Source: Lysobacteraceae bacterium SCN 69-320
GTDB taxonomy: Bacteria; Pseudomonadota; Gammaproteobacteria; Xanthomonadales; Rhodanobacteraceae
DNA: 64,000 bases
Assembly: GCA_001725155.1 (NCBI GenBank)
Contig: MEFP01000005.1
Location: forward strand, 1-64,000
Direction: 5' to 3'
Shown here: positions 1 to 64,000 of the stretch, in pieces
Numbering within the stretch: position 1 is the stretch's first letter
Layout: each line of letters opens with the position of its first letter
The notes under the pieces: model-generated
What the model was told of the DNA's origin: nothing
Database searches by the model: none
What the model saw: the letters and a program-made list of their open reading frames with translations, nothing else
Made by a program: the position numbers and the translations under genes

Positions 1-1982
1 TTGCGGCCGACCCCGTATTGCTGAGCTGCAGGGTGTAGCTCGCCGGCACACCGACCGTCCACGGGCTCGCGCTCGCCGTCTTCGTCAACGTCAGCTGCGC
101 CGCGTTGACGGTCGTCGGGCCCACCGTGGATGTGCAGCGTCCCGCCGCCGGACAGGTGGAGTCGCCACCGCCGCTGGCCGTCGCCGTGTTCGTCACGCTC
201 GGCACTGCCGCCAGGGTCGGCGTCACCGGGATCACGAAGCTGGTGCTTGCACCGGCGGCCAAACCCGAAACGACCGTGCAGGTGACCGTCTGTCCCGCCG
301 CCGTACAACCGGCCGGCAGGGTGCCGATCGTCAGACCCGCCGGAATCGTGTCGCTGATCGTCGCTGCGGCCGTCGTCGCCGCCGCGCCCGTGTTGCTGAG
401 CTGCAGGGTGTAGCTCGCCGCCACGCCCACGGTCCACGGGCTCGCGCTCGCCGTTTTCGTCAACGTCAGCTGCGGCGCGTCGACCGTGGTCGGGCCCTCG
501 GTGTCGCTGCAGCGCGCCGCCGCCGGACAGGTGGAATCGCCGCCGCCGCTCGCGGTCGCCGTGTTCGTCACGCTCGGCACTGCCGCCAGGGTCGGCGTCA
601 CCGGGATCACGAAGCCGGTGCTCGCACCGGCGGCCAAGCCCGAGGCAACCGTGCAGGTGACCGTCTGTCCCGCCGCCGTACAACCGGCCGGCAAGGTGCC
701 GATCGTCAGGCCCGCCGGAACCGTGTCGCTGATCGTCGCTGCGGCCGTCGTCGCCGCCGCGCCCGTGTTGCTGAGCTGCAGGGTGTAGCTCGCCGCCACG
801 CCCACGGTCCATGGGCTCGCGCTCGCCGTCTTCGTCAACGTCAGCTGCGGCGCGCCGACCGTGGTCGGCCCCACCGTGGATGTGCAGCGTCCCGCCGCCG
901 GACAGGTCGAATCGCCGCCGCCGCTCGCGGTCGCCGTGTTCGTCACGCTCGGCACGGCCGACGCCGTCGGCGTCACCGGAATCACGAAGCTCGTGCTGGC
1001 GCCCGCCGCGAGTCCGCTGGGAACCGTGCAGGTCACGGTCTGGCCCACTGCCGTACAGCCGGCCGGCAAGGTGCCGATCGTCAGGCCTGCCGGGATCGTG
1101 TCGGTGATCGTCGCCGCCGTCGTCGTCGCGGCCACGCCCGTGTTGCTGAGCTGGAGGGTGTAGCTTGCCGCCACGCCCACGGTCCACGGGCTCGCGCTCG
1201 CCGTCTTCGTCAACGTCAGCTGCGCGCCATTGACCGGCGTCGGACCTTCGGTGTCGCTGCAGCGCGCCGCCGCCGGACAGGTCGAGTCGCCGCCACCGGA
1301 CGCGGTCGCCGTATTCGTCACGCTCGGCGTCGCGGCCGCCGTCGGCGTCACCGGGATCACGAAGCTGGTGCTGGCGCCGGCGGCCAGGCCCGCCGCGACC
1401 GTACAGGTGACCGTCTGGCCGGCCGCCGTACAGCCGGCCGGCAGGGTGCCGATCGTCAGACCCGCCGGAATCGTGTCGCTGACCGTCGCCGCGGCCGTCG
1501 TGGCGCCCGTACCGGTGTTGCTGAGCTGCAGGGAGTAGCTTGCCGGCACGCCCACGGTCCACGGGCTCGCGCTCGCCGTCTTGGTCACGGTCAGCTGCGG
1601 CGCACCGACAGTCGTCGGACCGGCCGACGAAGTGCAGCGCCCGGCAGCAGGGCAGCTCGAATCGCCGCCGCCGGACGCCGTCGCCGTGTTCGTCACGCTC
1701 GGCGTGGCCGCCAGGGTCGGGGTTACCGGGATCACGAAGCTCGTGCTCGCGCCGGCGGCCAGGCCCGCCGCGACCGTACAGGTCACGGTCTGCCCCGCCG
1801 CCGTACAGCCGGCCGGCAAGGTACCGATCGTCAGACCGCTCGGAATCGTGTCAGCGATCGTCGCCGCCGCCGTCGTGGCGCTGGTGCCGCTGTTGGTCAG
1901 CTGCAGGGTGTAGCTCGCCGGCACACCGACCGTCCACGGACTCGCGCTCGCCGTCTTGGTCAGGGTCAACTGCGGGGCGCCG
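1..1982 (-). repeat. Tandem 375-bp coding repeat (DUF11-type modules)
   Basis: The block containing ccacgggctcgc recurs at 59, 434, 809, 1184, 1559 and, with one change, 1934. The spacing is exactly 375 bp each time, that is 125 codons. Each unit encodes one DUF11-like module with conserved pieces such as CTAAGQTVTCTVA and SVTNTATASGGGDS. Copies differ by scattered substitutions, including short alternative stretches after the GGGDS motif, but have no length changes. The array continues beyond the left edge. Confidence 0.95.
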
Positions 1983-4240
1983 GCGTTGCTGAAGGTGCAG
2001 GTCAGGTCGTCGCCGGCGGCCGCGACCACCGAGAAACTGGTACCCGAGCCCGACGGCGTCTGTCCGCCGGCCAGCGCATTGGTGCACGCGTACGTCGACT
2101 GATAGTTGGCAAGATTGCCGCCGGTTTCGCTGAAGGTGTAGGTGGCGCCGACGGCGCCCGGGCTCAGCGTCGCCGTTCCGGTGGCCGTACTGCCGCTGCC
2201 GGTCGTCGTCACGGTCGCCGGTCCGCCGCTGCCGGTGATGCTCAGCGTGAACTGGTCGGCAGGAGCGAAGCGGCCGTTCGGCAACGCCTTGGACAGGCGC
2301 AGTATCGGCAGCTTGGTATTGGTGAAGGTGCAGGTGAAGCCGACGCTGGCCGCGATCTCGGCGCCCGTGATCGTATAGGTGCTGCCGCTCAGCGACCCGA
2401 CCGCCGCGCTCGATGCGTTGACGCAGACGGCGCCTGTCAGCGACCAGCCCGCCGGCAAGCTGCCCTCCGCGATGGACACCGCGGTAGCCGGCGACACGAT
2501 AGCGAACATCTGCGTGCCTGCAGTGCCGGTGTCGCCATCGACCTGGGTCGGCGTATTGGCCGCTGCCGTCGACACCGAGCCGACGGTCTGGACCGTGTTG
2601 GTCAGTGTGAATCCGAACGGGCCGCCCGCGCCGCCGACCGTGGTCTTGTTCAGGATCAGATAACGGCTGACCTGGAACTGGTAATCCTCCACCTCGCCGC
2701 TCTGCACCGTACCGGTCGGCGTATTGCAGTTGTCGCCGGCCGCGTTGTTGGTGCAGACGCGGAAGCGCGCGAACGTCGGACCGACCACGGCCCCCAGCGG
2801 CACGGCGATGTTGAGATTGATCGTGCCGGTGGTCACGGCCTGCGCCGTCACCATCTGTTCACCGGCGTCGTTGAAATCGCCGTCGGCGTTCCAGTCGAAC
2901 CAGGCACTCAGAAAACCGGAACCGTTCTGGATGCTGACCGGAACGACCGTGGTCTGACCGATCGGCAGCAGCGGCGACAGGGTCACACCGTCCTCGTCGT
3001 CGGTGTTGTTGACATCGTCGCCGGTCGCCGTCGCGTTGTTGAGCAGGCTCGCGTCCGCATCGACGGTCGCGCCGAGCCGTATGCCCGACAGCGTATGCGT
3101 CGGATTGCCGTAGCTGATCGGCGCGTCGCCGACGTCGGCGTTGTCCGACTCGATCAGGAACGATGCCGAGGTGCCGCCGTAGACCAGCGTCGCGGCGGCG
3201 CCGGCGGCCTGCAGGGTATACAGGCTCCCGGGCGTCGCGCCGCCGTTGCGGAAATACAGACCGGTGGTCAGGCCGTTCGGCTCGTTGTTGACGTTGCCGT
3301 TCGGCGTGTCGTATTGGCCGGCCGCATTGGTCACCGACAGCGTCGCGAGGGCCACATGGCCGGCGGGCAGCGCGAAGCCTTCCGTACTGGAGTTCGCGCC
3401 GGTGACGAGCTTGCCGTCGTCGGCCTCGTCGGGCGCCTGGCCCGCATCGTAGGCGGCCGGGGCCATCGAATAGTTGCCGGGCGTGCCAGTGACGACCTGC
3501 GCCGTCGCGGTGGCATTTCGGACGAAGCCGCTGACCGTCTGCTCGACGTTCTGGAAGACCGACGCGGTCAGCGTCGCGTCGTCGCCGGCGTTGGTCGGCA
3601 CGTTCACGTCGGGAAGGCTGATTGCGATGGTGCCGGAGGAGGCGCCGCCGAGCAGCGTGACGATCTCGTCCTCGAACAGGGCGATGTGGAAGCTGCTGAG
3701 ACTGAAGAACGCCGTGCCGGCCGGGGAGCCGGTCGGCGAGGTGCTGATCGTAATGAAACGCAGGTCGCCGCTGGGCGTGCCGCCGATCACCAGCGCATTG
3801 CGCTTGGAGATCGTGCCGCCGGGACCGACCAGAGTCGCCGTAATCTGGTTGTTCGTGGTCGTCGCCGGCGGCGTGCCGACGCGCGGTTCGGGCCAGTTGT
3901 CGCCGAGGCCGGTGCCCGCCGTATTGCCGCTGACGCACAGACCGCCCGAGGCGTCCGCTGCCGAACAGTGGTCGCGCTCGAACGTCCCCCAGATGAACAG
4001 CGCGCGGTTCTTGCCGGCCGGGATCGCGAAACTGGCGATGGCAGGCGTACCGGCTGCGCCCGCACCGCTGGCAGTCGCGGTCTGCGTGTTGAGATGCTGC
4101 ACCTGGGCCGCGTGGGCGGCAGGCATCGACGCCGCCGCCAATAGCGCCAGCCCTGCCATACCTCCGACTCGCTTCAAGATTCTGGAAAACGCCGCAACTG
4201 CCGAACTGACGACAATCGCCCCACCGGCGCGTAGAGCCAT
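1..4240 (-). CDS. Large secreted repeat protein with GEVED and DUF11-type modules, partial (C-terminus beyond the left edge)
   Basis: The frame is open from an ATG at 4240 to the window edge, so only the N-terminal ~1413 residues are visible. The start is chosen because a GGGAG ribosome site lies 8 nt upstream; an in-frame ATG at 4159 has a purine-rich site too close to use. A hydrophobic segment (residues ~28-44, ending PAAHA) looks like a signal peptide. Residues ~365-525 resemble a GEVED domain: DDEDGV, a WFDWNADGDFND stretch and the closing motif SGEVEDY. Prealbumin-like or Ig-like segments follow (~525-750). From ~752 onward there are near-identical 125-residue DUF11-type modules, each beginning near QLTLTKTASASPWTVG. 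Such proteins are usually cell-surface or secreted adhesin-like proteins with a C-terminal sorting signal, which would lie outside this window. The specific function is unknown. Confidence 0.85.
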   Translation of the reverse strand, partial: MALRAGGAIVVSSAVAAFSRILKRVGGMAGLALLAAASMPAAHAAQVQHLNTQTATASGAGAAGTPAIASFAIPAGKNRALFIWGTFERDHCSAADASGGLCVSGNTAGTGLGDNWPEPRVGTPPATTTNNQITATLVGPGGTISKRNALVIGGTPSGDLRFITISTSPTGSPAGTAFFSLSSFHIALFEDEIVTLLGGASSGTIAISLPDVNVPTNAGDDATLTASVFQNVEQTVSGFVRNATATAQVVTGTPGNYSMAPAAYDAGQAPDEADDGKLVTGANSSTEGFALPAGHVALATLSVTNAAGQYDTPNGNVNNEPNGLTTGLYFRNGGATPGSLYTLQAAGAAATLVYGGTSASFLIESDNADVGDAPISYGNPTHTLSGIRLGATVDADASLLNNATATGDDVNNTDDEDGVTLSPLLPIGQTTVVPVSIQNGSGFLSAWFDWNADGDFNDAGEQMVTAQAVTTGTINLNIAVPLGAVVGPTFARFRVCTNNAAGDNCNTPTGTVQSGEVEDYQFQVSRYLILNKTTVGGAGGPFGFTLTNTVQTVGSVSTAAANTPTQVDGDTGTAGTQMFAIVSPATAVSIAEGSLPAGWSLTGAVCVNASSAAVGSLSGSTYTITGAEIAASVGFTCTFTNTKLPILRLSKALPNGRFAPADQFTLSITGSGGPATVTTTGSGSTATGTATLSPGAVGATYTFSETGGNLANYQSTYACTNALAGGQTPSGSGTSFSVVAAAGDDLTCTFSNAGAPQLTLTKTASASPWTVGVPASYTLQLTNSGTSATTAAATIADTIPSGLTIGTLPAGCTAAGQTVTCTVAAGLAAGASTSFVIPVTPTLAATPSVTNTATASGGGDSSCPAAGRCTSSAGPTTVGAPQLTVTKTASASPWTVGVPASYSLQLSNTGTGATTAAATVSDTIPAGLTIGTLPAGCTAAGQTVTCTVAAGLAAGASTSFVIPVTPTAAATPSVTNTATASGGGDSTCPAAARCSDTEGPTPVNGAQLTLTKTASASPWTVGVAASYTLQLSNTGVAATTTAATITDTIPAGLTIGTLPAGCTAVGQTVTCTVPSGLAAGASTSFVIPVTPTASAVPSVTNTATASGGGDSTCPAAGRCTSTVGPTTVGAPQLTLTKTASASPWTVGVAASYTLQLSNTGAAATTAAATISDTVPAGLTIGTLPAGCTAAGQTVTCTVASGLAAGASTGFVIPVTPTLAAVPSVTNTATASGGGDSTCPAAARCSDTEGPTTVDAPQLTLTKTASASPWTVGVAASYTLQLSNTGAAATTAAATISDTIPAGLTIGTLPAGCTAAGQTVTCTVVSGLAAGASTSFVIPVTPTLAAVPSVTNTATASGGGDSTCPAAGRCTSTVGPTTVNAAQLTLTKTASASPWTVGVPASYTLQLSNTGSAA

Positions 4241-4601
4241 TCGCTCATCTCCCTGACGAGGCCCGTGACCTCTTCCCCAATCTGATCGACAGGCGCCGGT
4301 TTCACAGTCGCAACGACTGTCCGACGCCCTCCCCAAGGACCAGCTGTGTTGCTCGGCGATCATATTCCATACGGATGAAAATGCGAGACGTAGTTTGCAT
4401 TCCGGGCACGTTCGCCCGACTGACACGACGTCGCGCCCGGTCACTCCGCCGGCAGCGGGGTGCCCCACGCTCCCCAGGCCGCCGCCGGAGCCGGCCGGAC
4501 CGGAGCCTGCCGCTGCCCGCAGCCTCACCCGTCGGGCCGCTGACAGATTGACATCAACAACGGACAAAAAGTAACTTAAACATTACATTTTTCCTTGAAA
4601 A
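4241..4601. other. Intergenic region between divergent genes (361 bp)
   Basis: This gap separates the minus-strand repeat protein from the plus-strand membrane-protein gene and should hold both promoters. The 3' end (4548-4600) is clearly richer in A and T than its surroundings. No ORF, RNA gene or strong hairpin was recognised. Confidence 0.6.
4548..4577 (+). promoter_or_regulatory. Candidate sigma-70 promoter for the 4602 gene
   Basis: A perfect TTGACA (4548-4553) is followed after 18 bp by TAACTT (4572-4577) in an AT-rich patch about 25 bp upstream of the start codon. The -35 element is perfect but the -10 element is weak, so this is a candidate only. Confidence 0.4.
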
Positions 4602-5225
4602 ATGCTCATGCGCATACTTTTCGTCATCCTGCTCAGCGCGGCCTGCGGCGTACTGCTGGCCGGTCCCTGGATAGACTGGCCGTTCCCGCCGGGCCAGATC
4701 GGCCTCGTCCTGATGCTCGCCGCGGCCCTGGTGCTGCGCCGCTACTGGGCGCAGCGCGCGACGCAGCGCGGCGACGAGCCCGGCGAACCCGAGCGCGAGG
4801 TCTGGCACGGACTGGCCAGCACCAGCCTGATCGGCGCGCAGCTCGCGACCGCACTGTATCTGGCCGGCCCCGGCCTCGCGCTGCACAGCGCGCAGGCGAG
4901 CGCGCTCGGCCGCACGACCTGGACCCTGATCGCCGGCGCCGTCGCGAGCTGGTTCATCCTGCACCGGCGCGAAGTGCCGCGCGACGAACGCGACCTCGCC
5001 ATCGCCGCGCACGCGCAACGTCTGTCGAGCCAGGTGCTCGTCGCGCTCGTCGTTGCCCTGGCGCTGCTGCTCGGCTTCACGCCGCCGACGTGGCTGGCAC
5101 CGATGAGCCATGTGTTCCTCGCCCATCTGCTGCTGCTGAGCCTGGTGCTGGCCAGCCTGGCGCACCATGCGCTGCAGCTCTGGGGCTATCGCGACGATGC
5201 CAGCGGCCGCGACGGTGCCGGATGA
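4602..5225 (+). CDS. Putative integral membrane protein, partner of the downstream HTH regulator
   Basis: This 207-residue protein has about five or six hydrophobic segments: residues ~4-22, ~28-46, ~72-92, ~104-126, ~145-166 and ~170-192. A hydrophilic loop near residues 55-68 is rich in Arg, Glu and Gly, and a motif REVPRDERDLAI lies near residue 128. The last two segments are Leu-rich. Its stop overlaps the next start (ATGA, 5222-5225), so it is translationally coupled to a small Cro/C1-type HTH protein. Pairs of a small multi-spanning protein and a ~70-residue HTH regulator are common in bacteria, and the regulator probably controls its own pair. The start could also be the second ATG at 4608. 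I do not recognise a specific family. Confidence 0.8.
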   Translation: MLMRILFVILLSAACGVLLAGPWIDWPFPPGQIGLVLMLAAALVLRRYWAQRATQRGDEPGEPEREVWHGLASTSLIGAQLATALYLAGPGLALHSAQASALGRTTWTLIAGAVASWFILHRREVPRDERDLAIAAHAQRLSSQVLVALVVALALLLGFTPPTWLAPMSHVFLAHLLLLSLVLASLAHHALQLWGYRDDASGRDGAG

Positions 5226-5443
5226 GCGCCTCGCCCGTCGGCAACCATCTGCGCCGCCTGCGTTTCGACCAGGGCGAGATGACCCAGGCCGCGCTCGCGC
5301 ACGCGGCCGGTGTCACGCGCCAGACCGTGATCGCGCTCGAAGCCGGCCGCTACGCGCCGTCGCTGGAGCTGGCCTTCCGGCTCGCGCGCGTGTTCGGCAG
5401 GCGCATCGACGAGGTGTTCTTCTGGCGCGACGACGCCGGCTGA
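5222..5443 (+). CDS. Small XRE/Cro-C1 family HTH transcriptional regulator
   Basis: A 73-residue protein that is essentially a single helix-turn-helix domain. The sequence around MTQAALAHAAGVTRQTVIALEAGRYAPS (broken here: MTQAALAHAAG, then VTRQTVIALEAGRY) matches the widespread short family that reads RxxxGxTQxxLAxxxGVSRQTxxxIExGxYxPSL...A..F...I.E.F. It ends IDEVFFWRDDAG. It lacks any effector or dimerisation domain beyond the HTH, as usual for this family. It overlaps the upstream membrane-protein gene by 4 bp and is too short to have an obvious independent promoter. The likely role is control of the coupled operon. Confidence 0.88.
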   Translation: MSASPVGNHLRRLRFDQGEMTQAALAHAAGVTRQTVIALEAGRYAPSLELAFRLARVFGRRIDEVFFWRDDAG

Positions 5444-5499
5444 GCTGGCGTGACCGCGTCGCCGTGCAGATCACGCCCGGCCCTGCCTCGACCGACGGC

Positions 5500-5650
5500 G
5501 CGCGGATCTGACGCCACATACCGGCACGACCGGTTCGGCATAGCCCCGACCGGCGGTGCGCGGACCTGAAGTCGCGTACCGGCGCGACCGATCCGGCGCA
5601 GCCCCGGGCCGGCGGCAGGTGCATCTGCCATCGCGTAGCGGCGCAACTCA
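5500..5650. repeat. Degenerate ~58-bp tandem repeat
   Basis: Two and a half imperfect units begin near 5500 (gcgcggatctg), 5558 (gcgcggacctg) and 5617 (aggtgcatctg). Each is followed by a variant of taccggcgcgaccg and then gcccc-ggccggcgg. The units lie between the HTH gene and the end of the TetR gene and slightly overlap the latter. No coding function was seen. Confidence 0.65.
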
Positions 5651-6268
5651 GCGCGACTCCGGCGCTGCGGCCTGCCCGACGCAAACGGCCTGCGCTGCCG
5701 CTGCAAGCCGGACGGCCAGGGCCGCCGGCGCCAGCGCCAGTTCGCCGCGCAGCCAGGCGTGGATCACGCCGACCTGCAGTTCGGCGATGAGCACGGCCGT
5801 CGCGCGACGCTGGTCGGGGCCATTCTCGCGGACGACCAGTCGCGCCTCGATCAGTTCGGCCAGCACGCGCGCGATCGCCCGGCGCGTGGACTCACGCTGT
5901 ATCGAGCGATTGCCGCGATTGCCCCAGAAGTGTTCGAGGCTGACCTGCAGTGCGGCCAGGCCGGCTGGCACGTCGACCGCGGCGGCCAGCCCCTGCAGCG
6001 GATAGCGCACGGTGTCGCGCAGCAGATCCTGCTTGTCGCGGTAATGCTCGTAGATCGTGGAGCGGCCGACGCCGGCGGCAGCGGCGATGTCGGCCATCGA
6101 GATCGCCTCGTAGTCGCACGCGAAGAACAAGGCGATGAACGCCTCGCGCAACCGCCCGCGCGTGCGCCGGACGCGGGCATCGGCGGCCGGCTTCACGGCG
6201 TTTCCGGACGATTGCGCGGCGCCGTCCGGAAACGCCGCGACTGGCCGCGAAGCAGCCCCTTCCGGCAC
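5648..6268 (-). CDS. TetR/AcrR family transcriptional regulator
   Basis: This 206-residue protein has a TetR-type N-terminal DNA-binding domain at residues ~34-85. The recognition helix region reads ISMADIAAAAGVGRSTIYEHYRDK and then QDLLRD (split here at the K), the classic helix-turn-helix followed by the YxHFxxK-like element. The C-terminal ligand-binding half is alpha-helical and of unknown specificity. An unstructured Ala-rich N-terminal tail of ~33 residues precedes the HTH, and internal starts cannot be excluded. It is divergent from the membrane-protein gene at 6305, with only 36 bp between the two start codons, the usual arrangement for a TetR repressor and its target. Confidence 0.9.
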   Translation of the reverse strand: MPEGAASRPVAAFPDGAAQSSGNAVKPAADARVRRTRGRLREAFIALFFACDYEAISMADIAAAAGVGRSTIYEHYRDKQDLLRDTVRYPLQGLAAAVDVPAGLAALQVSLEHFWGNRGNRSIQRESTRRAIARVLAELIEARLVVRENGPDQRRATAVLIAELQVGVIHAWLRGELALAPAALAVRLAAAAQAVCVGQAAAPESR

Positions 6269-6304
6269 CTAGACTGCGCACCAACTGACGGGCGGGAGAA
6301 ACGC

Positions 6305-6988
6305 ATGACATCGAACGAAGACAACGGCGGGGCTCCGCAGGTGATCTGCAGCGATCGTACGCTGGCCGTACTGATCTGCGCTGCCACTGTGCTGGCGGTC
6401 GCGCTGATGGCGCATCACCCGACCGCGCATGCGCAGGACGCCGCCGGGCTCGTCGCCGAACTCGCGCGCAAGGCCGCGCTGAACCGCTTCGTACATGGCG
6501 CGCTGATCGGCCTGCTCGCCCTGCTGCTGTTCGCGTTTACCGAATTCTCGGCCCGGCCGGGCTTCAGCAGCCCGCTGGCGCGCGCGGCGCGCCTGGCCTT
6601 CGCGACCGGCGCCGCCGCGTCGATCGTCGCGGCGCTGATCAACGGCTTCGTCGTGACCGGCCTGGCCGCGCGTTATGCCGAGGCCGACGCGGCTGCCCTC
6701 GACGCGCTGCGCCACCTGCTGCGCCTGTGCTGGCAGGCGAACCAGGTCTTCGCGGCCCTCGGCGAAGTCGCGCGCGGACTGGCGGTGCTGGTGTGGTCCT
6801 GTGCGCTGCTGCAGCTCGGACGCAGCCGCCTCGTAGGCCTGACCGGCCTCGTGCTCGGCGGCCTGCCGCCCGCATTGGTGCTTACCGGTCTGCTGCGGCT
6901 GGATCTGCACGGCGCCATGCTCGCGCTGCTCGCGACCGCGCTGTGGAATCTGCTGCTGGCCGTACAGCTCTGGCGCGGGCGGGCCTGA
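6305..6988 (+). CDS. Putative multi-spanning membrane protein, likely target of the divergent TetR regulator
   Basis: The start ATG at 6305 is set by a GGGAGAA site 6 nt upstream; the frame is open further upstream but overlaps the TetR gene antisense. The 227-residue protein has about six hydrophobic helices: near residues 19-37, 65-81, 97-117, ~148-168, 172-192 and 198-220. They are separated by short loops, and the first loop carries HHPTAHAQDAAG. No catalytic motif or transporter signature was recognised. The position next to tetR suggests expression relieved by an unknown ligand. Confidence 0.8.
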   Translation: MTSNEDNGGAPQVICSDRTLAVLICAATVLAVALMAHHPTAHAQDAAGLVAELARKAALNRFVHGALIGLLALLLFAFTEFSARPGFSSPLARAARLAFATGAAASIVAALINGFVVTGLAARYAEADAAALDALRHLLRLCWQANQVFAALGEVARGLAVLVWSCALLQLGRSRLVGLTGLVLGGLPPALVLTGLLRLDLHGAMLALLATALWNLLLAVQLWRGRA

Positions 6989-7011
6989 GTTGCGCCGCGA
7001 CGCGACGGCAC

Positions 7012-7806
7012 CTAGCCCGCGAGCGCGGTGCGGAACTCCGCCAGCGCGCGCGCGTGCAGGGCCGGCGGCCCGGCGAGCAGGCTGGTCGTCGCCAGATCCG
7101 GCGCCGCGCCGTCGAGATCGGTGACGACCGCGCCGGCCTCGCGCAGGATCACGACCAGTGGTGCGATGTCGAGGATGTTCAGATCGGACTCGACGACGAG
7201 GTCGATGCAGCCGCGCGCGAGCAGGTGATAGTGCAGGAAGTCGCCGTAGCCGCGCGTGCGGCCGCAGCGCTGCACCATGCGTGCGAGCGCCTGCCAGCGC
7301 GCGTCGCGCGACAGGGTCTTGACGTTGCCGAAGGAGATCGCCGTCTGCGCGGTGAAATCCTCGGCTGCCGACACCTGCAGGCGTTCGCCGGCCAGCCAGG
7401 CGCCGCCGCCGCGGCGCGCCCAGACGAGTTCACCGTATTCCGACGCGCAGGACACGCCGAGCACGAGTTCGTCGCGCCAGCGCAGCGCGATCTGGGTCGA
7501 GAAGAACGGATAGCCGCGGACGAAGCTCTTGGTGCCGTCGATCGGGTCGATGAGCCAGAGCCAGTCGCTGTCGCCTTCGCGGCCTTCCTCTTCGCCGTAA
7601 TAGGCATGATCCGGATAGGCCGCACGCAGCACCTGCTTGATCGCTGCTTCGGCGGCGCGGTCGGCGACGGTGACCGGCGTCTCGTCGGCCTTGATCTCCA
7701 CGTCGAAACCGCTGCGGTAGTAGCGGCGTATGACGGCGGCTGCCGCGTCCGCCGCGGCGCGCGCGACGATCAGTGCCTGATCGAGAAATTCGGCCGTTGG
7801 CTGCAT
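7012..7806 (-). CDS. hisN: Inositol-monophosphatase-family phosphatase, histidinol-phosphatase (HisN)-like
   Basis: A 264-residue Mg-dependent, Li-sensitive phosphatase of the FIG/IMPase superfamily. The metal-binding signatures are visible: GEEEG near residue 70, WLIDPIDGTKSF near residues 84-95, and the distal LNILDIAPL motif with the conserved Asp. The FVRGYPFFSTQIAL stretch after GTKSF is typical of the histidinol-phosphate phosphatase subgroup (HisN), which dephosphorylates L-histidinol phosphate. Inositol phosphates or other sugar phosphates remain possible substrates. The start at 7806 (MQPTAEFL) is preferred; the open frame extends upstream only antisense within gspN. It lies 14 bp after gspN and is probably cotranscribed with the gsp genes. 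Confidence 0.85.
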   Translation of the reverse strand: MQPTAEFLDQALIVARAAADAAAAVIRRYYRSGFDVEIKADETPVTVADRAAEAAIKQVLRAAYPDHAYYGEEEGREGDSDWLWLIDPIDGTKSFVRGYPFFSTQIALRWRDELVLGVSCASEYGELVWARRGGGAWLAGERLQVSAAEDFTAQTAISFGNVKTLSRDARWQALARMVQRCGRTRGYGDFLHYHLLARGCIDLVVESDLNILDIAPLVVILREAGAVVTDLDGAAPDLATTSLLAGPPALHARALAEFRTALAG

Positions 7807-7820
7807 GGGCGGCTCCGCGC

Positions 7821-8588
7821 TCAGAACAGCTTGAACAGCTGGCCGTTGATCTTGAGCAGACTGCTGCCGTCGCCCTGCGGTTCGCCGATGTAGCGCAGCG
7901 CCTCGGCGACCTGGGTGTCGCCGTTGCGCGGCGCGAGCCGCGCGGTGGCGCTGAACTGGCCGGAATGGATGGAGAACTGGCCGACGATCTCCAGATTGCT
8001 CGCGCCGTCGTCCTTGACCGTGCCGGCGATGCTGCCGTCGGGCTGCGAGGAAAATTCCGCGAGCAGGTCGCCCAGGCGCGCCTCGGCTTCGCCGCTGACC
8101 GAAGCTTCGCGCCAGCGCGCGCTGCCGCGCGCGCCGCTGACCCAGCCGTTGGCCAGGCGCGCCTCGGCGATATTCCCTTCTATCGTGCCATGCAGTTTCA
8201 GCGCCGGAATGTCCAGCGCCGGCGCGGCGGTTTCCGCGGGCAGCCGGAAGCTCAGGTTCTGCACGAGCACGCTGCGATCGGCATCGCGCGTGACGTCGCC
8301 GTCCAGGGTCAGCACGCCGCCGCTCAGCCCCACGTGCGCGACGACGCGGCGCAGCAGCAACGGCGACTTGTCCACACTCCACTGCATCGCGCCGAGCGGC
8401 GCGCCGAATGCGCTGACTGTCGATGCGCGTCCCTGCCAGACCGTGCCGGACACGCCCGACACTTGCAGCGGCCCGAGGTCGGGCTTCAGCCAGCGCAGGG
8501 CCAGTTCGGCCGGCAGCGTCCAGGCGACCACGCCGCCGATCACGGCGAGCAGCACGAGCAGCAGGAACAGGCGGCGCAGCAGTTTCAT
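7821..8588 (-). CDS. gspN: Type II secretion system protein N
   Basis: 255 residues. The N-terminus has one hydrophobic signal-anchor (residues ~7-24, LFLLLVLLAVIGGVVAW), followed by a periplasmic part that begins with the GspN-like segment ELALRWLKPDLGPLQVSGVSGTVWQG. It ends KINGQLFKLF. GspN is an accessory inner-membrane component of the type II secretion machine in some lineages, including Xanthomonas. It follows gspM after 48 bp, and the gene order K-L-M-N supports the call. The C-terminus is rich in beta-strand-like repeats, as in the family. Confidence 0.88.
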   Translation of the reverse strand: MKLLRRLFLLLVLLAVIGGVVAWTLPAELALRWLKPDLGPLQVSGVSGTVWQGRASTVSAFGAPLGAMQWSVDKSPLLLRRVVAHVGLSGGVLTLDGDVTRDADRSVLVQNLSFRLPAETAAPALDIPALKLHGTIEGNIAEARLANGWVSGARGSARWREASVSGEAEARLGDLLAEFSSQPDGSIAGTVKDDGASNLEIVGQFSIHSGQFSATARLAPRNGDTQVAEALRYIGEPQGDGSSLLKINGQLFKLF

Positions 8589-8636
8589 GCGGGAATCACA
8601 GGCCTTGAAAGAAGGAGAAGATGGTTCGCCGGCTGC

Positions 8637-9125
8637 TCAGGGCTCTTCCAGCGTGACGCGGGCATTGACGCGGCCGGTGCCTTCGGCGCGGTCGGCCGAC
8701 AGGTCGGTCGCGACCACGCCGAAATCGCGCGCCAGGCCCTCGAGCCAGTCGGCGATCGCATCGAACGATGCGCCCTCGAAGCTCACGCGCACGCTCTTGG
8801 GTCCGACCGGCTCCACGCGGCGCAGTTCATTGGCGAGCTGGGCGCCGCGCGCGGTGGCGTCGGCCAGCGCGAGCAGCGACTTGCCCTGGCGCTCGACCTT
8901 GGCCTGAGCGCCGAGGCCGCGCAGCTGGGCCACGCGCGTCGCGTCGCTGCGCATCTGCTGCAGTTCGCTGCGCTGTGCCTGTACGCGCTCGCGCAGCTCG
9001 CTGCGCGAGCGCTGCAGCGGATGCCAGACCAGCGCCCAGACCAGCAGCACCGCGGTCAGCGCAGCGCCGATCGCGAGCACCTGCCGCTCGCGCGGCTCGC
9101 GCGCATTCCACCAGGCGCGCATCAT
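8637..9125 (-). CDS. gspM: Type II secretion system protein M
   Basis: 162 residues. A short cytoplasmic N-terminus (MMRAWWNAREPRERQ) carries the WWxxRxPRERxL pattern common in GspM. It is followed by one transmembrane helix (~residues 17-37), a periplasmic coiled-coil (~38-75) and a C-terminal ferredoxin-like domain. GspM pairs with GspL in the inner-membrane platform that links the ATPase to the pseudopilus. The start codon overlaps the gspL stop by 4 bp (ATGA), so translation is coupled. Confidence 0.9.
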   Translation of the reverse strand: MMRAWWNAREPRERQVLAIGAALTAVLLVWALVWHPLQRSRSELRERVQAQRSELQQMRSDATRVAQLRGLGAQAKVERQGKSLLALADATARGAQLANELRRVEPVGPKSVRVSFEGASFDAIADWLEGLARDFGVVATDLSADRAEGTGRVNARVTLEEP

Positions 9126-10291
9126 GGCGCACCTCCGCTCAGGCGCATGCGCCCGTCGACGCCGTTCTGGCCCGGATTGGCCGCGGTCAGCTCGACCTTG
9201 AGGCCCGGCAACGTGGCCAGGCGCTCGCGCAGGGAATCCAGGGTCGGCACGTCGGGGGCGGTCACCGCGAGCTCCAGCGCACCGTTGCGGAATTCGATGC
9301 CGCGCGTGGTCAGGCGCGTCGTCGAGCCGAGCACCGGGGAGATCTGACCGAGCGTGCGCAGCAGGCCGCCGGCGGACTCGCCGCCGCCGAGACGCGCGAG
9401 CGCGCTCTTCATGAGCGCCGGCGGATCGCCGGCCACTTTTTCCATTTCGGGAAAACTCTGCACGAGCACGTCGCGCATGGCGTTATCCAGCCGGTCGGAT
9501 TCGCGCGCGAGCGCGAACCGTTCCAGCGCAAGCTGCACGAAGGCCAGCACGACCAGCACCGCCGCCGCGGCCGCGGCGCGGCGCCACCAGCGCGCGGCCG
9601 GCGCGCTGCGGTGGCGCGGCGCGTAGTCGCCCTGCAGCAGGTTCAGCACGGGCTCGGCGGCAACGCCGGACGCGAGCAGCGCCAGCGCGTCGCCCTGGCG
9701 CTCGTGATATGCGCGCACCGGCAGCGGCAATTCCTGCGGCGGCTGGAAACGCGTGTCGAAGACTTCGATCTCGGGCAGGCTGCCGTCGTCGGCGAACTCC
9801 AGCCATTCGGCCAGCAGTTCCGGCTCCAGCGCCGCGGCGCGCCAGGGCGCCAGACGCAGCTGTGCGCTGCCGCTTTCGATCAGCAGGTGGCCGACCGGCA
9901 GGGCCAGCGAATCGGGCAGCATCTGGTCCGGATGCACGCCGGCCGCGGCCAGTTCGCTCAACCACTGGCGCAGACGCACATGGGCGACGGCGGCGACGCC
10001 GATGTTGCCGCCGTCAGGCCTGGCGGCCAGCGCGAAATGCAGCTCCTCGACCGGCTGGGCCAGTTGATCCTCCAGCGCGTACGGCACGGCCTTGGCGAGC
10101 TGGCTGCGGTTCTTGCTGACCGCCGGCGTCTCCAGCAGCAACACTTCGGTGCCGGGCACCAGCACGACGATGCGCGTCGCGCGGGCGGCGACCTCGGCGG
10201 TCGGCAGGCCGTCCGACGACGCGGCGGCGGCACCGGGCAGCAGCCAGGCATGGCGACCGTTGGGTTGCAGGCGGATCAGCAGGACGGACAT
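9122..10291 (-). CDS. gspL: Type II secretion system protein L
   Basis: 389 residues from the ATG at 10291 (MSVLLIRLQPNG); the open frame extends to 10339 without a better start, and no strong ribosome site is visible. The cytoplasmic actin-like domain (residues ~1-240) includes RSQLAKAVPYALEDQLAQPVEELHFAL, shown here in part as AVPYALEDQLAQPVEELHF, the conserved signature of GspL. One transmembrane helix lies near residues 255-275, followed by a periplasmic ferredoxin-like domain. GspL recruits the secretion ATPase GspE to the membrane and binds GspM. It overlaps gspM by 4 bp; a gap of ~214 bp without an evident gene separates it from gspK. Confidence 0.92.
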   Translation of the reverse strand: MSVLLIRLQPNGRHAWLLPGAAAASSDGLPTAEVAARATRIVVLVPGTEVLLLETPAVSKNRSQLAKAVPYALEDQLAQPVEELHFALAARPDGGNIGVAAVAHVRLRQWLSELAAAGVHPDQMLPDSLALPVGHLLIESGSAQLRLAPWRAAALEPELLAEWLEFADDGSLPEIEVFDTRFQPPQELPLPVRAYHERQGDALALLASGVAAEPVLNLLQGDYAPRHRSAPAARWWRRAAAAAAVLVVLAFVQLALERFALARESDRLDNAMRDVLVQSFPEMEKVAGDPPALMKSALARLGGGESAGGLLRTLGQISPVLGSTTRLTTRGIEFRNGALELAVTAPDVPTLDSLRERLATLPGLKVELTAANPGQNGVDGRMRLSGGAP

Positions 10292-10505
10292 ACGGACCGG
10301 GCGAAACGGGACCGCCGGATTGTAGCAGCAGGCCGGCACCGGTCCCGGGTGCGCGTCGCAACGCCGCGTACCCCGGCGGCAACGGCCGCTGCCCTGATCG
10401 CGGCGCCGGTTGCGGTGCCGCTCACTCGCGGCTCCAACCGCGCGCAGGCCGGAGCGGCAGCGCAGAGCGCAGGCACTGCGTCGGCGACGTGGCCCGCCCG
10501 ACGAC

Positions 10506-11438
10506 TCAGTCGCTGCCGCGCGAGCGCTGCAGCACGCGCACGCCGCGCTCCCGGTCGATCAGGCTGGTCGGATGGAACAGCAGCCCGTCGAGCTCGATGT
10601 CGCCGCGGGCGAGAAAATAGCGGCTGCTCGTGCCGAGGCCGCGCTCCTGGGTCGGCTCGAACGGGATCGCGAGGCTCAGCAGTTCCTGACGGAAATCGCT
10701 GACCTCCTGCCAGCTCGCGCGGCCGTCGCGCCAGAGCCGCCGCGCAACCTCTTCGGTGATGCGCGGATTCAGCGACTGCAGCACCGGTATCGTCGCGGTG
10801 TTCAGATTGAGCAGGCTGCCCCGCGGCAGTGCGCAGACATGCGGCGCGAGCGTCGCATAGACCGTGCCGCCGAAGCCCTGCAGCAGACGCAGCTCCGAGG
10901 CATGCGTGAACGGCCGGTTCGCCGCACGGTAGGAGGGCGTCAGCGCGCCGTAGACGCTGTCTTCCGCGCCGCTGCCGTGACCGCCGCCGCCGGGTTCGCC
11001 GTCGGCGTCGATCCAGTCGATCACGGTTTCGGTCAGGGTCGGGTCCAGGCGCAGCGCGGTCAGCAGGCGGCGGAAACGTTCGCGCCATTCGGCTTCGTTG
11101 CCGTCGCCGGACAGCAGGTTGTTGAGATTGAAGCAGCCGTTCATGTCGCGCATCTGCGCGGCGATGCGCCCGCCCGCAACGTCGGTCGGCGGCAGCGGCA
11201 TGGCCCAGATGTCGGCGGCCGAATCGTTGCGGTTCTGCTCCAGATCCTTTTCGAGCACGCGCGCCGCATACAGCTCCAGGCCGCGCGCATAGGCGTCGGC
11301 CTGCTCGCTGCGCAGCAGGTTGCGCGTGCGCGCGGCGGCCAGCTCGCCGCGGTCGAGCAGACCGGCGATCAGCACGGTGGCCAGCGCGACCACGAGCAGC
11401 GCGATGACCAGGGCCACGCCGGACTGCCGCGCGCGCAT
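10506..11438 (-). CDS. gspK: Type II secretion minor pseudopilin K
   Basis: 310 residues, the usual large size of GspK. The prepilin leader is MRARQSG followed by a hydrophobic helix (VALVIALLVVALATVLIAG). As usual for GspK, the conserved Glu at mature position 5 is absent. The globular domain contains the GspK signatures FNLNNLL, VIDWIDADGEP, SELRLLQGF and LNLNTA (helix-hairpin-helix-like). GspK caps the pseudopilus tip with GspI and GspJ. It starts 2 bp after the gspJ stop. Confidence 0.95.
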   Translation of the reverse strand: MRARQSGVALVIALLVVALATVLIAGLLDRGELAAARTRNLLRSEQADAYARGLELYAARVLEKDLEQNRNDSAADIWAMPLPPTDVAGGRIAAQMRDMNGCFNLNNLLSGDGNEAEWRERFRRLLTALRLDPTLTETVIDWIDADGEPGGGGHGSGAEDSVYGALTPSYRAANRPFTHASELRLLQGFGGTVYATLAPHVCALPRGSLLNLNTATIPVLQSLNPRITEEVARRLWRDGRASWQEVSDFRQELLSLAIPFEPTQERGLGTSSRYFLARGDIELDGLLFHPTSLIDRERGVRVLQRSRGSD

Positions 11439-11440
11439 GC

Positions 11441-12046
11441 TCAGTTCGCCCCGCTGGACGGCAGTTCGATCAGGCGGCTGATCTCGCCGACGCCGTCGAT
11501 GTCGATGCGGAATTCCACCGCACGCGGCAGTGCTTCGGGTTTGTCGTCGCGGCGCGGCCAGGCCTCCAGCCAGTTGCCCTGCTCGTCGAGATAACGCAGC
11601 TGCAGCCGGCGCACGCGGTCGCGCACGCTGGTGAACTCGGCCACGCTGCCGGCGGCGCGGTCCAGCACCGCGTAGCGGCCGCGCTTGAGCGTGTTGCCGT
11701 CCTGTTCGTAGATCACGCGCTCGAGATTCGAGCGCGCGTCGATCAGCGCGCTGGCGAAGCCGAGCCGGGTGAATTCCAGATGATCGGCGTCGCCGCGCAG
11801 CGCCGGCTGCGGCTCGCCGTAGTTGCCGCGCACGGGGCGTGCGACGGCGCCGAGCAGATCGCGTTCAAACATGCCGACCGCACGCACGGTGTGCGCGAAA
11901 TCCTGCTGCTCGGCAACCAGCGCCTCGCGCGTGCGGATGACCGCGTTGAGCCCGCCCCAGGCCAGCGCCGACATGATCGCGAACACCGCCGTGGCGACCA
12001 GCACCTCGACCAGGGTGAAGCCGTGGACGCGCCGCAAGCTGCTCAT
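11441..12046 (-). CDS. gspJ: Type II secretion minor pseudopilin J
   Basis: 201 residues from the ATG at 12046, which overlaps the gspI stop by 4 bp; an upstream extension of the frame lies antisense-free but inside gspI, so it was rejected. The leader MSSLRRVHG is followed by FTLVEVLVATAVFAIM, with the Glu at mature position 5 that is needed for pseudopilin packing. The downstream region includes MFERDLLGAVARPVR, typical of GspJ. It forms the tip complex with GspI and GspK. Confidence 0.93.
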   Translation of the reverse strand: MSSLRRVHGFTLVEVLVATAVFAIMSALAWGGLNAVIRTREALVAEQQDFAHTVRAVGMFERDLLGAVARPVRGNYGEPQPALRGDADHLEFTRLGFASALIDARSNLERVIYEQDGNTLKRGRYAVLDRAAGSVAEFTSVRDRVRRLQLRYLDEQGNWLEAWPRRDDKPEALPRAVEFRIDIDGVGEISRLIELPSSGAN

Positions 12047-12459
12047 GGCAGCACGCTGTCGCCGGCGAAGCCGGTCAGCTGCGCGACCGGGTCGCTGCGT
12101 TCGGCATCGGCGTATACCTGCACGGACAGGCGTCGTATGCGCGCGTCCTGCGTGCCTTCGACGTCGAGCCGCCAGAACCACTCGCGGCCGGCGAAGCGCT
12201 GCTGGCCGTCGCGCCGGCCGGTCGCCGGCAGGCGGTCGCGCAGGCGCGCCTCGGTCAGCACGTTCGCCGCGATCCAGCCCGCGTAGCTGCGTTCGCGCAG
12301 GCCGCCGAAGTCGCGCACGCTGACGCCGGCCGCATGCACGAGCGCGGTCAGCGCGAGACTGAGCACGACCAGCGCGATCAGCACTTCGAGCAGGGTGAAG
12401 CCGCGCGCGTCGGCGCGCCTTCTGCGCAATCCGCGCAGCGGCCCGTCAGCGCGACACAT
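12043..12459 (-). CDS. gspI: Type II secretion minor pseudopilin I
   Basis: 138 residues. The leader of 20 residues ends with G before FTLLEVLIALVVLSLALTAL, a class III signal peptide with Glu at +5. Downstream, AANVLTEARLRDR and FWRLDVEGTQD fit the GspI family. It overlaps gspJ by 4 bp at its 3' end and gspH by 14 bp at its 5' end. It is part of the pseudopilus tip initiation complex. Confidence 0.92.
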   Translation of the reverse strand: MCRADGPLRGLRRRRADARGFTLLEVLIALVVLSLALTALVHAAGVSVRDFGGLRERSYAGWIAANVLTEARLRDRLPATGRRDGQQRFAGREWFWRLDVEGTQDARIRRLSVQVYADAERSDPVAQLTGFAGDSVLP

Positions 12460-13060
12460 CGCGCCGCTCCCGTTTGACAGCCCCGTCGATGCTGCCGTCC
12501 AGGCGCCAGCGCAGCGCCAGATCGGGCAGACCCAGTTCGAGCCGGAACGGCGTCAGCTCGCCCGAGGCGAAGCAGATCACCGGCGGCATTTCGGGCGGCT
12601 GCGGCGGAATCTCGATGCGCTTGCCGTCGCGACTGAGCTCCACGCGCAGATTGGCCGGCCATTGCCGGTCGCGCAGTTCGCCGGCCGTGAACGGCTTCCA
12701 GGTATCACCGTTGCGCTGGCTGAACACGAAACCGCCGGTGACGAGGCTGAGCCCGACCGCGCGGCCGCCGATCTCCGCATGCTCGCAGGCATAGCCGAGC
12801 AGGGCCTGCAGCCGCTCGGCCTCGCGTTCGAGCTGACGCTCGCCGCCGCTGCCGGCCATCGCGATCGTGACCGCGGCGGCGAGCACCGCGAGGATCACGA
12901 CGACGACGAGGATTTCGATCAGGGTGAAGCCGGCATCGCGCGACGACGGCTGCGCATATCCCCTCCGCCCGGGCGAACGCGGCCATGCCTCGCCGTCACC
13001 GGAGCGTCCGCCGGAGAGGGCTTTGCCCGCGAGCATCGGCGACGGGGAATCCGCAAGCAT
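12446..13060 (-). CDS. gspH: Type II secretion minor pseudopilin H, start uncertain
   Basis: A pseudopilin with GFTLIEILVVVVILAVLAAA (Gly 44 of this frame) and a GspH-like globular part (ERLQALLGYACEHAEIGGR; VFSQRNGDTWKPF). The in-frame leader is 44 residues from 13060, or 36 from the second ATG, which is far longer than usual for a prepilin leader. A strong GGAGGGG ribosome site at 12960-12966 stands directly upstream of an ATG at 12957, but that ATG is in another frame and reaches a stop after the GFTLIE coding region. A small indel in the sequence, or a real long leader, would explain this. It overlaps gspI by 14 bp. Confidence 0.82.
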   Translation of the reverse strand: MLADSPSPMLAGKALSGGRSGDGEAWPRSPGRRGYAQPSSRDAGFTLIEILVVVVILAVLAAAVTIAMAGSGGERQLEREAERLQALLGYACEHAEIGGRAVGLSLVTGGFVFSQRNGDTWKPFTAGELRDRQWPANLRVELSRDGKRIEIPPQPPEMPPVICFASGELTPFRLELGLPDLALRWRLDGSIDGAVKRERRDVSR

Positions 13061-13101
13061 CGTGTCGCTCCTGCGTCGAGGGCGGATGCCGGGGACAGAG
13101 C

Positions 13102-13551
13102 TCAGTTCTTCCAGTTGCCGATGTCGGCGGCTTCGCCCTCGCCGCCGGGCTTGCCGTCGGCACCGAGCGTATAGACGTCCATGTCGCCGTGAGCACCCGG
13201 CTGCAGGTACAGATAGTTGCGGCCCCAGGGATCCTTGGGCACGCCGTCGAGATAGCCGCCCTTGCGCCAGTTCGGCGCCTCGGGCGCGCCGCTGGGCTTG
13301 CTGACGAGCGCTTCGAGGCCCTGCTCGGTGGCCGGATAGGCGAAGTTGTCGAGCTTGTAGGTGTTCAGCGAGGTCACGATGGCCTGGATGTCGGCCTTGG
13401 CGCGGGCGACGCGCGCCTCGCCCGGGTGCTCCATGACGCGCGGAATGACCACGGCCGCGAGGATGGCCAGAATCACGACGACGACGAGCACTTCGATCAG
13501 GGTGAAGCCCCGCGCCAGACGGGCGGAACGGCGGGCGGAAACGGCGGTCAT
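13102..13551 (-). CDS. gspG: Type II secretion major pseudopilin G
   Basis: 149 residues. The leader MTAVSARRSARLARG precedes FTLIEVLVVVVILAILAAVV, followed by the GspG hallmark sequence: KADIQAIVTSLNTYKLDN, YPATEQGLEALV, GYLDGVPKDPWGRNYLYLQPG and YTLGADGKPGGEGEAADIGNW (the last is 21 residues in the protein: YTLGADGKPGG then EGEAADIGNW). The C-terminal calcium-binding loop region is intact. It is the main subunit of the pseudopilus and the first gene of the visible gsp operon. It diverges from bioA with 50 bp between starts. No gspE or gspF lies upstream here. Confidence 0.97.
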   Translation of the reverse strand: MTAVSARRSARLARGFTLIEVLVVVVILAILAAVVIPRVMEHPGEARVARAKADIQAIVTSLNTYKLDNFAYPATEQGLEALVSKPSGAPEAPNWRKGGYLDGVPKDPWGRNYLYLQPGAHGDMDVYTLGADGKPGGEGEAADIGNWKN

Positions 13552-13601
13552 GCGCGGCCTTCTTGCGAGCAGGGGAAAACGTCGCCGATCATAGCAAAGC
13601 C

Positions 13602-14969
13602 ATGTCGTCTCCCCTTCCCCGCACCAACGCCGCGCTGGCCGCGCGCGACCTCGCCGTGCTCTGGCATCCCTGTACCCAGATGCACGACCACGAAACCCTG
13701 CCGCTGCTGCCGATCGTGCGCGCCGAAGGCGTCTGGCTCCATGACGCCGACGGCGGCCGCTATCTCGACGCAGTCAGCTCCTGGTGGACCAACGTGTTCG
13801 GCCACCGCCACCCGCGGATCGTCGCGGCGCTGAAGCAGCAGCTCGACACGCTCGACCACGTCATGCTGGCCGGCTTCACCCACGAGCCGGCGCTGGAGCT
13901 GGCCGAAGCGCTGGTCGCGCTGGCCCCGGCTGGCCTTTCGCGCGTGTTCTATGCCGACAATGGGTCGAGCGCGATCGAAGTCGCGCTGAAGATGAGTTTC
14001 CACTACTGGCGCAATCTCGGCCGCGGCGCCAAGCGGCGCTTCATCGCGCTGAGCGGCAGCTATCACGGCGAGACCCTCGGCGCGCTGTCGGTCACCGACG
14101 TGCCGCTGTACCGCGACACCTATGCGCCGCTGCTGCTGCAGCCGCTGTTCGCCCCCTCGCCCGACACCTGGCTGGCCGAACCCGGCGAAACGCCGGCCGC
14201 TGTCGCGACGCGGCGCCTGGGCGAGCTGCGCACCTTGCTGGAACAGCACGCCAGCGAGACCTGCGCCGTCATCGTCGAGCCGCTGGTGCAGTGCGCCGGC
14301 GGCATGCGCATGTACGACCCGAGCTATCTGACCGGCCTGCGCGCGCTCTGCGACGAGTTCGAGGTGCATCTGATCGCCGACGAGATCGCCGTCGGCTTCG
14401 GCCGCACCGGCACCCTGTTCGCCTGCGAGCAGGGCCGCATCACGCCGGACTTCCTGTGCCTGTCCAAGGGACTGACCGGCGGCACCCTGCCGCTGTCGGC
14501 CGTGGTCACGACGCAAGCGGTCTATGCGGCCTTCTATGCCGAATACGCCAGCGGCAAGGCCTTCCTGCATTCGCACAGCTATACCGGCAACGCGCTCGCC
14601 TGCCGCGCGGCGCTGGCGACCCTGCAGATCTTCCGCGACGAGCCCGTGCTCGCGCGCAATCGCGAACTCGCCGCGGTGCTGGCGCGCGAACTCGATCCGC
14701 TGCGCGATCACCCGCAGGTCGCCGACGTGCGCCAGACCGGCCTGATCGCCGCGGTCGAACTCGTGCGCGACCGCGCGACGCGCGAGCCGTTTCCGGCCGC
14801 CGAACGCCGCGGCCTGCGCGTCTACCGCCATGGACTCGCCCACGAGATGCTGCTGCGCCCGCTCGGCAACGTGGTCTATTTCATGCCGCCCTACGTGATC
14901 GAGCCCGAGCAGATCGCGACGATGGTCCGCGTCGCGCGCGACGGTATTGCCGCGGCCTTGCTCGACTGA
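13602..14969 (+). CDS. bioA: Adenosylmethionine-8-amino-7-oxononanoate aminotransferase
   Basis: 455 residues from the ATG at 13602 (MSSPLPRTN); an upstream in-frame start at 13563 would overlap the promoter region of gspG. It converts 7-keto-8-aminopelargonate to 7,8-diaminopelargonate with S-adenosylmethionine as amino donor, a late step in biotin synthesis. BioA-specific features are LWHPCTQM, the substrate-region SSWWTNVFGHRHPRI, FYADNGSSAIEVALKMSFHYW (split: NGSSAIEVALKMSF), SGSYHGET, the PLP-lysine motif CLSKGLTGG, and SHSYTGNALACRAA. No other bio gene is in the window. It is divergent from gspG. Confidence 0.95.
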   Translation: MSSPLPRTNAALAARDLAVLWHPCTQMHDHETLPLLPIVRAEGVWLHDADGGRYLDAVSSWWTNVFGHRHPRIVAALKQQLDTLDHVMLAGFTHEPALELAEALVALAPAGLSRVFYADNGSSAIEVALKMSFHYWRNLGRGAKRRFIALSGSYHGETLGALSVTDVPLYRDTYAPLLLQPLFAPSPDTWLAEPGETPAAVATRRLGELRTLLEQHASETCAVIVEPLVQCAGGMRMYDPSYLTGLRALCDEFEVHLIADEIAVGFGRTGTLFACEQGRITPDFLCLSKGLTGGTLPLSAVVTTQAVYAAFYAEYASGKAFLHSHSYTGNALACRAALATLQIFRDEPVLARNRELAAVLARELDPLRDHPQVADVRQTGLIAAVELVRDRATREPFPAAERRGLRVYRHGLAHEMLLRPLGNVVYFMPPYVIEPEQIATMVRVARDGIAAALLD

Positions 14970-14992
14970 GGCCGCACGTCGTGGGCGCGGCT

Positions 14993-15053
14993 GCCGCGAG
15001 AGCTCGCGGCCAGGCGCGACAAAGAAGGACTCGCGCGGCGACGACGTCGCCGC
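14993..15053. terminator. Hairpins between convergent bioA and lysR genes
   Basis: Two inverted repeats lie between the stop codons: gccgcgag/ctcgcggc (14993-15010, 2-nt centre) and gcggcgacg/cgtcgccgc (15035-15053, 1-nt centre). Neither has a clear T tract, so termination is inferred only from position. Confidence 0.4.
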
Positions 15054-15060
15054 AGCGCCG

Positions 15061-15981
15061 TCACGGCGCGACGAAATTGATGCCCTGCACGAGCGCCCTG
15101 GCCAGACGGCTGCGCCGCAGCTGGGTGAGCCACCAGTCCAACGCCTTGCCGCGGTGGCTGCCGCGCCAGGCGACGTACAAGGTGTTCGGCTCGCGCGGTT
15201 GCGCCGTGCGCATCTCGCGCAAGGCGCCGCTGGTCAGCAGGCCGGCGACGCGCTGGCGCGGCAGCCAGCCGATGCCAAGGCCGTCGCGCTGGGCCAGGAT
15301 CTTGGCCTGCATGCTCGGCACGGCGAGGGTCGGCTGACCGCCCTGCAGGCCGTAGCCGCGCACGTCGGTGCGCCGCGCCGTGTCGGCGACGACGACGGCG
15401 CGATGCGCGGCGATCGCCTCCTGACTCAGCGGTTCCCCGGCCCTGGCCAGGGGATGGCGTGGCGCGACACAGAACGCCCATTCCATGACGCCGAGCTCGA
15501 ACCATTGCAGGTCCGGAATCACCGGCGGCTCGTTGGTCGCGCCGATCACGAGATCGGCCCGGCCGTCGCGCAAAGCCTCCCAGGTGCCGCCGAGCACTTC
15601 ATGGGTGATCCGCAGACTCACGCCCGAAGCCAGGGCGTCGAAGGCGCGGATGACCGGCAGCAGGGTCTGGAATTCCAGCACCTCGTCGGTGACCAGCCAG
15701 AGCCGGTCCTCCCAGCCGCCGGCAATCTGTTTCACGCGCTGGGTCAGGCGCGCCATGTCGACGGCCAGGCGCGCGGCCTCGCGCGCCAGCAGTTGGCCGG
15801 CCGGGGTCAGCTGCAGGCGGTAGCGCCGGCGATCGAACAACAGCGCGTCGTAGCGCGCCTCGAGCTGGCGCGCCGCATGGGAGACCGTCGACGGCGCCTT
15901 GTCCAGCCGGACCGCCGCCCGGTTCAGGCTGCCGGTGTCCCGTATCGCTTCGAGCAGGGCAATTTCGTCCGCCGACAACAT
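15061..15981 (-). CDS. LysR family transcriptional regulator
   Basis: 306 residues with an N-terminal winged HTH (residues ~1-60). The order LLEAIRDTGSLNRAAVRLDKAPSTVSHAARQLE (in part: GSLNRAAVRLDKAPSTVSH) corresponds to the LTTR pattern GSfxxAAxxLxxsqsavSxxixxLE. A periplasmic-binding-protein-like effector domain follows (residues ~90-300). It is divergent from the SDR gene at 16092, the classic arrangement in which a LysR protein activates its neighbour in response to a substrate-like ligand. The ligand is not predictable. Confidence 0.93.
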   Translation of the reverse strand: MLSADEIALLEAIRDTGSLNRAAVRLDKAPSTVSHAARQLEARYDALLFDRRRYRLQLTPAGQLLAREAARLAVDMARLTQRVKQIAGGWEDRLWLVTDEVLEFQTLLPVIRAFDALASGVSLRITHEVLGGTWEALRDGRADLVIGATNEPPVIPDLQWFELGVMEWAFCVAPRHPLARAGEPLSQEAIAAHRAVVVADTARRTDVRGYGLQGGQPTLAVPSMQAKILAQRDGLGIGWLPRQRVAGLLTSGALREMRTAQPREPNTLYVAWRGSHRGKALDWWLTQLRRSRLARALVQGINFVAP

Positions 15982-16091
15982 GTTCGGTTCCTTCGAATGT
16001 CTTGGCCGGGATCATGCTACGTCAGCGCTGGCCTGCGGCGTCAGCATGCGTGTCGGCGGCAACGAGCCGCGTCATCGAACGGAGCAACCCC

Positions 16092-16841
16092 ATGAAACGT
16101 TTCCAGGACAAGACCGTGCTGGTCACCGGCGGCAACAGCGGCATCGGCCTGGCCGCCGCGCAGGCGTTCGCGGCCGAAGGCGCCCGCGTCGTCATCACCG
16201 GCCGCGACGCGGCGACCCTGGAGCAGGCGCGCGCCACGCTCGGCGCGAACGCCATCGCCCTGGTCAACGACGCCAGCCGCATCGGCGACGCCGCAGCGCT
16301 GGCCGCGGAGCTGACCGCGCGCGGCCTGCGCCTCGATGCGGTATTCCTCAATGCCGGCGTCGCGAAGCTGGTGCCGCTGGAACAGGTCGACGAGGCGCTC
16401 TGGGATCGGATCTTCACGACCAACGTCAAAGGGCCTTATTTCCAGATCCAGGCGCTGGCGCCGCTGCTCGATCCGGGCGCGTCCATCGTGATCAACGGTT
16501 CGATCAATGCGCACATGGGCATGCCGGATACCTCGGTCTATGCGGCGAGCAAGGCCGCGGTGATCTCGCTCGTCAGAACCCTGTCGGCGGAACTGCTGCC
16601 GCGCGGCGCGCGTGTGAACGTGGTGAGCCCGGGCCCGGTCGCGACGCCGCTGTACGACAGGCTCGGCCTGGACAAGTCCGCGCTGGAGGCGACCGCGGCC
16701 CATATCAAGAACCAGATTCCGCTCGGCCGCTTCGGCACGCCGGAGGAAATCGCCGCGACCGTGCTGCATCTGTCCGCACGCGAATCGGCCTTCATCGTCG
16801 GCACCGAGATCATTGCCGACGGCGGCATGAGCCAGTTGTGA
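16092..16841 (+). CDS. Short-chain dehydrogenase/reductase (SDR), classical type
   Basis: 249 residues from the ATG at 16092. The Rossmann cofactor motif TGGNSGIG is near residue 13, NAG near 91, the catalytic Ser in NGSIN near 141, and Tyr/Lys in YAASKAA near 156-160. PGPVATPLYD and the C-terminal GTEIIADGGMSQL are typical of the family. The segment VVITGRDAATLEQA with Arg after the second strand suggests NADP(H) preference, an inference. It is an oxidoreductase of unknown substrate, probably regulated by the divergent LysR protein. Confidence 0.93.
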   Translation: MKRFQDKTVLVTGGNSGIGLAAAQAFAAEGARVVITGRDAATLEQARATLGANAIALVNDASRIGDAAALAAELTARGLRLDAVFLNAGVAKLVPLEQVDEALWDRIFTTNVKGPYFQIQALAPLLDPGASIVINGSINAHMGMPDTSVYAASKAAVISLVRTLSAELLPRGARVNVVSPGPVATPLYDRLGLDKSALEATAAHIKNQIPLGRFGTPEEIAATVLHLSARESAFIVGTEIIADGGMSQL

Positions 16842-16846
16842 GCGCC

Positions 16847-16877
16847 GCCGCCGGCATCGCCGCACGATGCCGGCGGC
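16847..16877 (+). terminator. Strong hairpin after the SDR gene
   Basis: A perfect 13-bp inverted repeat, gccgccggcatcg / cgatgccggcggc, with a 5-nt loop begins 5 bp after the SDR stop codon. It lacks a T tract but is a good candidate transcription terminator. Confidence 0.6.
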
Positions 16878-16940
16878 CACCCGGACGGACCGTTAGCGGA
16901 GCCTTCGCGCACCGGCACGCTTCGCAGCGGCCCGCACCGT

Positions 16941-16970
16941 TTGACACTCAATCGAGAACGATTATCATTA
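16941..16970 (+). promoter_or_regulatory. Promoter with overlapping Fur box for the TonB receptor
   Basis: TTGACA at 16941-16946, a 16-bp spacer and TATCAT at 16963-16968 form a good sigma-70 promoter. The stretch gagaacgattatcatta (16954-16970) closely matches the Fur operator core, with the diagnostic ATTATCATT, and covers the -10 box. This predicts Fur-Fe(II) repression of the downstream receptor in iron-rich conditions. It lies about 95 bp before the start codon. Confidence 0.75.
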
Positions 16971-17062
16971 ACTGAAATTTGACCTCCCCGCGTATCGCCA
17001 GCCGGGTTCCTCGCCGAACGCCGCCAGCCGCGTCCACCGCACGTACAGGCTGACTTCGTTCC

Positions 17063-19309
17063 ATGTCGCTGACCCGCCTTTCACTGGCGATCGCTCTCGC
17101 GATCGCGGCGCCGCTTGCGCGCGCCGAACCCGCGGCCACCGCCGCTCCGGAAACCTACGATCAGCTCGAGCGCATCATCGTCTCGGCCACCCTGTCCGCG
17201 CAGGCGGTCAAGGACATCGCCGCCGAAACCACAGTGCTGCTGCGCGAGGAAATGGATCGGCGCCTGAACCAGGACCTGCGCGACCTCGTGCGCTACGAGC
17301 CCGGCATCAGCGTGACCGGCGGCGGCCGTTTCGGACTCGGCGGGTTCGCGATCCGCGGTCTCGACGGCAATCGCGTACGCATCGAGGTCGACGGCGTCAG
17401 CGCGCCGGATGCGTTCGCGATCGGCAGCTTCTCCAATGCCGGGCGCAATTTCGTCGACCTGGATTCGCTCAAGCGCGTGGAAATCGTGCGCGGCGCGGCC
17501 TCCGCGCTGTACGGCTCCGACGCGCTGGGCGGCGTCGTCAGCTTCGTGACCAAGGACCCGCGCGACTACGTGGCCGGCGGCGGCGACGGCCGCTACCTCG
17601 GCCTCAAGGCGCTGTACGACAGCGCCGACCGCCAGGCCACCGAAAGCGCGACCGGCGCGCTGCAGGACGGCGATCACGGCCTGCTCGCCGTCGTCACGCA
17701 CCGCGACGGCCATGAACTGAACAACCGCGGCGAACGCGACGTGACCGGCAGCACGCGCACGCGGCCCAATCCGCAGCACACCGACGGCAATGCCGTGCTG
17801 GCCAAATACGTCTACGGCGATGCGAAGAATTTCTCGCGCGTGACCCTGGACGCTTCGCGCAGCGATTCGGACACGCGCGCGCTGGACCAGCTCGGCCTGC
17901 GCGCGGCCGGCACGACGCAGACCTTGTACACGCGCCTGGATGCGGAAGACCGCCGGTCACGGGCGCGCCTGTCCGTCGACCAGCGCTACGACATTTCCGC
18001 GGGCTTCGCCGACACCGTGGAATGGCGCCTCTACACCCAGACCAGCGAAACGCGCCAGAACACGTTCGAGGACCGCGCCAGCGTCGTCAACGGCGCAACC
18101 GTCAATCCGATCTCGCGCTATCGCCGTTTCGACTACGAACAGCGCGAGCATGGCATCGACGCGCTCGCGCACAAGCGCCTGGGCAGCGGCACGGTCAGCC
18201 ACGACCTGGCCTACGGCCTGGAATACGTGAGCGGCCGCGTGCGCGAGCAGCGCGACGGCTTGCAGCACAACCTGACCACGGGCGCCGTCAGCAACGTGGT
18301 CTCGCCCGACGTGTTTCCGGTGCGCGACTTCCCGCTGACCGACACCGCGCGCACGGCCGTGTTCGTGCAGGACGACATGAGCCTGTTCGACGGCCGCCTG
18401 CATCTGGTGCCGGCGCTGCGCTACGACCGTTTCGAGATCGACCCGCGCCGCGATGCGGTGTTCGAGGAAGACAATCCCGGCGTCGCGCCGGTGCAGCTCG
18501 ACAGCGACCGTGCATCGCCGAAGTTTGCGGCGATCTACCGCTTCGCCGAGGCCTGGCGCGTCTATGCCCAGTACACGACCGGCTTCCGCGCGCCGCCCTA
18601 CAGCGACGTCAATGTCGGCTTCACGAATCTGCAGTTCGGCTATACGGCGCTGCCGAATCCGGACCTCAAGCCGGAGACCAGCCGCGGCGTCGAAGCCGGG
18701 CTGCGCGTCGACGGCGACGCGGGCTATGCCTCGGTCGCGGTCTACCGCAACCGCTACCGCGACTTCATCGAATCGCTGATCAACGTCGGCACCGATCCGC
18801 AGACCGGCCTGATGCTGTTCCAGTCGCGCAACATCGGCCGCGTCGACATTCGCGGCGCCGAAGCCAACGCCGGGCTGCGCCTGGGGCATTTCAACGCTGC
18901 GCTGGACGGCTGGGAAATCCGCGCCGCGGTCGCGAGCGCCCGAGGCGACGATCGCGTCAACGACGTGCCGCTGGCAAGCATCGAGCCGGCCAAGGCCGTG
19001 CTCGGCCTGGCCTACGACGGCGAACACTGGGGTGCCGAAATCATCGGCAGCTTCGCGCGCGCCAAGACCCGCGTGGCGCCGGCGGCCGGCGGCCCGGCGT
19101 TCGCCGCGCCGGGCTACGGCACCGTCGATGCCTATCTGCACTGGAACCCGCTCGCGTCGCTGACCGTGTATGCCGGCCTGACCAACCTTGGCGACAGGCG
19201 CTACTGGGAATGGAACAGCGTGCGCGGCATGAGCGCGAGCGCCGCGATCGACCGCTACAGCGCACCGGGCCGCGCGGCCAGCGCCGGCTTCAGGCTCAGC
19301 TTCGACTGA
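17063..19309 (+). CDS. TonB-dependent outer-membrane receptor, haem/haemoglobin/transferrin type
   Basis: 748 residues. A signal peptide (residues 1-21, ending ARA) is followed by a TonB-box-like region (DQLERIIVSAT). The plug domain (~45-150) has YEPGISVTGGGRFG, the receptor signature GGFAIRGLDGNRVRIEVDGV (20 residues) and VEIVRGAASALYGSDALGG. The beta-barrel includes the family signature FRAPPYSDVNVGFTN and PNPDLKPETS, typical of haem and haemoglobin/transferrin receptors. It ends with the aromatic barrel signal GFRLSFD. Fur control and this signature imply iron or haem import. The exact ligand is inferred, not shown. A lipoprotein gene follows 26 bp later and is probably cotranscribed. Confidence 0.93.
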   Translation: MSLTRLSLAIALAIAAPLARAEPAATAAPETYDQLERIIVSATLSAQAVKDIAAETTVLLREEMDRRLNQDLRDLVRYEPGISVTGGGRFGLGGFAIRGLDGNRVRIEVDGVSAPDAFAIGSFSNAGRNFVDLDSLKRVEIVRGAASALYGSDALGGVVSFVTKDPRDYVAGGGDGRYLGLKALYDSADRQATESATGALQDGDHGLLAVVTHRDGHELNNRGERDVTGSTRTRPNPQHTDGNAVLAKYVYGDAKNFSRVTLDASRSDSDTRALDQLGLRAAGTTQTLYTRLDAEDRRSRARLSVDQRYDISAGFADTVEWRLYTQTSETRQNTFEDRASVVNGATVNPISRYRRFDYEQREHGIDALAHKRLGSGTVSHDLAYGLEYVSGRVREQRDGLQHNLTTGAVSNVVSPDVFPVRDFPLTDTARTAVFVQDDMSLFDGRLHLVPALRYDRFEIDPRRDAVFEEDNPGVAPVQLDSDRASPKFAAIYRFAEAWRVYAQYTTGFRAPPYSDVNVGFTNLQFGYTALPNPDLKPETSRGVEAGLRVDGDAGYASVAVYRNRYRDFIESLINVGTDPQTGLMLFQSRNIGRVDIRGAEANAGLRLGHFNAALDGWEIRAAVASARGDDRVNDVPLASIEPAKAVLGLAYDGEHWGAEIIGSFARAKTRVAPAAGGPAFAAPGYGTVDAYLHWNPLASLTVYAGLTNLGDRRYWEWNSVRGMSASAAIDRYSAPGRAASAGFRLSFD

Positions 19310-19335
19310 GTCCATACTTTCTGGAGATTTTCACG

Positions 19336-20391
19336 ATGCGATACCTCGTCCTCTGCGCGGCCGCCCTGCTGGCCAGCGCCTGCACCGGTACCGGCGGCGC
19401 GCGCCGCGCCCAGCCTGTGTCCGGCCTCGCGCCGGCGACCGCGGCGCCGGCCGACTACCGGCGTCCCTGCGACGGCACGCCGGAAACGCCGCAGCTCGCG
19501 TTCGACTGCGACCGCCGCAGCATCCTCGGCATGACCGGCGAGTTCCGCGTCAGGTTCGCGTTCGACGAAACGCTCGCGCTGAAACCCGGCTACCAGCCGA
19601 AACCGGCGCAACGTTCCGGCGGCGACGAAGTCGTGTTCGTCGTCGAGGATCGCGGCGACTTCATCGCGCTGCAGCACATCCTCGTCGCCGGCAGCGGCAA
19701 GGAACGCATGGTCATCAAGCACTGGCGCCAGGACTGGCAGTACGAGCCGAAAGAAGTGCTGCTGTTCCGCGGCCGCGGGCATTTCGAGCTCGCGCCGGTA
19801 CCGCCCGAGCAGGCGCGCGGCGCCTGGTCGCAGTCGGTCTACGAAGTCGACGACGCGCCGCGCTACGCCGGCGTGGGCCGCTGGGATCACGCCAACGGCG
19901 TCGACGCCTGGACCTCGGACTTCACCTGGCGCCCGCTGCCGCGGCGCGAATACAGCAAGCGCAACGACTACCAGGTACTCGGCGCGATCAACCGCCATAC
20001 CCTGACGCCGGGCGGCTGGATGCACGAACAGGACAACGAGAAGCTCGTGCTCGGCGCCGACGGCAAGGCCACGGCGCTGGTGCGCGAAGTCGGCATCAAC
20101 AGCTACGAGCGCACGAGCGCGATCGACTTCTCCGCCGGCCGCGACTACTGGCGCACCACCGAAGCGTTCTGGCGCGAGGTGCGCCAGGCCTGGGCCGACG
20201 CCGCACAGCGGCGCCGCGCCTACGACCTCAGGCACATGCTCGGCGAGCGGCCACGCTTCGAGGCGCTGTTCGCCCTGGCCGACAAGGCTGCCGCCGGCGA
20301 AAGCGTCGCGCGTGCCGACATCGACGCGGTGTTGAACCAGGCGATGGCCAAGGATGCGGGACACACGGCGCAGGCGCAGCCGGCGAATTGA
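19336..20391 (+). CDS. Lipoprotein of DUF6607 type, companion of the TonB receptor
   Basis: 351 residues from the ATG at 19336. The lipobox LLASAC gives a mature Cys at residue 16, so it is a lipoprotein. The body contains CDRRSILGMTGEF, VFVVEDRGDFIALQHIL, MVIKHWRQDWQYEP, WTSDFTWRPLPRREYSKRND and TPGGWMHEQDN. From memory these resemble the DUF6607 family, which is often encoded next to TonB-dependent iron receptors. The biochemical role is unknown. It lies 26 bp after the receptor and should share its Fur-regulated promoter. The conserved Trp/Arg/Tyr-rich core suggests a beta-rich fold, which is only an impression. Confidence 0.8.
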   Translation: MRYLVLCAAALLASACTGTGGARRAQPVSGLAPATAAPADYRRPCDGTPETPQLAFDCDRRSILGMTGEFRVRFAFDETLALKPGYQPKPAQRSGGDEVVFVVEDRGDFIALQHILVAGSGKERMVIKHWRQDWQYEPKEVLLFRGRGHFELAPVPPEQARGAWSQSVYEVDDAPRYAGVGRWDHANGVDAWTSDFTWRPLPRREYSKRNDYQVLGAINRHTLTPGGWMHEQDNEKLVLGADGKATALVREVGINSYERTSAIDFSAGRDYWRTTEAFWREVRQAWADAAQRRRAYDLRHMLGERPRFEALFALADKAAAGESVARADIDAVLNQAMAKDAGHTAQAQPAN

Positions 20392-20637
20392 GCGGCACCG
20401 GTCGCGGCGAGCCCCCGGCAAACCGCAATGCCACGGCCCAGACCGATCGCGATTCTTCCGGCAACGCGTCGCCGCCGCGACGGCGTCCGGCACGGCGGCT
20501 GTGCGCAACGCGCTGCCGCCATGCCCTGCGCCATTCCGATGATCGACGCGCGAGGCCGCGCACCGGCACGCCGGGTTTGCCAGCCGCCGGCGCGATTGCC
20601 GACAATGCCCGGCCCCGGCGACCGTCATCCTTCCGCC

Positions 20638-21378
20638 ATGCGCATTCCCCGCATCCATGTGCCCGCCGCGCTGTCCGCCGGCGACGTGCTGCAGCTGCCC
20701 GAGCAGGCCGGCGAACATCTGGCCCGCGTCCTGCGGCTCGAATCCGGCCATCCGCTGATCCTGTTCAACGGCGACGGCAGCGAATACGACGCGCGGCTGG
20801 CGACGTTGAGCAAGCGCGCGGTCACGGCCGAAGTCGTCGCGTGTCGCGAGGTCTCGCGCGAATCGCCGCTGTCGCTGACCCTGGTCCAGGGCGTGGCTCG
20901 CGGCGAAAAGATGGACTGGATACTGCAGAAGGCCACCGAGCTCGGCGTCGCGCGCATCGTGCCGGTAGTGACCGAGCGCACCGAGGTGCGCCTGGACGAA
21001 GACCGCGCCGGCAAGCGCCTCGCGCATTGGACTTCGGTGGTCGCTGCGGCCTGCGAGCAGTGCGGCCGCAACACATTGCCGGACGTGCTCGCGCCGCAGA
21101 AGCTCATGACCTGGTGCGCCGCCCTGAGCGAGGCGGACACGGCCGCGCGCTTCGCGCTGCTGCCCGAGGCCGGGACCGGCCCGCGCGACATCGGCGCGCT
21201 GCCGCAGGGTGCGATTCTGCTCGTCGGCCCCGAAGGCGGCCTGTCCGATCACGACATCGCGATCGCGCGCAACGCGGGCTTTCGCGGCCTGCGCCTCGGC
21301 CCGCGCATCCTGCGCACCGAAACCGCCGGTCTGGCGGCGATCGCGGCGCTGCAGGCGATCGCCGGAGATTTTGCATAG
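20638..21378 (+). CDS. rsmE: 16S rRNA m3U1498 methyltransferase
   Basis: 246 residues from the ATG at 20638 (MRIPRIHVPAAL); the frame is open upstream to 20428 but lacks family similarity there. RsmE methylates N3 of U1498 in 16S rRNA using S-adenosylmethionine. Features are the N-terminal PUA-like domain (HLARVLRLESGHPLILFNGDG) and the SPOUT knot: QGVARGEKMDWILQKATELGV, then VPVVTERTEVR, CEQCGRN, LLVGPEGGLSDHDI and LGPRILRTETAG. All the usual motifs are present and the length is normal. A 246-bp gap with no recognised feature precedes it. Confidence 0.96.
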   Translation: MRIPRIHVPAALSAGDVLQLPEQAGEHLARVLRLESGHPLILFNGDGSEYDARLATLSKRAVTAEVVACREVSRESPLSLTLVQGVARGEKMDWILQKATELGVARIVPVVTERTEVRLDEDRAGKRLAHWTSVVAAACEQCGRNTLPDVLAPQKLMTWCAALSEADTAARFALLPEAGTGPRDIGALPQGAILLVGPEGGLSDHDIAIARNAGFRGLRLGPRILRTETAGLAAIAALQAIAGDFA

Positions 21379-21761
21379 ATCGCGGTGAGTGCGACCGAAG
21401 GGTTCCGCGAGCTTTTGTCCTCGCGTTCGACCGCCTCAGATGCACGCGAGAAACCCATCCCCACCCATACCCTCCCCTTGAAGGGGAGGGTTTGTTACGG
21501 CGATTCTGAAACACCCCCTTCACCCCGGGGCTCACACGGCTAGCCGAAAAACAGCCTCAAACGAGCGATTTTCTTGTTTCTTGCCGAGAAAAAAACTCCC
21601 CTTCAAGGGGAGGGCATGGGTGGGGATGGGGTTTGCTTCGCCCCAGCCACTTCACCAGAAGGCCTGAACGGGCCACCGCACAGGCGCAGTCCGTACCGCT
21701 GCGATCTTCGTGCAGCGTGCAGCAGGCGCTTTCGACGAATACCTACGGTGCTGTCACCGAA
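21379..21761. other. Intergenic region with a palindromic element (383 bp)
   Basis: The gap between convergent rsmE and chpC contains no recognisable gene. It holds the 177-bp inverted-repeat element described separately (21454-21630). Confidence 0.7.
21454..21630. repeat. 177-bp REP/MITE-like element with ~34-bp terminal inverted repeats
   Basis: The left end (21454-21490) reads cccatccccacccat then accctccccttgaagggg. The right end (21597-21630) is its reverse complement with one mismatch inside the arm. Each arm itself carries an internal hairpin, such as ccctcccctt-g-aaggggaggg at 21470-21490. The ~106 bp between the arms is non-coding, AT-richer sequence. The structure resembles dispersed extragenic palindromic elements. 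It may also terminate both convergent transcripts. Confidence 0.85.
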
Positions 21762-22223
21762 TCAGGCGACCAGCGCCTCGGCCATCAGGGTTTCGATCTG
21801 GTTGAGGTCGGGAATCACGGCCTGATCGTCGCGGACCAGTACCTGGGCGCGTACGCCATGCGGGTGGTGGTGTTCGTCGCCGGTCGGAATCAGCAGTTCC
21901 GGGCTGACCGTGGTCAGGCGCGGGAAGCCCTGGGTCAGCATCGCGATGAACGGCATCTTGGCATGGCCGCCGATGGCCTTGAGCACGGCGACGCGGGCGC
22001 CGGTCGAGCCTTCCTCGTGGGTCAGGCCCGACAGGATCGCGAACGAGAACAGCGGCAGGCGCCAGCCGCGCCAGGAAAGCCGGCCGAGAATCCACTCCGG
22101 CGCATTGGCGATCTTTTCCACATTGGCGAGCGTGATGACCTCGGCCACGGTCGCGTTGGGCAGCAGCACGCGGCCGTTGGTGATCGGGATCAGTACGCCG
22201 CGAATTTCTCGGGGGGTGTCCAT
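21762..22223 (-). CDS. chpC: ChpC, CheW-like adaptor of the Pil-Chp system
   Basis: 153 residues forming a CheW-like domain: IRGVLIPITNGRVLLPNATVAEVI at the N-terminus, WILGRLSWRGWRLPLFSF in the middle and a C-terminal VLVRDDQAVIPDLNQIE stretch. ChpC is the second CheW-like protein of the type IV pilus chemosensory cluster and couples additional inputs to the ChpA kinase. It starts 8 bp after the chpB stop and is the last gene of the operon. No transmembrane segment is seen. Confidence 0.88.
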   Translation of the reverse strand: MDTPREIRGVLIPITNGRVLLPNATVAEVITLANVEKIANAPEWILGRLSWRGWRLPLFSFAILSGLTHEEGSTGARVAVLKAIGGHAKMPFIAMLTQGFPRLTTVSPELLIPTGDEHHHPHGVRAQVLVRDDQAVIPDLNQIETLMAEALVA

Positions 22224-22231
22224 GTGCGCTC

Positions 22232-24499
22232 TCAGCCCTTGATGGCGGCGATGGTTTGTTTGGCCAGTTCGGCCGGCGAGCCCATGAACGCGACGACGCC
22301 GGCGTCACGCGCGCCGTCGACCATGGAGCTGATGACGCAGGTGTCCGGGTCCTGCGCCCAGACCTGACCGCCCTTCGCGGCGAGGTGCTTGGCGCCTTCG
22401 ATGGCGTCGTGGGCCATGCCGGAAAAGATGATCAGGGTGGCCGCGGCGCCGAAACGGTCGGCGACGTCGCGCACGACCAGGTCGATCGACGGCGTGTACG
22501 GCGACGCCTCCGGCAGATGGGCGAGCTGGACCACGCCGTCGGCGTCGAACAGCAGGCGGTGCGTGGTCGGCACGACGACGACGTCGCCGTGGGCGACGCG
22601 TTCGCCGTGGGTCGGCGAACGCACGGTCAGCGGCGTGGCCTTGGCCAGCTGGGCGGCCATGAGTTCGAGGAACTCCGCGCCCATGTGCTGCGCCAGCACG
22701 AACAGCGCCGGGAAGCGCGCCGGCAGAGCCGCGAGGAATTCGCGCACGGCTTCGGGTCCGCCGATCGAGGCGCCGAGCACGATCACGCGGCGTATCGGCT
22801 TGACCGCCGACGAACCGTCGAGGCGATGCTCGACGACGTATTCGGGCCGGTCGGGCGAAACCGCCTCTTCCATCGGCATGAGGTCGAGCTTGAGCGAGGT
22901 GTCGAAGCTGAACTTGCTCGCATCGCCGCCTTCGGGCGCGAGATAGTCCTTGGCATCGACCTTCTCCACGACGACCGGAGCCGGCGCGGCGGGCGCGGCG
23001 GGCGAGTCGTCATCGCTGGCTTCGACGATGTCTTCGAGCGCCCAGTTGCCGCCGGACAGGAAACTCTCGGCCGACATCTTCTGTACGCCGAAGTCTTCGC
23101 TCTTGGCGGCCGGCGCCGGCGGCGTTGCGGCGCTGTCGTCGCCGTCTTCCGTGAGCGGCTCCAGCGACCAGGACGACAGGCTGGACGGCATCTCGAACTT
23201 CGCGGCGGCCTTCGGCGCCGCCTTGGGTGGCTCGGCTTCGCGCGCGGTCGGCACATTGGCGACGAGGTTGGCATCGGCCGCCGGCGCGGCAGCGCCGCCG
23301 CCGAAGGCCGCGTCGAAGTCGACGAGTTCAGCCGGCTCGGCTGCCGGCGGCGGTGCAGCCGGCGTGTCGAACAGCGCGTCGAGTTCGGCGCCGAAGCTGA
23401 AATCGGGTTCCGCGTCGGCACTGCCGGCAGGCTGACCGGCGCCGAACGGATCGGCTCCGAAATCACTTTCGCCGAGGCCGCTCGCCGCGGCGCGCGTCGG
23501 CACCGACGGTTCGGGCAGATCCAGCGCGCCGAGATCGAAGTCCAGGTCGAAATCGGCCGGGGCGGCGGCCGCCGGCGTTGCCGGCACGGCCGGCGGGCTG
23601 TCGAAGGTGAGATCGAGATCGAAGTCGGCGCCTGACGCGGCGGGCGCAGCGAGATCGAAATCCAGGTCGAGCGCGGCGGGCGCGGGCTTGGCAGCAGGCG
23701 CCGGAGCCGGCGGCAGATCGAGATCGAAGTCGAGCGCGTCGCTGTTGCGTGCCGGCGGCGCTGCCGGCGGCAGGTCGAAGTTCAGGTCCGCGGCCTTGGC
23801 CGGCGCCTTGGCGGCCGGCGGCACCGGCAGTTCCTGCGTGATCGCGCTGGACGAGGCCGGCGGCGGCGTACCGGCGCCGAGCAGTTCGTCGAAATCGAAA
23901 CCGAATCCGCTGCTCGCGCCGCTCGCGGGTTTGGCGGCGCTGGCGGCAGGCGCGGCGTTCTGGCTGAACAGCGCGTCGAGCGCGCCGGACAGGCCGGCTT
24001 CGCCGGAGAACATCGCCGTCGCAGCTTCGTCCGGCGCGAACGTCGCGCTCGGCGCGGCGCTCTGCGGCACATCGGGAATGCCGCGCGCGATCTTCTGCGT
24101 CGGCGACGGCGGCGCTTCGGCGCCGGCCGGTCGCGGCGGATCGGCGACTTCGGGCCGGCCCATGATCTTGGCGGCCAGGTGGCGGGACCAGCGCGCCTGC
24201 TCCCAGCCCGACAGGCCGGAGGACACCTGCGCGTCGTTGAACACGACGTTGTAGCGCTCGTCGTCGAGCAGGTCGTAGACCTCGTCGAGGTGCGCCTCGA
24301 TGTCCGGATCGAGGTTGACGATGACGACGTGCGCGCCGGAACCCTCGAGCGCGTCGCGGTCCATCTGCGCGGTCAACGCCTCATAGACGACGGCAGCGCC
24401 GAGATCCTTGAGCGCTTCCTTCAGATGGCCTTCGAGCTGGCTGGTCTGGTAGAGCAGCGCGACGCTGACCGGCTCGTCGTGAACGGATGGATTAGGCAC
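22232..24499 (-). CDS. chpB: ChpB, CheB-type protein-glutamate methylesterase with a long acidic linker
   Basis: 755 residues. Residues ~8-110 form a degenerate receiver-like domain (VSVALLYQTSQLEGHL; HVVIVNLDPDIEAHLDEVYD). Residues ~116-560 are Ala/Pro/Asp-rich low complexity with many repeats of a short LDFDLDLPPAP-like motif. Residues ~568-755 are a CheB catalytic domain: catalytic Ser in GASIGGPEAV, His in AQHMG, and Asp in GMAHDAIEG. It removes methyl groups from PilJ glutamates, opposing PilK. The linker makes it about twice the usual CheB length. Its start overlaps the chpA stop by 8 bp. Confidence 0.9.
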   Translation of the reverse strand: MPNPSVHDEPVSVALLYQTSQLEGHLKEALKDLGAAVVYEALTAQMDRDALEGSGAHVVIVNLDPDIEAHLDEVYDLLDDERYNVVFNDAQVSSGLSGWEQARWSRHLAAKIMGRPEVADPPRPAGAEAPPSPTQKIARGIPDVPQSAAPSATFAPDEAATAMFSGEAGLSGALDALFSQNAAPAASAAKPASGASSGFGFDFDELLGAGTPPPASSSAITQELPVPPAAKAPAKAADLNFDLPPAAPPARNSDALDFDLDLPPAPAPAAKPAPAALDLDFDLAAPAASGADFDLDLTFDSPPAVPATPAAAAPADFDLDFDLGALDLPEPSVPTRAAASGLGESDFGADPFGAGQPAGSADAEPDFSFGAELDALFDTPAAPPPAAEPAELVDFDAAFGGGAAAPAADANLVANVPTAREAEPPKAAPKAAAKFEMPSSLSSWSLEPLTEDGDDSAATPPAPAAKSEDFGVQKMSAESFLSGGNWALEDIVEASDDDSPAAPAAPAPVVVEKVDAKDYLAPEGGDASKFSFDTSLKLDLMPMEEAVSPDRPEYVVEHRLDGSSAVKPIRRVIVLGASIGGPEAVREFLAALPARFPALFVLAQHMGAEFLELMAAQLAKATPLTVRSPTHGERVAHGDVVVVPTTHRLLFDADGVVQLAHLPEASPYTPSIDLVVRDVADRFGAAATLIIFSGMAHDAIEGAKHLAAKGGQVWAQDPDTCVISSMVDGARDAGVVAFMGSPAELAKQTIAAIKG

Positions 24500-27400
24500 G
24501 GCTCAACCTCAAGGTTTCCTGCACGTTGCGGAGCAGATCGACTTCCTGATACGGCTTGCCGAGGTAGCGCTCGACGCCGATTTCCAGCGCGCGCTGCCGG
24601 TGCTTCTCGCCGGTACGCGAGGTGATCATGATGATCGGCACGAGCTTCAGGCGCGGGTCGTTCTTCATGTAGGTCGCGAGCTCGTAGCCGTCCATGCGCG
24701 GCATTTCGATGTCGAGCAGCATGAGGTCCGGCACCTTGTCCTGCAGTTTCTCGACCGCGTCGAGACCATCCTTCGCCGTGATCACGTCCATGTCGTTGCG
24801 TTCGAGCACGCGCGTGGTGACCTTGCGCATCGTGATCGAGTCGTCGACGACCATGACCAGCGGCTGGCGGCGCTCCTCGACCGGCGGCGCAATCGGCTGC
24901 GGCGCGAACGTCGCGATGTCGACGCCGGCTTCGACGCTGGCCGCGCGCAGCGCGACGTAGCGGCGCACCAGCGGTGCGAGATCCAGAATCATGACGACCG
25001 AACCGTCGCCCATGATCGTCGCGCCGAAGATGCCGGCGACCGAGCTGATCTGCGGGCCGACCGACTTGACGACGACTTCGCGCGAACCGACCACGCCGTC
25101 GATGCGCACGGCGGCGCGCTGGTCGCCGGTACGCGTCATCAGCAGCGGCACCTGCGCTTCGTCGGCCAGACGCGGCACCGGCACGTTGAGCAGCTGCGCC
25201 AGCTCGTAGATGTGGAATTCCTCGCCGGCGTAGGCGTAGACCGGATTGACCGTGGCCAGGCGCCGCTCGAGATCTTCGCGGCCAATGCGCACCACGCCCT
25301 GCACCGAGGACATCGGGATCGCATACGTCGCTTCGCCGAGGCGCACGAGAATCGCCTGCGTGACGGCCAGGGTGAACGGCAGGCGGATCGTGAACACCGA
25401 GCCCTTGCCGCGCTCGGAGTCGATCGTCAGGCCGCCGCCGAGCTGCTTGATCTCGTTGTGCACCACGTCCATGCCGACGCCGCGGCCGGCGAGCTGGGTG
25501 ACCTGCTCGGCCGTGGAGAAGCCGGTTTCCAGAATGAACGCGTAGAGGTCGCGGTCGGACAGCTGCGCGTCGGCGTTGAGCAGGCCGCGCTCGATGGCCT
25601 TCTTGCGGATCGCGTCGCGATCCATGCCGCGGCCGTCGTCGGACACGCGCAGCACGACTTCCGTCGCCTCGCGGCTGACCTGGATCGTGACCGTGCCTTC
25701 CGGATTCTTGCCGACCTTGGCACGGTCCTCCGGCGATTCGATGCCGTGGGCCAGCGCGTTGCGCAGCATGTGCTCGAACGGCGCCTTCATGCGTTCGAGC
25801 AGGTTGCGGTCCATTTCGCCCTGCGCGCCTTCGACCTTGAGCTGGGCGCGCTTGCCGATTTCCTGGGCCGACTGGCGCACGGTGCGGCGCAGGCTCGGCA
25901 CCAGCGAGTCGAACGGCACCATGCGCGTGCGCATGAGGCCTTCCTGCAGATCCGAACTCACGCGCGACTGCTGCAACAGCAGGGTTTCCGACTGGCGCGT
26001 GAGATCGTCGAGCAGGTTCTGAATCGACACCAGGTCCGACACCGACTCGCCGAGTGCGCGCGACAGCTGCTGCAGCTGCGAGAAGCGGTCGAGTTCCAGC
26101 GGATCGAAGGTGGTCTCGCCGGGCTCGTGATGCTCGCGCTGGTAGCGCGCGATGATCTGCGCTTCGGTCTCCATTTCCAGCTTGCGCAACTGTTCGCGCA
26201 GACGCGAGACGGTCTGTTCGAATTCGACGAGGTTGAAGCGGAACGTGGTGACCTGCTGCTCCAGGCGCGAGCGGTAGATCGAGACTTCGCCGGCGTAGTT
26301 GACCAGCGAGTCGAGCAGGTCCGAACGCACGCGGATCATTTCCTGCGCCGGACGCGGCTCGTCGTCCTCGACCGGCGGCAGTGCGCCCGGACGGTTGATC
26401 GGCGCCGGACGCGCCGGTGCCTTCGGCGCTTCGGCGACGGGCGCCGCCGCCGGTGCCGGCACCCGCGTTTCGGTCGTCGCAGCCGGCAACGCCGCAGTCG
26501 CGGCGAGCTGGCCGGACAGATCGCCGGAAACCAGCGCATCGAAGCGCGCGATCGCGTTCTCCGGCATCGCGATAGCCTGGCGCTTGGCGATGCGCTGGAC
26601 CAGCGCATGCAGGCGGTCGTAGCCGCGCTCGAAGGATTCGACGGTCGCGCGGTCCATGCCGCGGCGGCCCTCGCTGATCGCTTCGAGCAGCGATTCCATC
26701 GCATGCGACAGGTCGCCGATCGGCGCCAGGCCGGCCATGCGCGCACCGCCCTTGAGCGTATGCAGATCGCGCTGCATGCCGGTCACGATGTCGCGGTCCT
26801 GCGGCGCTTCGCGCAGACGCGCGATCAGGCCGTCGGAGTGATCGAGAATGTCGCTGCCTTCCTGCACGAAGATCTCGAGCAGATCCTCGTCCATGTCGGG
26901 CAGGTCGAGGCGGCCTTCGGGCTGGACGTCGTCGGCGATCGGCGGCAGCACGATGTCGCCGAGCCCGGCGCTGCGGCTCTGCGCTTCGGCGCGCGCGCGC
27001 TCGGCCGCTTCGGCGGCCTGTTCGGCGGCCATGCGCTCGGCCTCGCGACGCGCCTGCGCAGCGGCTTCCTCGGCCGCGCGCGCCTGCGCTTCGGATTCGG
27101 CCCGCGCGGCAGCCGCGTCGGCTTCGGCGCGCGCAGCGGCTTGGGCTTCGGCGCGAGCGGCAGCTTCGGCTTCGGCCAGGAGGGCGGCGGCTTCGGCCTG
27201 GGCGCGGTTGGCGGCATCGAGCTCCGCCTGCGCGGCCGCAGCGGCCTCGGCGCGCGCCAGCTCGGCTTCCTCGGCGGCTCTGGCCGCGGCATCGGCTTCG
27301 ACGCGCGCCGCGTCGGCCAGCAGCGCGTCGAGTTCGCTGACGTCGACATCGCCGGCGCCCGCGCCGTCGAGCGCGGCCAGCGGAACCTCAGCGACTGCCG

Positions 27401-30400
27401 CCGGGCTTTCCAGCGGCGCAACGGCCGCGAGCAGCTTGTCGAATTCGGCCTGCTCGTCGCTGGAGAACAGGCCGTCGAGACTCAGGCCTTGGCCGGCGTC
27501 GAAATCGGTCGTGCCGCTATCGGCAAGGCTGACGCTGTCGAGGCTGATTTCCTCGTCGGCGGCGTTTCCGCCGTGCAGCTCGGCGAAATCCAGCGCCGAC
27601 AGCTCTTCGAGCGAAATTTCCTCGACCTGCATCGCGGCGTCGCCGCCGACGGCCGCCGACGGAACGCCGTCGGCGAGACTGCCGTCGAGCGCGAAGCTCA
27701 GTTCCTCGGCCAGGGTCGCGCCGGCGTCGGCCGCGGGCGTGCGCAGATCGAAAGTGAAGGGCTCGTCGGCCGTTTCGGCGAGACCCCGCAGCGGCTCCGA
27801 TTCGACCGGCGCCGGTTCTTCGGCGGCGGGGAGCACGATGTCTTCATCGGCCGCGGCAGCGGCGAGCACGATGTCCTGGTCGGTTGCGGCCGCAGCCATC
27901 CCGGCCGGCGACTCGAGCACCGGTTCGACAGCGGCGGGTTCGGCGGCCAGTTCGAGGCTGTCCAGCGCGTCGTCGTCGCTGGGCACGTAGAGCATGTGCG
28001 CGAGTTCCGGCTCGGGCAGATCGTCGCGCAGCGCGACGATGCGCTCGATCAGGCCTTCGGACTGCTGCAGGTCGAGCTGGCCGCGTTCCAGCGACTGCAT
28101 GACCGTGCGCACGAGTTCGCTCGCGTCGCGCAGCGCGGCCAGGCCGATCGGCTCGGGCGCGGCTTCGCGGGCGCGCAGGCGCTTGATGTAGCCTTCCAGC
28201 GGCGCGAGCACGTGGCTGATGACCGGGATGTCGACCATCGCGATCGCGCCGTGCAGGGTATGCACCGAACGCAGCAAGGTATCCGTCGCCACCTGCGGCG
28301 AATGCGCCGAACCGTCGACGAAGCCGTCGATGACCGCCAGATGCTGGCTGACTTCGCTGCGCAGGATGTCGAACAGCACCGGGTCGATGTTCGGCAGCGG
28401 GCCGGCGGCCGGCAGCGCGTCGGCCGGGATTTCGGCCACGGCCGGCTCCAGCGCGATCTCGCGCTCGATGTCCAGGGTCCTGGTCAGCTCGACGACCGGC
28501 AGCGAGACCGGCGCGATGGCGACCGGCTCGTCCTCGACCGGCACTTCGACGAGGCGCTTGACCTTGCGCTTGACGATCTTGGTGCGCTTGCGCGCCGGCG
28601 CGAGCCAGGCTTCTTCGCCGGTCACGAGCTTGTCGGCGACGGCCATGAGGCCGGCGATGTCGGCCTTCGGCGAGCCCTCGCCGCGCAGCGCGGCAAGCAG
28701 TTCCGGCAGCGCCGCGACCGACTGGTCGACGAGCGTGATGACCGCCGCGTTCGGCTGTATGGTCTTGTCGAGCACGCGGTTGAGCATGTTCTCGACTTTC
28801 CAGCTGAACTCGCCCAGCGCCATCGCGCCGACGAGACGGCCGGAACCCTTGAGCGTATGGAACGAACGGCGCACGGGCTTGAGGCGCTCGAAATCGTTCA
28901 GGTCCGCCTTCCAGATCGGCATGTGGCGGTTGAGGTTGTCGATTTCCTCCTGCACTTCCTCGACGAAGACCTCACGGATCTCCTCGTCGATGTCGTCGGA
29001 GGCGACGGCCTGGAAGCTCGCATCGGCGGTGCCGCTCGCGGCCGAGTCGTCCTCGACCTCTTCCTCGACCTCTTCCTCGATCTCTACCGTGCGGAAGCGC
29101 GGCGCCGGCGGCGCGACGGCGGCCGGCGGCTGGGTCGGTTCGGTCTCGGTCAGGCGCAGGCCGGTCAGGTCCTGCACCGGCACGGACGGCGCCGCGTGCT
29201 CGCCGACGACGAGTGCGTCGAGGTTCTCGCCGGGCGCGATCTCCACCGCGACTTCCAGCTCGCGCAGCGGCTCGGGCGCCGGGGGCTCGGGTTCGGCCGC
29301 GACTGGTTCGACGTCGGGCAGGCCCAGCTTCGCGATGAAGTCGTCGACGTCGCCGCCGAGATCCATGTCCACGCTGGGCAGGTCCGACGCGGCGGAGGCG
29401 AATTCGATCTCGCCGCGCGCGGAAGGATTGCGGCCTTCGGGCAGGGTGTCGGCGAACGATACGAACTGGCCTATCGACAGGTCCGCGGCACGCGCTTCCG
29501 GCGCGGCGATCGGCGGCGGCGGTGCGATCGCGGCCGGCGGCGGCGCGGCGGGCATCTCGACGGCCTGCGCGCGCGGCGCATCGAACGATCCGAACGACGG
29601 CGCCGACGCGGACGGCAGCGGGCTGCTTTCGCCGCTGGCCGGCAGCGGCGCGCGCGTCGGCGGCGGCTCGGGCGCGTCGCCGTCGTCCTCGGGCACCGGC
29701 CAGTAACCGAGCGCTTCGAGACTTTCGCGCGTGACGTCCAGGATCTTCTCGCGGCCGGCGCGCTGGTCGCGCGTGGCTTCGAGGTAGTACTCGATCGAGG
29801 CGATCGTGTCGGCGAGCTTGTCCATCTGCTCGGCCGTCGGCACACGGCGCCAGCGCATCAGCTCGACCTCGATGAAGCGCACGAGGCCGTGCATGAGTTC
29901 GGCCGGCTTGTGCAGGTCGAGCATGCGCAGCGCGCCGGAGACCTCGTCGAGCAGGCGCGGAATCTGTTCGACCTTGGCGTGATCCCAGGGCGATTCGATG
30001 AACGCGACGATGTCGTTCTTGGCCTGGGCCAGATTCGTCGTCGCTTCCTTCATCAGCGCGTCGAGAATCTTGCGCACTTCGGCCTTGGGCAGCTCCATGC
30101 CGCCGCTGCCGGTATCCTCCGGCGTGTCGGCGCCGAGGCGGTCGATATGGTCGTCGAGCGAGGCTTCGACGTAGAGCAGCGCGCCGGCGACGTCGAGCAG
30201 CGTGCTCTCGTCGGGCGAGCGCGTCTTGTTGGCGATTTCCTCGACGATGCCGCGCTGTTCGATGACGACGCGGCGCGGCACGCCGAGGCCGAGCATGCCG
30301 AGCGTGTCGCCGACGCGGTCGAGCACGTCGACCTGGGCCATGAGTTCGGCCGGATCGTTGCCCTGGGCACGCAGGAAGATGTCCAGCGCTTCCTTGACAC

Positions 30401-31394
30401 GCAGCAGGTCGTCCTTGATCGCCGCCGAAACCGTGTCGAGCAGCGCGCGGTTGTGGCCCGAGATCGAACCCTTGGCGTGTTCGAGCTCTTTCTCGCTGGG
30501 CAGCAGCGCCTGCAGCTTGAAGGCCTGGCGCACCTCGGTCAGCCGCGGTGAATCGGCGCTGGCATGCGCGACGTAATACAGCAGGTTCTTCAGCAGCTCG
30601 CGCGGCGGCGCCGACTGGAACGCGGCTTCGCCGGCGTCGACGAGGCGCTTGATCTCGCGGTCGACCTTGCCGAACAGCAGCTTGACGGCCGGGCTCGCGT
30701 CGATCGCGCCGGCGCCGACGCCTTCCAGCACGGCGCTGCCGATCCACCAGACGCGGCGCGGTTCGACCGCATGGCTGATCGCGCGCACGCGGCCGAGCAG
30801 GTCGATGAGCTTGTCGGTTTCCAGGCGCGGATCGGCCGCGCGCAGCCACTTCAGCAGCGAGACCTGATAGGCCGTGCGCAGACGGCCAGCGGTGAGCTTG
30901 AGCTCGCCCTCGGGCAGCGGCTGGGCCGCGCCGTCGGCACTGGCCGGCAGCGGCAGGCTCAGGTCCGGCGAGAACAGTACGCTTTCGGAAAACAGCTCCT
31001 CGCCGCGCACCGCGCGCAGGTCGTTGAGCAGCGGCAGCAGGACGATCGGAATGTCCTTGTGGCCGCTCTGCAGCCGCTCCAGGTAGTCCGGCAGCTGCAC
31101 GATGCCGCGCATCAGCACGGTATAGGCTTCTTCCTTCTGGCGGATCTCGCCGTCGAGCAGCGTCTGCGCGAGACGCTCCATCTCCTCGACCACCATCGAC
31201 GCGCCATACAGCTCGACCATGCGCAGGGTGCCCTGCACCTGATGCAGATAGGTCGCGCAGAAGCGCATGAGGCTGGAGTCGGCGGGATCGTCGACATAGG
31301 CCTCCAGCGCCTGACGCGCCTGCTTCAGGGTCTCGTCGAGCTCCTGCTTGACCCAGTTGAGCGTGGTGAAGTCGATGTCGTCTTGCAGTCTCAT
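24492..31394 (-). CDS. chpA: ChpA/PilL, multi-phosphotransfer hybrid histidine kinase of the type IV pilus chemosensory system
   Basis: 2300 residues. N-terminal Hpt-like helical domains begin at residue ~1 (LHQVQGTLRMVE). Later Hpt domains carry SFHTLKGSGRL (~845), a divergent SVHTLHGAIAM (~1044) and DLHTLKGGARM (~1545). Residues ~1360-1475 are an uninterrupted Ala/Glu/Arg helix. The kinase core follows: dimerisation region (~1645-1790), ATP-binding domain (FEHMLRNALAHGIESPE ~1868; GRGVGMDVV ~1968), CheW-like domain (~2030-2165) and a C-terminal receiver (VMVVDDSITMRK, LLDIEMPRMDGYE, LGKPYQE, ~2175-2296). It phosphorylates PilG and PilH to control pilus extension and retraction. The length is comparable to ChpA of Pseudomonas. 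Confidence 0.97.
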   Translation of the reverse strand: MRLQDDIDFTTLNWVKQELDETLKQARQALEAYVDDPADSSLMRFCATYLHQVQGTLRMVELYGASMVVEEMERLAQTLLDGEIRQKEEAYTVLMRGIVQLPDYLERLQSGHKDIPIVLLPLLNDLRAVRGEELFSESVLFSPDLSLPLPASADGAAQPLPEGELKLTAGRLRTAYQVSLLKWLRAADPRLETDKLIDLLGRVRAISHAVEPRRVWWIGSAVLEGVGAGAIDASPAVKLLFGKVDREIKRLVDAGEAAFQSAPPRELLKNLLYYVAHASADSPRLTEVRQAFKLQALLPSEKELEHAKGSISGHNRALLDTVSAAIKDDLLRVKEALDIFLRAQGNDPAELMAQVDVLDRVGDTLGMLGLGVPRRVVIEQRGIVEEIANKTRSPDESTLLDVAGALLYVEASLDDHIDRLGADTPEDTGSGGMELPKAEVRKILDALMKEATTNLAQAKNDIVAFIESPWDHAKVEQIPRLLDEVSGALRMLDLHKPAELMHGLVRFIEVELMRWRRVPTAEQMDKLADTIASIEYYLEATRDQRAGREKILDVTRESLEALGYWPVPEDDGDAPEPPPTRAPLPASGESSPLPSASAPSFGSFDAPRAQAVEMPAAPPPAAIAPPPPIAAPEARAADLSIGQFVSFADTLPEGRNPSARGEIEFASAASDLPSVDMDLGGDVDDFIAKLGLPDVEPVAAEPEPPAPEPLRELEVAVEIAPGENLDALVVGEHAAPSVPVQDLTGLRLTETEPTQPPAAVAPPAPRFRTVEIEEEVEEEVEDDSAASGTADASFQAVASDDIDEEIREVFVEEVQEEIDNLNRHMPIWKADLNDFERLKPVRRSFHTLKGSGRLVGAMALGEFSWKVENMLNRVLDKTIQPNAAVITLVDQSVAALPELLAALRGEGSPKADIAGLMAVADKLVTGEEAWLAPARKRTKIVKRKVKRLVEVPVEDEPVAIAPVSLPVVELTRTLDIEREIALEPAVAEIPADALPAAGPLPNIDPVLFDILRSEVSQHLAVIDGFVDGSAHSPQVATDTLLRSVHTLHGAIAMVDIPVISHVLAPLEGYIKRLRAREAAPEPIGLAALRDASELVRTVMQSLERGQLDLQQSEGLIERIVALRDDLPEPELAHMLYVPSDDDALDSLELAAEPAAVEPVLESPAGMAAAATDQDIVLAAAAADEDIVLPAAEEPAPVESEPLRGLAETADEPFTFDLRTPAADAGATLAEELSFALDGSLADGVPSAAVGGDAAMQVEEISLEELSALDFAELHGGNAADEEISLDSVSLADSGTTDFDAGQGLSLDGLFSSDEQAEFDKLLAAVAPLESPAAVAEVPLAALDGAGAGDVDVSELDALLADAARVEADAAARAAEEAELARAEAAAAAQAELDAANRAQAEAAALLAEAEAAARAEAQAAARAEADAAAARAESEAQARAAEEAAAQARREAERMAAEQAAEAAERARAEAQSRSAGLGDIVLPPIADDVQPEGRLDLPDMDEDLLEIFVQEGSDILDHSDGLIARLREAPQDRDIVTGMQRDLHTLKGGARMAGLAPIGDLSHAMESLLEAISEGRRGMDRATVESFERGYDRLHALVQRIAKRQAIAMPENAIARFDALVSGDLSGQLAATAALPAATTETRVPAPAAAPVAEAPKAPARPAPINRPGALPPVEDDEPRPAQEMIRVRSDLLDSLVNYAGEVSIYRSRLEQQVTTFRFNLVEFEQTVSRLREQLRKLEMETEAQIIARYQREHHEPGETTFDPLELDRFSQLQQLSRALGESVSDLVSIQNLLDDLTRQSETLLLQQSRVSSDLQEGLMRTRMVPFDSLVPSLRRTVRQSAQEIGKRAQLKVEGAQGEMDRNLLERMKAPFEHMLRNALAHGIESPEDRAKVGKNPEGTVTIQVSREATEVVLRVSDDGRGMDRDAIRKKAIERGLLNADAQLSDRDLYAFILETGFSTAEQVTQLAGRGVGMDVVHNEIKQLGGGLTIDSERGKGSVFTIRLPFTLAVTQAILVRLGEATYAIPMSSVQGVVRIGREDLERRLATVNPVYAYAGEEFHIYELAQLLNVPVPRLADEAQVPLLMTRTGDQRAAVRIDGVVGSREVVVKSVGPQISSVAGIFGATIMGDGSVVMILDLAPLVRRYVALRAASVEAGVDIATFAPQPIAPPVEERRQPLVMVVDDSITMRKVTTRVLERNDMDVITAKDGLDAVEKLQDKVPDLMLLDIEMPRMDGYELATYMKNDPRLKLVPIIMITSRTGEKHRQRALEIGVERYLGKPYQEVDLLRNVQETLRLSRA

Positions 31395-31405
31395 GCGCTT
31401 TTCTC

Positions 31406-32278
31406 TCAGCGGTTGCGCAGGAAGGCGAGCGCCTGCCTGTGCGGCACGCGGCTCAAGGTGGGATGGGCGAAGCTGGTGACTTCACCGGCGCCCAGCACCA
31501 GCAGGCCGCCGGGCTTGAGCAGTCCCGCCAGCGCGCCGAGCAGCTCGCGCCGACGATCCCGTGCAAAATAGATCAATACGTTCTGGCAGAAAATCAGGTC
31601 CAGCCGCTTGAGCGGCGCGCGCGCCACGTCGAGCAGGTTGAACTGGGCGAAACCGACGCGCTTGCGCAGCGTCTCCTTGATCTGGAACGAGTCGGCGTCG
31701 ATCTCGTCGGCGTAGCGTTCGCGGTAGTCGGGCGGGATCTCGCCGAACTTGGTCCGGGCATACAGCCCCGAACGGCCCACCGCGAGCGCCGGCTGGCTGA
31801 CGTCGGTCGCGGTCACGCCGAAATACACGCGAGCATCGTTGAACGCGCTGATGTGGCGGTCGAGCACCATGGCCAGCGTATAGGCCTCCTCGCCCGTGGA
31901 GCAGCCCACGCTCCAGGCGTGCAGCGCGCCCTGGCTGCCGCTCTTGACCAGGCGCGGCAGCCATTCGTTGGCGATCAGGTCGAACGACGGCGGATGGCGG
32001 AAGAAATGCGTCTCGTGGACCGTCAGCCGGTCGACCAGCGTGGTCCACTCGATCGCGCCTTCGGGCACCTTGTGCAGGTCGCGGTAATAGTCGTCGAAGC
32101 GCTCGTGACCGGTTTCGCGCATGCGCCCGCGCACCGCCGTGACCAGGAACGGCTTGCGCGCCGGCGGCACGACGACGCCCGTACGCCGTTCGAGCATGTC
32201 CGCCCAGCGTGCGAATTCGGCATCGTCCATGCCCGGCAAGGCAGAGAGCGCCGACCAGTTACCGATCGCAAGGGCCAT
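31406..32278 (-). CDS. pilK: PilK, CheR-type chemoreceptor methyltransferase
   Basis: 290 residues. The CheR N-terminal helical domain (~20-85) is followed by the SAM-binding domain with DRLTVHETHFFRHP, HAWSVGCSTGEEAYTLAM (glycine-rich SAM motif), FGVTATDVSQPAL, RVGFAQFNLLD and DLIFCQNVLIYF. It methylates glutamates of the receptor PilJ using S-adenosylmethionine and opposes ChpB. It lies 11 bp before chpA and 39 bp after pilJ within the operon. Confidence 0.95.
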   Translation of the reverse strand: MALAIGNWSALSALPGMDDAEFARWADMLERRTGVVVPPARKPFLVTAVRGRMRETGHERFDDYYRDLHKVPEGAIEWTTLVDRLTVHETHFFRHPPSFDLIANEWLPRLVKSGSQGALHAWSVGCSTGEEAYTLAMVLDRHISAFNDARVYFGVTATDVSQPALAVGRSGLYARTKFGEIPPDYRERYADEIDADSFQIKETLRKRVGFAQFNLLDVARAPLKRLDLIFCQNVLIYFARDRRRELLGALAGLLKPGGLLVLGAGEVTSFAHPTLSRVPHRQALAFLRNR

Positions 32279-32317
32279 GCGCGCCGAATCACCTCATCGT
32301 CAGGCAAGCTTCCGCCG

Positions 32318-34351
32318 TCAGGTCGGAAGCTTGAAGTCCGCAACCGAACGGCGCAGGTCCGCAGCGAGCTGGGCCAGGTTGCCGATGGACTCGGCGGTCT
32401 GGCTCGCACCGAGCGAGGTCTGCGTCGTGATTTCCTGAATCACGTTCATGGTCGCCGAGATGTTCGTCGCAGCGGCCGACTGCTGGCGCGCCGCCTCGGA
32501 GATGTTCTGAATCAGGTCGGCGAGGTCGTTCGACACCTTTTCGATCTCGCCGAGCGCGAGGCCCGCGTCCTCGGCCAGTCGCGCGCCGGCGACCACTTCG
32601 GCCGTCGTCTGTTCCATCGAGCTGACCGCTTCGTTGGTGTCGGACTGAATCGTCTGCACCAGCGTTTCGATTCGCTTCGTTGCATTGGACGCGCGTTCGG
32701 CGAGTCGCTGCACTTCGTCGGCGACGACCGCGAAGCCGCGGCCCGCCTCACCGGCCGAGGCCGCCTGGATGGCGGCGTTCAGCGCGAGAATGTTCGTCTG
32801 CTCGGCGATGTCGTTGATGAGTTCCACGATCGAACCGATTTCCTGCGACGACTCGCCGAGGCGCTTGATTCGCTTGGACGTCTCCTGGATCTGGTCGCGG
32901 ATCGAGTCCATGCCCTGAATCGTCTGACGCACGATGGCTGCGCCCTTGGACGCGATCTGCACCGAGCGCTGCGCCACGTCGGCCGATTCGGCGGAATTCT
33001 TCGACACCTCGTCGATCGACACGGCGATTTCGTTGATCGCCGCCGATGCGGAGGTGATCTGCTGCGCCTGATGCTCTGCGGCTTCGGCCAGGTGCATGGC
33101 GGTCGCCTGCGTTTCCTGCGCGGCGGCGGACACCTGCACGGCGGTCTCGTTGATCGTCGTCACCAGGGAGCGCAGTGCTTCCACGGCGAAGTTGACCGAG
33201 TCGGCGATTGCGCCCGTGATGTCCTCGGTGACGGTCGCCTTGACGGTGAGGTCGCCTTCTGCGAGCGATCCCATTTCGTCGAGCAGGCGCAGAATGGCTT
33301 CCTGATTGCGCTGGTTCAGCTCGGCCGTGACCGAGTAGCGGCGGCGCTGGTCGCGCGCCTGGGCGATCAGCAGCACGACGAGCAGCGCGGCGGCGACGGC
33401 CGCGGCGATGAGGCCCCACCAGACGTTCGGGAACAGACGCTTGTTGGACAGCTCGCCGATCTTGGTCGCCACGTCGTTGGCGCGCAGCAGCACCGTCTGC
33501 GAGTCGCCGAAGATGTTGTCGGCGGATTCCTTGACTTCCTGCAGGCTGGAGGCGGAGTCGAGGATCTTCTGCACCGGCTCGGCCATGCCGGTCCACTTGG
33601 CGTAGATGTCGGTCAGGATCTCGCGGCCGTTGGCGTTGTCCAGCGCCTTGATGTTGAAGTCGGGAGAGCCGTTGATCAGGCCGTTGAGCACCGCGCCGTA
33701 GAGTCGCGCATCGCGCGAGAAGCCGTCGGCCGCGGACTGCGCGCCCTGGCCGCCGAGCAGGATTTCCTGCACGCGGCGGATCATGCGGTCGGCCAGCAGC
33801 ATCTGGCGCATCGAGATCTGCACCTGCTGGGTCGAGCCGCTGCGGTTGGTCAGGATGTTGACCACCTCGTCCATGCGCGAGTTGAGGATCGGGATCTGGC
33901 CGGAGAAGTCGCTCGCGGTCGCGGCGGAGCTGAGCACGAGCTCCTTGTTGCCGAGAATCTTCGTCGCGTTGGTGTTCAGTGCGGCCCAGGAGCGGCTGAG
34001 TTCCTGCAGCTGCTTGGAGACGATGGCTTCTTCGGCATAGCCGGGCATGCCTTCCTTGTCGTCGCCGCGGTTCAGCGCCTGGATGTACTTGTCGATGTTG
34101 TTGCGCGTCGCCTCGAGTTCCTTGAAGGCGTCGATGTTGCCGCCTGCGGACTCCGACGCGTACTTCGCGATCGACTGCGACAACACCTGGATCTGCGTCG
34201 TCAGCGCCACCGCCTGGCGGTCGTCGTTGTTCTTCTTGTTGAGCAGGAAGAAGTCGACTGCGGCCACGGCGAGTGCCAGCAGCAGAAGAATGATCAGCCA
34301 AGTATTCGTGCCCGACGCACGTTCCTTGACGGCCCCCGATGTTGTGCTCAT
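32318..34351 (-). CDS. pilJ: PilJ, methyl-accepting chemoreceptor of the Pil-Chp system
   Basis: 677 residues. TM1 is near residues 17-39 ([18 protein letters not shown]). A periplasmic PilJ-type helical domain (two repeats, ~40-308) follows, then TM2 (~309-332), HAMP (~333-390) and the signalling coiled coil. The hairpin tip [20 protein letters not shown] then [19 protein letters not shown] lies near residues 512-550, the standard MCP kinase-contacting tip. It senses surface contact or pilus state and controls ChpA through PilI. It follows pilI after 61 bp. Confidence 0.97.
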
Positions 34352-34412
34352 GCCTTCACCTCAACAGCCAATGAGTTCGCCCCGCGTCCTGGTGGCTGGA
34401 CCTCACGCGGGA

Positions 34413-34967
34413 TCACGCCGATGCTTGCAGGAATTCCGGAGTGCGGACCAGCGCAGCCATGCTGAACAGCCCCCAGAACACGTCCCCCAACTGGTAGCGC
34501 TCGGGTACGAAACGGCCATAGCGCGAGTCGGATTCCGCTTCCGCCTCGGCGCGTTGTTCGTCGGAAAAATTGCGTTGTCCCAGCACTTCGTCGACGAGCA
34601 GTCCGACGCTGCCGCCGTGCTGGCGGATGATCAGTACGCGACTGGAGTCCACCAGCGTGCTGCGCTCGGCCTCGACGAAATTGCGCAGGTCGACGATGGG
34701 CACGAGGTTGCCGCGCACGTTGGCCACGCCGAGCAGCCAGGGCCGCGTGCCCGGCACGACGGTCAGCTGCGGGAAGGTCAGGATTTCGTTGACTTCGGCG
34801 ATGCTGGACACCAGATGGCGCGTGCCGACGCGGAAGCCGATGCCGCGCCACAGGCCCGAGGCTTCGACTTCCTCGGGCATGCCTGCAATGTGCGCAAGGC
34901 TGCGCCGCTCGTAGTCGGCGAGTACCTCGAACGGTGTCAGTTGCAGGGTGTCGGTCGTTGCAGACAT
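34413..34967 (-). CDS. pilI: PilI, CheW-like coupling protein
   Basis: 184 residues from the ATG at 34967 (MSATTDTLQLTPFEVL). A TTG at 34982 overlapping the pilH stop is the alternative. CheW-fold features are WRGIGFRVGTRHLVSSIAEV, the GVANVRGNLVPIVDLRNF core and the terminal SVGLLVDEVLGQRNFSDEQ. It bridges PilJ and ChpA. Gene order and similarity fit PilI of Pseudomonas and Xanthomonas. Confidence 0.93.
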   Translation of the reverse strand: MSATTDTLQLTPFEVLADYERRSLAHIAGMPEEVEASGLWRGIGFRVGTRHLVSSIAEVNEILTFPQLTVVPGTRPWLLGVANVRGNLVPIVDLRNFVEAERSTLVDSSRVLIIRQHGGSVGLLVDEVLGQRNFSDEQRAEAEAESDSRYGRFVPERYQLGDVFWGLFSMAALVRTPEFLQASA

Positions 34968-34978
34968 GGGGTGGAGAC

Positions 34979-35344
34979 TCAACTCGGCAACAGGGTCTGG
35001 ATTCGGGCGAGCAGCTCCTTCTCGCTCACCGGCTTGGTCACGAAGTCCTTCGCCCCCTGGCGCAGACCCCAGACGCGGTCCGTCTCCATCGACTTGGTGG
35101 TCACGATGAGGATCGGAATATGCGCCGTGGCTTCGTCGCGGCTCAAGGTGCGAGTCGCCTGGAAACCGTTCATACCCGGCATGATCACGTCCATGATGAC
35201 GAGATCCGGCCGTTCGCGCTTCACGGCGACTATGCCGTCCTCGGCATTGGCCGCGCTGCTGACGCGATGTCCCGCCTTCTCCAGCAGCGTCGTGAAGACG
35301 CGGATGTCGGTCGGCGAGTCGTCAATGATCAGAATGTGAGCCAT
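34979..35344 (-). CDS. pilH: PilH, CheY-like response regulator
   Basis: 121 residues, a single receiver domain: acidic pair in IIDDSPTD, phosphoacceptor Asp in LVIMDVIMPGMNGFQ, Thr in LIVTTKS and Lys in FVTKPVSE. It has no output domain. PilH acts with PilG downstream of ChpA; in Pseudomonas it favours pilus retraction. A GGGGGAAG ribosome site lies a few bases before the ATG. Its stop abuts the pilI start region. Confidence 0.95.
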   Translation of the reverse strand: MAHILIIDDSPTDIRVFTTLLEKAGHRVSSAANAEDGIVAVKRERPDLVIMDVIMPGMNGFQATRTLSRDEATAHIPILIVTTKSMETDRVWGLRQGAKDFVTKPVSEKELLARIQTLLPS

Positions 35345-35396
35345 CGCTTCCCCCTGTGAGCGCCATGGCGTTACCCCTAAAGCTACCGCTGTGGCG

Positions 35397-35801
35397 TCAC
35401 GCCTTCAGATCCACATGACGCCGTATTGCGCCGAGGAGCTCTTCCCGGGTAAACGGTTTGGTCAAATACTGTTCCGAGCCGACGATGCGGCCACGGGCCT
35501 TGTCGAACAGACCGTCCTTGGACGACAGCATGATCACCGGCGTGCCCTTGAACATCTGGTTGTTCTTGATCAGCGCGCAGGTCTGATAGCCGTCGAGCCG
35601 CGGCATCATGATGTCGACGAAGATGATATGCGGCTGGTGATCGGAGATCTTCGCCAACGCTTCAAAGCCGTCGGTCGCGGTGACGACGTCGGCGCCCTCC
35701 TTCTTCAGCAGCGTCTCGGCCGTGCGGCGTATGGTCTTCGAGTCGTCGATGACCATCACCTTCATGCCGCTCAGACTGCCCGATTTCGTCGCGTCTTCCA
35801 C
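35397..35801 (-). CDS. pilG: PilG, CheY-like response regulator, first gene of the Pil-Chp operon
   Basis: 134 residues from the GTG at 35801 (VEDATKSGSLSGMKV), which has GGAGGG just upstream. An ATG at 35765 (MKVMVIDDSK) would give 122 residues. The receiver features are VIDDSKTIRRTAETLLKKEG, phospho-Asp in FVDIMMPRLDGYQ, and LTKPFTREELLGAIRRHV. This matches PilG, which promotes pilus extension and cAMP signalling in Pseudomonas and pilus control in Xanthomonas. It is divergent from gshB. Confidence 0.94.
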   Translation of the reverse strand: MEDATKSGSLSGMKVMVIDDSKTIRRTAETLLKKEGADVVTATDGFEALAKISDHQPHIIFVDIMMPRLDGYQTCALIKNNQMFKGTPVIMLSSKDGLFDKARGRIVGSEQYLTKPFTREELLGAIRRHVDLKA

Positions 35802-36107
35802 GTACCCTCCAAGCCACCGTTCTGTGGCACGGGGGAATCCCCATGCACGAGTCTTGCCATTACCACTGCGACGTCGTTCTGCAGCCTTGCCGCGACGCTG
35901 CACGAGGCGCCGGAGCCGGGCTTTACCGCTGTTTAACCGCTAGTCAGCGAACGTGTCAAGTTCGTCGCCTAAGTTACCGCCGTCGCTTAGGAACCTCGTC
36001 CCGCCGGCGCTCCCCGCACGGTCGGCGAGAGTCTAGCGCGATGCTAGTACAGATGGCACCTGCGCGGGCATCATCGGCACTTCCCGCCGCCGCCAGGACC
36101 CGCTTGC
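35802..36107. other. Intergenic region between divergent pilG and gshB (306 bp)
   Basis: It contains the candidate pilG promoter, a short cctaag/cttagg dyad (35968-35991) and repeats of GCGGTWA on the minus strand. No gene was recognised. Confidence 0.6.
35931..35959 (-). promoter_or_regulatory. Candidate promoter of the pilG operon
   Basis: On the minus strand TTGACA (35959-35954) is followed after exactly 17 bp by TTAAAC (35936-35931), about 130 bp upstream of the pilG start. The -10 box is poor. Motifs GCGGTTAA and GCGGTAAA flank the -10 region. Confidence 0.4.
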
Positions 36108-37055
36108 ATGGCCCGCACCCTTGCCGTGCTGATGGACCCCATCGCCACGATCACGCCGAAAAAGGACTCCACCCTGGCCATGCTGCTGGAGGCGCAGCGG
36201 CGCGGCTGGCAGCTGCGCTACTGCACCCAGGGCGATCTGGCCATACGCCAGGGCGAGGCCTGGGCGCGGCTGGCGCCGCTGCAGGTCCGGGACGATCCCG
36301 ATGACTGGTTCAGCCTCGACGCCGCGCAGTGGCAGCCGCTGACCGGGGTCGACGTCGTGCTCGCGCGCAAGGACCCGCCGGTCGACCCGCAGTTCATCTA
36401 CGACACCATGGTGCTGGACCTGGCCCGCAGCGCCGGCACCCTGATCGTCAACGATCCGCGCGGCCTGCGCGACATGAACGAGAAGCTGTCCACTCTGGCC
36501 TTCCCGCAGTGCTGCGCGCCGACCCTGGTTTCGCGCGACCGCGGCGAGCTGCGCCGCTTCGTCGCCGAGCACGGCCAGGTCGTGCTCAAGCCGCTGGACG
36601 GCATGGGCGGCCGCGGCATCTTCCGCTCCAGCCACGGCGATCCGAACCTGAATTCCATCCTGGAGACGCTGACGTCGAACGGCCGCGCGTTCGCGCTGGC
36701 GCAGAAGTACCTGCCGTCCATCGTCGACGGCGACAAGCGCATCCTGCTGATCGACGGCGAGCCGGTGCCCTACGCGCTGGCGCGCATCCCGCAGGGCGAC
36801 GATTTCCGCGGCAACCTCGCCGCCGGCGGCCGCGGCGAAGGCCGGCCGCTGACCGAGCGCGACCGCTGGATCGCCGCGCAGGTCGGTCCCGAACTCAGGC
36901 GCCGCGGCATGATCTTCGTCGGCCTGGATGTGATCGGCGACTGGCTGACCGAGATCAACGTCACATCTCCGACCTGCATCCGCGAGCTTGACGCCCAGTT
37001 CGGGCTTAACATCGCCGGATCCCTGTTCGACTGCATCGAAAGCAAACTCGCGTGA
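36108..37055 (+). CDS. gshB: Glutathione synthetase
   Basis: 315 residues, the usual length. It joins gamma-glutamylcysteine and glycine with ATP to form glutathione in the cytosol. Features include MDPIATITPKKDSTLAMLLEAQ (in part DPIATITPKKDSTLAML), VLARKDPPVDPQFIYDT, NDPRGLRDMNEKL, VVLKPLDGMGGRGIF (ATP-grasp), LLIDGEPVPYALARIP, NLAAGGRGEGRPL and FVGLDVIGDWLTEINVTSPT. The start ATG at 36108 fits the family. The stop overlaps the GTG start of the tonB-like gene (GTGA), which couples the two genes. Confidence 0.97.
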   Translation: MARTLAVLMDPIATITPKKDSTLAMLLEAQRRGWQLRYCTQGDLAIRQGEAWARLAPLQVRDDPDDWFSLDAAQWQPLTGVDVVLARKDPPVDPQFIYDTMVLDLARSAGTLIVNDPRGLRDMNEKLSTLAFPQCCAPTLVSRDRGELRRFVAEHGQVVLKPLDGMGGRGIFRSSHGDPNLNSILETLTSNGRAFALAQKYLPSIVDGDKRILLIDGEPVPYALARIPQGDDFRGNLAAGGRGEGRPLTERDRWIAAQVGPELRRRGMIFVGLDVIGDWLTEINVTSPTCIRELDAQFGLNIAGSLFDCIESKLA

Positions 37056-37915
37056 GCACGACCCGACCCGCGTCCGGCGCCGACCGTTTCGGCGTGACTC
37101 TGCTGTTCTCGCTGATCGCCCACGCGGTGGTGATACTCGGCGTTACGTTCACCTATACGACGCCGGCCTCGCGCCTGCCGGCGCTGGACGTGATCCTGAT
37201 CCAGGCCACGAACAAGGAAAAAGCCGACAAGGCCGACTTCCTCGCGCAGAGCAACAATGCCGGCGGCGGCGACCGCGACGAGGCGCGCCGGCCGGCCGAT
37301 CCGCTGTCCAGCCCCGTGCCCAAGCCCACGCCGGGCGTCGCGCCGCGTCCGCTGGAAGCCGGCGCGCCCCAGCCGACGCCGGCGACTCCGACTGAAGTGC
37401 TCACGCAGAAACGCGCCGACTTCGCCGTGACGACCGCGCGCGAGGCGCCGGAATCGCCGAGCCGTCCCAGGCCGACGGCGCAGGAACTCGTCGAGCACAG
37501 CGCGGAAATGGCCCAGTTGGCCCAGGAATATCAGCGCCAGCGCGAGTCCTACGCCAAGCGGCCGAAGAAGAAGTTCCTGTCGGCCAACACCAAGGAATAT
37601 GCCTATGCCTCCTATCTCGCCGGCTGGGCCGCGCGCATCGAGCGCATCGGCAACCTGAACTATCCGGACGAGGCGCGCCGCCAGCAGCTGCACGGCGACG
37701 TGCTGCTGACCGTCACCCTGAACAAGGACGGCAGCGTCAAGCGCATGGATGTGATCCAGGGCTCGGGCCACAAGCTGCTCGACGATGCCGTGCAGCGCAT
37801 CGTGCAGCTGGCCGCACCGTTCCCGCCGATTCCCAAGACCGGCGAGGACATCGACGAGCTGTACATCACGCGCACCTGGCAGTTCCTGCCCGGCGACGTG
37901 CTGCGCAACCGCTGA
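37052..37915 (+). CDS. TonB-like energy-transducing protein
   Basis: 287 residues from a GTG overlapping the gshB stop. One N-terminal transmembrane helix (residues ~14-35, FGVTLLFSLIAHAVVILGVTF; the S/H residues typical of TonB anchors are present) is followed by a Pro-rich periplasmic linker and a C-terminal TonB domain (~200-287) with YPDEARRQQLHGDVLLTVTL and QLAAPFPPIP. It is expected to work with ExbB/ExbD (not in the window) to energise outer-membrane receptors. It is a generic tonB paralogue; which receptor it serves is unknown. The gshB-tonB-yqgE-ruvX-pyrB order is a familiar one in Xanthomonadaceae. Confidence 0.9.
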   Translation: MSTTRPASGADRFGVTLLFSLIAHAVVILGVTFTYTTPASRLPALDVILIQATNKEKADKADFLAQSNNAGGGDRDEARRPADPLSSPVPKPTPGVAPRPLEAGAPQPTPATPTEVLTQKRADFAVTTAREAPESPSRPRPTAQELVEHSAEMAQLAQEYQRQRESYAKRPKKKFLSANTKEYAYASYLAGWAARIERIGNLNYPDEARRQQLHGDVLLTVTLNKDGSVKRMDVIQGSGHKLLDDAVQRIVQLAAPFPPIPKTGEDIDELYITRTWQFLPGDVLRNR

Positions 37916-38016
37916 GGCGGGCCCGGCCGCGGGCGAGGCGGCGCGCCGGGGCAAATGTCGCGGCGTCATGCCGCTACGGGAATTCCGGTACGAGAATCCC
38001 GGTACAATCGGCGCCC

Positions 38017-38583
38017 ATGAGCTCCTTCGCCACGCTGTCCAACCAGCTGCTCATCGCGATGCCGGCGATGCGCGATCCGAATTTCGCCCGCGGCGTCACC
38101 TTCGTCTGCCAGCACAACGAGGACGGTGCGATGGGCCTGCTGGTGAACCGCCTCTCCGAATACCGGCTCGGCGACGTGCTGGCGCAGATGAACCTGTCTT
38201 CGGACCTGGTCGAAGTCAACGATGCGCCGGTGCTGATCGGCGGCCCGGTGCAGCCCGAACGCGGCTTCGTGCTGCACGCGCCCGGCGGCAACTGGGAATC
38301 CTCGTTCCCTATCTCGGATCGCATCTCGGTCACGACCTCGCGCGACATCCTGATCGCGATGGCCGCGGGCCGGGGCCCCGAACATGCCGTCGTCGCGCTG
38401 GGCTATGCGGGCTGGAGCCCGGGCCAGCTCGAACAGGAACTGCTAGACAACGCCTGGCTCACGGTCCCGGTACGCGAACAGCTGCTGTTCCGCACGCCGC
38501 TGGACGAGCGCTGGGACGCCGCCGCGGCGCTGCTCGGCGTCAGCAGCATGGCCCAGTTGACCGACTATGCCGGCCATGCCTGA
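38017..38583 (+). CDS. yqgE: YqgE/AlgH family protein (UPF0301)
   Basis: 188 residues with the family hallmarks: N-terminal LSNQLLIAMPAMRDPNFARGVTFVCQHNEDGAMGL (in part AMRDPNFARGVTFVCQHNED), a LLVNR stretch, GGPVQPERGFVLH and GYAGWSPGQLEQELLDNAWL. The molecular function is unsettled; the family is widely paired with ruvX, as here. A TACAAT at 38003-38008 could be its -10 box. Confidence 0.95.
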   Translation: MSSFATLSNQLLIAMPAMRDPNFARGVTFVCQHNEDGAMGLLVNRLSEYRLGDVLAQMNLSSDLVEVNDAPVLIGGPVQPERGFVLHAPGGNWESSFPISDRISVTTSRDILIAMAAGRGPEHAVVALGYAGWSPGQLEQELLDNAWLTVPVREQLLFRTPLDERWDAAAALLGVSSMAQLTDYAGHA

Positions 38584-38668
38584 GCACGGCGGCCGGCAAT
38601 CCCTTTCCGTCCCCGATGGCCGCGATGCGGCAGGCTGACGCGCGCCGCGGCGCGCCGGGACGGCAGGC

Positions 38669-39088
38669 ATGAACGTGCTGGGCTTCGACTACGGCAGCCG
38701 GCTGATCGGCGTGGCGCTGGGCAACCGGCTGACGCGCACGGCCCGCCCGCTCGGCGTCGTCGCCAACAGCGGCAGCGGCCCGGACTGGGAGCGCATCGAA
38801 CACTGGATACGCGAGTGGCAGCCCGAAGCGCTCGTGGTCGGCCTGCCGCTGACCCTGGACGGCGCCGAACAGCCGGCCAGCCGCGGCGCGCGTGCGTTCG
38901 CCGCTGCGCTGAGCAAGCGCTGTGGTCTGCCGTTGCACCTCGTCGACGAACGGCGCAGCTCCATCGAGGCCGCAAGGCGCTTTGCCCAGCGCCGCGCGGC
39001 CGGACTCGCCAAGCGCAAACAGGCGGCCGACATCGACGCGGTGGCCGCCGAAGTCATCACCGAAACCTGGCTCGCCGATCCCACATGA
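38669..39088 (+). CDS. ruvX: Holliday-junction-resolvase-like nuclease RuvX/YqgF
   Basis: 139 residues with the RNase H-like fold: first Asp in FDYGSRLIGVALGN, LVVGLPLTLDG, and the conserved VDERRSSIEA; a third acidic residue is in DIDAVAAEVI. YqgF acts in rRNA processing and/or DNA junction resolution in different bacteria. Its stop overlaps the pyrB start by 4 bp (ATGA). Confidence 0.94.
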   Translation: MNVLGFDYGSRLIGVALGNRLTRTARPLGVVANSGSGPDWERIEHWIREWQPEALVVGLPLTLDGAEQPASRGARAFAAALSKRCGLPLHLVDERRSSIEAARRFAQRRAAGLAKRKQAADIDAVAAEVITETWLADPT

Positions 39089-40035
39089 CGCCTACCGACC
39101 TGCCCGACACGCCACGCCGCCTGCGCCACCTGATCAGCCTGGAACACCTGTCCGCCGCGCAGATCCTGCATCTGCTCGACCGCGCCGAGCAGATGCGCGC
39201 GCAATGGCTGGCCGATCGGCACTCGCTGAACCTGCTGAGCGGCCGCGCCGTGGTCAATCTGTTCTTCGAGAACTCCACGCGCACGCGCACCTCGTTCGAT
39301 CTGGCGGCCAAGCGCCTCGGTGCCGACGTCATCAACTTCGACATCGCCAGTTCCTCGACCAGCAAGGGCGAGTCGCTCGTCGACACCCTGCACACCCTCG
39401 AAGCCATGCACTGCGACGCGTTCGTCGTGCGGCACAAGGAAAACGGCACGGCCGAGTTCCTCGCCCGCCATGTGCGCGGCGCGGCCAGCGTCATCAACGC
39501 CGGCGACGGCAACAACGCGCACCCGACCCAGGGCCTCCTCGACGCGTTCACGATCCGCCGCCAGCGGCCCGATTTCGCCGCGCTGCGCGTGCTGATCTGC
39601 GGCGACATCCTGCATTCGCGCGTGGCGCGCTCGGACATCCACGCGCTGCGCACGCTCGGCGTCGGCAGCCTGCGCGTCTGTGCGCCGGCCAACCTGCTGC
39701 CGGCCCAGCACGAACTGCCCGGCTGCGAGATCGTCGAGGATTTCGACACCGCACTGGACGGCGTCGACGCCATCATCATGCTGCGCCTGCAGAAAGAACG
39801 CATGCAGCAGGCGCAGGTGCCATCGGAACAGGCCTATTACGCGCGCTACGGCCTCGATGCGCGCCGCCTGCGCCTGGCCCGGCCGGACTGCCTGGTCATG
39901 CACCCGGGCCCGATCAACCGCGAAGTGGAAATCGCCTCGGCCGTGGCCGACGGCGCACAATCGGCCATTCTCGAACAGGTCTCCAACGGCGTGTTCGTGC
40001 GGATGGCAGTGCTGGCCGAGCTGCTGGGCGCCTGA
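39085..40035 (+). CDS. pyrB: Aspartate carbamoyltransferase catalytic subunit
   Basis: 316 residues from the ATG at 39085. It condenses carbamoyl phosphate with aspartate, the committed step of pyrimidine synthesis. Carbamoyl-phosphate site: FFENSTRTRTSFDLAAKRLG. Other motifs: STSKGES (catalytic Ser/Lys loop), VVRHKENGTAE, DGNNAHPTQGLLD, LRLQKERM and MHPGPINREVEI. No pyrI regulatory subunit follows; a pyrC'-type partner, if used, lies elsewhere. It is translationally coupled to ruvX. Confidence 0.96.
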   Translation: MTPTDLPDTPRRLRHLISLEHLSAAQILHLLDRAEQMRAQWLADRHSLNLLSGRAVVNLFFENSTRTRTSFDLAAKRLGADVINFDIASSSTSKGESLVDTLHTLEAMHCDAFVVRHKENGTAEFLARHVRGAASVINAGDGNNAHPTQGLLDAFTIRRQRPDFAALRVLICGDILHSRVARSDIHALRTLGVGSLRVCAPANLLPAQHELPGCEIVEDFDTALDGVDAIIMLRLQKERMQQAQVPSEQAYYARYGLDARRLRLARPDCLVMHPGPINREVEIASAVADGAQSAILEQVSNGVFVRMAVLAELLGA

Positions 40036-40131
40036 CATCGCGTTCGGCGGCGGCCGCCGCCGTCGTTTGTAGTGCGCAACGTCTGCACGGGCCTGCGGGT
40101 CCGCATCGTGTTTTCACCCTGGGGAATGCCT

Positions 40132-41808
40132 ATGTCCGTCCTCGTCCGTCGCGTCGCTCCGCTCGCCCTGCTGCTGGCCCTGGCCGGCTGCGGCAGCAAA
40201 ACCGATCCCAATGCGCCGCTGGCCTTCGTGCCGGCGGACACGCCGTATGTTTTCGCCAACCTCGAACCGCTGCCGCAGCCGGTGATCGACCAGTGGGCGC
40301 AGACCACCCGCGAGGTCTGGCCGATCTCGCTGAATCTCTACCGGCGCATGCTCGACAAGGCCGAGGCCGAAGCGCCGGACTCGGTTCCCCTCAAGGCCGC
40401 GCGCGCGCTGCTCGACGAGATCTCCGGGCACATCGCCGCCGGCACCGCCGAAGCACTCGGCATCAAGGGCAGCACGCGCATGGCCGCCTACGGCATCGGC
40501 GCGCTGCCGGTGCTGCGTCTGGAGCTGGCCGATCCGGCCAAGCTGCGCGCGGCGGTCGCCCGTGTCGAGGCCAAGGCCGGCGCGCAGCTGCCGAAAGCCC
40601 AGCTCGGCGCGCTCGAGTACTGGGCCTTGCCGCTGGAGAAGTTCCAACTGCTGGCCGCCATCGTCGACCAGCAGCTCGTGCTCAGCATCGCCCCGGCCGC
40701 GGCCAGCGACGATCTGCGCAAGCAGCTGTTCGGCCTGACCCGCCCGGCCAGGCCGCTGGACCCGGCCACCTTGACCACGCTGAACAAGCGCTACGGCTAC
40801 CTGCCCTACAGCTCCGGCTACGTGGACTTCGTGCGTCTGGTCGACTTCATCGGCGACGAGGCCGATCCGCAGCGCCGCGAACTCGCCGCCGCGTTCGGCG
40901 GAATGCCGGCGATGGATGCAACCTGCAAGGCCGAGGTGCGCTCCATCGTCGCGAAGTTCCCGCGCTTCGTCGCCGGCTACACCCGGCTCGATCCCAAGCA
41001 CATGGCGGTGCATGCGCAGTTGGAGCTGGAACCGACGCTGGCCAAGGAATTCGCCGCCAGCCTCGCCGCCGCCCCGGGCACCGGCGCCGCCGCCGAGGGC
41101 CTGACCGATTTCGCGCTGGCCCTGCCGGTGCTGAAGCAGAAGAGCTTCTGGCTCAAGCAGGCCAAGGCCGTCGTCGAGAAGCCCTATGCCTGCACCGAAC
41201 TGGCCGAGCTCAACGCGAGCTTCGCCAAGCTCAAGCAGAGCCTCGACGCGACGATTCCGCCGCCGGCCAGCGATCTGGCGGGCCTGCGTCTGCAGCTCAG
41301 CAAGCTGGAATTCGCCGCCGGCAAGGACAAGCCCGAACTCGCCGGCAAGCTCGTCGTCGCGCTGAACAACCCGGCCGGCGCGGCTGCGATGGCTCAGCTG
41401 CTCGTGCCCAGCCTGAAGGATCTGAAGCTCACCGCCGACGGCAAGCCCGTCGCGCTGCCGGCCGACCTCGCGCCGCCGCCGGTACCGCCGCTGTTCGTGG
41501 CCATGAATGATCGCGCGCTGGCCCTGTCCGCCGGTGCCGGCGAGGAAGCCGGCCTCGGGGCGTTCCTGACCGCACCGGCCGCCGCCGAACCGATGTTCCT
41601 GCGCATGCAGTTCACCGGTGCGATGTACGGCCATCTCGGCAGCATGTTCGATGCGATGGCCCCGCTGATCCCGGCCGAACAGCGTGCCGACATCGACGCG
41701 CAGAAGCAGTTGTTCGCGCTGTACGAGAAATGGCTCGAGCGCATCGAGGTCACGATGACCGCGAACGACGGCGGCGTCGCGCTGCGCGAAACGGTGGAAA
41801 TGCGCTGA
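40132..41808 (+). CDS. Large lipoprotein of unknown function
   Basis: 558 residues from the ATG at 40132; an ATG two codons upstream is also possible. The signal peptide ends in the lipobox LALAGC (Cys 20), so it is a lipoprotein. The mature part begins with PLAFVPADTPYVFANLEPLP and reads as alternating alpha/beta modules with many Lys and Ala. Near-repeated phrases such as LRLELADPAKL and LRLQLSKLEFAAG suggest an internally duplicated structure. I do not recognise a named family with certainty. It stands alone between pyrB and the convergent pilU, closed by a strong hairpin at 41816. Confidence 0.8.
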   Translation: MSVLVRRVAPLALLLALAGCGSKTDPNAPLAFVPADTPYVFANLEPLPQPVIDQWAQTTREVWPISLNLYRRMLDKAEAEAPDSVPLKAARALLDEISGHIAAGTAEALGIKGSTRMAAYGIGALPVLRLELADPAKLRAAVARVEAKAGAQLPKAQLGALEYWALPLEKFQLLAAIVDQQLVLSIAPAAASDDLRKQLFGLTRPARPLDPATLTTLNKRYGYLPYSSGYVDFVRLVDFIGDEADPQRRELAAAFGGMPAMDATCKAEVRSIVAKFPRFVAGYTRLDPKHMAVHAQLELEPTLAKEFAASLAAAPGTGAAAEGLTDFALALPVLKQKSFWLKQAKAVVEKPYACTELAELNASFAKLKQSLDATIPPPASDLAGLRLQLSKLEFAAGKDKPELAGKLVVALNNPAGAAAMAQLLVPSLKDLKLTADGKPVALPADLAPPPVPPLFVAMNDRALALSAGAGEEAGLGAFLTAPAAAEPMFLRMQFTGAMYGHLGSMFDAMAPLIPAEQRADIDAQKQLFALYEKWLERIEVTMTANDGGVALRETVEMR

Positions 41809-41815
41809 GCACGCA

Positions 41816-41845
41816 GCGCGGCGACGGCAAGCACCGTCGCCGCGC
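41816..41845 (+). terminator. Strong hairpin after the 40132 lipoprotein gene
   Basis: A perfect 12-bp stem, gcgcggcgacgg / ccgtcgccgcgc, with loop caagca starts 7 bp after the stop codon. It has no T tract. It is a likely terminator. Confidence 0.65.
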
Positions 41846-42065
41846 GCCGTCGCCCCACACTCCCGTACGGCCGGGACACCGGCAGAACACCACGCATCGC
41901 ACGGCACCGGCGGCAATCCTGCCTCGGCGCCCTGCCCGGCCCGGTCGTTCAGGGCATCTCAATCCGCGCAGCCGTCGCAGTCGCTGCGGGATTTCTCATT
42001 GGGCAGGGGGTCGGGAAAGCGAGATCCGCGCACGCGACGCGCGCGACCTCGCGGCCGCCGCACAG

Positions 42066-42088
42066 GCCGGCCCGCGCAGCGGGCCGGC
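42066..42088 (-). terminator. Hairpin after pilU
   Basis: A perfect 10-bp stem, gccggcccgc / gcgggccggc, with a 3-nt loop lies 7 bp beyond the pilU stop on the minus strand. It is a likely terminator, without a T tract. The ~220 bp between this and the other hairpin contain nothing recognised. Confidence 0.6.
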
Positions 42089-42095
42089 GGCGTAC

Positions 42096-43223
42096 TCAGC
42101 TCTCCATGAGCTCGACGCCGTCGAGTCCCTGGCTCAAGGTATGCGCGTCGCCGCCCTGGGCGAGCTTGATGCGCAGGCGGACTTCGTTGGCCGAGTCGGC
42201 GTGGCGCAGTGCATCCTCGTAGCTGATCTCGCCGGCCTGGTACAGCTCGAACAGGCTCTGGTCGAAGGTGCGCATGCCGAGGTTCGTCGACTCCTTCATG
42301 ACGTCCTTGAGCTTGTGCACCTCGCCCTTGCGGACGTAGTCCTGCACCAGCGGCGTGCCGAGCAGGATTTCCATCGCGACGCGGCGCGCCTTGCCGTCAG
42401 GGGTCGGGATCAGCTGCTGCGCGACGATGCCCTTCAGGTTCAGCGACAGGTCCATGAACAGCTGCTCGCGGCGGTCTTCGCCGAAGAAGTGAATGATGCG
42501 GTCCAGTGCCTGGTTCGCATTGTTCGCATGCAGGGTGCACAGGCAGAGATGGCCGGTTTCGGAGAAGTTGATCGCATGCTCCATCGTCTCGCGCGTGCGC
42601 ACTTCGCCGATCAGGATGACGTCGGGCGCCTGGCGCAAGGTGTTCTTCAGCGCGTTGTCCCAGGAATCCGTGTCGATGCCGAGCTCGCGCTGGGTGATGA
42701 TGCAGCCTTCGTGCTTGTGCACGTATTCGATCGGATCCTCGATCGTGATGATGTGGCCGGTCGAGTTCTGGTTGCGGTAGCCGACCATCGCCGCGAGCGA
42801 GGTGGACTTACCGGTACCGGTCGCGCCGACGAAGATGATGATGCCGCGCTTGGTCATCGCCAGCGTCTTGATCACGGCCGGCAGCGCGAGCTCGTCGATC
42901 GTCGGAATCTTCGTCTCGATGCGACGCAGCACCATGCCGACGCAGTTGCGCTGGTAGAAGCACGACACGCGGAAGCGGCCGACGCCGGTCACGCTGATCG
43001 CGAACTGGCACTCGTGCGTCTTTTCGAACTCCTCGCGCTGCGACGGCGTCATGACGTTGAGCACCATGTCGCGCGACTGCTGCGGCGTCAGCGGATTCTG
43101 CGTGATCGGGCTGATGCGGCCATGCACCTTCATCGACGGCGCGACGCCGGCCGTGATGAACAGGTCGGACGCCTTCTTGTGCACCATCAGCTTCAGAAAC
43201 GAAGTGAAATCTACGCTGCTCAT
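42096..43223 (-). CDS. pilU: PilU, type IV pilus retraction ATPase (PilT paralogue)
   Basis: 375 residues from the ATG at 43223 (MSSVDFTSFLKLMVHKKASD). It has Walker A FVGATGTGKSTSLAAMV, the Asp box TIEDPIEYVHKHEGCIITQRE (TIEDPIEYVHKHEGCIITQR), Walker B IGEVRTRETMEHAI and the His box HLCLCTLHANN. It ends with the longer C-terminus seen in PilU. PilU assists PilT in powering pilus retraction for twitching motility. It lies downstream of pilT with 139 bp between them. All catalytic motifs are intact. Confidence 0.96.
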   Translation of the reverse strand: MSSVDFTSFLKLMVHKKASDLFITAGVAPSMKVHGRISPITQNPLTPQQSRDMVLNVMTPSQREEFEKTHECQFAISVTGVGRFRVSCFYQRNCVGMVLRRIETKIPTIDELALPAVIKTLAMTKRGIIIFVGATGTGKSTSLAAMVGYRNQNSTGHIITIEDPIEYVHKHEGCIITQRELGIDTDSWDNALKNTLRQAPDVILIGEVRTRETMEHAINFSETGHLCLCTLHANNANQALDRIIHFFGEDRREQLFMDLSLNLKGIVAQQLIPTPDGKARRVAMEILLGTPLVQDYVRKGEVHKLKDVMKESTNLGMRTFDQSLFELYQAGEISYEDALRHADSANEVRLRIKLAQGGDAHTLSQGLDGVELMES

Positions 43224-43362
43224 TGCCTGCTCCGATTGCTGCGGCGACCGTCGCCGCTGCGGCGGCGCTCCGTGCCGGCCTGCCGGCGGCTGCCGCCGCG
43301 GACTGCGGCGGCGGCGCCTTCGATGACGCGACGGACCGGCAACCGCGCCGGCCCGCGCGCCG

Positions 43363-44330
43363 TCACTTGAAGATTTCCTTGTTCTTGGCGTAGCTGGCCG
43401 CCTGCGGCCGCGTGACCAGACCGCGCTTGACGAGGTCGAGCAGGCACTGGTCCAGCGTCTGCATGCCGTACTGGGCACCGGTCTGGATCGACGAATACAT
43501 CTGCGCGACCTTGTCCTCGCGGATCAGGTTGCGGATGGCCGGGATGCCGACCATGATCTCGTGCGCCGCGATGCGGCCGCCGCCGACCTTCTTCAGCAGC
43601 GACTGCCGATGATGCGATCGACGGTCTTGGCCGCCGAGGACGTGTGCAGGGTCGCGAACACCAAGTGGCCGGTTTCCGCGGCGGTCAGCGCCAGACGGAT
43701 CGTTTCGAGGTCGCGCAGCTCGCCGACGAGGATGTAGTCCGGGTCTTCGCGCAGCGCCGAGCGCAGTGCCTCGTTGAAGCCGTGGGTGTCGCGGTGCACC
43801 TCGCGCTGGTTGATCAGGCACTTCTGCGAGGTATGCACGAATTCGATCGGGTCCTCGACCGACAGGATGTGCGCGTATTCGTTCTTGTTGACGTGGTCGA
43901 CCATCGCCGCGAGCGTGGTCGACTTGCCCGAACCCGTCGGTCCGGTCACGAGGATCAGCCCCTGCGGTTGCGAGATCAGTTCCTTGAACACCTTGGGACA
44001 GCCGAGGTCTTCGAGCGTCAGCACTTCCGAGGGAATCGTACGGAACACCGCGCCGGCACCGCGGTTCTGGTTGAAGGCGTTGACGCGGAAACGCGCGAGG
44101 CCGGGGATCTCGAACGAGAAGTCGACCTCGAGGAATTCTTCGTAGTCGCGCCGCTGCTTGTCCGACATGATGTCGTAGATCAGCGAGTGGATCTGCTTGT
44201 GGTCGAGCGCCGGAATGTTGATGCGGCGCACATCGCCGTCGACGCGGATCATCGGCGGCAGACCCGCGGACAAGTGCAGGTCCGAGGCCTTATTCTTGAC
44301 TGAGAATGCCAGCAGCTCAGCAATATCCAT
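43363..44330 (-). pseudogene. pilT: PilT twitching-motility ATPase, frameshifted with an internal ~70-bp deletion
   Basis: The N-terminal part is normal from the ATG at 44330 (MDIAELLAFSVKNKASDLHL): Walker A LVTGPTGSGKSTTLAAMV, Asp box VEDPIEFVHTSQ, Walker B GELRDLETIRLA and His box TLHTSSAAKTVDRII (residue 241). The frame then runs into a stop at 43593. In another frame, directly after the junction at 43606-43607, the C-terminus resumes with QSLLKKVGGGRIAAHEIMVG and AIRNLIREDKVAQMY to the stop at 43363 (80 residues). The conserved segment between DRII and QSLLKK, about 24 residues (DVFP...LSESL..VI), is missing. 241 + 24 + 80 equals the usual PilT length (~345). The frame offset requires a missing length of 1 mod 3, and 70 fits. 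It is either a true lesion or an assembly or consensus error. Confidence 0.9.
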
Positions 44331-44420
44331 GCGCAATCCCCCAAGTCATTCAGCGCCGCTGTCCGGCGTGGTCTCGGCCGAGTATAGCTCGGCAATTTTC
44401 CGTCCGTGCATGCGCTTGAA

Positions 44421-45104
44421 ATGAGTTCTTCCGAAACTGCCTTTACTGAGATCTGCGCCCGGATAGGGCATGCTGCGTCGCAGCAAAACCGGACCGCGAA
44501 ACTGCTTGCGGTCAGCAAGACCAAGCCGGCCGCGGCCGTGCGGCTGCTCGCCGCGCTGGGCCAGCGCCGCTTCGGCGAGAACTACGTGCAGGAGGCGCTG
44601 GCCAAGCAGCGCGAGCTGGCCGACCTCGCGCTGGAATGGCATCTGATCGGGCCGCTGCAGTCGAACAAGTGCCGCGAGGCGGCCGAGCATTTCGACTGGC
44701 TGCAGAGCCTGGACCGGCTCAAGCTCGTCGCGCCGCTGGCACGCTGGCGACCGCCGACGCGAGGGCCTCTGCAGGTGCTGATCCAGGTCAATGTCGACGA
44801 CGAGGCCTCCAAGTCGGGCTGCCGTCCCGACGAGGTCGCCGGACTCGCCGCGGCCGTCGCCGCGGCCGCGCCGGCCCTGCAACTGCGCGGCCTCATGGCG
44901 ATTCCGGCGCCGCATGAAGATCCGGCGCCGCGCCGCGCCGCATTCGCGCGCATGCGTGCCTTGTTCGAGGCGCTGCGCCGCGACCACCCCGGCGTGGATA
45001 CCCTGTCGATGGGCATGAGCGAAGACTTCGAGCTCGCGATCGCCGAAGGCGCAACGATGGTGCGCATCGGTTCGGCCCTGTTCGGCGCGCGCTCCACGAC
45101 GTAG
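44421..45104 (+). CDS. yggS: PLP homeostasis protein YggS/PLPBP family
   Basis: 227 residues from the ATG at 44421; a GTG at 44406 is in frame. The fold is an alanine-racemase-like TIM barrel that binds PLP: LLAVSKTKPAAAVR with the PLP lysine, FGENYVQEALAK, WHLIGPLQSNKCREA, VNVDDEASKSGC, LMAIPAP, LSMGMSEDFELAI and VRIGSALFG. It buffers pyridoxal phosphate and affects amino-acid metabolism. It sits between pilT and proC, a common arrangement. The stop codon lies inside the left arm of the palindromic element at 45101. Confidence 0.95.
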   Translation: MSSSETAFTEICARIGHAASQQNRTAKLLAVSKTKPAAAVRLLAALGQRRFGENYVQEALAKQRELADLALEWHLIGPLQSNKCREAAEHFDWLQSLDRLKLVAPLARWRPPTRGPLQVLIQVNVDDEASKSGCRPDEVAGLAAAVAAAAPALQLRGLMAIPAPHEDPAPRRAAFARMRALFEALRRDHPGVDTLSMGMSEDFELAIAEGATMVRIGSALFGARSTT

Positions 45105-45196
45105 GTTGTAACGAGCGCAGTGAACCGCAACATCGAGGTCCGATCACCGGGAACAGACCCCGGTGTTGCGGTTCGCTGCGCTCACCAGCAACCTAC
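45101..45196. repeat. REP-like inverted-repeat element between yggS and proC
   Basis: The left arm (45101-45132: gtaggttg, gagcgcag, gaaccgcaaca) and the right arm (45164-45196) are imperfect reverse complements over ~32 bp, around a 31-bp centre. The arm has the form GTAGGTTG-n-GAGCGCAGYGAACCGCAACA (in two parts), like dispersed extragenic palindromes seen in related genomes. It overlaps the last codon of yggS. Confidence 0.8.
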
Positions 45197-45231
45197 GCCC
45201 GCCAATTTTCTTCCTGCCCGCATGGATACCC

Positions 45232-46074
45232 ATGGCTGACGCAACCGACTCCTCCCTTCCGCGCCTTGCCTTCGTCGGCGGCGGCAACATGGCCCGCAGC
45301 CTGATCGGCGGCCTCGTGCGCCGCGGCGCCGCGCCGGGGCGCATCGCCGTCGCCGAGCCGAACGCCGAATTGCGCGAGAGGCTGGCCGCCGACTACGGCG
45401 TCGCCGTGCAGGCCGACGGCGCCGGCGCTGCCGCCGACGCCGAGGTCATCGTGCTTGCGGTCAAGCCGCAGGTCATGCGGCTGGTCTGCGAGGCGCTGCG
45501 ACCCATCGTGCAGCAGACGCGGCCGCTGCTGATCTCCATCGCCGCGGGCATACGCCTGGATCAGCTCGATGCCTGGTGCGGCGGCGGACTCGCCGTCGTG
45601 CGCAGCATGCCGAACACGCCGGCGCTGATCGGCGCGGGCGCCAGCGGCCTGTGCGCCAACGCGCGCGTGACGCCGGAACAGCGCCGCAGCGCCGAAGCCG
45701 TACTCGGCGCGGCCGGACTCACGACCTGGATCGACGCCGAAGAACACATGGACATCGTGACCGCGCTGTCGGGCTCGGGACCGGCGTATTTCTTCCTGCT
45801 CGTCGAGGCGCTCGAAGACGCCGCCGTCGCGCAGGGACTGCCGCGCGAGGCCGCGCGGCAGCTTGCGACACAGACGGCTCTCGGCGCCGGCCGCATGCTC
45901 GCCGAAGACGGCGAAGCGCCGGCGAAGCTGCGCGAGCGCGTGACCTCGCCGGGCGGCACGACCCAGGCTGCGATCGACTGCTTCCTGACGCGCGGCCTGC
46001 GCGAGATCGTCGCCGATGCCGTCGCCGCGGCGACGCAGCGCGGGCGTGAACTCGCTGCCGGTTCGGGGAGCTGA
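45232..46074 (+). CDS. proC: Pyrroline-5-carboxylate reductase
   Basis: 280 residues from the ATG at 45232. It makes proline from pyrroline-5-carboxylate with NAD(P)H. The N-terminal Rossmann motif LAFVGGGNMARSLIGGL is followed by VLAVKPQVM, SIAAGIRLDQL, VRSMPNTPALIGAGASGLCA and the C-terminal signature ALSGSGPAYFFLLVEALEDA with SPGGTTQAAI. The length is standard. It follows yggS and precedes yggT by 3 bp, probably as one operon. Confidence 0.97.
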   Translation: MADATDSSLPRLAFVGGGNMARSLIGGLVRRGAAPGRIAVAEPNAELRERLAADYGVAVQADGAGAAADAEVIVLAVKPQVMRLVCEALRPIVQQTRPLLISIAAGIRLDQLDAWCGGGLAVVRSMPNTPALIGAGASGLCANARVTPEQRRSAEAVLGAAGLTTWIDAEEHMDIVTALSGSGPAYFFLLVEALEDAAVAQGLPREAARQLATQTALGAGRMLAEDGEAPAKLRERVTSPGGTTQAAIDCFLTRGLREIVADAVAAATQRGRELAAGSGS

Positions 46075-46077
46075 AGC

Positions 46078-46653
46078 ATGGGCTTCTTCAGCGATGCCGG
46101 CGCACTGCTGGTCTATCTCGTCTTCAGCTCGCTGCTGCTGATCCTGCTGCTGCGGCTGACCTTGCCGCTGACGCGGGCGCGCTTCCGGAATCCGATCTGC
46201 CAGTTCGTCTACAAGGTCACCAACCCCGTCGTCGGCCCGCTGGCCCAGATCATTCCGCCGCGACGGCAGTTCAGTTTCGCCACTTTGGTCCTGCTCGCCC
46301 TGGTCGCCCTGGTCGAGCTGTGCCTGCTGATGGTCCTGCGCGGCCTGCCGCCGGATCCTTCGACAGTTGCGCTGGGCACCGCCGGCGGCCTGCTGTATTT
46401 CGCGCTCGGCATCGCGTTCTGGTCGATCGTGCTGCGCGCGATCATGAGCTTCTTGTCGCCCGACTACGCCAATCCGGCGGTCGAGGTGATCTACTCGCTG
46501 ACCGATCCGCTGCTGCAGCCGTTCAGCAAGCTGCCGCCGCGTTCGGCGCCGTTCGATCTGTCGCCGCTGTATGCCGGCGTCGTGATCCGGCTGTGCATGC
46601 TCGCCGTCTTTCATCTGTTCGGCCCCATAGGCACGGTGTTCCTGCCGCTCTGA
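46078..46653 (+). CDS. yggT: YggT family membrane protein
   Basis: 191 residues with two YGGT repeats. Each repeat is a pair of hydrophobic helices with a conserved NP motif: NPICQFVYKVTNPVVGPLAQIIPP and, in the second repeat, NPAVEVIYSLTDPLLQPFSK. YggT proteins are small inner-membrane proteins implicated in osmotic or potassium tolerance and in septum-related functions in some organisms; the role is not established. It starts 3 bp after proC. Confidence 0.93.
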   Translation: MGFFSDAGALLVYLVFSSLLLILLLRLTLPLTRARFRNPICQFVYKVTNPVVGPLAQIIPPRRQFSFATLVLLALVALVELCLLMVLRGLPPDPSTVALGTAGGLLYFALGIAFWSIVLRAIMSFLSPDYANPAVEVIYSLTDPLLQPFSKLPPRSAPFDLSPLYAGVVIRLCMLAVFHLFGPIGTVFLPL

Positions 46654-46701
46654 GCCGGCGCGCGGTGTAAGATCGACACGCTCTGACCGCAGGAGACGCC
46701 C

Positions 46702-47154
46702 ATGAAACTGGCCTACAAGATCGGTTTGCTCGTCGGCGCCGCCGTGCTGCTGTTCCTGCTGCCGTCGCGCGGCCGCGGCGAGCAGCTGCAGCGCTTCGAC
46801 GATTACGTCGTGCACTACAACGCGCTGTCGGCCGACATGCTGCCGGCCGAAGTCGCCGCGGCCTACAAGATTCCGCGCTCGAGCAAGCAGGGCCTGCTGA
46901 ACATCGCCGTGCAGCGGACCGACGGCGCCGAACCGGTCGCGGTCACGGCGCGCATCAGCGGCAGCGTGGCCAACCTCGCCGGCCAGCGCAGCGAAATGAC
47001 CGTACGCGAGATCCGCGAGGCCGACGCGATCTACTATCTGGCCGAATTCCCGGTGCGCGGCAGCGACACCTTGAACTTCGACCTGCGCATCGCGCCGACC
47101 GACAGCACGCGCAGCTACACCTTGAAATTCAGCAAGAACTACGTGACCGAGTGA
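46702..47154 (+). CDS. DUF4426 periplasmic protein
   Basis: 150 residues. An N-terminal signal peptide or anchor (residues 1-27) is followed by GEQLQRFDDYVVHYNALSAD, the family opening, then YKIPRSSKQGLLNIAVQR, REIREADAIYYLAEFPVRG and YTLKFSKNYVTE. This is the DUF4426 pattern: a small beta-rich exported protein of unknown function, often found next to yggT and proC. The stop overlaps the start of the next gene (GTGA). Confidence 0.9.
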   Translation: MKLAYKIGLLVGAAVLLFLLPSRGRGEQLQRFDDYVVHYNALSADMLPAEVAAAYKIPRSSKQGLLNIAVQRTDGAEPVAVTARISGSVANLAGQRSEMTVREIREADAIYYLAEFPVRGSDTLNFDLRIAPTDSTRSYTLKFSKNYVTE

Positions 47155-47861
47155 GCACGACGACCCGCCTGCTGCTGATCCGCCACGCCCAGGCGAGCTT
47201 CGGCACCGACGACTACGACCGGCTTTCCGAGCGCGGCCTGCGCCAGGCCGACCTGCTGGCGCACTGGCTGGCCACGCAGCCGGACCTCGAGTTCAGCCAT
47301 GTCGTCAGCGGCGCGCAGAAGCGCCACGCCCAGACCCTGCAGGCCCTGCAGATCGCCGCGAACGCGGCCGCGCGGCCGCTGCCGCAGGCCGTCGTCGACG
47401 CGGACTGGAACGAGTTCGATCACGAAAGCCTGCTGCGCGGCTATGCGGCCCGCCATCTCGACGATCCGGACCTCCTGGCACTGCGTTCTGGCGTCGAGCC
47501 GGCGCGCGTGCAGGCCCTGCTCGGCCGCGCGTTCCAGGCCTGGGCCGACGGTTACCTCGACGATGTCATGCCGGAAACCCTGCAGGCGTTCCGCGACCGC
47601 GTGCATCGCGCGCGCGACCGCGCCGAGACGCACGCCGGCACCGGCACGGCATTGGTCGTCAGCTCCGGCGGCGTCATCGCGCGCTGCGCCCAGGCGTTGC
47701 TCGCGCTCGACGAGCCGGCGACCATTCGCCACAACCTGAGTCTGGCCAACTCCGGCATCGTCGAATTCGTGCGTGAAAGCGGCGCCTGGCAGTTGCGGCG
47801 CTGGAGCCATCTGCCGCACCTGGACACCGACGCGCATCGCGAGCTGCGCAGCTTCTACTGA
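47151..47861 (+). CDS. Histidine phosphatase family protein (phosphoglycerate mutase-like)
   Basis: 236 residues from a GTG overlapping the previous stop. The phosphohistidine motif is LLLIRHAQASFGTDDYDRLSERGLRQA (in part LIRHAQASFG). Distal active-site elements are SGAQKRHAQTLQA, the acidic WNEFDHE and VVSSGGVIA near residue 165. It is a member of the branch that cleaves phosphomonoesters. The substrate cannot be assigned; it is not the metabolic phosphoglycerate mutase. Convergent with the TPM genes. Confidence 0.92.
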   Translation: MSTTTRLLLIRHAQASFGTDDYDRLSERGLRQADLLAHWLATQPDLEFSHVVSGAQKRHAQTLQALQIAANAAARPLPQAVVDADWNEFDHESLLRGYAARHLDDPDLLALRSGVEPARVQALLGRAFQAWADGYLDDVMPETLQAFRDRVHRARDRAETHAGTGTALVVSSGGVIARCAQALLALDEPATIRHNLSLANSGIVEFVRESGAWQLRRWSHLPHLDTDAHRELRSFY

Positions 47862-48020
47862 AGCCGGACGCGCGTCGCTTCCTCGTTTTCGCGCCCGCAA
47901 GCCGTCGCCGCGCGACCTTATTGTTGAAAAAAACTATCAAAATTCAACGCATGTGCTAACCGCACCGCATCGACGGCATGGCGCGGCAACTGCCGCCCCG
48001 GCAACCGCGCGATGCCGCAG

Positions 48021-48509
48021 CTACAGCAGCACCGGCCGGTCCGGCCGCTCGTCCGCATTGCTGATTCCGTCGGCCGGCAGATGGCGGCGCAGGATGGCGG
48101 TGACCGCGGCGATGCCGGCCTGCGCGCCGGCGGCGTACTCGCCGCGCGCGAACGGGCCGCGCATGAGTTCGCAGACGTCGCGCCATTCGTCGTCGCCGAC
48201 CGCAGCGGCAATGCCGCGATCGGCGACGATCTCGATGGCCTGATCGGCCAGCAGCAGATAGATCAGCACGCCGCTGTTGTGCGCCGTGTCCCAGACGCGC
48301 AGCTCGGCGAACACGCCCTGCGCGCGTTCGCGCGGCGTCATCCCGCGGCGCAGCGCCGCCAGCGGCAGGCTGCCCTCGACGGCGAACACGATCTCGCCGA
48401 GATGCGCGGCCTCGCTCGCCGCGATGGCCTGCTGGATCGCATCCAGCGTCGCCGGCGAAAAGCGCCGCCGCACCGCGCCGAATTCGAACACATGACGCAG
48501 CCAGCGCAT
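48021..48509 (-). CDS. TPM-domain protein, cytoplasmic-type
   Basis: 162 residues of a single TPM domain without signal peptide: FSPATLDAIQQAIAASEAAHLGEIVFAVEG, then ERAQGVFAELRVWDTAHNSGVLIYLLLADQ and IVADRGIAAAVGDDEWRDV (in pieces). It is the shorter member of the lemA-tpm-tpm operon. The start ATG directly abuts the stop of the preceding gene. Function is unknown; such pairs are common in the LemA neighbourhood. Confidence 0.9.
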   Translation of the reverse strand: MRWLRHVFEFGAVRRRFSPATLDAIQQAIAASEAAHLGEIVFAVEGSLPLAALRRGMTPRERAQGVFAELRVWDTAHNSGVLIYLLLADQAIEIVADRGIAAAVGDDEWRDVCELMRGPFARGEYAAGAQAGIAAVTAILRRHLPADGISNADERPDRPVLL

Positions 48510-49394
48510 CTACCAGCTCCCCGAAGCGCCGCCGCCGGCCGAACTGCCGCCGCCGCCGCTGAAACCGCCGCCGCCGGAACTGCTGCTGAATCCGCCGCCG
48601 CCGAAGCTGCCACCGCCGCCGCGGCCGACATAGCGCCCGCCGGTCGCGCCGATCAGCCCCAGCAGCAGTCCTCCACCGCCGGCGATCAGCACGAGCAGGC
48701 CGTAGCCGCCGAGCACCCAGGTCGTCAGCGCGGCGCCGGCGCCGACCAGCACGCCGCGCCGCAGGCGCTTGAGGCCGGCCAACAGGCCGTTGAGAAACAG
48801 CGCGGCGAACAGGGCGCCGCCCAGCGGGAAGAACTCGTCCTCCGGCGCCGGGCGGTTGTCATCCAGCGGCGGCGGCAGCGGCTCGTCGTTGACGAGCTTC
48901 GTCAACATGCCGAGCGCGTCGTGGATGCCGCCGTAGTAATCGCCTTCGCGAAAGCGCGGCGCGATGTATTCGCGGATGATGCGCGCCGCGGCCGCATCGG
49001 GAATCGCCGCCTCCAGCCCGCGCGCGACCTCGATGCGCACGCGCCGGTCGTTCTTCGCGACGATCAGCAGCACGCCGTCGTCGACGCCCTGGCGGCCGAG
49101 CCTCCACGCATCGAACACGCGGATGGCATAGGCGGCGATGTCTTCGGGCTGCGTCGTCGGCACGACGAGTACCGCGATCTGCGCGCCCTTGGCCGCCTCC
49201 AGCGCGGCGAGCTCGGACTCCAGGGTCTGCCGCTGCGCCGCATCCAGCGTGCCGGTCAGATCGGTCACGCGCGCGGTCAGCGGCGGCAACGGCTGCGGCG
49301 ACTGCGCCGTCGCCGCGGTCGTGAACAGCGCCGCGAGCAGCACGAGCGCGAACCCGGCCAGACCGGGCACGCCGCGGCGCAGCCGGCATTTCAT
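48510..49394 (-). CDS. TPM-domain membrane protein with Gly/Ser-rich tail
   Basis: 294 residues. Signal peptide (1-30), TPM domain (~38-165; VTDLTGTLDAAQRQTLESEL, YAIRVFDAWRLG, DDGVLLIVAKNDRRVRIEV, REGDYYGGI), two hydrophobic segments (~195-255) and a C-terminal tail of ~45 residues composed almost only of Gly and Ser. Such tails are typical of YgcG-like TPM proteins and are likely exposed at the membrane. Known TPM proteins are involved in photosystem repair or act as phosphatases; the bacterial role is unclear. It follows lemA after 43 bp. Confidence 0.93.
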   Translation of the reverse strand: MKCRLRRGVPGLAGFALVLLAALFTTAATAQSPQPLPPLTARVTDLTGTLDAAQRQTLESELAALEAAKGAQIAVLVVPTTQPEDIAAYAIRVFDAWRLGRQGVDDGVLLIVAKNDRRVRIEVARGLEAAIPDAAAARIIREYIAPRFREGDYYGGIHDALGMLTKLVNDEPLPPPLDDNRPAPEDEFFPLGGALFAALFLNGLLAGLKRLRRGVLVGAGAALTTWVLGGYGLLVLIAGGGGLLLGLIGATGGRYVGRGGGGSFGGGGFSSSSGGGGFSGGGGSSAGGGASGSW

Positions 49395-49437
49395 GCTGTC
49401 ACGCCGCCCGCGCGAGCGGCGGTCCGCCGCGACGCGT

Positions 49438-50055
49438 TCATTGGCCCGACGGCGGCGGCACGGCCGGCTTGCCGAAGTCGACCGGCGGCGCGGTAGAGAT
49501 CTGCGCTTCGTTGTCGACCGAGAAATTCGCCTTGGCCTTGTAGCCGAACATGCCCGCGGTCATGTTCTGCGGGAACGAGCGCACCAGCACGTTGTAGTCG
49601 CGCACGGCCTGGATGTAGCGATTGCGCGCGACGGTGATGCGGTTCTCGGTACCTTCGAGCTGCGCCTGCAGGTTCTGGAACAGGCCGTCGGCCTTGAGCT
49701 GCGGATAGTTCTCGCTGACCGCCATCAGCCGCGACAGCGCGCCGGACAACTCGCCCTGGGCGGCCTGGAACTGCTTGACCTTGGCTTCGTCGGCGAGATC
49801 GTCGGCGGACAAGGTGATCGAGCCGACCTTGGCGCGCGCCTCGGTGACCTTGGTGAAGACGGATTCCTCGTGCGCGGCATAGCCCTTCACCGTGTTGACG
49901 AGGTTGGGCACGAGATCGGCCCGGCGCTGGTACTGGTTGACGACCTCGGACCAGGCGGCCTTGGTGTCTTCGTCCTTGGACTGGATCGCGTTGTAACCGC
50001 AGCCGCTCAACAGGATCAGCAGCAGCGGCAGGCACAGCCATCGGATCGCACGCAT
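49438..50055 (-). CDS. lemA: LemA family lipoprotein
   Basis: 205 residues from the ATG at 50055; the open frame extends far upstream only antisense to the APH gene. Lipobox LLSGC gives Cys 19. The LemA pattern follows: YNAIQSKDEDTKAAWSEVVNQYQRRADLVPNLVNTVKGYA (in part AAWSEVVNQYQRRADLVPNL), then ENYPQLKADGLFQNLQ, EGTENRITVARNRYIQAVRD and PQNMTAGMFGYKAKANF. LemA is a coiled-coil envelope protein of uncertain role, usually with TPM proteins as here. Confidence 0.95.
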   Translation of the reverse strand: MRAIRWLCLPLLLILLSGCGYNAIQSKDEDTKAAWSEVVNQYQRRADLVPNLVNTVKGYAAHEESVFTKVTEARAKVGSITLSADDLADEAKVKQFQAAQGELSGALSRLMAVSENYPQLKADGLFQNLQAQLEGTENRITVARNRYIQAVRDYNVLVRSFPQNMTAGMFGYKAKANFSVDNEAQISTAPPVDFGKPAVPPPSGQ

Positions 50056-50202
50056 GTTTCCTCCGCAGCGACGGCAGGGACCGGCCTCGTGCCGGCGGCC
50101 AACTGTGGCCTGCCGCCGCGAAGCGCGCAAGCACGGCCGGCGCCGCGCAAGCGGCGCCGGGTCTGCTAGCGTAGGCGCCCGCCGTTCCCGCCCGAGCGAA
50201 CC

Positions 50203-51228
50203 ATGACGCCTGCTTCCGATCCCGGCTTCGACACTGACGTGCTGGCCGCCTATCTGCAGGCCCGGATGCCCGGCTTTCGCGGCCCGCTCGGCGCGACCAA
50301 GTTCAAGGGCGGCCAGTCCAATCCGACCTACCGCATCGACGCCGCCTCGGGCTGCTATGTGCTGCGGCGCAAGCCGCCGGGCAAGCTGCTCGCCTCGGCG
50401 CATGCCGTCGATCGCGAGTACCGCGTACTGCGGGCGCTGGAGCACGGAACGGTGCCGGTCGCCTCGCCGCTGCATCTGTGCGAGGACGCCGGCGTCATCG
50501 GCAGCGCGTTCTATCTGATGAGCTACGTGCCCGGCCGCGTGTACTGGGATCCGGCGCTGCCGGAGCTCGCGCCGGCGCAGCGCGGCGCGATCTACGACGC
50601 CGCACTGGACAGTCTGATCGCGCTGGCCGGCCTCGACGTGGCCGCAGCCGGACTGGCCGACTACGGCAAGCCCGGCAACTATTTCGCGCGCCAGATCGCG
50701 CGCTGGAGCGAGCAATACCGCGCCAGCGAAACCACGACGATCGCGGCGATGGATCGCCTGATCGCGGCGCTGCCCGCGGCCGCGCCGGCCGACGACGGCC
50801 GCATTGCGCTCGTGCACGGTGACTTCCGCCTCGACAACCTGATGTGGTCGGACGAACCGCGCCTGCTCGCCGTCGTCGACTGGGAGCTGTCGACCCTGGG
50901 CCATCCGCTGGCCGATCTCGGCTACTTCTGCATGGCCCTGCGCCTGCCGCGCAATCCGGTGCTGCCGGGTCTGGCGGGCATGGATCGCGCCGCGCTCGGC
51001 ATTCCCGACGAAGCCGCGCTGCTCGCGCGCTTCGCGGCGGCCACCGGCCTGGACCCCGGCGATGCCTGGCCGTTCCATCTGGCCTTCCATTTCTTCCGTC
51101 TGGCCGCGATCGCGCAAGGCGTCATGCAGCGCGCACTGCAAGGCAATGCCTCGAACGAGCAGGCACTGGCCGCCGGCCGCATGGCCGCGACGATCGCCCA
51201 GATGGGTTGGGAAGTGCTGGATCGCTAG
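50203..51228 (+). CDS. APH-family phosphotransferase (ACAD10/11-type kinase domain)
   Basis: 341 residues. An aminoglycoside-phosphotransferase/choline-kinase fold: FKGGQSNPTYRID (Gly-rich loop), VLRRKPPGKLLASAHAVDREYRV (in part VLRRKPPGKLL with the ATP lysine), catalytic loop VHGDFRLDNLMW and metal site VVDWELSTLGHPLADLGY. The subgroup also forms the kinase domain of eukaryotic ACAD10/11, which phosphorylates 4-hydroxy acids for beta-oxidation. A role in catabolism of hydroxylated acids is an inference, and resistance is unlikely. Divergent from lemA. Confidence 0.9.
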   Translation: MTPASDPGFDTDVLAAYLQARMPGFRGPLGATKFKGGQSNPTYRIDAASGCYVLRRKPPGKLLASAHAVDREYRVLRALEHGTVPVASPLHLCEDAGVIGSAFYLMSYVPGRVYWDPALPELAPAQRGAIYDAALDSLIALAGLDVAAAGLADYGKPGNYFARQIARWSEQYRASETTTIAAMDRLIAALPAAAPADDGRIALVHGDFRLDNLMWSDEPRLLAVVDWELSTLGHPLADLGYFCMALRLPRNPVLPGLAGMDRAALGIPDEAALLARFAAATGLDPGDAWPFHLAFHFFRLAAIAQGVMQRALQGNASNEQALAAGRMAATIAQMGWEVLDR

Positions 51229-51286
51229 CGCAGTCGCATCGCCGCGTGGTGGGCGATGCGCCCATGAAACGACGCCGGCACTGCGC

Positions 51287-53562
<2,276 letters not shown>

Positions 53563-56500
53563 TCAACCGTCAGAATCTGGCGTTCGCGGGATACAACTTT
53601 CGAGACACCGGATCAATTCGTGCCGTGCCTCTTCCAGGCACGTCGAATACTTCCAGACAATCCACGGTTTGCACTTGGTTATCGCCTTGCGGTGCTTGCA
53701 GCTGCACCGGTTGTGGCACGTATCCGGCATATCAGGGCAATACAATTCGTCCAGCCCCGAACCGCCGCAGGACATGCCGCCGGACCCGCGCCGCCGCAGG
53801 AGTCCATCCGGATCGGTGAAATCCAGCACTGCCGAACCGGCATATTCGTAAGTGGCCCAGGCACCTTCGAGACCAATCGGATCGCTTTCGACGTAGCGGC
53901 CCGTCGAAGCCTCATAGTCGCGACGATAGTTGTGGTTGAGACCGGTCTCCGCATCGAAATACTGGCCGGGATAGCGCAGCGAAACGCCTTTGCCGGTCAC
54001 CAATGTATCCGCCTCATGCTCGCCGAATGCGCTGCCCAGCAGATCCCAGCGCCACTCCACCGCATTCGTCGCCGGATTGACCGCGACCCGTGGTGTATCG
54101 AGGTGGTCGCTCTCCAGATAGCTCATGGCGGTGCCCCGGACGATCGCGACCGGCGTTGTGCCGAGGAACAGGTAGACTGAGGTGCCACGCGAGCCGCCGG
54201 CACTCTGCGACTGCTCGGCAAGGATCTGGCCGTCGGCGTCGTGCAGGTAGCGGCTGGTGCTGGTCGTCGCCCCGCTGACGGTGTGCTTGCGTGTACGCTG
54301 CTCGAACGCCGAATAGTCGTATCCGGTCGTTCCCGTCGCCGCCACGACACTCGTCAGCCGGTTGCGGTCGTCGTAGTCCAGCGACACGCCGTCGCCGCGG
54401 CCAGTCGTGTTGCCGTTCGCATCGTAGCTGCGCGCAGTGCCCGCGACCGCAGCCAGGCGATGCGTGCCCGACAGATAGGCATACGCCTGTGCAGGCTGTC
54501 CGGCGAACTGTTTCGACATGCGATCACCGGTACGGTTGTAGCCGTAGTCTTCGACCAGCGCTCCGGTCGCGTCCTCGACTCGCGTAATGCGGTAAAGGTT
54601 GTCATGAACATATCGCCGCTGCGCCGGCGTGGTACCTAGGGCCCCGTCTACGCCAGCGATATTGCCCATCACGCCGACATCGAACTGCAGCGCCAGACCG
54701 TCAGCGGCGGAGCTGAGCACGCTGTCGATCGCATAGTTCTGGTCACGCATTTTCGTCAGCGTGCGGCCGTTGCCGTAGGTCAACGATGCGAGCGGACCGA
54801 ACGGGTAATGGCTAGCGGTAACGACGGCGACGGGCGTCGCGGACGCATTGGCTTTCCAGGTCAGCTGGCTGGGGCGGCCGCTCTCGTCGTAGATGTATCC
54901 CGCGATACCACCGCCCGGATAGGTGATCGACGCAACGCGATCGGCCGGCGTGTAGGTGAACGTCGCGCTGAGTACCGAGCTGCCGAGGGAATGCGTCCTT
55001 CGCGTAACGTTGCCGCGACGATCATAGCAGTGCACCGTCGTTCCGCTCGAATCCGTTACCCGCGTCAGCCGTCCCAGCGGGAATGAGCCCGGGCATCCGG
55101 TGATCGCATCGCTTTCGTCGTAGTGGACGTTCACGCCCAGCGACGATGCCGGATACGAGATCTGTACCAGCCGGTTCAGCGCATCGTAGACATAGGCCGA
55201 CACCACACCGCGGTTGTCGGTCTGGGAGATGCGATTGCCGGCCCGATCGTACGCGAAGGCCGTATGCCCGGTATCGGGACTCGACAGCAAGGTCTGGTTG
55301 TCGAGCGAATCGAAGGTATATGTCGTGACGAGGCCGTCCGGATCGGTGATCGTACGGACGTTGTCGCGCGTATCGTAGGTGTATTCGACGGTCGATGCGG
55401 CAGTCTCCGGGTCGCTGCCAGCATAGTCCTCGATCGTTTTCACGAGCCGATTGAGCGGGTCGTATTCCTGGCGCGTCTCAATACCGCGACCATCCTTTAC
55501 CGCGACCTCGTTGCCGTGCGCGTCGTAGCCGTCGAGAAGACCGCCGCTGTCGTAAGGCGAGGAGTCGCGCGTGATCGCGTCGGCGGCATCACGTTCACGC
55601 ACTAGGCGGCGGAGCGAAGTGAATTCCCGCGAAAGCAACCGCTTGAGCCCGACGCCGGGAGTCGCCGGATTGTAGCTGGAGTCGAATGTTTCTTCCTTGA
55701 GCCGATTGCCGGCGGCGTCCAGTGTGTAGCGGATGCGGTTGCCGAGGCTGTCGGCGATCCCGACGAGCCGGTGTGCGTCGTCGTAGTCGTAGTCCAGGTA
55801 TGCGCCGCCCGGGCGCTGTACGCGTACGATCTGTCCGGCGGCGTCGTAGGTGAAGCTCGTCGTCGCATCACTGGGGTCTGACGCGCCGCTCGCCAGCCCG
55901 CGTACGGTGGTGGACTGCAACCGGCCTCGGAGGTCGTAGGTACTGTCGGTCAGCGTGCCGTTCGCATCCCGCATGCGTCGTACGCGGCCGCTGCGGTCGT
56001 AGGCGACGCGCTCACTGACGCGACCGAGCGCATCGGTCACGGTATGCAGGTCCGCCTTGCGGTGGCAGTTGCCGCCGGCGACGTCGCAGCCGGATTCGTC
56101 GGTAGCCAGGTAGTACGCGTACGTCGTGACGTCGTCCTGCCCGTTCATGCCTGCCTCGGTCGGCGAACGTGGGCCATCGGAGGTTCTCAGCAGACCGACC
56201 ACGGGACACGACGAATTCGGCGCCGTGACGTCCGCGGCCTCGCAGTAGACGTAAGTCCAGCGCCGGACCGGAACCGGCGCCGCCGGTGCCGTCGTCGCGC
56301 TGCAGACGTAGGCCATCGCGGCCGCATTGCCGACGTCGAACTCGCATTCGGCGAGCACCTGTCCACGCGTGTTGTAGACCCATTGAGTACGCGACTCCAG
56401 ATCGTTCGCTGCGTTGCGCACGCGGCGTTCGACCGGCAGGTTGAACGTCGCGTGCCAATCCGTCTCCGTCGAACGCGACTGTGTCGCCGGGCCGGTCGGC

Positions 56501-58512
56501 TGCAGACAGCTGTAGTGCCAGCTGCCCCAACCCAGCGGCGCACCACTGCTGCTGCCCGGAAACGGTGCCGGCGACCAGCAAGTCCCGGTGGTACACATCG
56601 TTCCGTAGGTGTCCGGATTGAATGTCGACGGAGCCGGACAACTCGCAGGCTGGGTAAAATTCTCACGCTGCACGAGTTGCTGGCCGCGATTGCTGAAATC
56701 GTAGTCCGTGACGACACCGCGGTAGTCGACGGTGCCGGTCGGATTGCCGTCGGCGTCGTAACCTGTCCGACTGTGCGCGATGACGCCGGCACAGGTTTCG
56801 CTGGTGCAACGTTTGCGTCCGCGCTCTTTCACGGCGCCGTTGATCAACGCCAGGTCGCGCTGTTCGAAACCGCCGAGCACGCTCGTGGATCGGGCGAACT
56901 GGAACGGCGGGTTCGAGCCGCTCGAATAGGTGATCGTGAGCCGGTCGGCATAGTCCGAGCCGTGCCATTCATCGTTGACGCGGCTGTGCGAATAGCGATA
57001 GGTGCCGTAGCGATCGCCGTTTTCGTCGACGATGCCGGTCAGCAGCGTGCCGGCAATGTAGTTCAGATTGTGCGCGGGTTCGTTGTACAGATAGCTGCGC
57101 ACCGCACCGCCGGGCCGCGTCACGCCGGTGAGCGCGTGGCCCTCGCTGTACTGGTATTCGTGCACTGCTCCGGCCGCATCGATCACGCGGACCAGACGCG
57201 CCAGCGTGTCGTACTGCAGTTCCAGCGCGCGGCCGCGGGAGTCCTCGACACGGACCAGCAGACCCTCGAACGGCGCGACGGCGGCAGGCGTCGCGATGGT
57301 GCTGTAGAGCAGCTTGAGCGCCTCGCCGGTCGGATAGCTGATCGCCAGCAGCCGGCCCTGCAGGTCGTAGATTTCCACCTCATCGCTTGCCGTCCGGAAC
57401 TCCCAGCCGGCGCGCTGGCCCAGCTTGATGATGTCGCGCAGCGCCTCTGGCTCGTCCGTACTGCCGGCCCACGCCCCGTCGATCCAGCGGAAGTAGTGAT
57501 AGTCGCCGTCGTGTCGCAGTACCGTCACCACCGGCGGCTGCCCGTCGACGAAGGGCTCCGGCGCAATCGCCCGCTGGTAGGTATGGCGCCAGTTCGGGCC
57601 GAGGATGCGGTGATGGTGATCGTCCGGATTCTGCGCTCCGCTGCCGCGCGGTTCGTAGAAGCTCGAACTCGAGTAGTAGCGCACGAATTCGAGCGGACTG
57701 GCGCCGGCCGCGCGAATATCGCGCTCGACTTGCGTCTTCTCTCCGGTGACGCAGTCCATCGGGTTGCCGAGTTCACAGACCTTCGAGCGCGCAACCTTAC
57801 AGACATCGCCGACTCGTGCACTGCCCGGCGGGCAGTAGACGCGTCGCAAACAGTTGCCGATTGCGCCGAAGAACTGGTCCCCGACGGTGTGGTTGCCGCA
57901 TTCGGGAAATGAGTACGTGACGCATTGGCCGTCGGTCAGCGAGGGAATGTTCTGGACGTAACCGTGCTTGATCCAGTACAGCTCGCCGAGATCGAACTCC
58001 GTCTCGACCGGATTCCACACCGACGGACAGAGGCCGCCATAGCTCGGACGCGTGCAGGGCGGCGGCGGCGCCTGGGAATAGTTGTCGATGGCCTGGTCCA
58101 GCGCTTCGCCTTCGGTCTTGCATTTCGGTCCGGGCGAGTCGATACCGGAACAGGGTTGCGAATCGGCGTTCACGAACGTCCCCTGGCATGCGAAGTCCGT
58201 CGTCTCGGGCCTGGGACATTGCGCCGCTCCGCCGCTGGCGACACATTCCCAGAGCTGCGCCTGTACGGCGCCCGGAATGACCGCTGCCAGGGCAAGCAGC
58301 ATGCCGGCAACACGTGCTCCGTGCTGTCTTTCCGCACGAATCCACGACCAATTCGTTGCGAGCCCGCTGACGCTCCGCATGAATGCTGCGATTGCGCGAA
58401 TGATCGCCTCGGCCCCACTCGCAGACGCCGCTGCGTGTTCGTGCGGCACAAGATGCGCGCGAACACGCAAGCGACGTCGGATTCTCGTGAAACGCTGGAT
58501 ACGGCTGCTCAT
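53563..58512 (-). CDS. RHS/YD-repeat protein with DUF6531-like domain and cysteine-rich C-terminal tail
   Basis: 1649 residues from the ATG at 58512, which has GGGGAG 5 nt upstream. An unusual ~65-residue N-terminal extension precedes a signal-peptide-like stretch (VAGMLLALAAVIPGAVQA). A Cys-rich N-terminal region (~87-200) is followed by the DUF6531 opening DCVTGEKTQVERDI and then many YD repeats (for example TTSFTYDAAGQIVRV, YDYDDAHRLVGIAD). The RHS core ends near YDYSAF...YFDAETGLNHNYRRDYEASTGRYVESDPIGLEG. The 76-residue C-terminus after DPDGL carries nine cysteines and matches no toxin I know. RHS proteins form a beta cocoon around a C-terminal, often toxic, domain. No immunity gene or VgrG/EagR chaperone neighbours were seen. 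Confidence 0.92.
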   Translation of the reverse strand: MSSRIQRFTRIRRRLRVRAHLVPHEHAAASASGAEAIIRAIAAFMRSVSGLATNWSWIRAERQHGARVAGMLLALAAVIPGAVQAQLWECVASGGAAQCPRPETTDFACQGTFVNADSQPCSGIDSPGPKCKTEGEALDQAIDNYSQAPPPPCTRPSYGGLCPSVWNPVETEFDLGELYWIKHGYVQNIPSLTDGQCVTYSFPECGNHTVGDQFFGAIGNCLRRVYCPPGSARVGDVCKVARSKVCELGNPMDCVTGEKTQVERDIRAAGASPLEFVRYYSSSSFYEPRGSGAQNPDDHHHRILGPNWRHTYQRAIAPEPFVDGQPPVVTVLRHDGDYHYFRWIDGAWAGSTDEPEALRDIIKLGQRAGWEFRTASDEVEIYDLQGRLLAISYPTGEALKLLYSTIATPAAVAPFEGLLVRVEDSRGRALELQYDTLARLVRVIDAAGAVHEYQYSEGHALTGVTRPGGAVRSYLYNEPAHNLNYIAGTLLTGIVDENGDRYGTYRYSHSRVNDEWHGSDYADRLTITYSSGSNPPFQFARSTSVLGGFEQRDLALINGAVKERGRKRCTSETCAGVIAHSRTGYDADGNPTGTVDYRGVVTDYDFSNRGQQLVQRENFTQPASCPAPSTFNPDTYGTMCTTGTCWSPAPFPGSSSGAPLGWGSWHYSCLQPTGPATQSRSTETDWHATFNLPVERRVRNAANDLESRTQWVYNTRGQVLAECEFDVGNAAAMAYVCSATTAPAAPVPVRRWTYVYCEAADVTAPNSSCPVVGLLRTSDGPRSPTEAGMNGQDDVTTYAYYLATDESGCDVAGGNCHRKADLHTVTDALGRVSERVAYDRSGRVRRMRDANGTLTDSTYDLRGRLQSTTVRGLASGASDPSDATTSFTYDAAGQIVRVQRPGGAYLDYDYDDAHRLVGIADSLGNRIRYTLDAAGNRLKEETFDSSYNPATPGVGLKRLLSREFTSLRRLVRERDAADAITRDSSPYDSGGLLDGYDAHGNEVAVKDGRGIETRQEYDPLNRLVKTIEDYAGSDPETAASTVEYTYDTRDNVRTITDPDGLVTTYTFDSLDNQTLLSSPDTGHTAFAYDRAGNRISQTDNRGVVSAYVYDALNRLVQISYPASSLGVNVHYDESDAITGCPGSFPLGRLTRVTDSSGTTVHCYDRRGNVTRRTHSLGSSVLSATFTYTPADRVASITYPGGGIAGYIYDESGRPSQLTWKANASATPVAVVTASHYPFGPLASLTYGNGRTLTKMRDQNYAIDSVLSSAADGLALQFDVGVMGNIAGVDGALGTTPAQRRYVHDNLYRITRVEDATGALVEDYGYNRTGDRMSKQFAGQPAQAYAYLSGTHRLAAVAGTARSYDANGNTTGRGDGVSLDYDDRNRLTSVVAATGTTGYDYSAFEQRTRKHTVSGATTSTSRYLHDADGQILAEQSQSAGGSRGTSVYLFLGTTPVAIVRGTAMSYLESDHLDTPRVAVNPATNAVEWRWDLLGSAFGEHEADTLVTGKGVSLRYPGQYFDAETGLNHNYRRDYEASTGRYVESDPIGLEGAWATYEYAGSAVLDFTDPDGLLRRRGSGGMSCGGSGLDELYCPDMPDTCHNRCSCKHRKAITKCKPWIVWKYSTCLEEARHELIRCLESCIPRTPDSDG

Positions 58513-58653
58513 GTTTGCTCCCCGAGCGAGTTGGCAAGGCGCGACGACGGGCATCGGGCAACCCCGACTCCTAGCCGTACGCAACCGCATTGTTGAACTG
58601 CACGGACGTCGCCGCGCATTTCCACGATGCGTCATTGTCCATTCGGAAATCAG

Positions 58654-58675
58654 CCGACAATCTGATCATTGTCGG
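58654..58675. promoter_or_regulatory. 22-bp perfect dyad upstream of the RHS gene
   Basis: ccgacaat-ctgatc-attgtcgg is an exact inverted repeat of 8-bp half-sites. It lies ~142 bp upstream of the RHS start, and further half-sites (attgtcc at 58634, attgttg near 58590) occur between it and the gene. It is a plausible operator; the protein is unknown. Confidence 0.5.
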
Positions 58676-58875
58676 GAGAAGCTGCTGGCCTTGCCGGCTG
58701 CGGCCGCGCGCATGCCGCTGACGGCAACCCGGGGTCAGCGGCGGCGATATTCCGCACCGAAGTGTGTATTGCCGAGCCGTTGTGCCGCGCCGTCGCTCTT
58801 CGCGTCCAGAGGCTGGGCCTCGCCGGCGATAACGCGCGCAAAAGCCGCAGCGGCCGGCGCTGCCAGGGAAATTGC

Positions 58876-58897
58876 CAGGCCCGTGGACACGGGCCTG
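58876..58897 (-). terminator. Hairpin after the BtuF-like gene
   Basis: caggcccgtg / cacgggcctg is an exact 10-bp inverted repeat with a 2-nt centre. It lies 9 bp beyond the stop of the minus-strand operon. It is a likely terminator of the five-gene unit. Confidence 0.55.
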
Positions 58898-58905
58898 CCG
58901 CCGTC

Positions 58906-59724
58906 CTAGCCGACCATGTCGCCGCGCCGCGCCCAGGCCGCAATCCGCGCATGCAGCGCGTCGAGGCCGTCGAACAGCGCGGCGGGACCCGGCTGCAGAA
59001 TGATCGGCGACTTGATCTCGTGCAGCTCGCCGTCGCGCACGGCCGGTATGGCGTCCCAGCCCGGGCGTGCGGCCACGGCAGCGGGGCGGAAGCGCTTACC
59101 GCACCAGGAACCGAAGATCAGATCCGGCGCGCGGCGCACGACTTCCTGCGCATCGGCAAGGATGCGGTCGCGTGCGAGGGATTTTTCGGCGAGTTCGGGA
59201 AACACGTCGTCGCCGCCCGCGATGCGCGCGAGTTCGGCGACCCAGCGTATGCCGGTGATCGGTGGTTGATCCCATTCCTCGAAGTACACGCGCGGCCGCC
59301 GCGGCAGTGCAGCGGCGGCCGCGGTCACTGCGGCGATGTGCGCTTCGGCGCGTTGCGCGAGGGCTTCGCCGGCTTCGGCACGGCCGACCATGCCGGCGAG
59401 GCGGCGGATGTAGCCGAGGATGCCCGCCACCGAGCGGTGATTGCTGATCCAGACTTCGACGCCGGCCTTGATGAGGTCGCGCGCGATGTCGGCCTGGATG
59501 TCGGAGAAGCCGATCACGAGATCGGGCTGCAGTGCGAGGATTTCGCCGATCTTCGCGCTCGTGAACGCCGATACCTTGGGCTTTTCCTTGCGCGCCCGCG
59601 GCGGCCGCACGGTGAAGCCGGAGATGCCGACGATGCGATCCTGCTCGCCGATCGCGTAAAGAACCTCGGTCGGCTCCTCGGTCAGGCAGACGATGCGCGA
59701 GGGATAGAGGTCGGGCCGGTTCAC
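58906..59724 (-). CDS. BtuF-like cobalamin/metal-chelate binding protein without signal peptide
   Basis: 272 residues from a GTG at 59724 that overlaps the pdxH stop (GTGA); the upstream ATG of the open frame at 59763 is inside pdxH. The fold is a class III periplasmic binding protein: PSRIVCLTEEPTEVLYAIGEQDRIVGIS (in part VCLTEEPTEVLYAIGEQ), KVSAFTSAKIGEILALQPDLVIG, then YFEEWDQPPITGIRW and PDLIFGSWCGKRF. Unlike BtuF/FhuD, it has no signal peptide in this frame. No ABC permease or ATPase gene is next to it. The coupling to pdxH is a cofactor-related hint but does not define the ligand. Confidence 0.85.
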   Translation of the reverse strand: MNRPDLYPSRIVCLTEEPTEVLYAIGEQDRIVGISGFTVRPPRARKEKPKVSAFTSAKIGEILALQPDLVIGFSDIQADIARDLIKAGVEVWISNHRSVAGILGYIRRLAGMVGRAEAGEALAQRAEAHIAAVTAAAAALPRRPRVYFEEWDQPPITGIRWVAELARIAGGDDVFPELAEKSLARDRILADAQEVVRRAPDLIFGSWCGKRFRPAAVAARPGWDAIPAVRDGELHEIKSPIILQPGPAALFDGLDALHARIAAWARRGDMVG

Positions 59725-60347
59725 GGATACAGCATGCGCCGCTGCCAGGCGCCGTCGCGCCATTCATAGCGCTGGCGCTCATGCAGGCGGAAGTTCGCGC
59801 CGTACCAGAACTCGATGAGGTCGGGTCTGACGAGATAGCCGCCCCAGTGCGGCGGACGCGGCACGTCGCGGCCGGCGAACTCGGCCTCGTAGTGCGCGAT
59901 GCGCGCTTCGAAATCGCCGCGCTCGGGCAGGGTCTGCGACTGCAGCGAGGCCCAGGCGCCGATCTGGCTGCCGCGCGGCCGCGTCGCGAAATAGGCATCG
60001 GAATCCGCCGCGGGCAACTGCTCGACGCGGCCTTCGACGCGCACCTGCACACCTTCGCGCAGCTGCTTCCAGTGCAGGCACAGCGCGACATGAGCATTCG
60101 CCGCGAGTTCGCGGCCCTTGGCGCTGGTGTAGTTGGTGAAGAAGCGCAGGCCGTCGGCGCCGACACCCTTGAGCAGCACGATGCGCGAATGCGGCCGGCC
60201 GTCCGCGTCGATGCTGCTGAGATTCATCGCACTGGGTTCGGGATCGCCGCTGGCGGCCGCGGCGGCCAGCAGCGCGTTGAGTTCGGCCAGGGCTTCGGGA
60301 CAGATGGTCACGGCAGGTTCGTCCGGCGAAAGCGTCGATGCTACCAC
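59721..60347 (-). CDS. pdxH: Pyridoxamine/pyridoxine 5'-phosphate oxidase
   Basis: 208 residues from a GTG at 60347 with a GAGG site 7 nt upstream; no ATG fits better. It makes pyridoxal phosphate from PNP or PMP using FMN. Features are SSIDADGRPHSRIVLLKGV, FFTNYTSAKGRELAAN, CLHWKQLREGVQVRVEGRVEQL (in part WKQLREGVQVRVEGRVEQ), PRGSQIGAWASLQSQ, PPHWGGYLVRPDLIEFW and the C-terminal LHERQRYEWRDGAWQRRMLYP pattern (in part LHERQRYEWRDGAW). Length and motifs are standard. It starts 7 bp after the histidine kinase stop. Confidence 0.95.
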   Translation of the reverse strand: MVASTLSPDEPAVTICPEALAELNALLAAAAASGDPEPSAMNLSSIDADGRPHSRIVLLKGVGADGLRFFTNYTSAKGRELAANAHVALCLHWKQLREGVQVRVEGRVEQLPAADSDAYFATRPRGSQIGAWASLQSQTLPERGDFEARIAHYEAEFAGRDVPRPPHWGGYLVRPDLIEFWYGANFRLHERQRYEWRDGAWQRRMLYP

Positions 60348-60354
60348 GCAGACC

Positions 60355-61872
60355 TCAGGCCGCCGTGCCGGTGCCCTGCACCACGCGGGCGAACTGGCCG
60401 AAGTCCAGCGGCTTGGTCAGATAGTGGTCGGCGCCGGCGGCCAGCGCTGCGGCGCGCGCCGATTCGGTCGCGTTCGCCGAGACCGTGACGATACGGCCTT
60501 TGTAGCCTTGTGAACGCAGCTGATAGACCGCGGCATTGCCGGAAAGACCCGGCAGTTCCACGTCGACGAGCACGAGGTCGGGCGCCTGTTCGGCGACGGC
60601 GGCCAGCGCCGCAGCCGCGGTTCCGGCGATGCGTGCGCTGACGCCGAGATCGCCGAGCAGCACGTCGAGCAGCGCAGCGACATCCGGATCGTCGTCGACG
60701 ATGAGCGCGGTCAGGCCGCGCCGGCGCGGCGCCGTATCCTGCGGCGTCAGACCCGCCGCGCCGAGCGACGGCAAGGTGACGCGGAACGTACTGCCCTGCC
60801 CGACCGTGGAATCCAGGCTCAGCTCGCCCGACATGCGTTCGACGAGACGCTTGACGATCGACAGGCCGAGACCCGCGCCGCGCGAGCCGTGCTGCGCGCC
60901 GCGGTTGAACGCCTTGAACACCTTGGCGCGCGAAGCCGTGTCGATGCCCAGGCCCGTGTCGCTGACTTCCAGCTGCAAACGGGCACCGTCCCAGCCGAGC
61001 TGCGCGCGCACGTAGCCGCGCTGCGTATAGCGCAAGGCATTGGACAGCAGATTGATCGCAACCTGGCGCAGCTTGACCGCGTCGAACTGCGCTTCGGCCG
61101 GCGGCGCACCGCCCGCCTCGACGGCCAGGGCCAGGCCCTTCTCGGCCGCGAGCGGCCGGAACATCGCATCGAGGTCGGCGATCAGTGCGGCGATGTCGAT
61201 GCTGCCCGGATCGAGCAGGCTCTCGCCGGCCTCGCCGCGGCCGTATTCGAGCAGGTTCTCGGCCAGCGCGAACAGATAGGTCGCATTGCGCCGTAGCGCA
61301 CCGAGCGCCTGGCTGCGCGTGCCGGCGCCTTCGCGTTCGAGCAGGTGCAGATAGCCGAAGATCGACGTCAGCGGCGTGCGGAATTCGTGGCTCAGGGTCG
61401 CGAACAGCGCATTCTTCAGCGCGTTGGCTTCTTCCAGCCGCGCGCGCTGCTGTTCGAGTTCGCTCTTGATCTGGCGCAGCCGCGCCAGGGTGCGCGATTT
61501 CTCGATACCGGCCAGCACGGCGTCGTTGCCCAGCTGCTGCTGCGCCTGGGTGCGGCCGTGTTCGTCGCCGGCATCGAGCAGCAGCAGATGGAACTGGTCG
61601 CCGGCCGGAATCAGGTGCACGTGCGCATGCCGGCCGCCGGCCAGCTCGACGAACGGCAGATCCTGTTCCTGGTCGTGCGGCAGCCCCAGGAACAGGTCCT
61701 GCAACTGGTGCACCAGCGTGCCGGCGCCGTCGGCGTCGATGCCGTGATGCGCTGTGTCGCCGTGCACGTCCACGAGCTGCCACTGCGCATCGAAAGTCAG
61801 CAGCAGCGGCCGCGCACGCGCGCGCAGCAGCTCGTTCAGATAGGTCCCTACCTCGGCGGGCATCGAGCTCAT
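60355..61872 (-). CDS. Cytoplasmic hybrid histidine kinase with C-terminal receiver
   Basis: 505 residues. A PAS-like N-terminal domain (~20-100) and a coiled coil (~115-150) have no transmembrane helix. The HisKA domain carries the phospho-His near residue 162 (ATLSHEFRTPLTSIFGYL). The HATPase domain has N-box INLLSNALRYT, G1 VSDTGLGID and G2 SRGAGLGLSIVKRL. A receiver follows (~383-500): acidic pair in LIVDDDPD, phospho-Asp near 437 in LVLVDVELPG, and Lys in YLTKPLDF. It phosphorylates itself and passes the phosphate to its receiver; no DNA-binding output is attached. Its start overlaps the GTPase stop by 4 bp, which links it to the GTPase. Confidence 0.93.
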   Translation of the reverse strand: MSSMPAEVGTYLNELLRARARPLLLTFDAQWQLVDVHGDTAHHGIDADGAGTLVHQLQDLFLGLPHDQEQDLPFVELAGGRHAHVHLIPAGDQFHLLLLDAGDEHGRTQAQQQLGNDAVLAGIEKSRTLARLRQIKSELEQQRARLEEANALKNALFATLSHEFRTPLTSIFGYLHLLEREGAGTRSQALGALRRNATYLFALAENLLEYGRGEAGESLLDPGSIDIAALIADLDAMFRPLAAEKGLALAVEAGGAPPAEAQFDAVKLRQVAINLLSNALRYTQRGYVRAQLGWDGARLQLEVSDTGLGIDTASRAKVFKAFNRGAQHGSRGAGLGLSIVKRLVERMSGELSLDSTVGQGSTFRVTLPSLGAAGLTPQDTAPRRRGLTALIVDDDPDVAALLDVLLGDLGVSARIAGTAAAALAAVAEQAPDLVLVDVELPGLSGNAAVYQLRSQGYKGRIVTVSANATESARAAALAAGADHYLTKPLDFGQFARVVQGTGTAA

Positions 61873-62369
61873 GGCGCCAGCCTCTGCGCGAGTTCGGCGA
61901 AGCCGGCCTCGACGCCGTCGCCGCTGAGCGCGCTGGTCTCGAACACGGCCAGATTGCGGCGGATCTCCGCGAGTACGGCCGGCGCGACCTCCCAGCGGTC
62001 GATCAGATCGAGCTTGTTGACGAACAGCACGCAGGCCGGATCATTGATGACGTCGCGCGCCTGCATGGCCAGGTTCAGCGCCGCGCGCAGGCTGGCTTCG
62101 CGCGTGCCGTCGGCGACGAGGATCAGACCGCTGGCGCCGCGCAGATAATTCTTGTTGACGCTGTCGAGCGCGGCCTTGCCGGCGATGTCCCAGACCACGA
62201 GCTTGAGGTCTACGGCGTCGGTCAGCGCGACGACGCGGCTGTCGACCTTGACTCCGACCGTGGTCAGGTATTTCTCGGAAAACGTATTGCGCACGAAGCG
62301 CGCGACGAGGCTGGTCTTGCCCACGCCGAAGTCGCCGAGCATGCATACCTTGCGTGCGATCTCGCTCAT
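61869..62369 (-). CDS. Ras-like small GTPase (bacterial Rup/MglA-related type)
   Basis: 166 residues, the size of a Rab/Ras G domain. P-loop GDFGVGKTS (12-20), switch I Thr in YLTTVGV (36-37), G3 WDIAGK (60-65), G4 NKLD (118-121) and G5 ETSAL near 144-148 are in the right order and spacing. The residue equivalent to Ras Gln61 is Lys 65. There is no C-terminal lipidation Cys. Genuine Ras-superfamily GTPases are uncommon in bacteria; the best known, MglA, controls cell polarity with a roadblock-domain GAP. The gene overlaps both neighbours by 4 bp (OmpA-like and kinase), so the three are translated together. Confidence 0.93.
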   Translation of the reverse strand: MSEIARKVCMLGDFGVGKTSLVARFVRNTFSEKYLTTVGVKVDSRVVALTDAVDLKLVVWDIAGKAALDSVNKNYLRGASGLILVADGTREASLRAALNLAMQARDVINDPACVLFVNKLDLIDRWEVAPAVLAEIRRNLAVFETSALSGDGVEAGFAELAQRLAP

Positions 62370-64000
62370 TCCCCCTCCGTCGGCGCCGGTGCGAGGCGCA
62401 GGCTCGCGGCGCGTTCATCGACCGCCGCGTCGTCGTCGGCAGCGCCGGCGATCACGCGTCGGTCGGGTCCTATGCCGGCCGGCTGCAGCTGCTCGCAGAG
62501 CCAGCGCGCCCGGCGCTCGCGCAGCGAGCGGTTCGTCGCATTGGAACCCGGCTCGTCGTTGTGACCGTGGCACTGCAGCACGAGTTGGCGCTGCAATCGA
62601 GGCGCGAGCGCCGCCAGGCGCTCCACGCTGTGCAGCAACGCCGGCAGTTCGGCCGCATCGCGCTGTTCCAGCTCGCGCACGAAATGCACGCGCAGCAATG
62701 GCAGCGCTGTGGCCAGCTGCTGCCATTCGGCCAGCAGTGCGGCATGGGCGTCCTCGACCGCATGCAGGCGCGCGACATCGACCGCCGTGACGCCGGCGAC
62801 GCGCTCGGCGCGCGTCGGCGCCTGCGCCACCCAGGCCGCATCGGCGGCGCCGGCCAGACTCAGCACACCGTCATGCACGGTCAGGTTCACATCGGCCGGC
62901 GGCGCCAGCGCCGCGCGCGCGCGACGCGCGACGACGGCATCCTCGGTCGACAGATAGCCGCGCAGATCGAGCTCGACAGCCGCATCGGCCGGCAGCTGCG
63001 CGCGTATCGCCGGCAGCGGCGCCTCGGCTGCCGCATCGACGAGGCCGACGACGCGGACGCGCCGGCCGCCGAGATCCTCGACCTTGTCCAGATGCAGGCC
63101 CGGCCAGTTCGCCAGCGTATGGGATACGGCAGCGAGCTGCTGCTGCCACTGCCGTTCGCGCCAGGCCCAGACCGACAGCGCGGCCAGCACGACCAGCAGG
63201 AACAGCAGCAGCGGCCAGCGCCGCGCCGGCAGGCCCGTCGGCGCCGACGCTTCCTCGGCCAGCACGCTCGATTCGATCTGCTGCAGGTTCAGGCTGTCGC
63301 GGATCTCGGCCTCGTGTTCCGAGGTCGGCGCGGCCTGGGCGTCGTCCAGGGTCAGATGGATCTGTTCCAGCCGCTCGCGCAGCAGGGTGCGCAGCGCCGG
63401 CGGCGGCGCGCCGCGGATGAATGCGGCGAGATTCGCGCGCGGTCCCGACAGTACCCAGACCAGATGTTCGCCGACGCTGGCCGAATCCAGGCTGCCGCCG
63501 TCCTCGCCGCTGCCGACCGAGTCGCGCACGAAATCGCCGATCGCGGTCAGCATGCCGGCGATCGCGTCGGCGTCGAGATCCGGCAATTCCGGTGCCGACA
63601 CCCGCGACAGCACGAGACCGCTGTCGCGGTCGATCAGGAACAGATGGTCGAGGCGGTAATGCATCGCGTGACGCATCACGACCTGCGCATACGGCAGACC
63701 GGTGCGCCAGGACTCCAGGCGCCAGCGCAGTCCGCGCAGGGTGAAGCTCGATTCGAGCGCGCGGTTGAAGTTCTCGTTGAAGTCGCGCATCGCCTCGGCG
63801 ATGGCCTTGCGGATCGCCGGGCCTATGACCGGGAACAGCAGCTCGACGATGCTCTGGCGCTGCGAGCGCACCGCTACGGCCAGGGCATCGGATACCGGCG
63901 TCTTCAGCGCCTGGGCCAGACGCTGGCGCCCGTCGCCGCGCTGCGCGCGCTGCAGCAGCCCGGGCAGACGCTGCGGCAGCGCGGCCTGATCGCTCTCCAG
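62366..64000 (-). CDS. OmpA/BON membrane protein with N-terminal roadblock-like domain, partial (5' end beyond the right edge)
   Basis: The frame is open to the window edge; a GTG at 63871 is only an internal candidate, because 43 more codons precede it. 544 residues are visible. The N-terminal half is cytoplasmic. A stretch from YRLDHLFLIDRDSGLVLSRV to RTLLRERLEQIH reads as helix-strand-strand-helix-strand-strand-helix, like roadblock/longin domains. One transmembrane helix (WPLLLFLLVVLAALSVWAW) follows. The periplasmic part has BON-like repeats (VHDGVLSLAGAADAAWVAQA) and an OmpA-type peptidoglycan-binding domain (CHGHNDEPGSNATNRSLRER, with conserved Asp and Arg). It overlaps the GTPase start by 4 bp and may anchor the GTPase-kinase pair to the envelope. 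Confidence 0.85.
   Translation of the reverse strand: MESDQAALPQRLPGLLQRAQRGDGRQRLAQALKTPVSDALAVAVRSQRQSIVELLFPVIGPAIRKAIAEAMRDFNENFNRALESSFTLRGLRWRLESWRTGLPYAQVVMRHAMHYRLDHLFLIDRDSGLVLSRVSAPELPDLDADAIAGMLTAIGDFVRDSVGSGEDGGSLDSASVGEHLVWVLSGPRANLAAFIRGAPPPALRTLLRERLEQIHLTLDDAQAAPTSEHEAEIRDSLNLQQIESSVLAEEASAPTGLPARRWPLLLFLLVVLAALSVWAWRERQWQQQLAAVSHTLANWPGLHLDKVEDLGGRRVRVVGLVDAAAEAPLPAIRAQLPADAAVELDLRGYLSTEDAVVARRARAALAPPADVNLTVHDGVLSLAGAADAAWVAQAPTRAERVAGVTAVDVARLHAVEDAHAALLAEWQQLATALPLLRVHFVRELEQRDAAELPALLHSVERLAALAPRLQRQLVLQCHGHNDEPGSNATNRSLRERRARWLCEQLQPAGIGPDRRVIAGAADDDAAVDERAASLRLAPAPTEGE

What the first reader, a model, noticed from the sequence alone, without database searches (positions are those of the whole stretch)
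60355..64000. Candidate undescribed envelope-to-GTPase signalling module: OmpA/BON protein, Ras-like GTPase and hybrid histidine kinase
Three genes are joined by ATGA overlaps: a peptidoglycan-binding membrane protein with a roadblock-like cytoplasmic domain, a Ras-like GTPase and a soluble hybrid kinase with a receiver. Bacterial Ras-like GTPases such as MglA work with roadblock proteins (MglB) and response-regulator partners in polarity control. The combination here suggests that envelope or peptidoglycan state is passed through a GTPase to a phosphorelay, possibly affecting pili or division. The 4-bp overlaps are seen directly; the pathway is inferred.
Basis: partly seen in the sequence, partly recalled or inferred. 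Interest (0 to 1): 0.78.

Follow-up and report, generated by a model that had tools for sequence, protein, structure and literature searches.

The report
Envelope-linked Rup GTPase signalling operon
This operon couples a wall-binding membrane protein to a Ras-like switch and a sensor kinase; the gene set was predicted in 2014, but its unexplained membrane-protein domain now appears to share the fold of platforms that control such switches in other organisms.

Summary
The three genes and both ATGA overlaps are real. Upstream, outside the window, the operon begins with an OmpR-type response regulator and a coiled-coil gene. It is not undescribed: it matches the 'Group 1 Rup' module predicted in 2014 (PMC4316618): coiled coil, unknown-domain/TM/OmpA protein, Rup GTPase, output protein with an invariant glutamine.

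Likely mechanism: the wall-anchored domain regulates the GTPase, which docks on the output's N-terminus, where Gln113 may complete GTP hydrolysis. No complex was modelled; no link to pili or division was found.

The parts
62366..64000 (-). Gene of the 572-aa membrane protein (N-terminal 28 residues lie beyond the window; the gene runs to 64084 in G000:C5)
   Evidence: relatives in 44 loci
63251..63661 (-). Cytoplasmic longin/roadblock-fold domain (about residues 142-278)
63161..63217 (-). Single transmembrane helix (residues ~290-308), two Arg before it, so N-in/C-out by the positive-inside rule
   Evidence: sequence, helix 262-297 of the model; the topology is inferred
62759..63097 (-). Periplasmic BON-like region (residues ~330-442)
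   Evidence: Foldseek BonA 1.5e-5, OsmY 4e-5, DolP 9e-5; Pfam BON E 0.017, below cut-off
62390..62719 (-). OmpA-like peptidoglycan-binding domain (residues ~456-565); D510 (nearly invariant) and R525 (invariant) are 15 residues apart
61869..62369 (-). Group 1 Rup-type small GTPase, 166 aa; G3 motif WDIAGK, no catalytic Gln
   Evidence: Pfam Ras 8e-28; 0 of 65 have Gln at this place
60355..61872 (-). Output protein: PAS-like domain + signalling helix + HisKA + HATPase_c + receiver, 505 aa
   Evidence: model of residues 1-160
61564..61815 (-). PAS-like N-terminal domain (residues 20-103)
61534..61536 (-). Codon of the invariant glutamine Q113, on the helix leaving the PAS-like domain
   Evidence: 65 of 65 outputs

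Best explanation
A Group 1 Rup GTPase signalling module. The single-pass membrane protein binds peptidoglycan or the outer membrane with its BON/OmpA part, and presents a longin/roadblock domain (probably dimeric) in the cytoplasm as a GTPase-regulating platform. The Rup GTPase, which lacks the G3 glutamine, cycles on that platform. In its GTP form it docks on the N-terminal PAS-like domain and helix of the hybrid kinase, where Q113 may supply the missing catalytic glutamine. The output protein would then be both effector and GAP: GTP hydrolysis changes the signalling helix and so sets kinase (elsewhere c-di-GMP enzyme) activity, and here an OmpR-type regulator passes the signal to transcription. 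Shown: gene order, domain content, conservation; folds are predicted. Inferred: every interaction, dimerisation, the direction of the signal, and which partner is GEF or GAP. The trans-glutamine idea is Wuichet & Sogaard-Andersen's.
For: Conserved order coiled coil-ompA-ras-output in 44 related loci and across the class (25 of 27 uncut regions have ras downstream). Same four components as the published Group 1 Rup module. Longin/roadblock fold, with weak profile similarity to Robl_LC7 in a matching register (P 0.001; control pairs 0.075, 0.26, 0.36, 0.52). G3 Gln 0 of 65 against Q113 65 of 65. N-terminus with Q113 kept in nine degenerate pseudokinases and in HD-GYP and GGDEF-EAL outputs. RR beside 29 of 39 kinase outputs and 0 of 16 others.
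Confidence: 0.6

Rival explanations
1. The longin/roadblock domain itself is the GAP or GEF, as MglB is for MglA, and Q113 only holds the coiled-coil helix together.
For: MglB and Mon1-Ccz1 are among the fold matches and act on GTPases (abstracts of PMC11016934 and PMC5216073 seen in the listing). The segment LDADAIAGMLTAIGDFVRDSV, in the place of the roadblock alpha-2 helix, holds many of the invariant positions.
Against: A purely structural role does not predict 65 of 65 identity across kinase, HD-GYP and GGDEF-EAL proteins while the neighbouring Q112 varies (55 of 65).
Confidence: 0.3
2. The signal runs the other way: the kinase/receiver is upstream and the GTPase is the output, acting on the membrane protein to change envelope attachment (as posited for conservons).
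For: Wuichet & Sogaard-Andersen posit that the GTPase is the output of conservons. Nine pseudokinases keep the N-terminus without the catalytic motifs.
Against: Elsewhere the output is a c-di-GMP enzyme with no other input domain recognised by Pfam in the proteins scanned (unassigned stretches remain in L116, L122 and L138), and a DNA-binding RR sits beside most kinases.
Confidence: 0.2
3. The genes are merely co-transcribed and do not interact.
For: pdxH also follows the kinase here after 7 bases, so operon neighbourhood alone proves little.
Against: The core order holds across the class in divergent sequences, while the distance to pdxH varies among the 44 loci.
Confidence: 0.05

Closest known systems
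Group 1 Rup GTPase module (Wuichet & Sogaard-Andersen 2014, PMC4316618)
   Same: GTPase without G3 glutamine, coiled-coil protein, unknown-domain + TM + OmpA protein, output protein (kinase or GGDEF/EAL) with invariant N-terminal glutamine.
   Different: Not in the text seen (section 18 and passages): the longin/roadblock fold, a PAS-like fold of the output N-terminus, the neighbouring OmpR-type regulator, HD-GYP outputs, and pseudokinase outputs that keep Q113. Its supplements were not seen.
MglA/MglB polarity module
   Same: Small GTPase with a roadblock-fold partner and receiver-domain proteins.
   Different: The GTPase here fits Rup; the roadblock-like domain is membrane-tethered, fused to BON/OmpA, and not recognised by Pfam Robl_LC7.
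Actinobacterial conservon (CvnA-D)
   Same: Histidine kinase, roadblock protein and small GTPase in one operon (PMC4316618).
   Different: There the kinase is the membrane protein, the GTPase is of the MglA family, and no response regulator is included.
Rab GTPases with longin-domain GEFs (TRAPP, Mon1-Ccz1)
   Same: Among the best structural matches of the domain; Rup is the prokaryotic group nearest to Rab/Ran/Ras/Rho.
   Different: Eukaryotic multi-subunit GEFs; the resemblance is of fold only, and non-GEF longins match about as well.

Membership tests
Group 1 Rup module | Small single-domain Ras-superfamily GTPase (150-240 aa) | tested here: met
   166 aa, Pfam Ras 8e-28
Group 1 Rup module | G3 motif lacks the catalytic glutamine | tested here: met
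   WDIAGK here; 0 of 65 have Gln
Group 1 Rup module | Neighbouring coiled-coil gene | tested here: met
   217-aa gene 17 bp upstream; found within 200 bp upstream in 40 of 44 loci, three of the other four beginning at a contig end; 24 of 28 class regions. Coiled coil judged by sequence and by Pfam hits to coiled-coil families that are all below their cut-offs; no coiled-coil predictor was run
Group 1 Rup module | Protein with conserved unknown domain, TM helix, C-terminal OmpA domain | tested here: met
Group 1 Rup module | Output protein with invariant N-terminal glutamine | tested here: met
   Q113, 65 of 65. That it is the same glutamine as in the 2014 logo was not checked: the figure is not held
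Group 1 Rup module | Falls in the Group 1 clade of the published Rup tree | not tested
   Only a tree of this module's own GTPases was made
Roadblock/longin domain | Fold: alpha-beta-beta-alpha-beta-beta-beta-alpha | tested here: met
   (predicted model)
Roadblock/longin domain | Match to Pfam Robl_LC7 | tested here: not met
   no match up to E 1 in 19 members; profile-profile 22% probability. So: same fold, family membership unproven
Roadblock/longin domain | Binds a small GTPase | not testable with these tools
   no complex prediction available
MglA/MglB module | GTPase of the MglA family | tested here: inconclusive
   G3 motif and gene context fit Rup; no tree with MglA members was made
PAS domain (output N-terminus) | PAS fold | tested here: inconclusive

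The most novel reading that the evidence does not exclude
Rup systems contain a hidden roadblock/longin partner: a peptidoglycan-anchored, probably dimeric longin/roadblock domain that exchanges or activates a Rab-like bacterial GTPase, while interchangeable effectors (kinase, pseudokinase, HD-GYP, GGDEF-EAL) each supply the catalytic glutamine in trans through Q113 and so switch themselves off. That would make the longin/roadblock-GTPase pairing a trait of the Rup branch too, the branch nearest to eukaryotic Rab/Ras.
Probability: 0.35. Interest if true: 0.8.

Novelty: new member of a known kind. Interest (0 to 1): 0.55.

Why it matters
Rup GTPases are the prokaryotic group nearest to Rab/Ras, and none had been experimentally characterised as of 2014. 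Their lack of a coupled MglB was part of what set them apart from the MglA family. If the membrane protein carries a roadblock/longin partner by fold, the two prokaryotic branches share a regulatory logic. The single invariant residue Q113 then gives a direct test of GTP hydrolysis completed in trans by an effector, and a way for envelope state to control kinases or c-di-GMP.

Tried and rejected
Profile search of the membrane-protein domain against PDB sequences: nothing useful (best E 0.9). Pfam on 19 members: nothing over chance. hhalign with narrow sets: probability 1.5%, so the roadblock claim rests on fold. Output N-terminus as a second roadblock: same order of elements, but no profile link and fold hits mostly PAS.

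RR-kinase link as a significant correlation: Fisher p 1.8e-7 but only 1-2 independent contrasts on the tree, so kept as suggestive. Of the 69 loci in that script (44 + 25; the window itself was not in it), 14 were left out: nine of L040-L083 for lack of a held output, coiled coil or upstream sequence, then L129 and L139-L141 (no coiled coil hit) and L134 (too little upstream). L119 was counted as a kinase by default although its output frame is only 144 aa, and L114 although the His pattern did not match. Output types: ten proteins were Pfam-scanned besides the window's; the rest, L132 among them, were typed by motif or similarity. In ten outputs that lack Q112 the place of Q113 rests on the MAFFT alignment.

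Literature for a roadblock/longin domain in Rup modules: searches. Among the papers listed (15 of 86, 20 of 27, 15 of 34, the others in full) only PMC4316618 was seen to describe the module; subscription papers are not held. Papers: PMC4316618 section 18 read whole, otherwise passages; PMC13015309 and PMC4915359 passages; the rest by listing and start of abstract only.

L121 and L126 have a longer ompA-type gene and no GTPase found downstream; L083 has only a partial match and no GTPase; L136 is cut by the contig end; L142 gave no ompA hit.

Full report
What is there. The finding lies at the end of the window, on the minus strand. The window is G000:C5:1-64000; the nearest named relative found is Tahibacter caeni. 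Fetching the adjoining DNA shows the whole operon: OmpR-type response regulator (232 aa), 42-bp gap, coiled-coil protein (217 aa), 17-bp gap, membrane protein (572 aa), 4-base ATGA overlap, Ras-like GTPase (166 aa), ATGA overlap, hybrid histidine kinase (505 aa), 7 bases, pdxH. Pfam recognises Ras, HisKA, HATPase_c and receiver; BON and OmpA are below cut-off and the N-terminal domain of the membrane protein is unrecognised.

It is known. Wuichet & Sogaard-Andersen (2014, PMC4316618; section 18 read, other passages seen) describe Group 1 Rup GTPases encoded with a coiled-coil protein, a protein with a domain of unknown function often followed by a membrane helix and OmpA domain, and an output protein (typically GGDEF/EAL or histidine kinase) whose N-terminus holds an invariant glutamine. 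They note the missing G3 glutamine and suggest supply in trans. They count 0 Rup genes coupled to MglB. All four components are here, so 'undescribed' is wrong.

Conservation. A scan of species genomes with the N-terminal domain gave 44 loci, named as Lysobacterales or as unnamed proteobacterial bins. The coiled-coil gene is found within 200 bp upstream in 40 of 44. The GTPase directly follows in 40 of 41 loci not cut by a contig end, 36 with exactly -4; the output follows in 39 (the -4 of the second junction is biased by my choice of start). In the host's family 29 of 147 genomes, own included, match the whole protein, some of them weakly. In the class 30 of 369 genomes, own included, match the domain; of the 29 other regions fetched, 28 show the membrane protein, 24 of those 28 the coiled coil, and 25 of 27 uncut ones the GTPase.

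Outputs are interchangeable. Pfam scans show HD_5 (HD-GYP-type) domains in L115, L116, L122, L130, L135 and L137, GGDEF-EAL in L138, HK-REC in L129, HATPase with a HisKA match below cut-off in L139, and HATPase alone in L074. In nine loci of Pseudoxanthomonas, Lysobacter, Luteimonas or unnamed bins (L072-L080) the kinase is degenerate: the second N-box Asn and the G1 motif are lost in nine of nine, the phospho-accepting His in eight of nine (L078 keeps it); yet Q112 and Q113 remain. Which N-box Asn is catalytic is recalled. This argues that the N-terminus has a function separate from phosphotransfer.

Response regulator. It neighbours 29 of 39 kinase outputs and 0 of 16 pseudokinase, HD-GYP or GGDEF-EAL outputs (Fisher 1.8e-7; 14 of 69 loci left out). 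On the GTPase tree this comes to one or two independent contrasts and is not significant. It is a likely partner in this genome, not a core part.

Mechanism. The OmpA part keeps an Asp/Arg pair 15 residues apart (its role in wall binding is recalled). The longin/roadblock domain is the natural GTPase platform; whether it exchanges, activates or only recruits cannot be told. The output N-terminus is the natural effector site and, through Q113, a candidate GAP. This is the only strong PF00071 hit in the genome (96.7 bits); three others, at or just over the cut-off (21-24 bits), lie in open frames of 477-614 aa, while four Robl_LC7 hits lie elsewhere.

Verdict.

Noticed in passing
L072-L080 (output gene, e.g. 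L074:9237-10736): Rup-module histidine kinases that have lost the N-box Asn and G1 motif (and, but for L078, the His) but keep the N-terminal domain with QQ: pseudokinases with no neighbouring RR in the eight that could be checked.
   Followed up: partly
L121:4799-7463, L126:4280-7175: Longer ompA-type genes (open frames of 888 and 965 aa), each with two separate matches to the N-terminal domain profile, and no GTPase found downstream.
   Followed up: partly
G000:C12:430122-430352, C8:161531-161758, C11:84323-84562, C11:71860-72093: Four other Robl_LC7 domains in the same genome although only one strong small Ras GTPase hit was found by PF00071.
   Followed up: no
window 53563-58635 (-): 1690-aa RHS/YD-repeat-like protein (read from its sequence, not searched).
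   Followed up: no
window 59721-60347 (-): pdxH starts 7 bases after the kinase; it is close by in the nearest relatives but about 0.6-1.2 kb away or turned round in several Dokdonella loci.
   Followed up: partly
L009:8731-9270 (-): Exosortase-like membrane protein a little upstream of the operon (read from its sequence, not searched).
   Followed up: no
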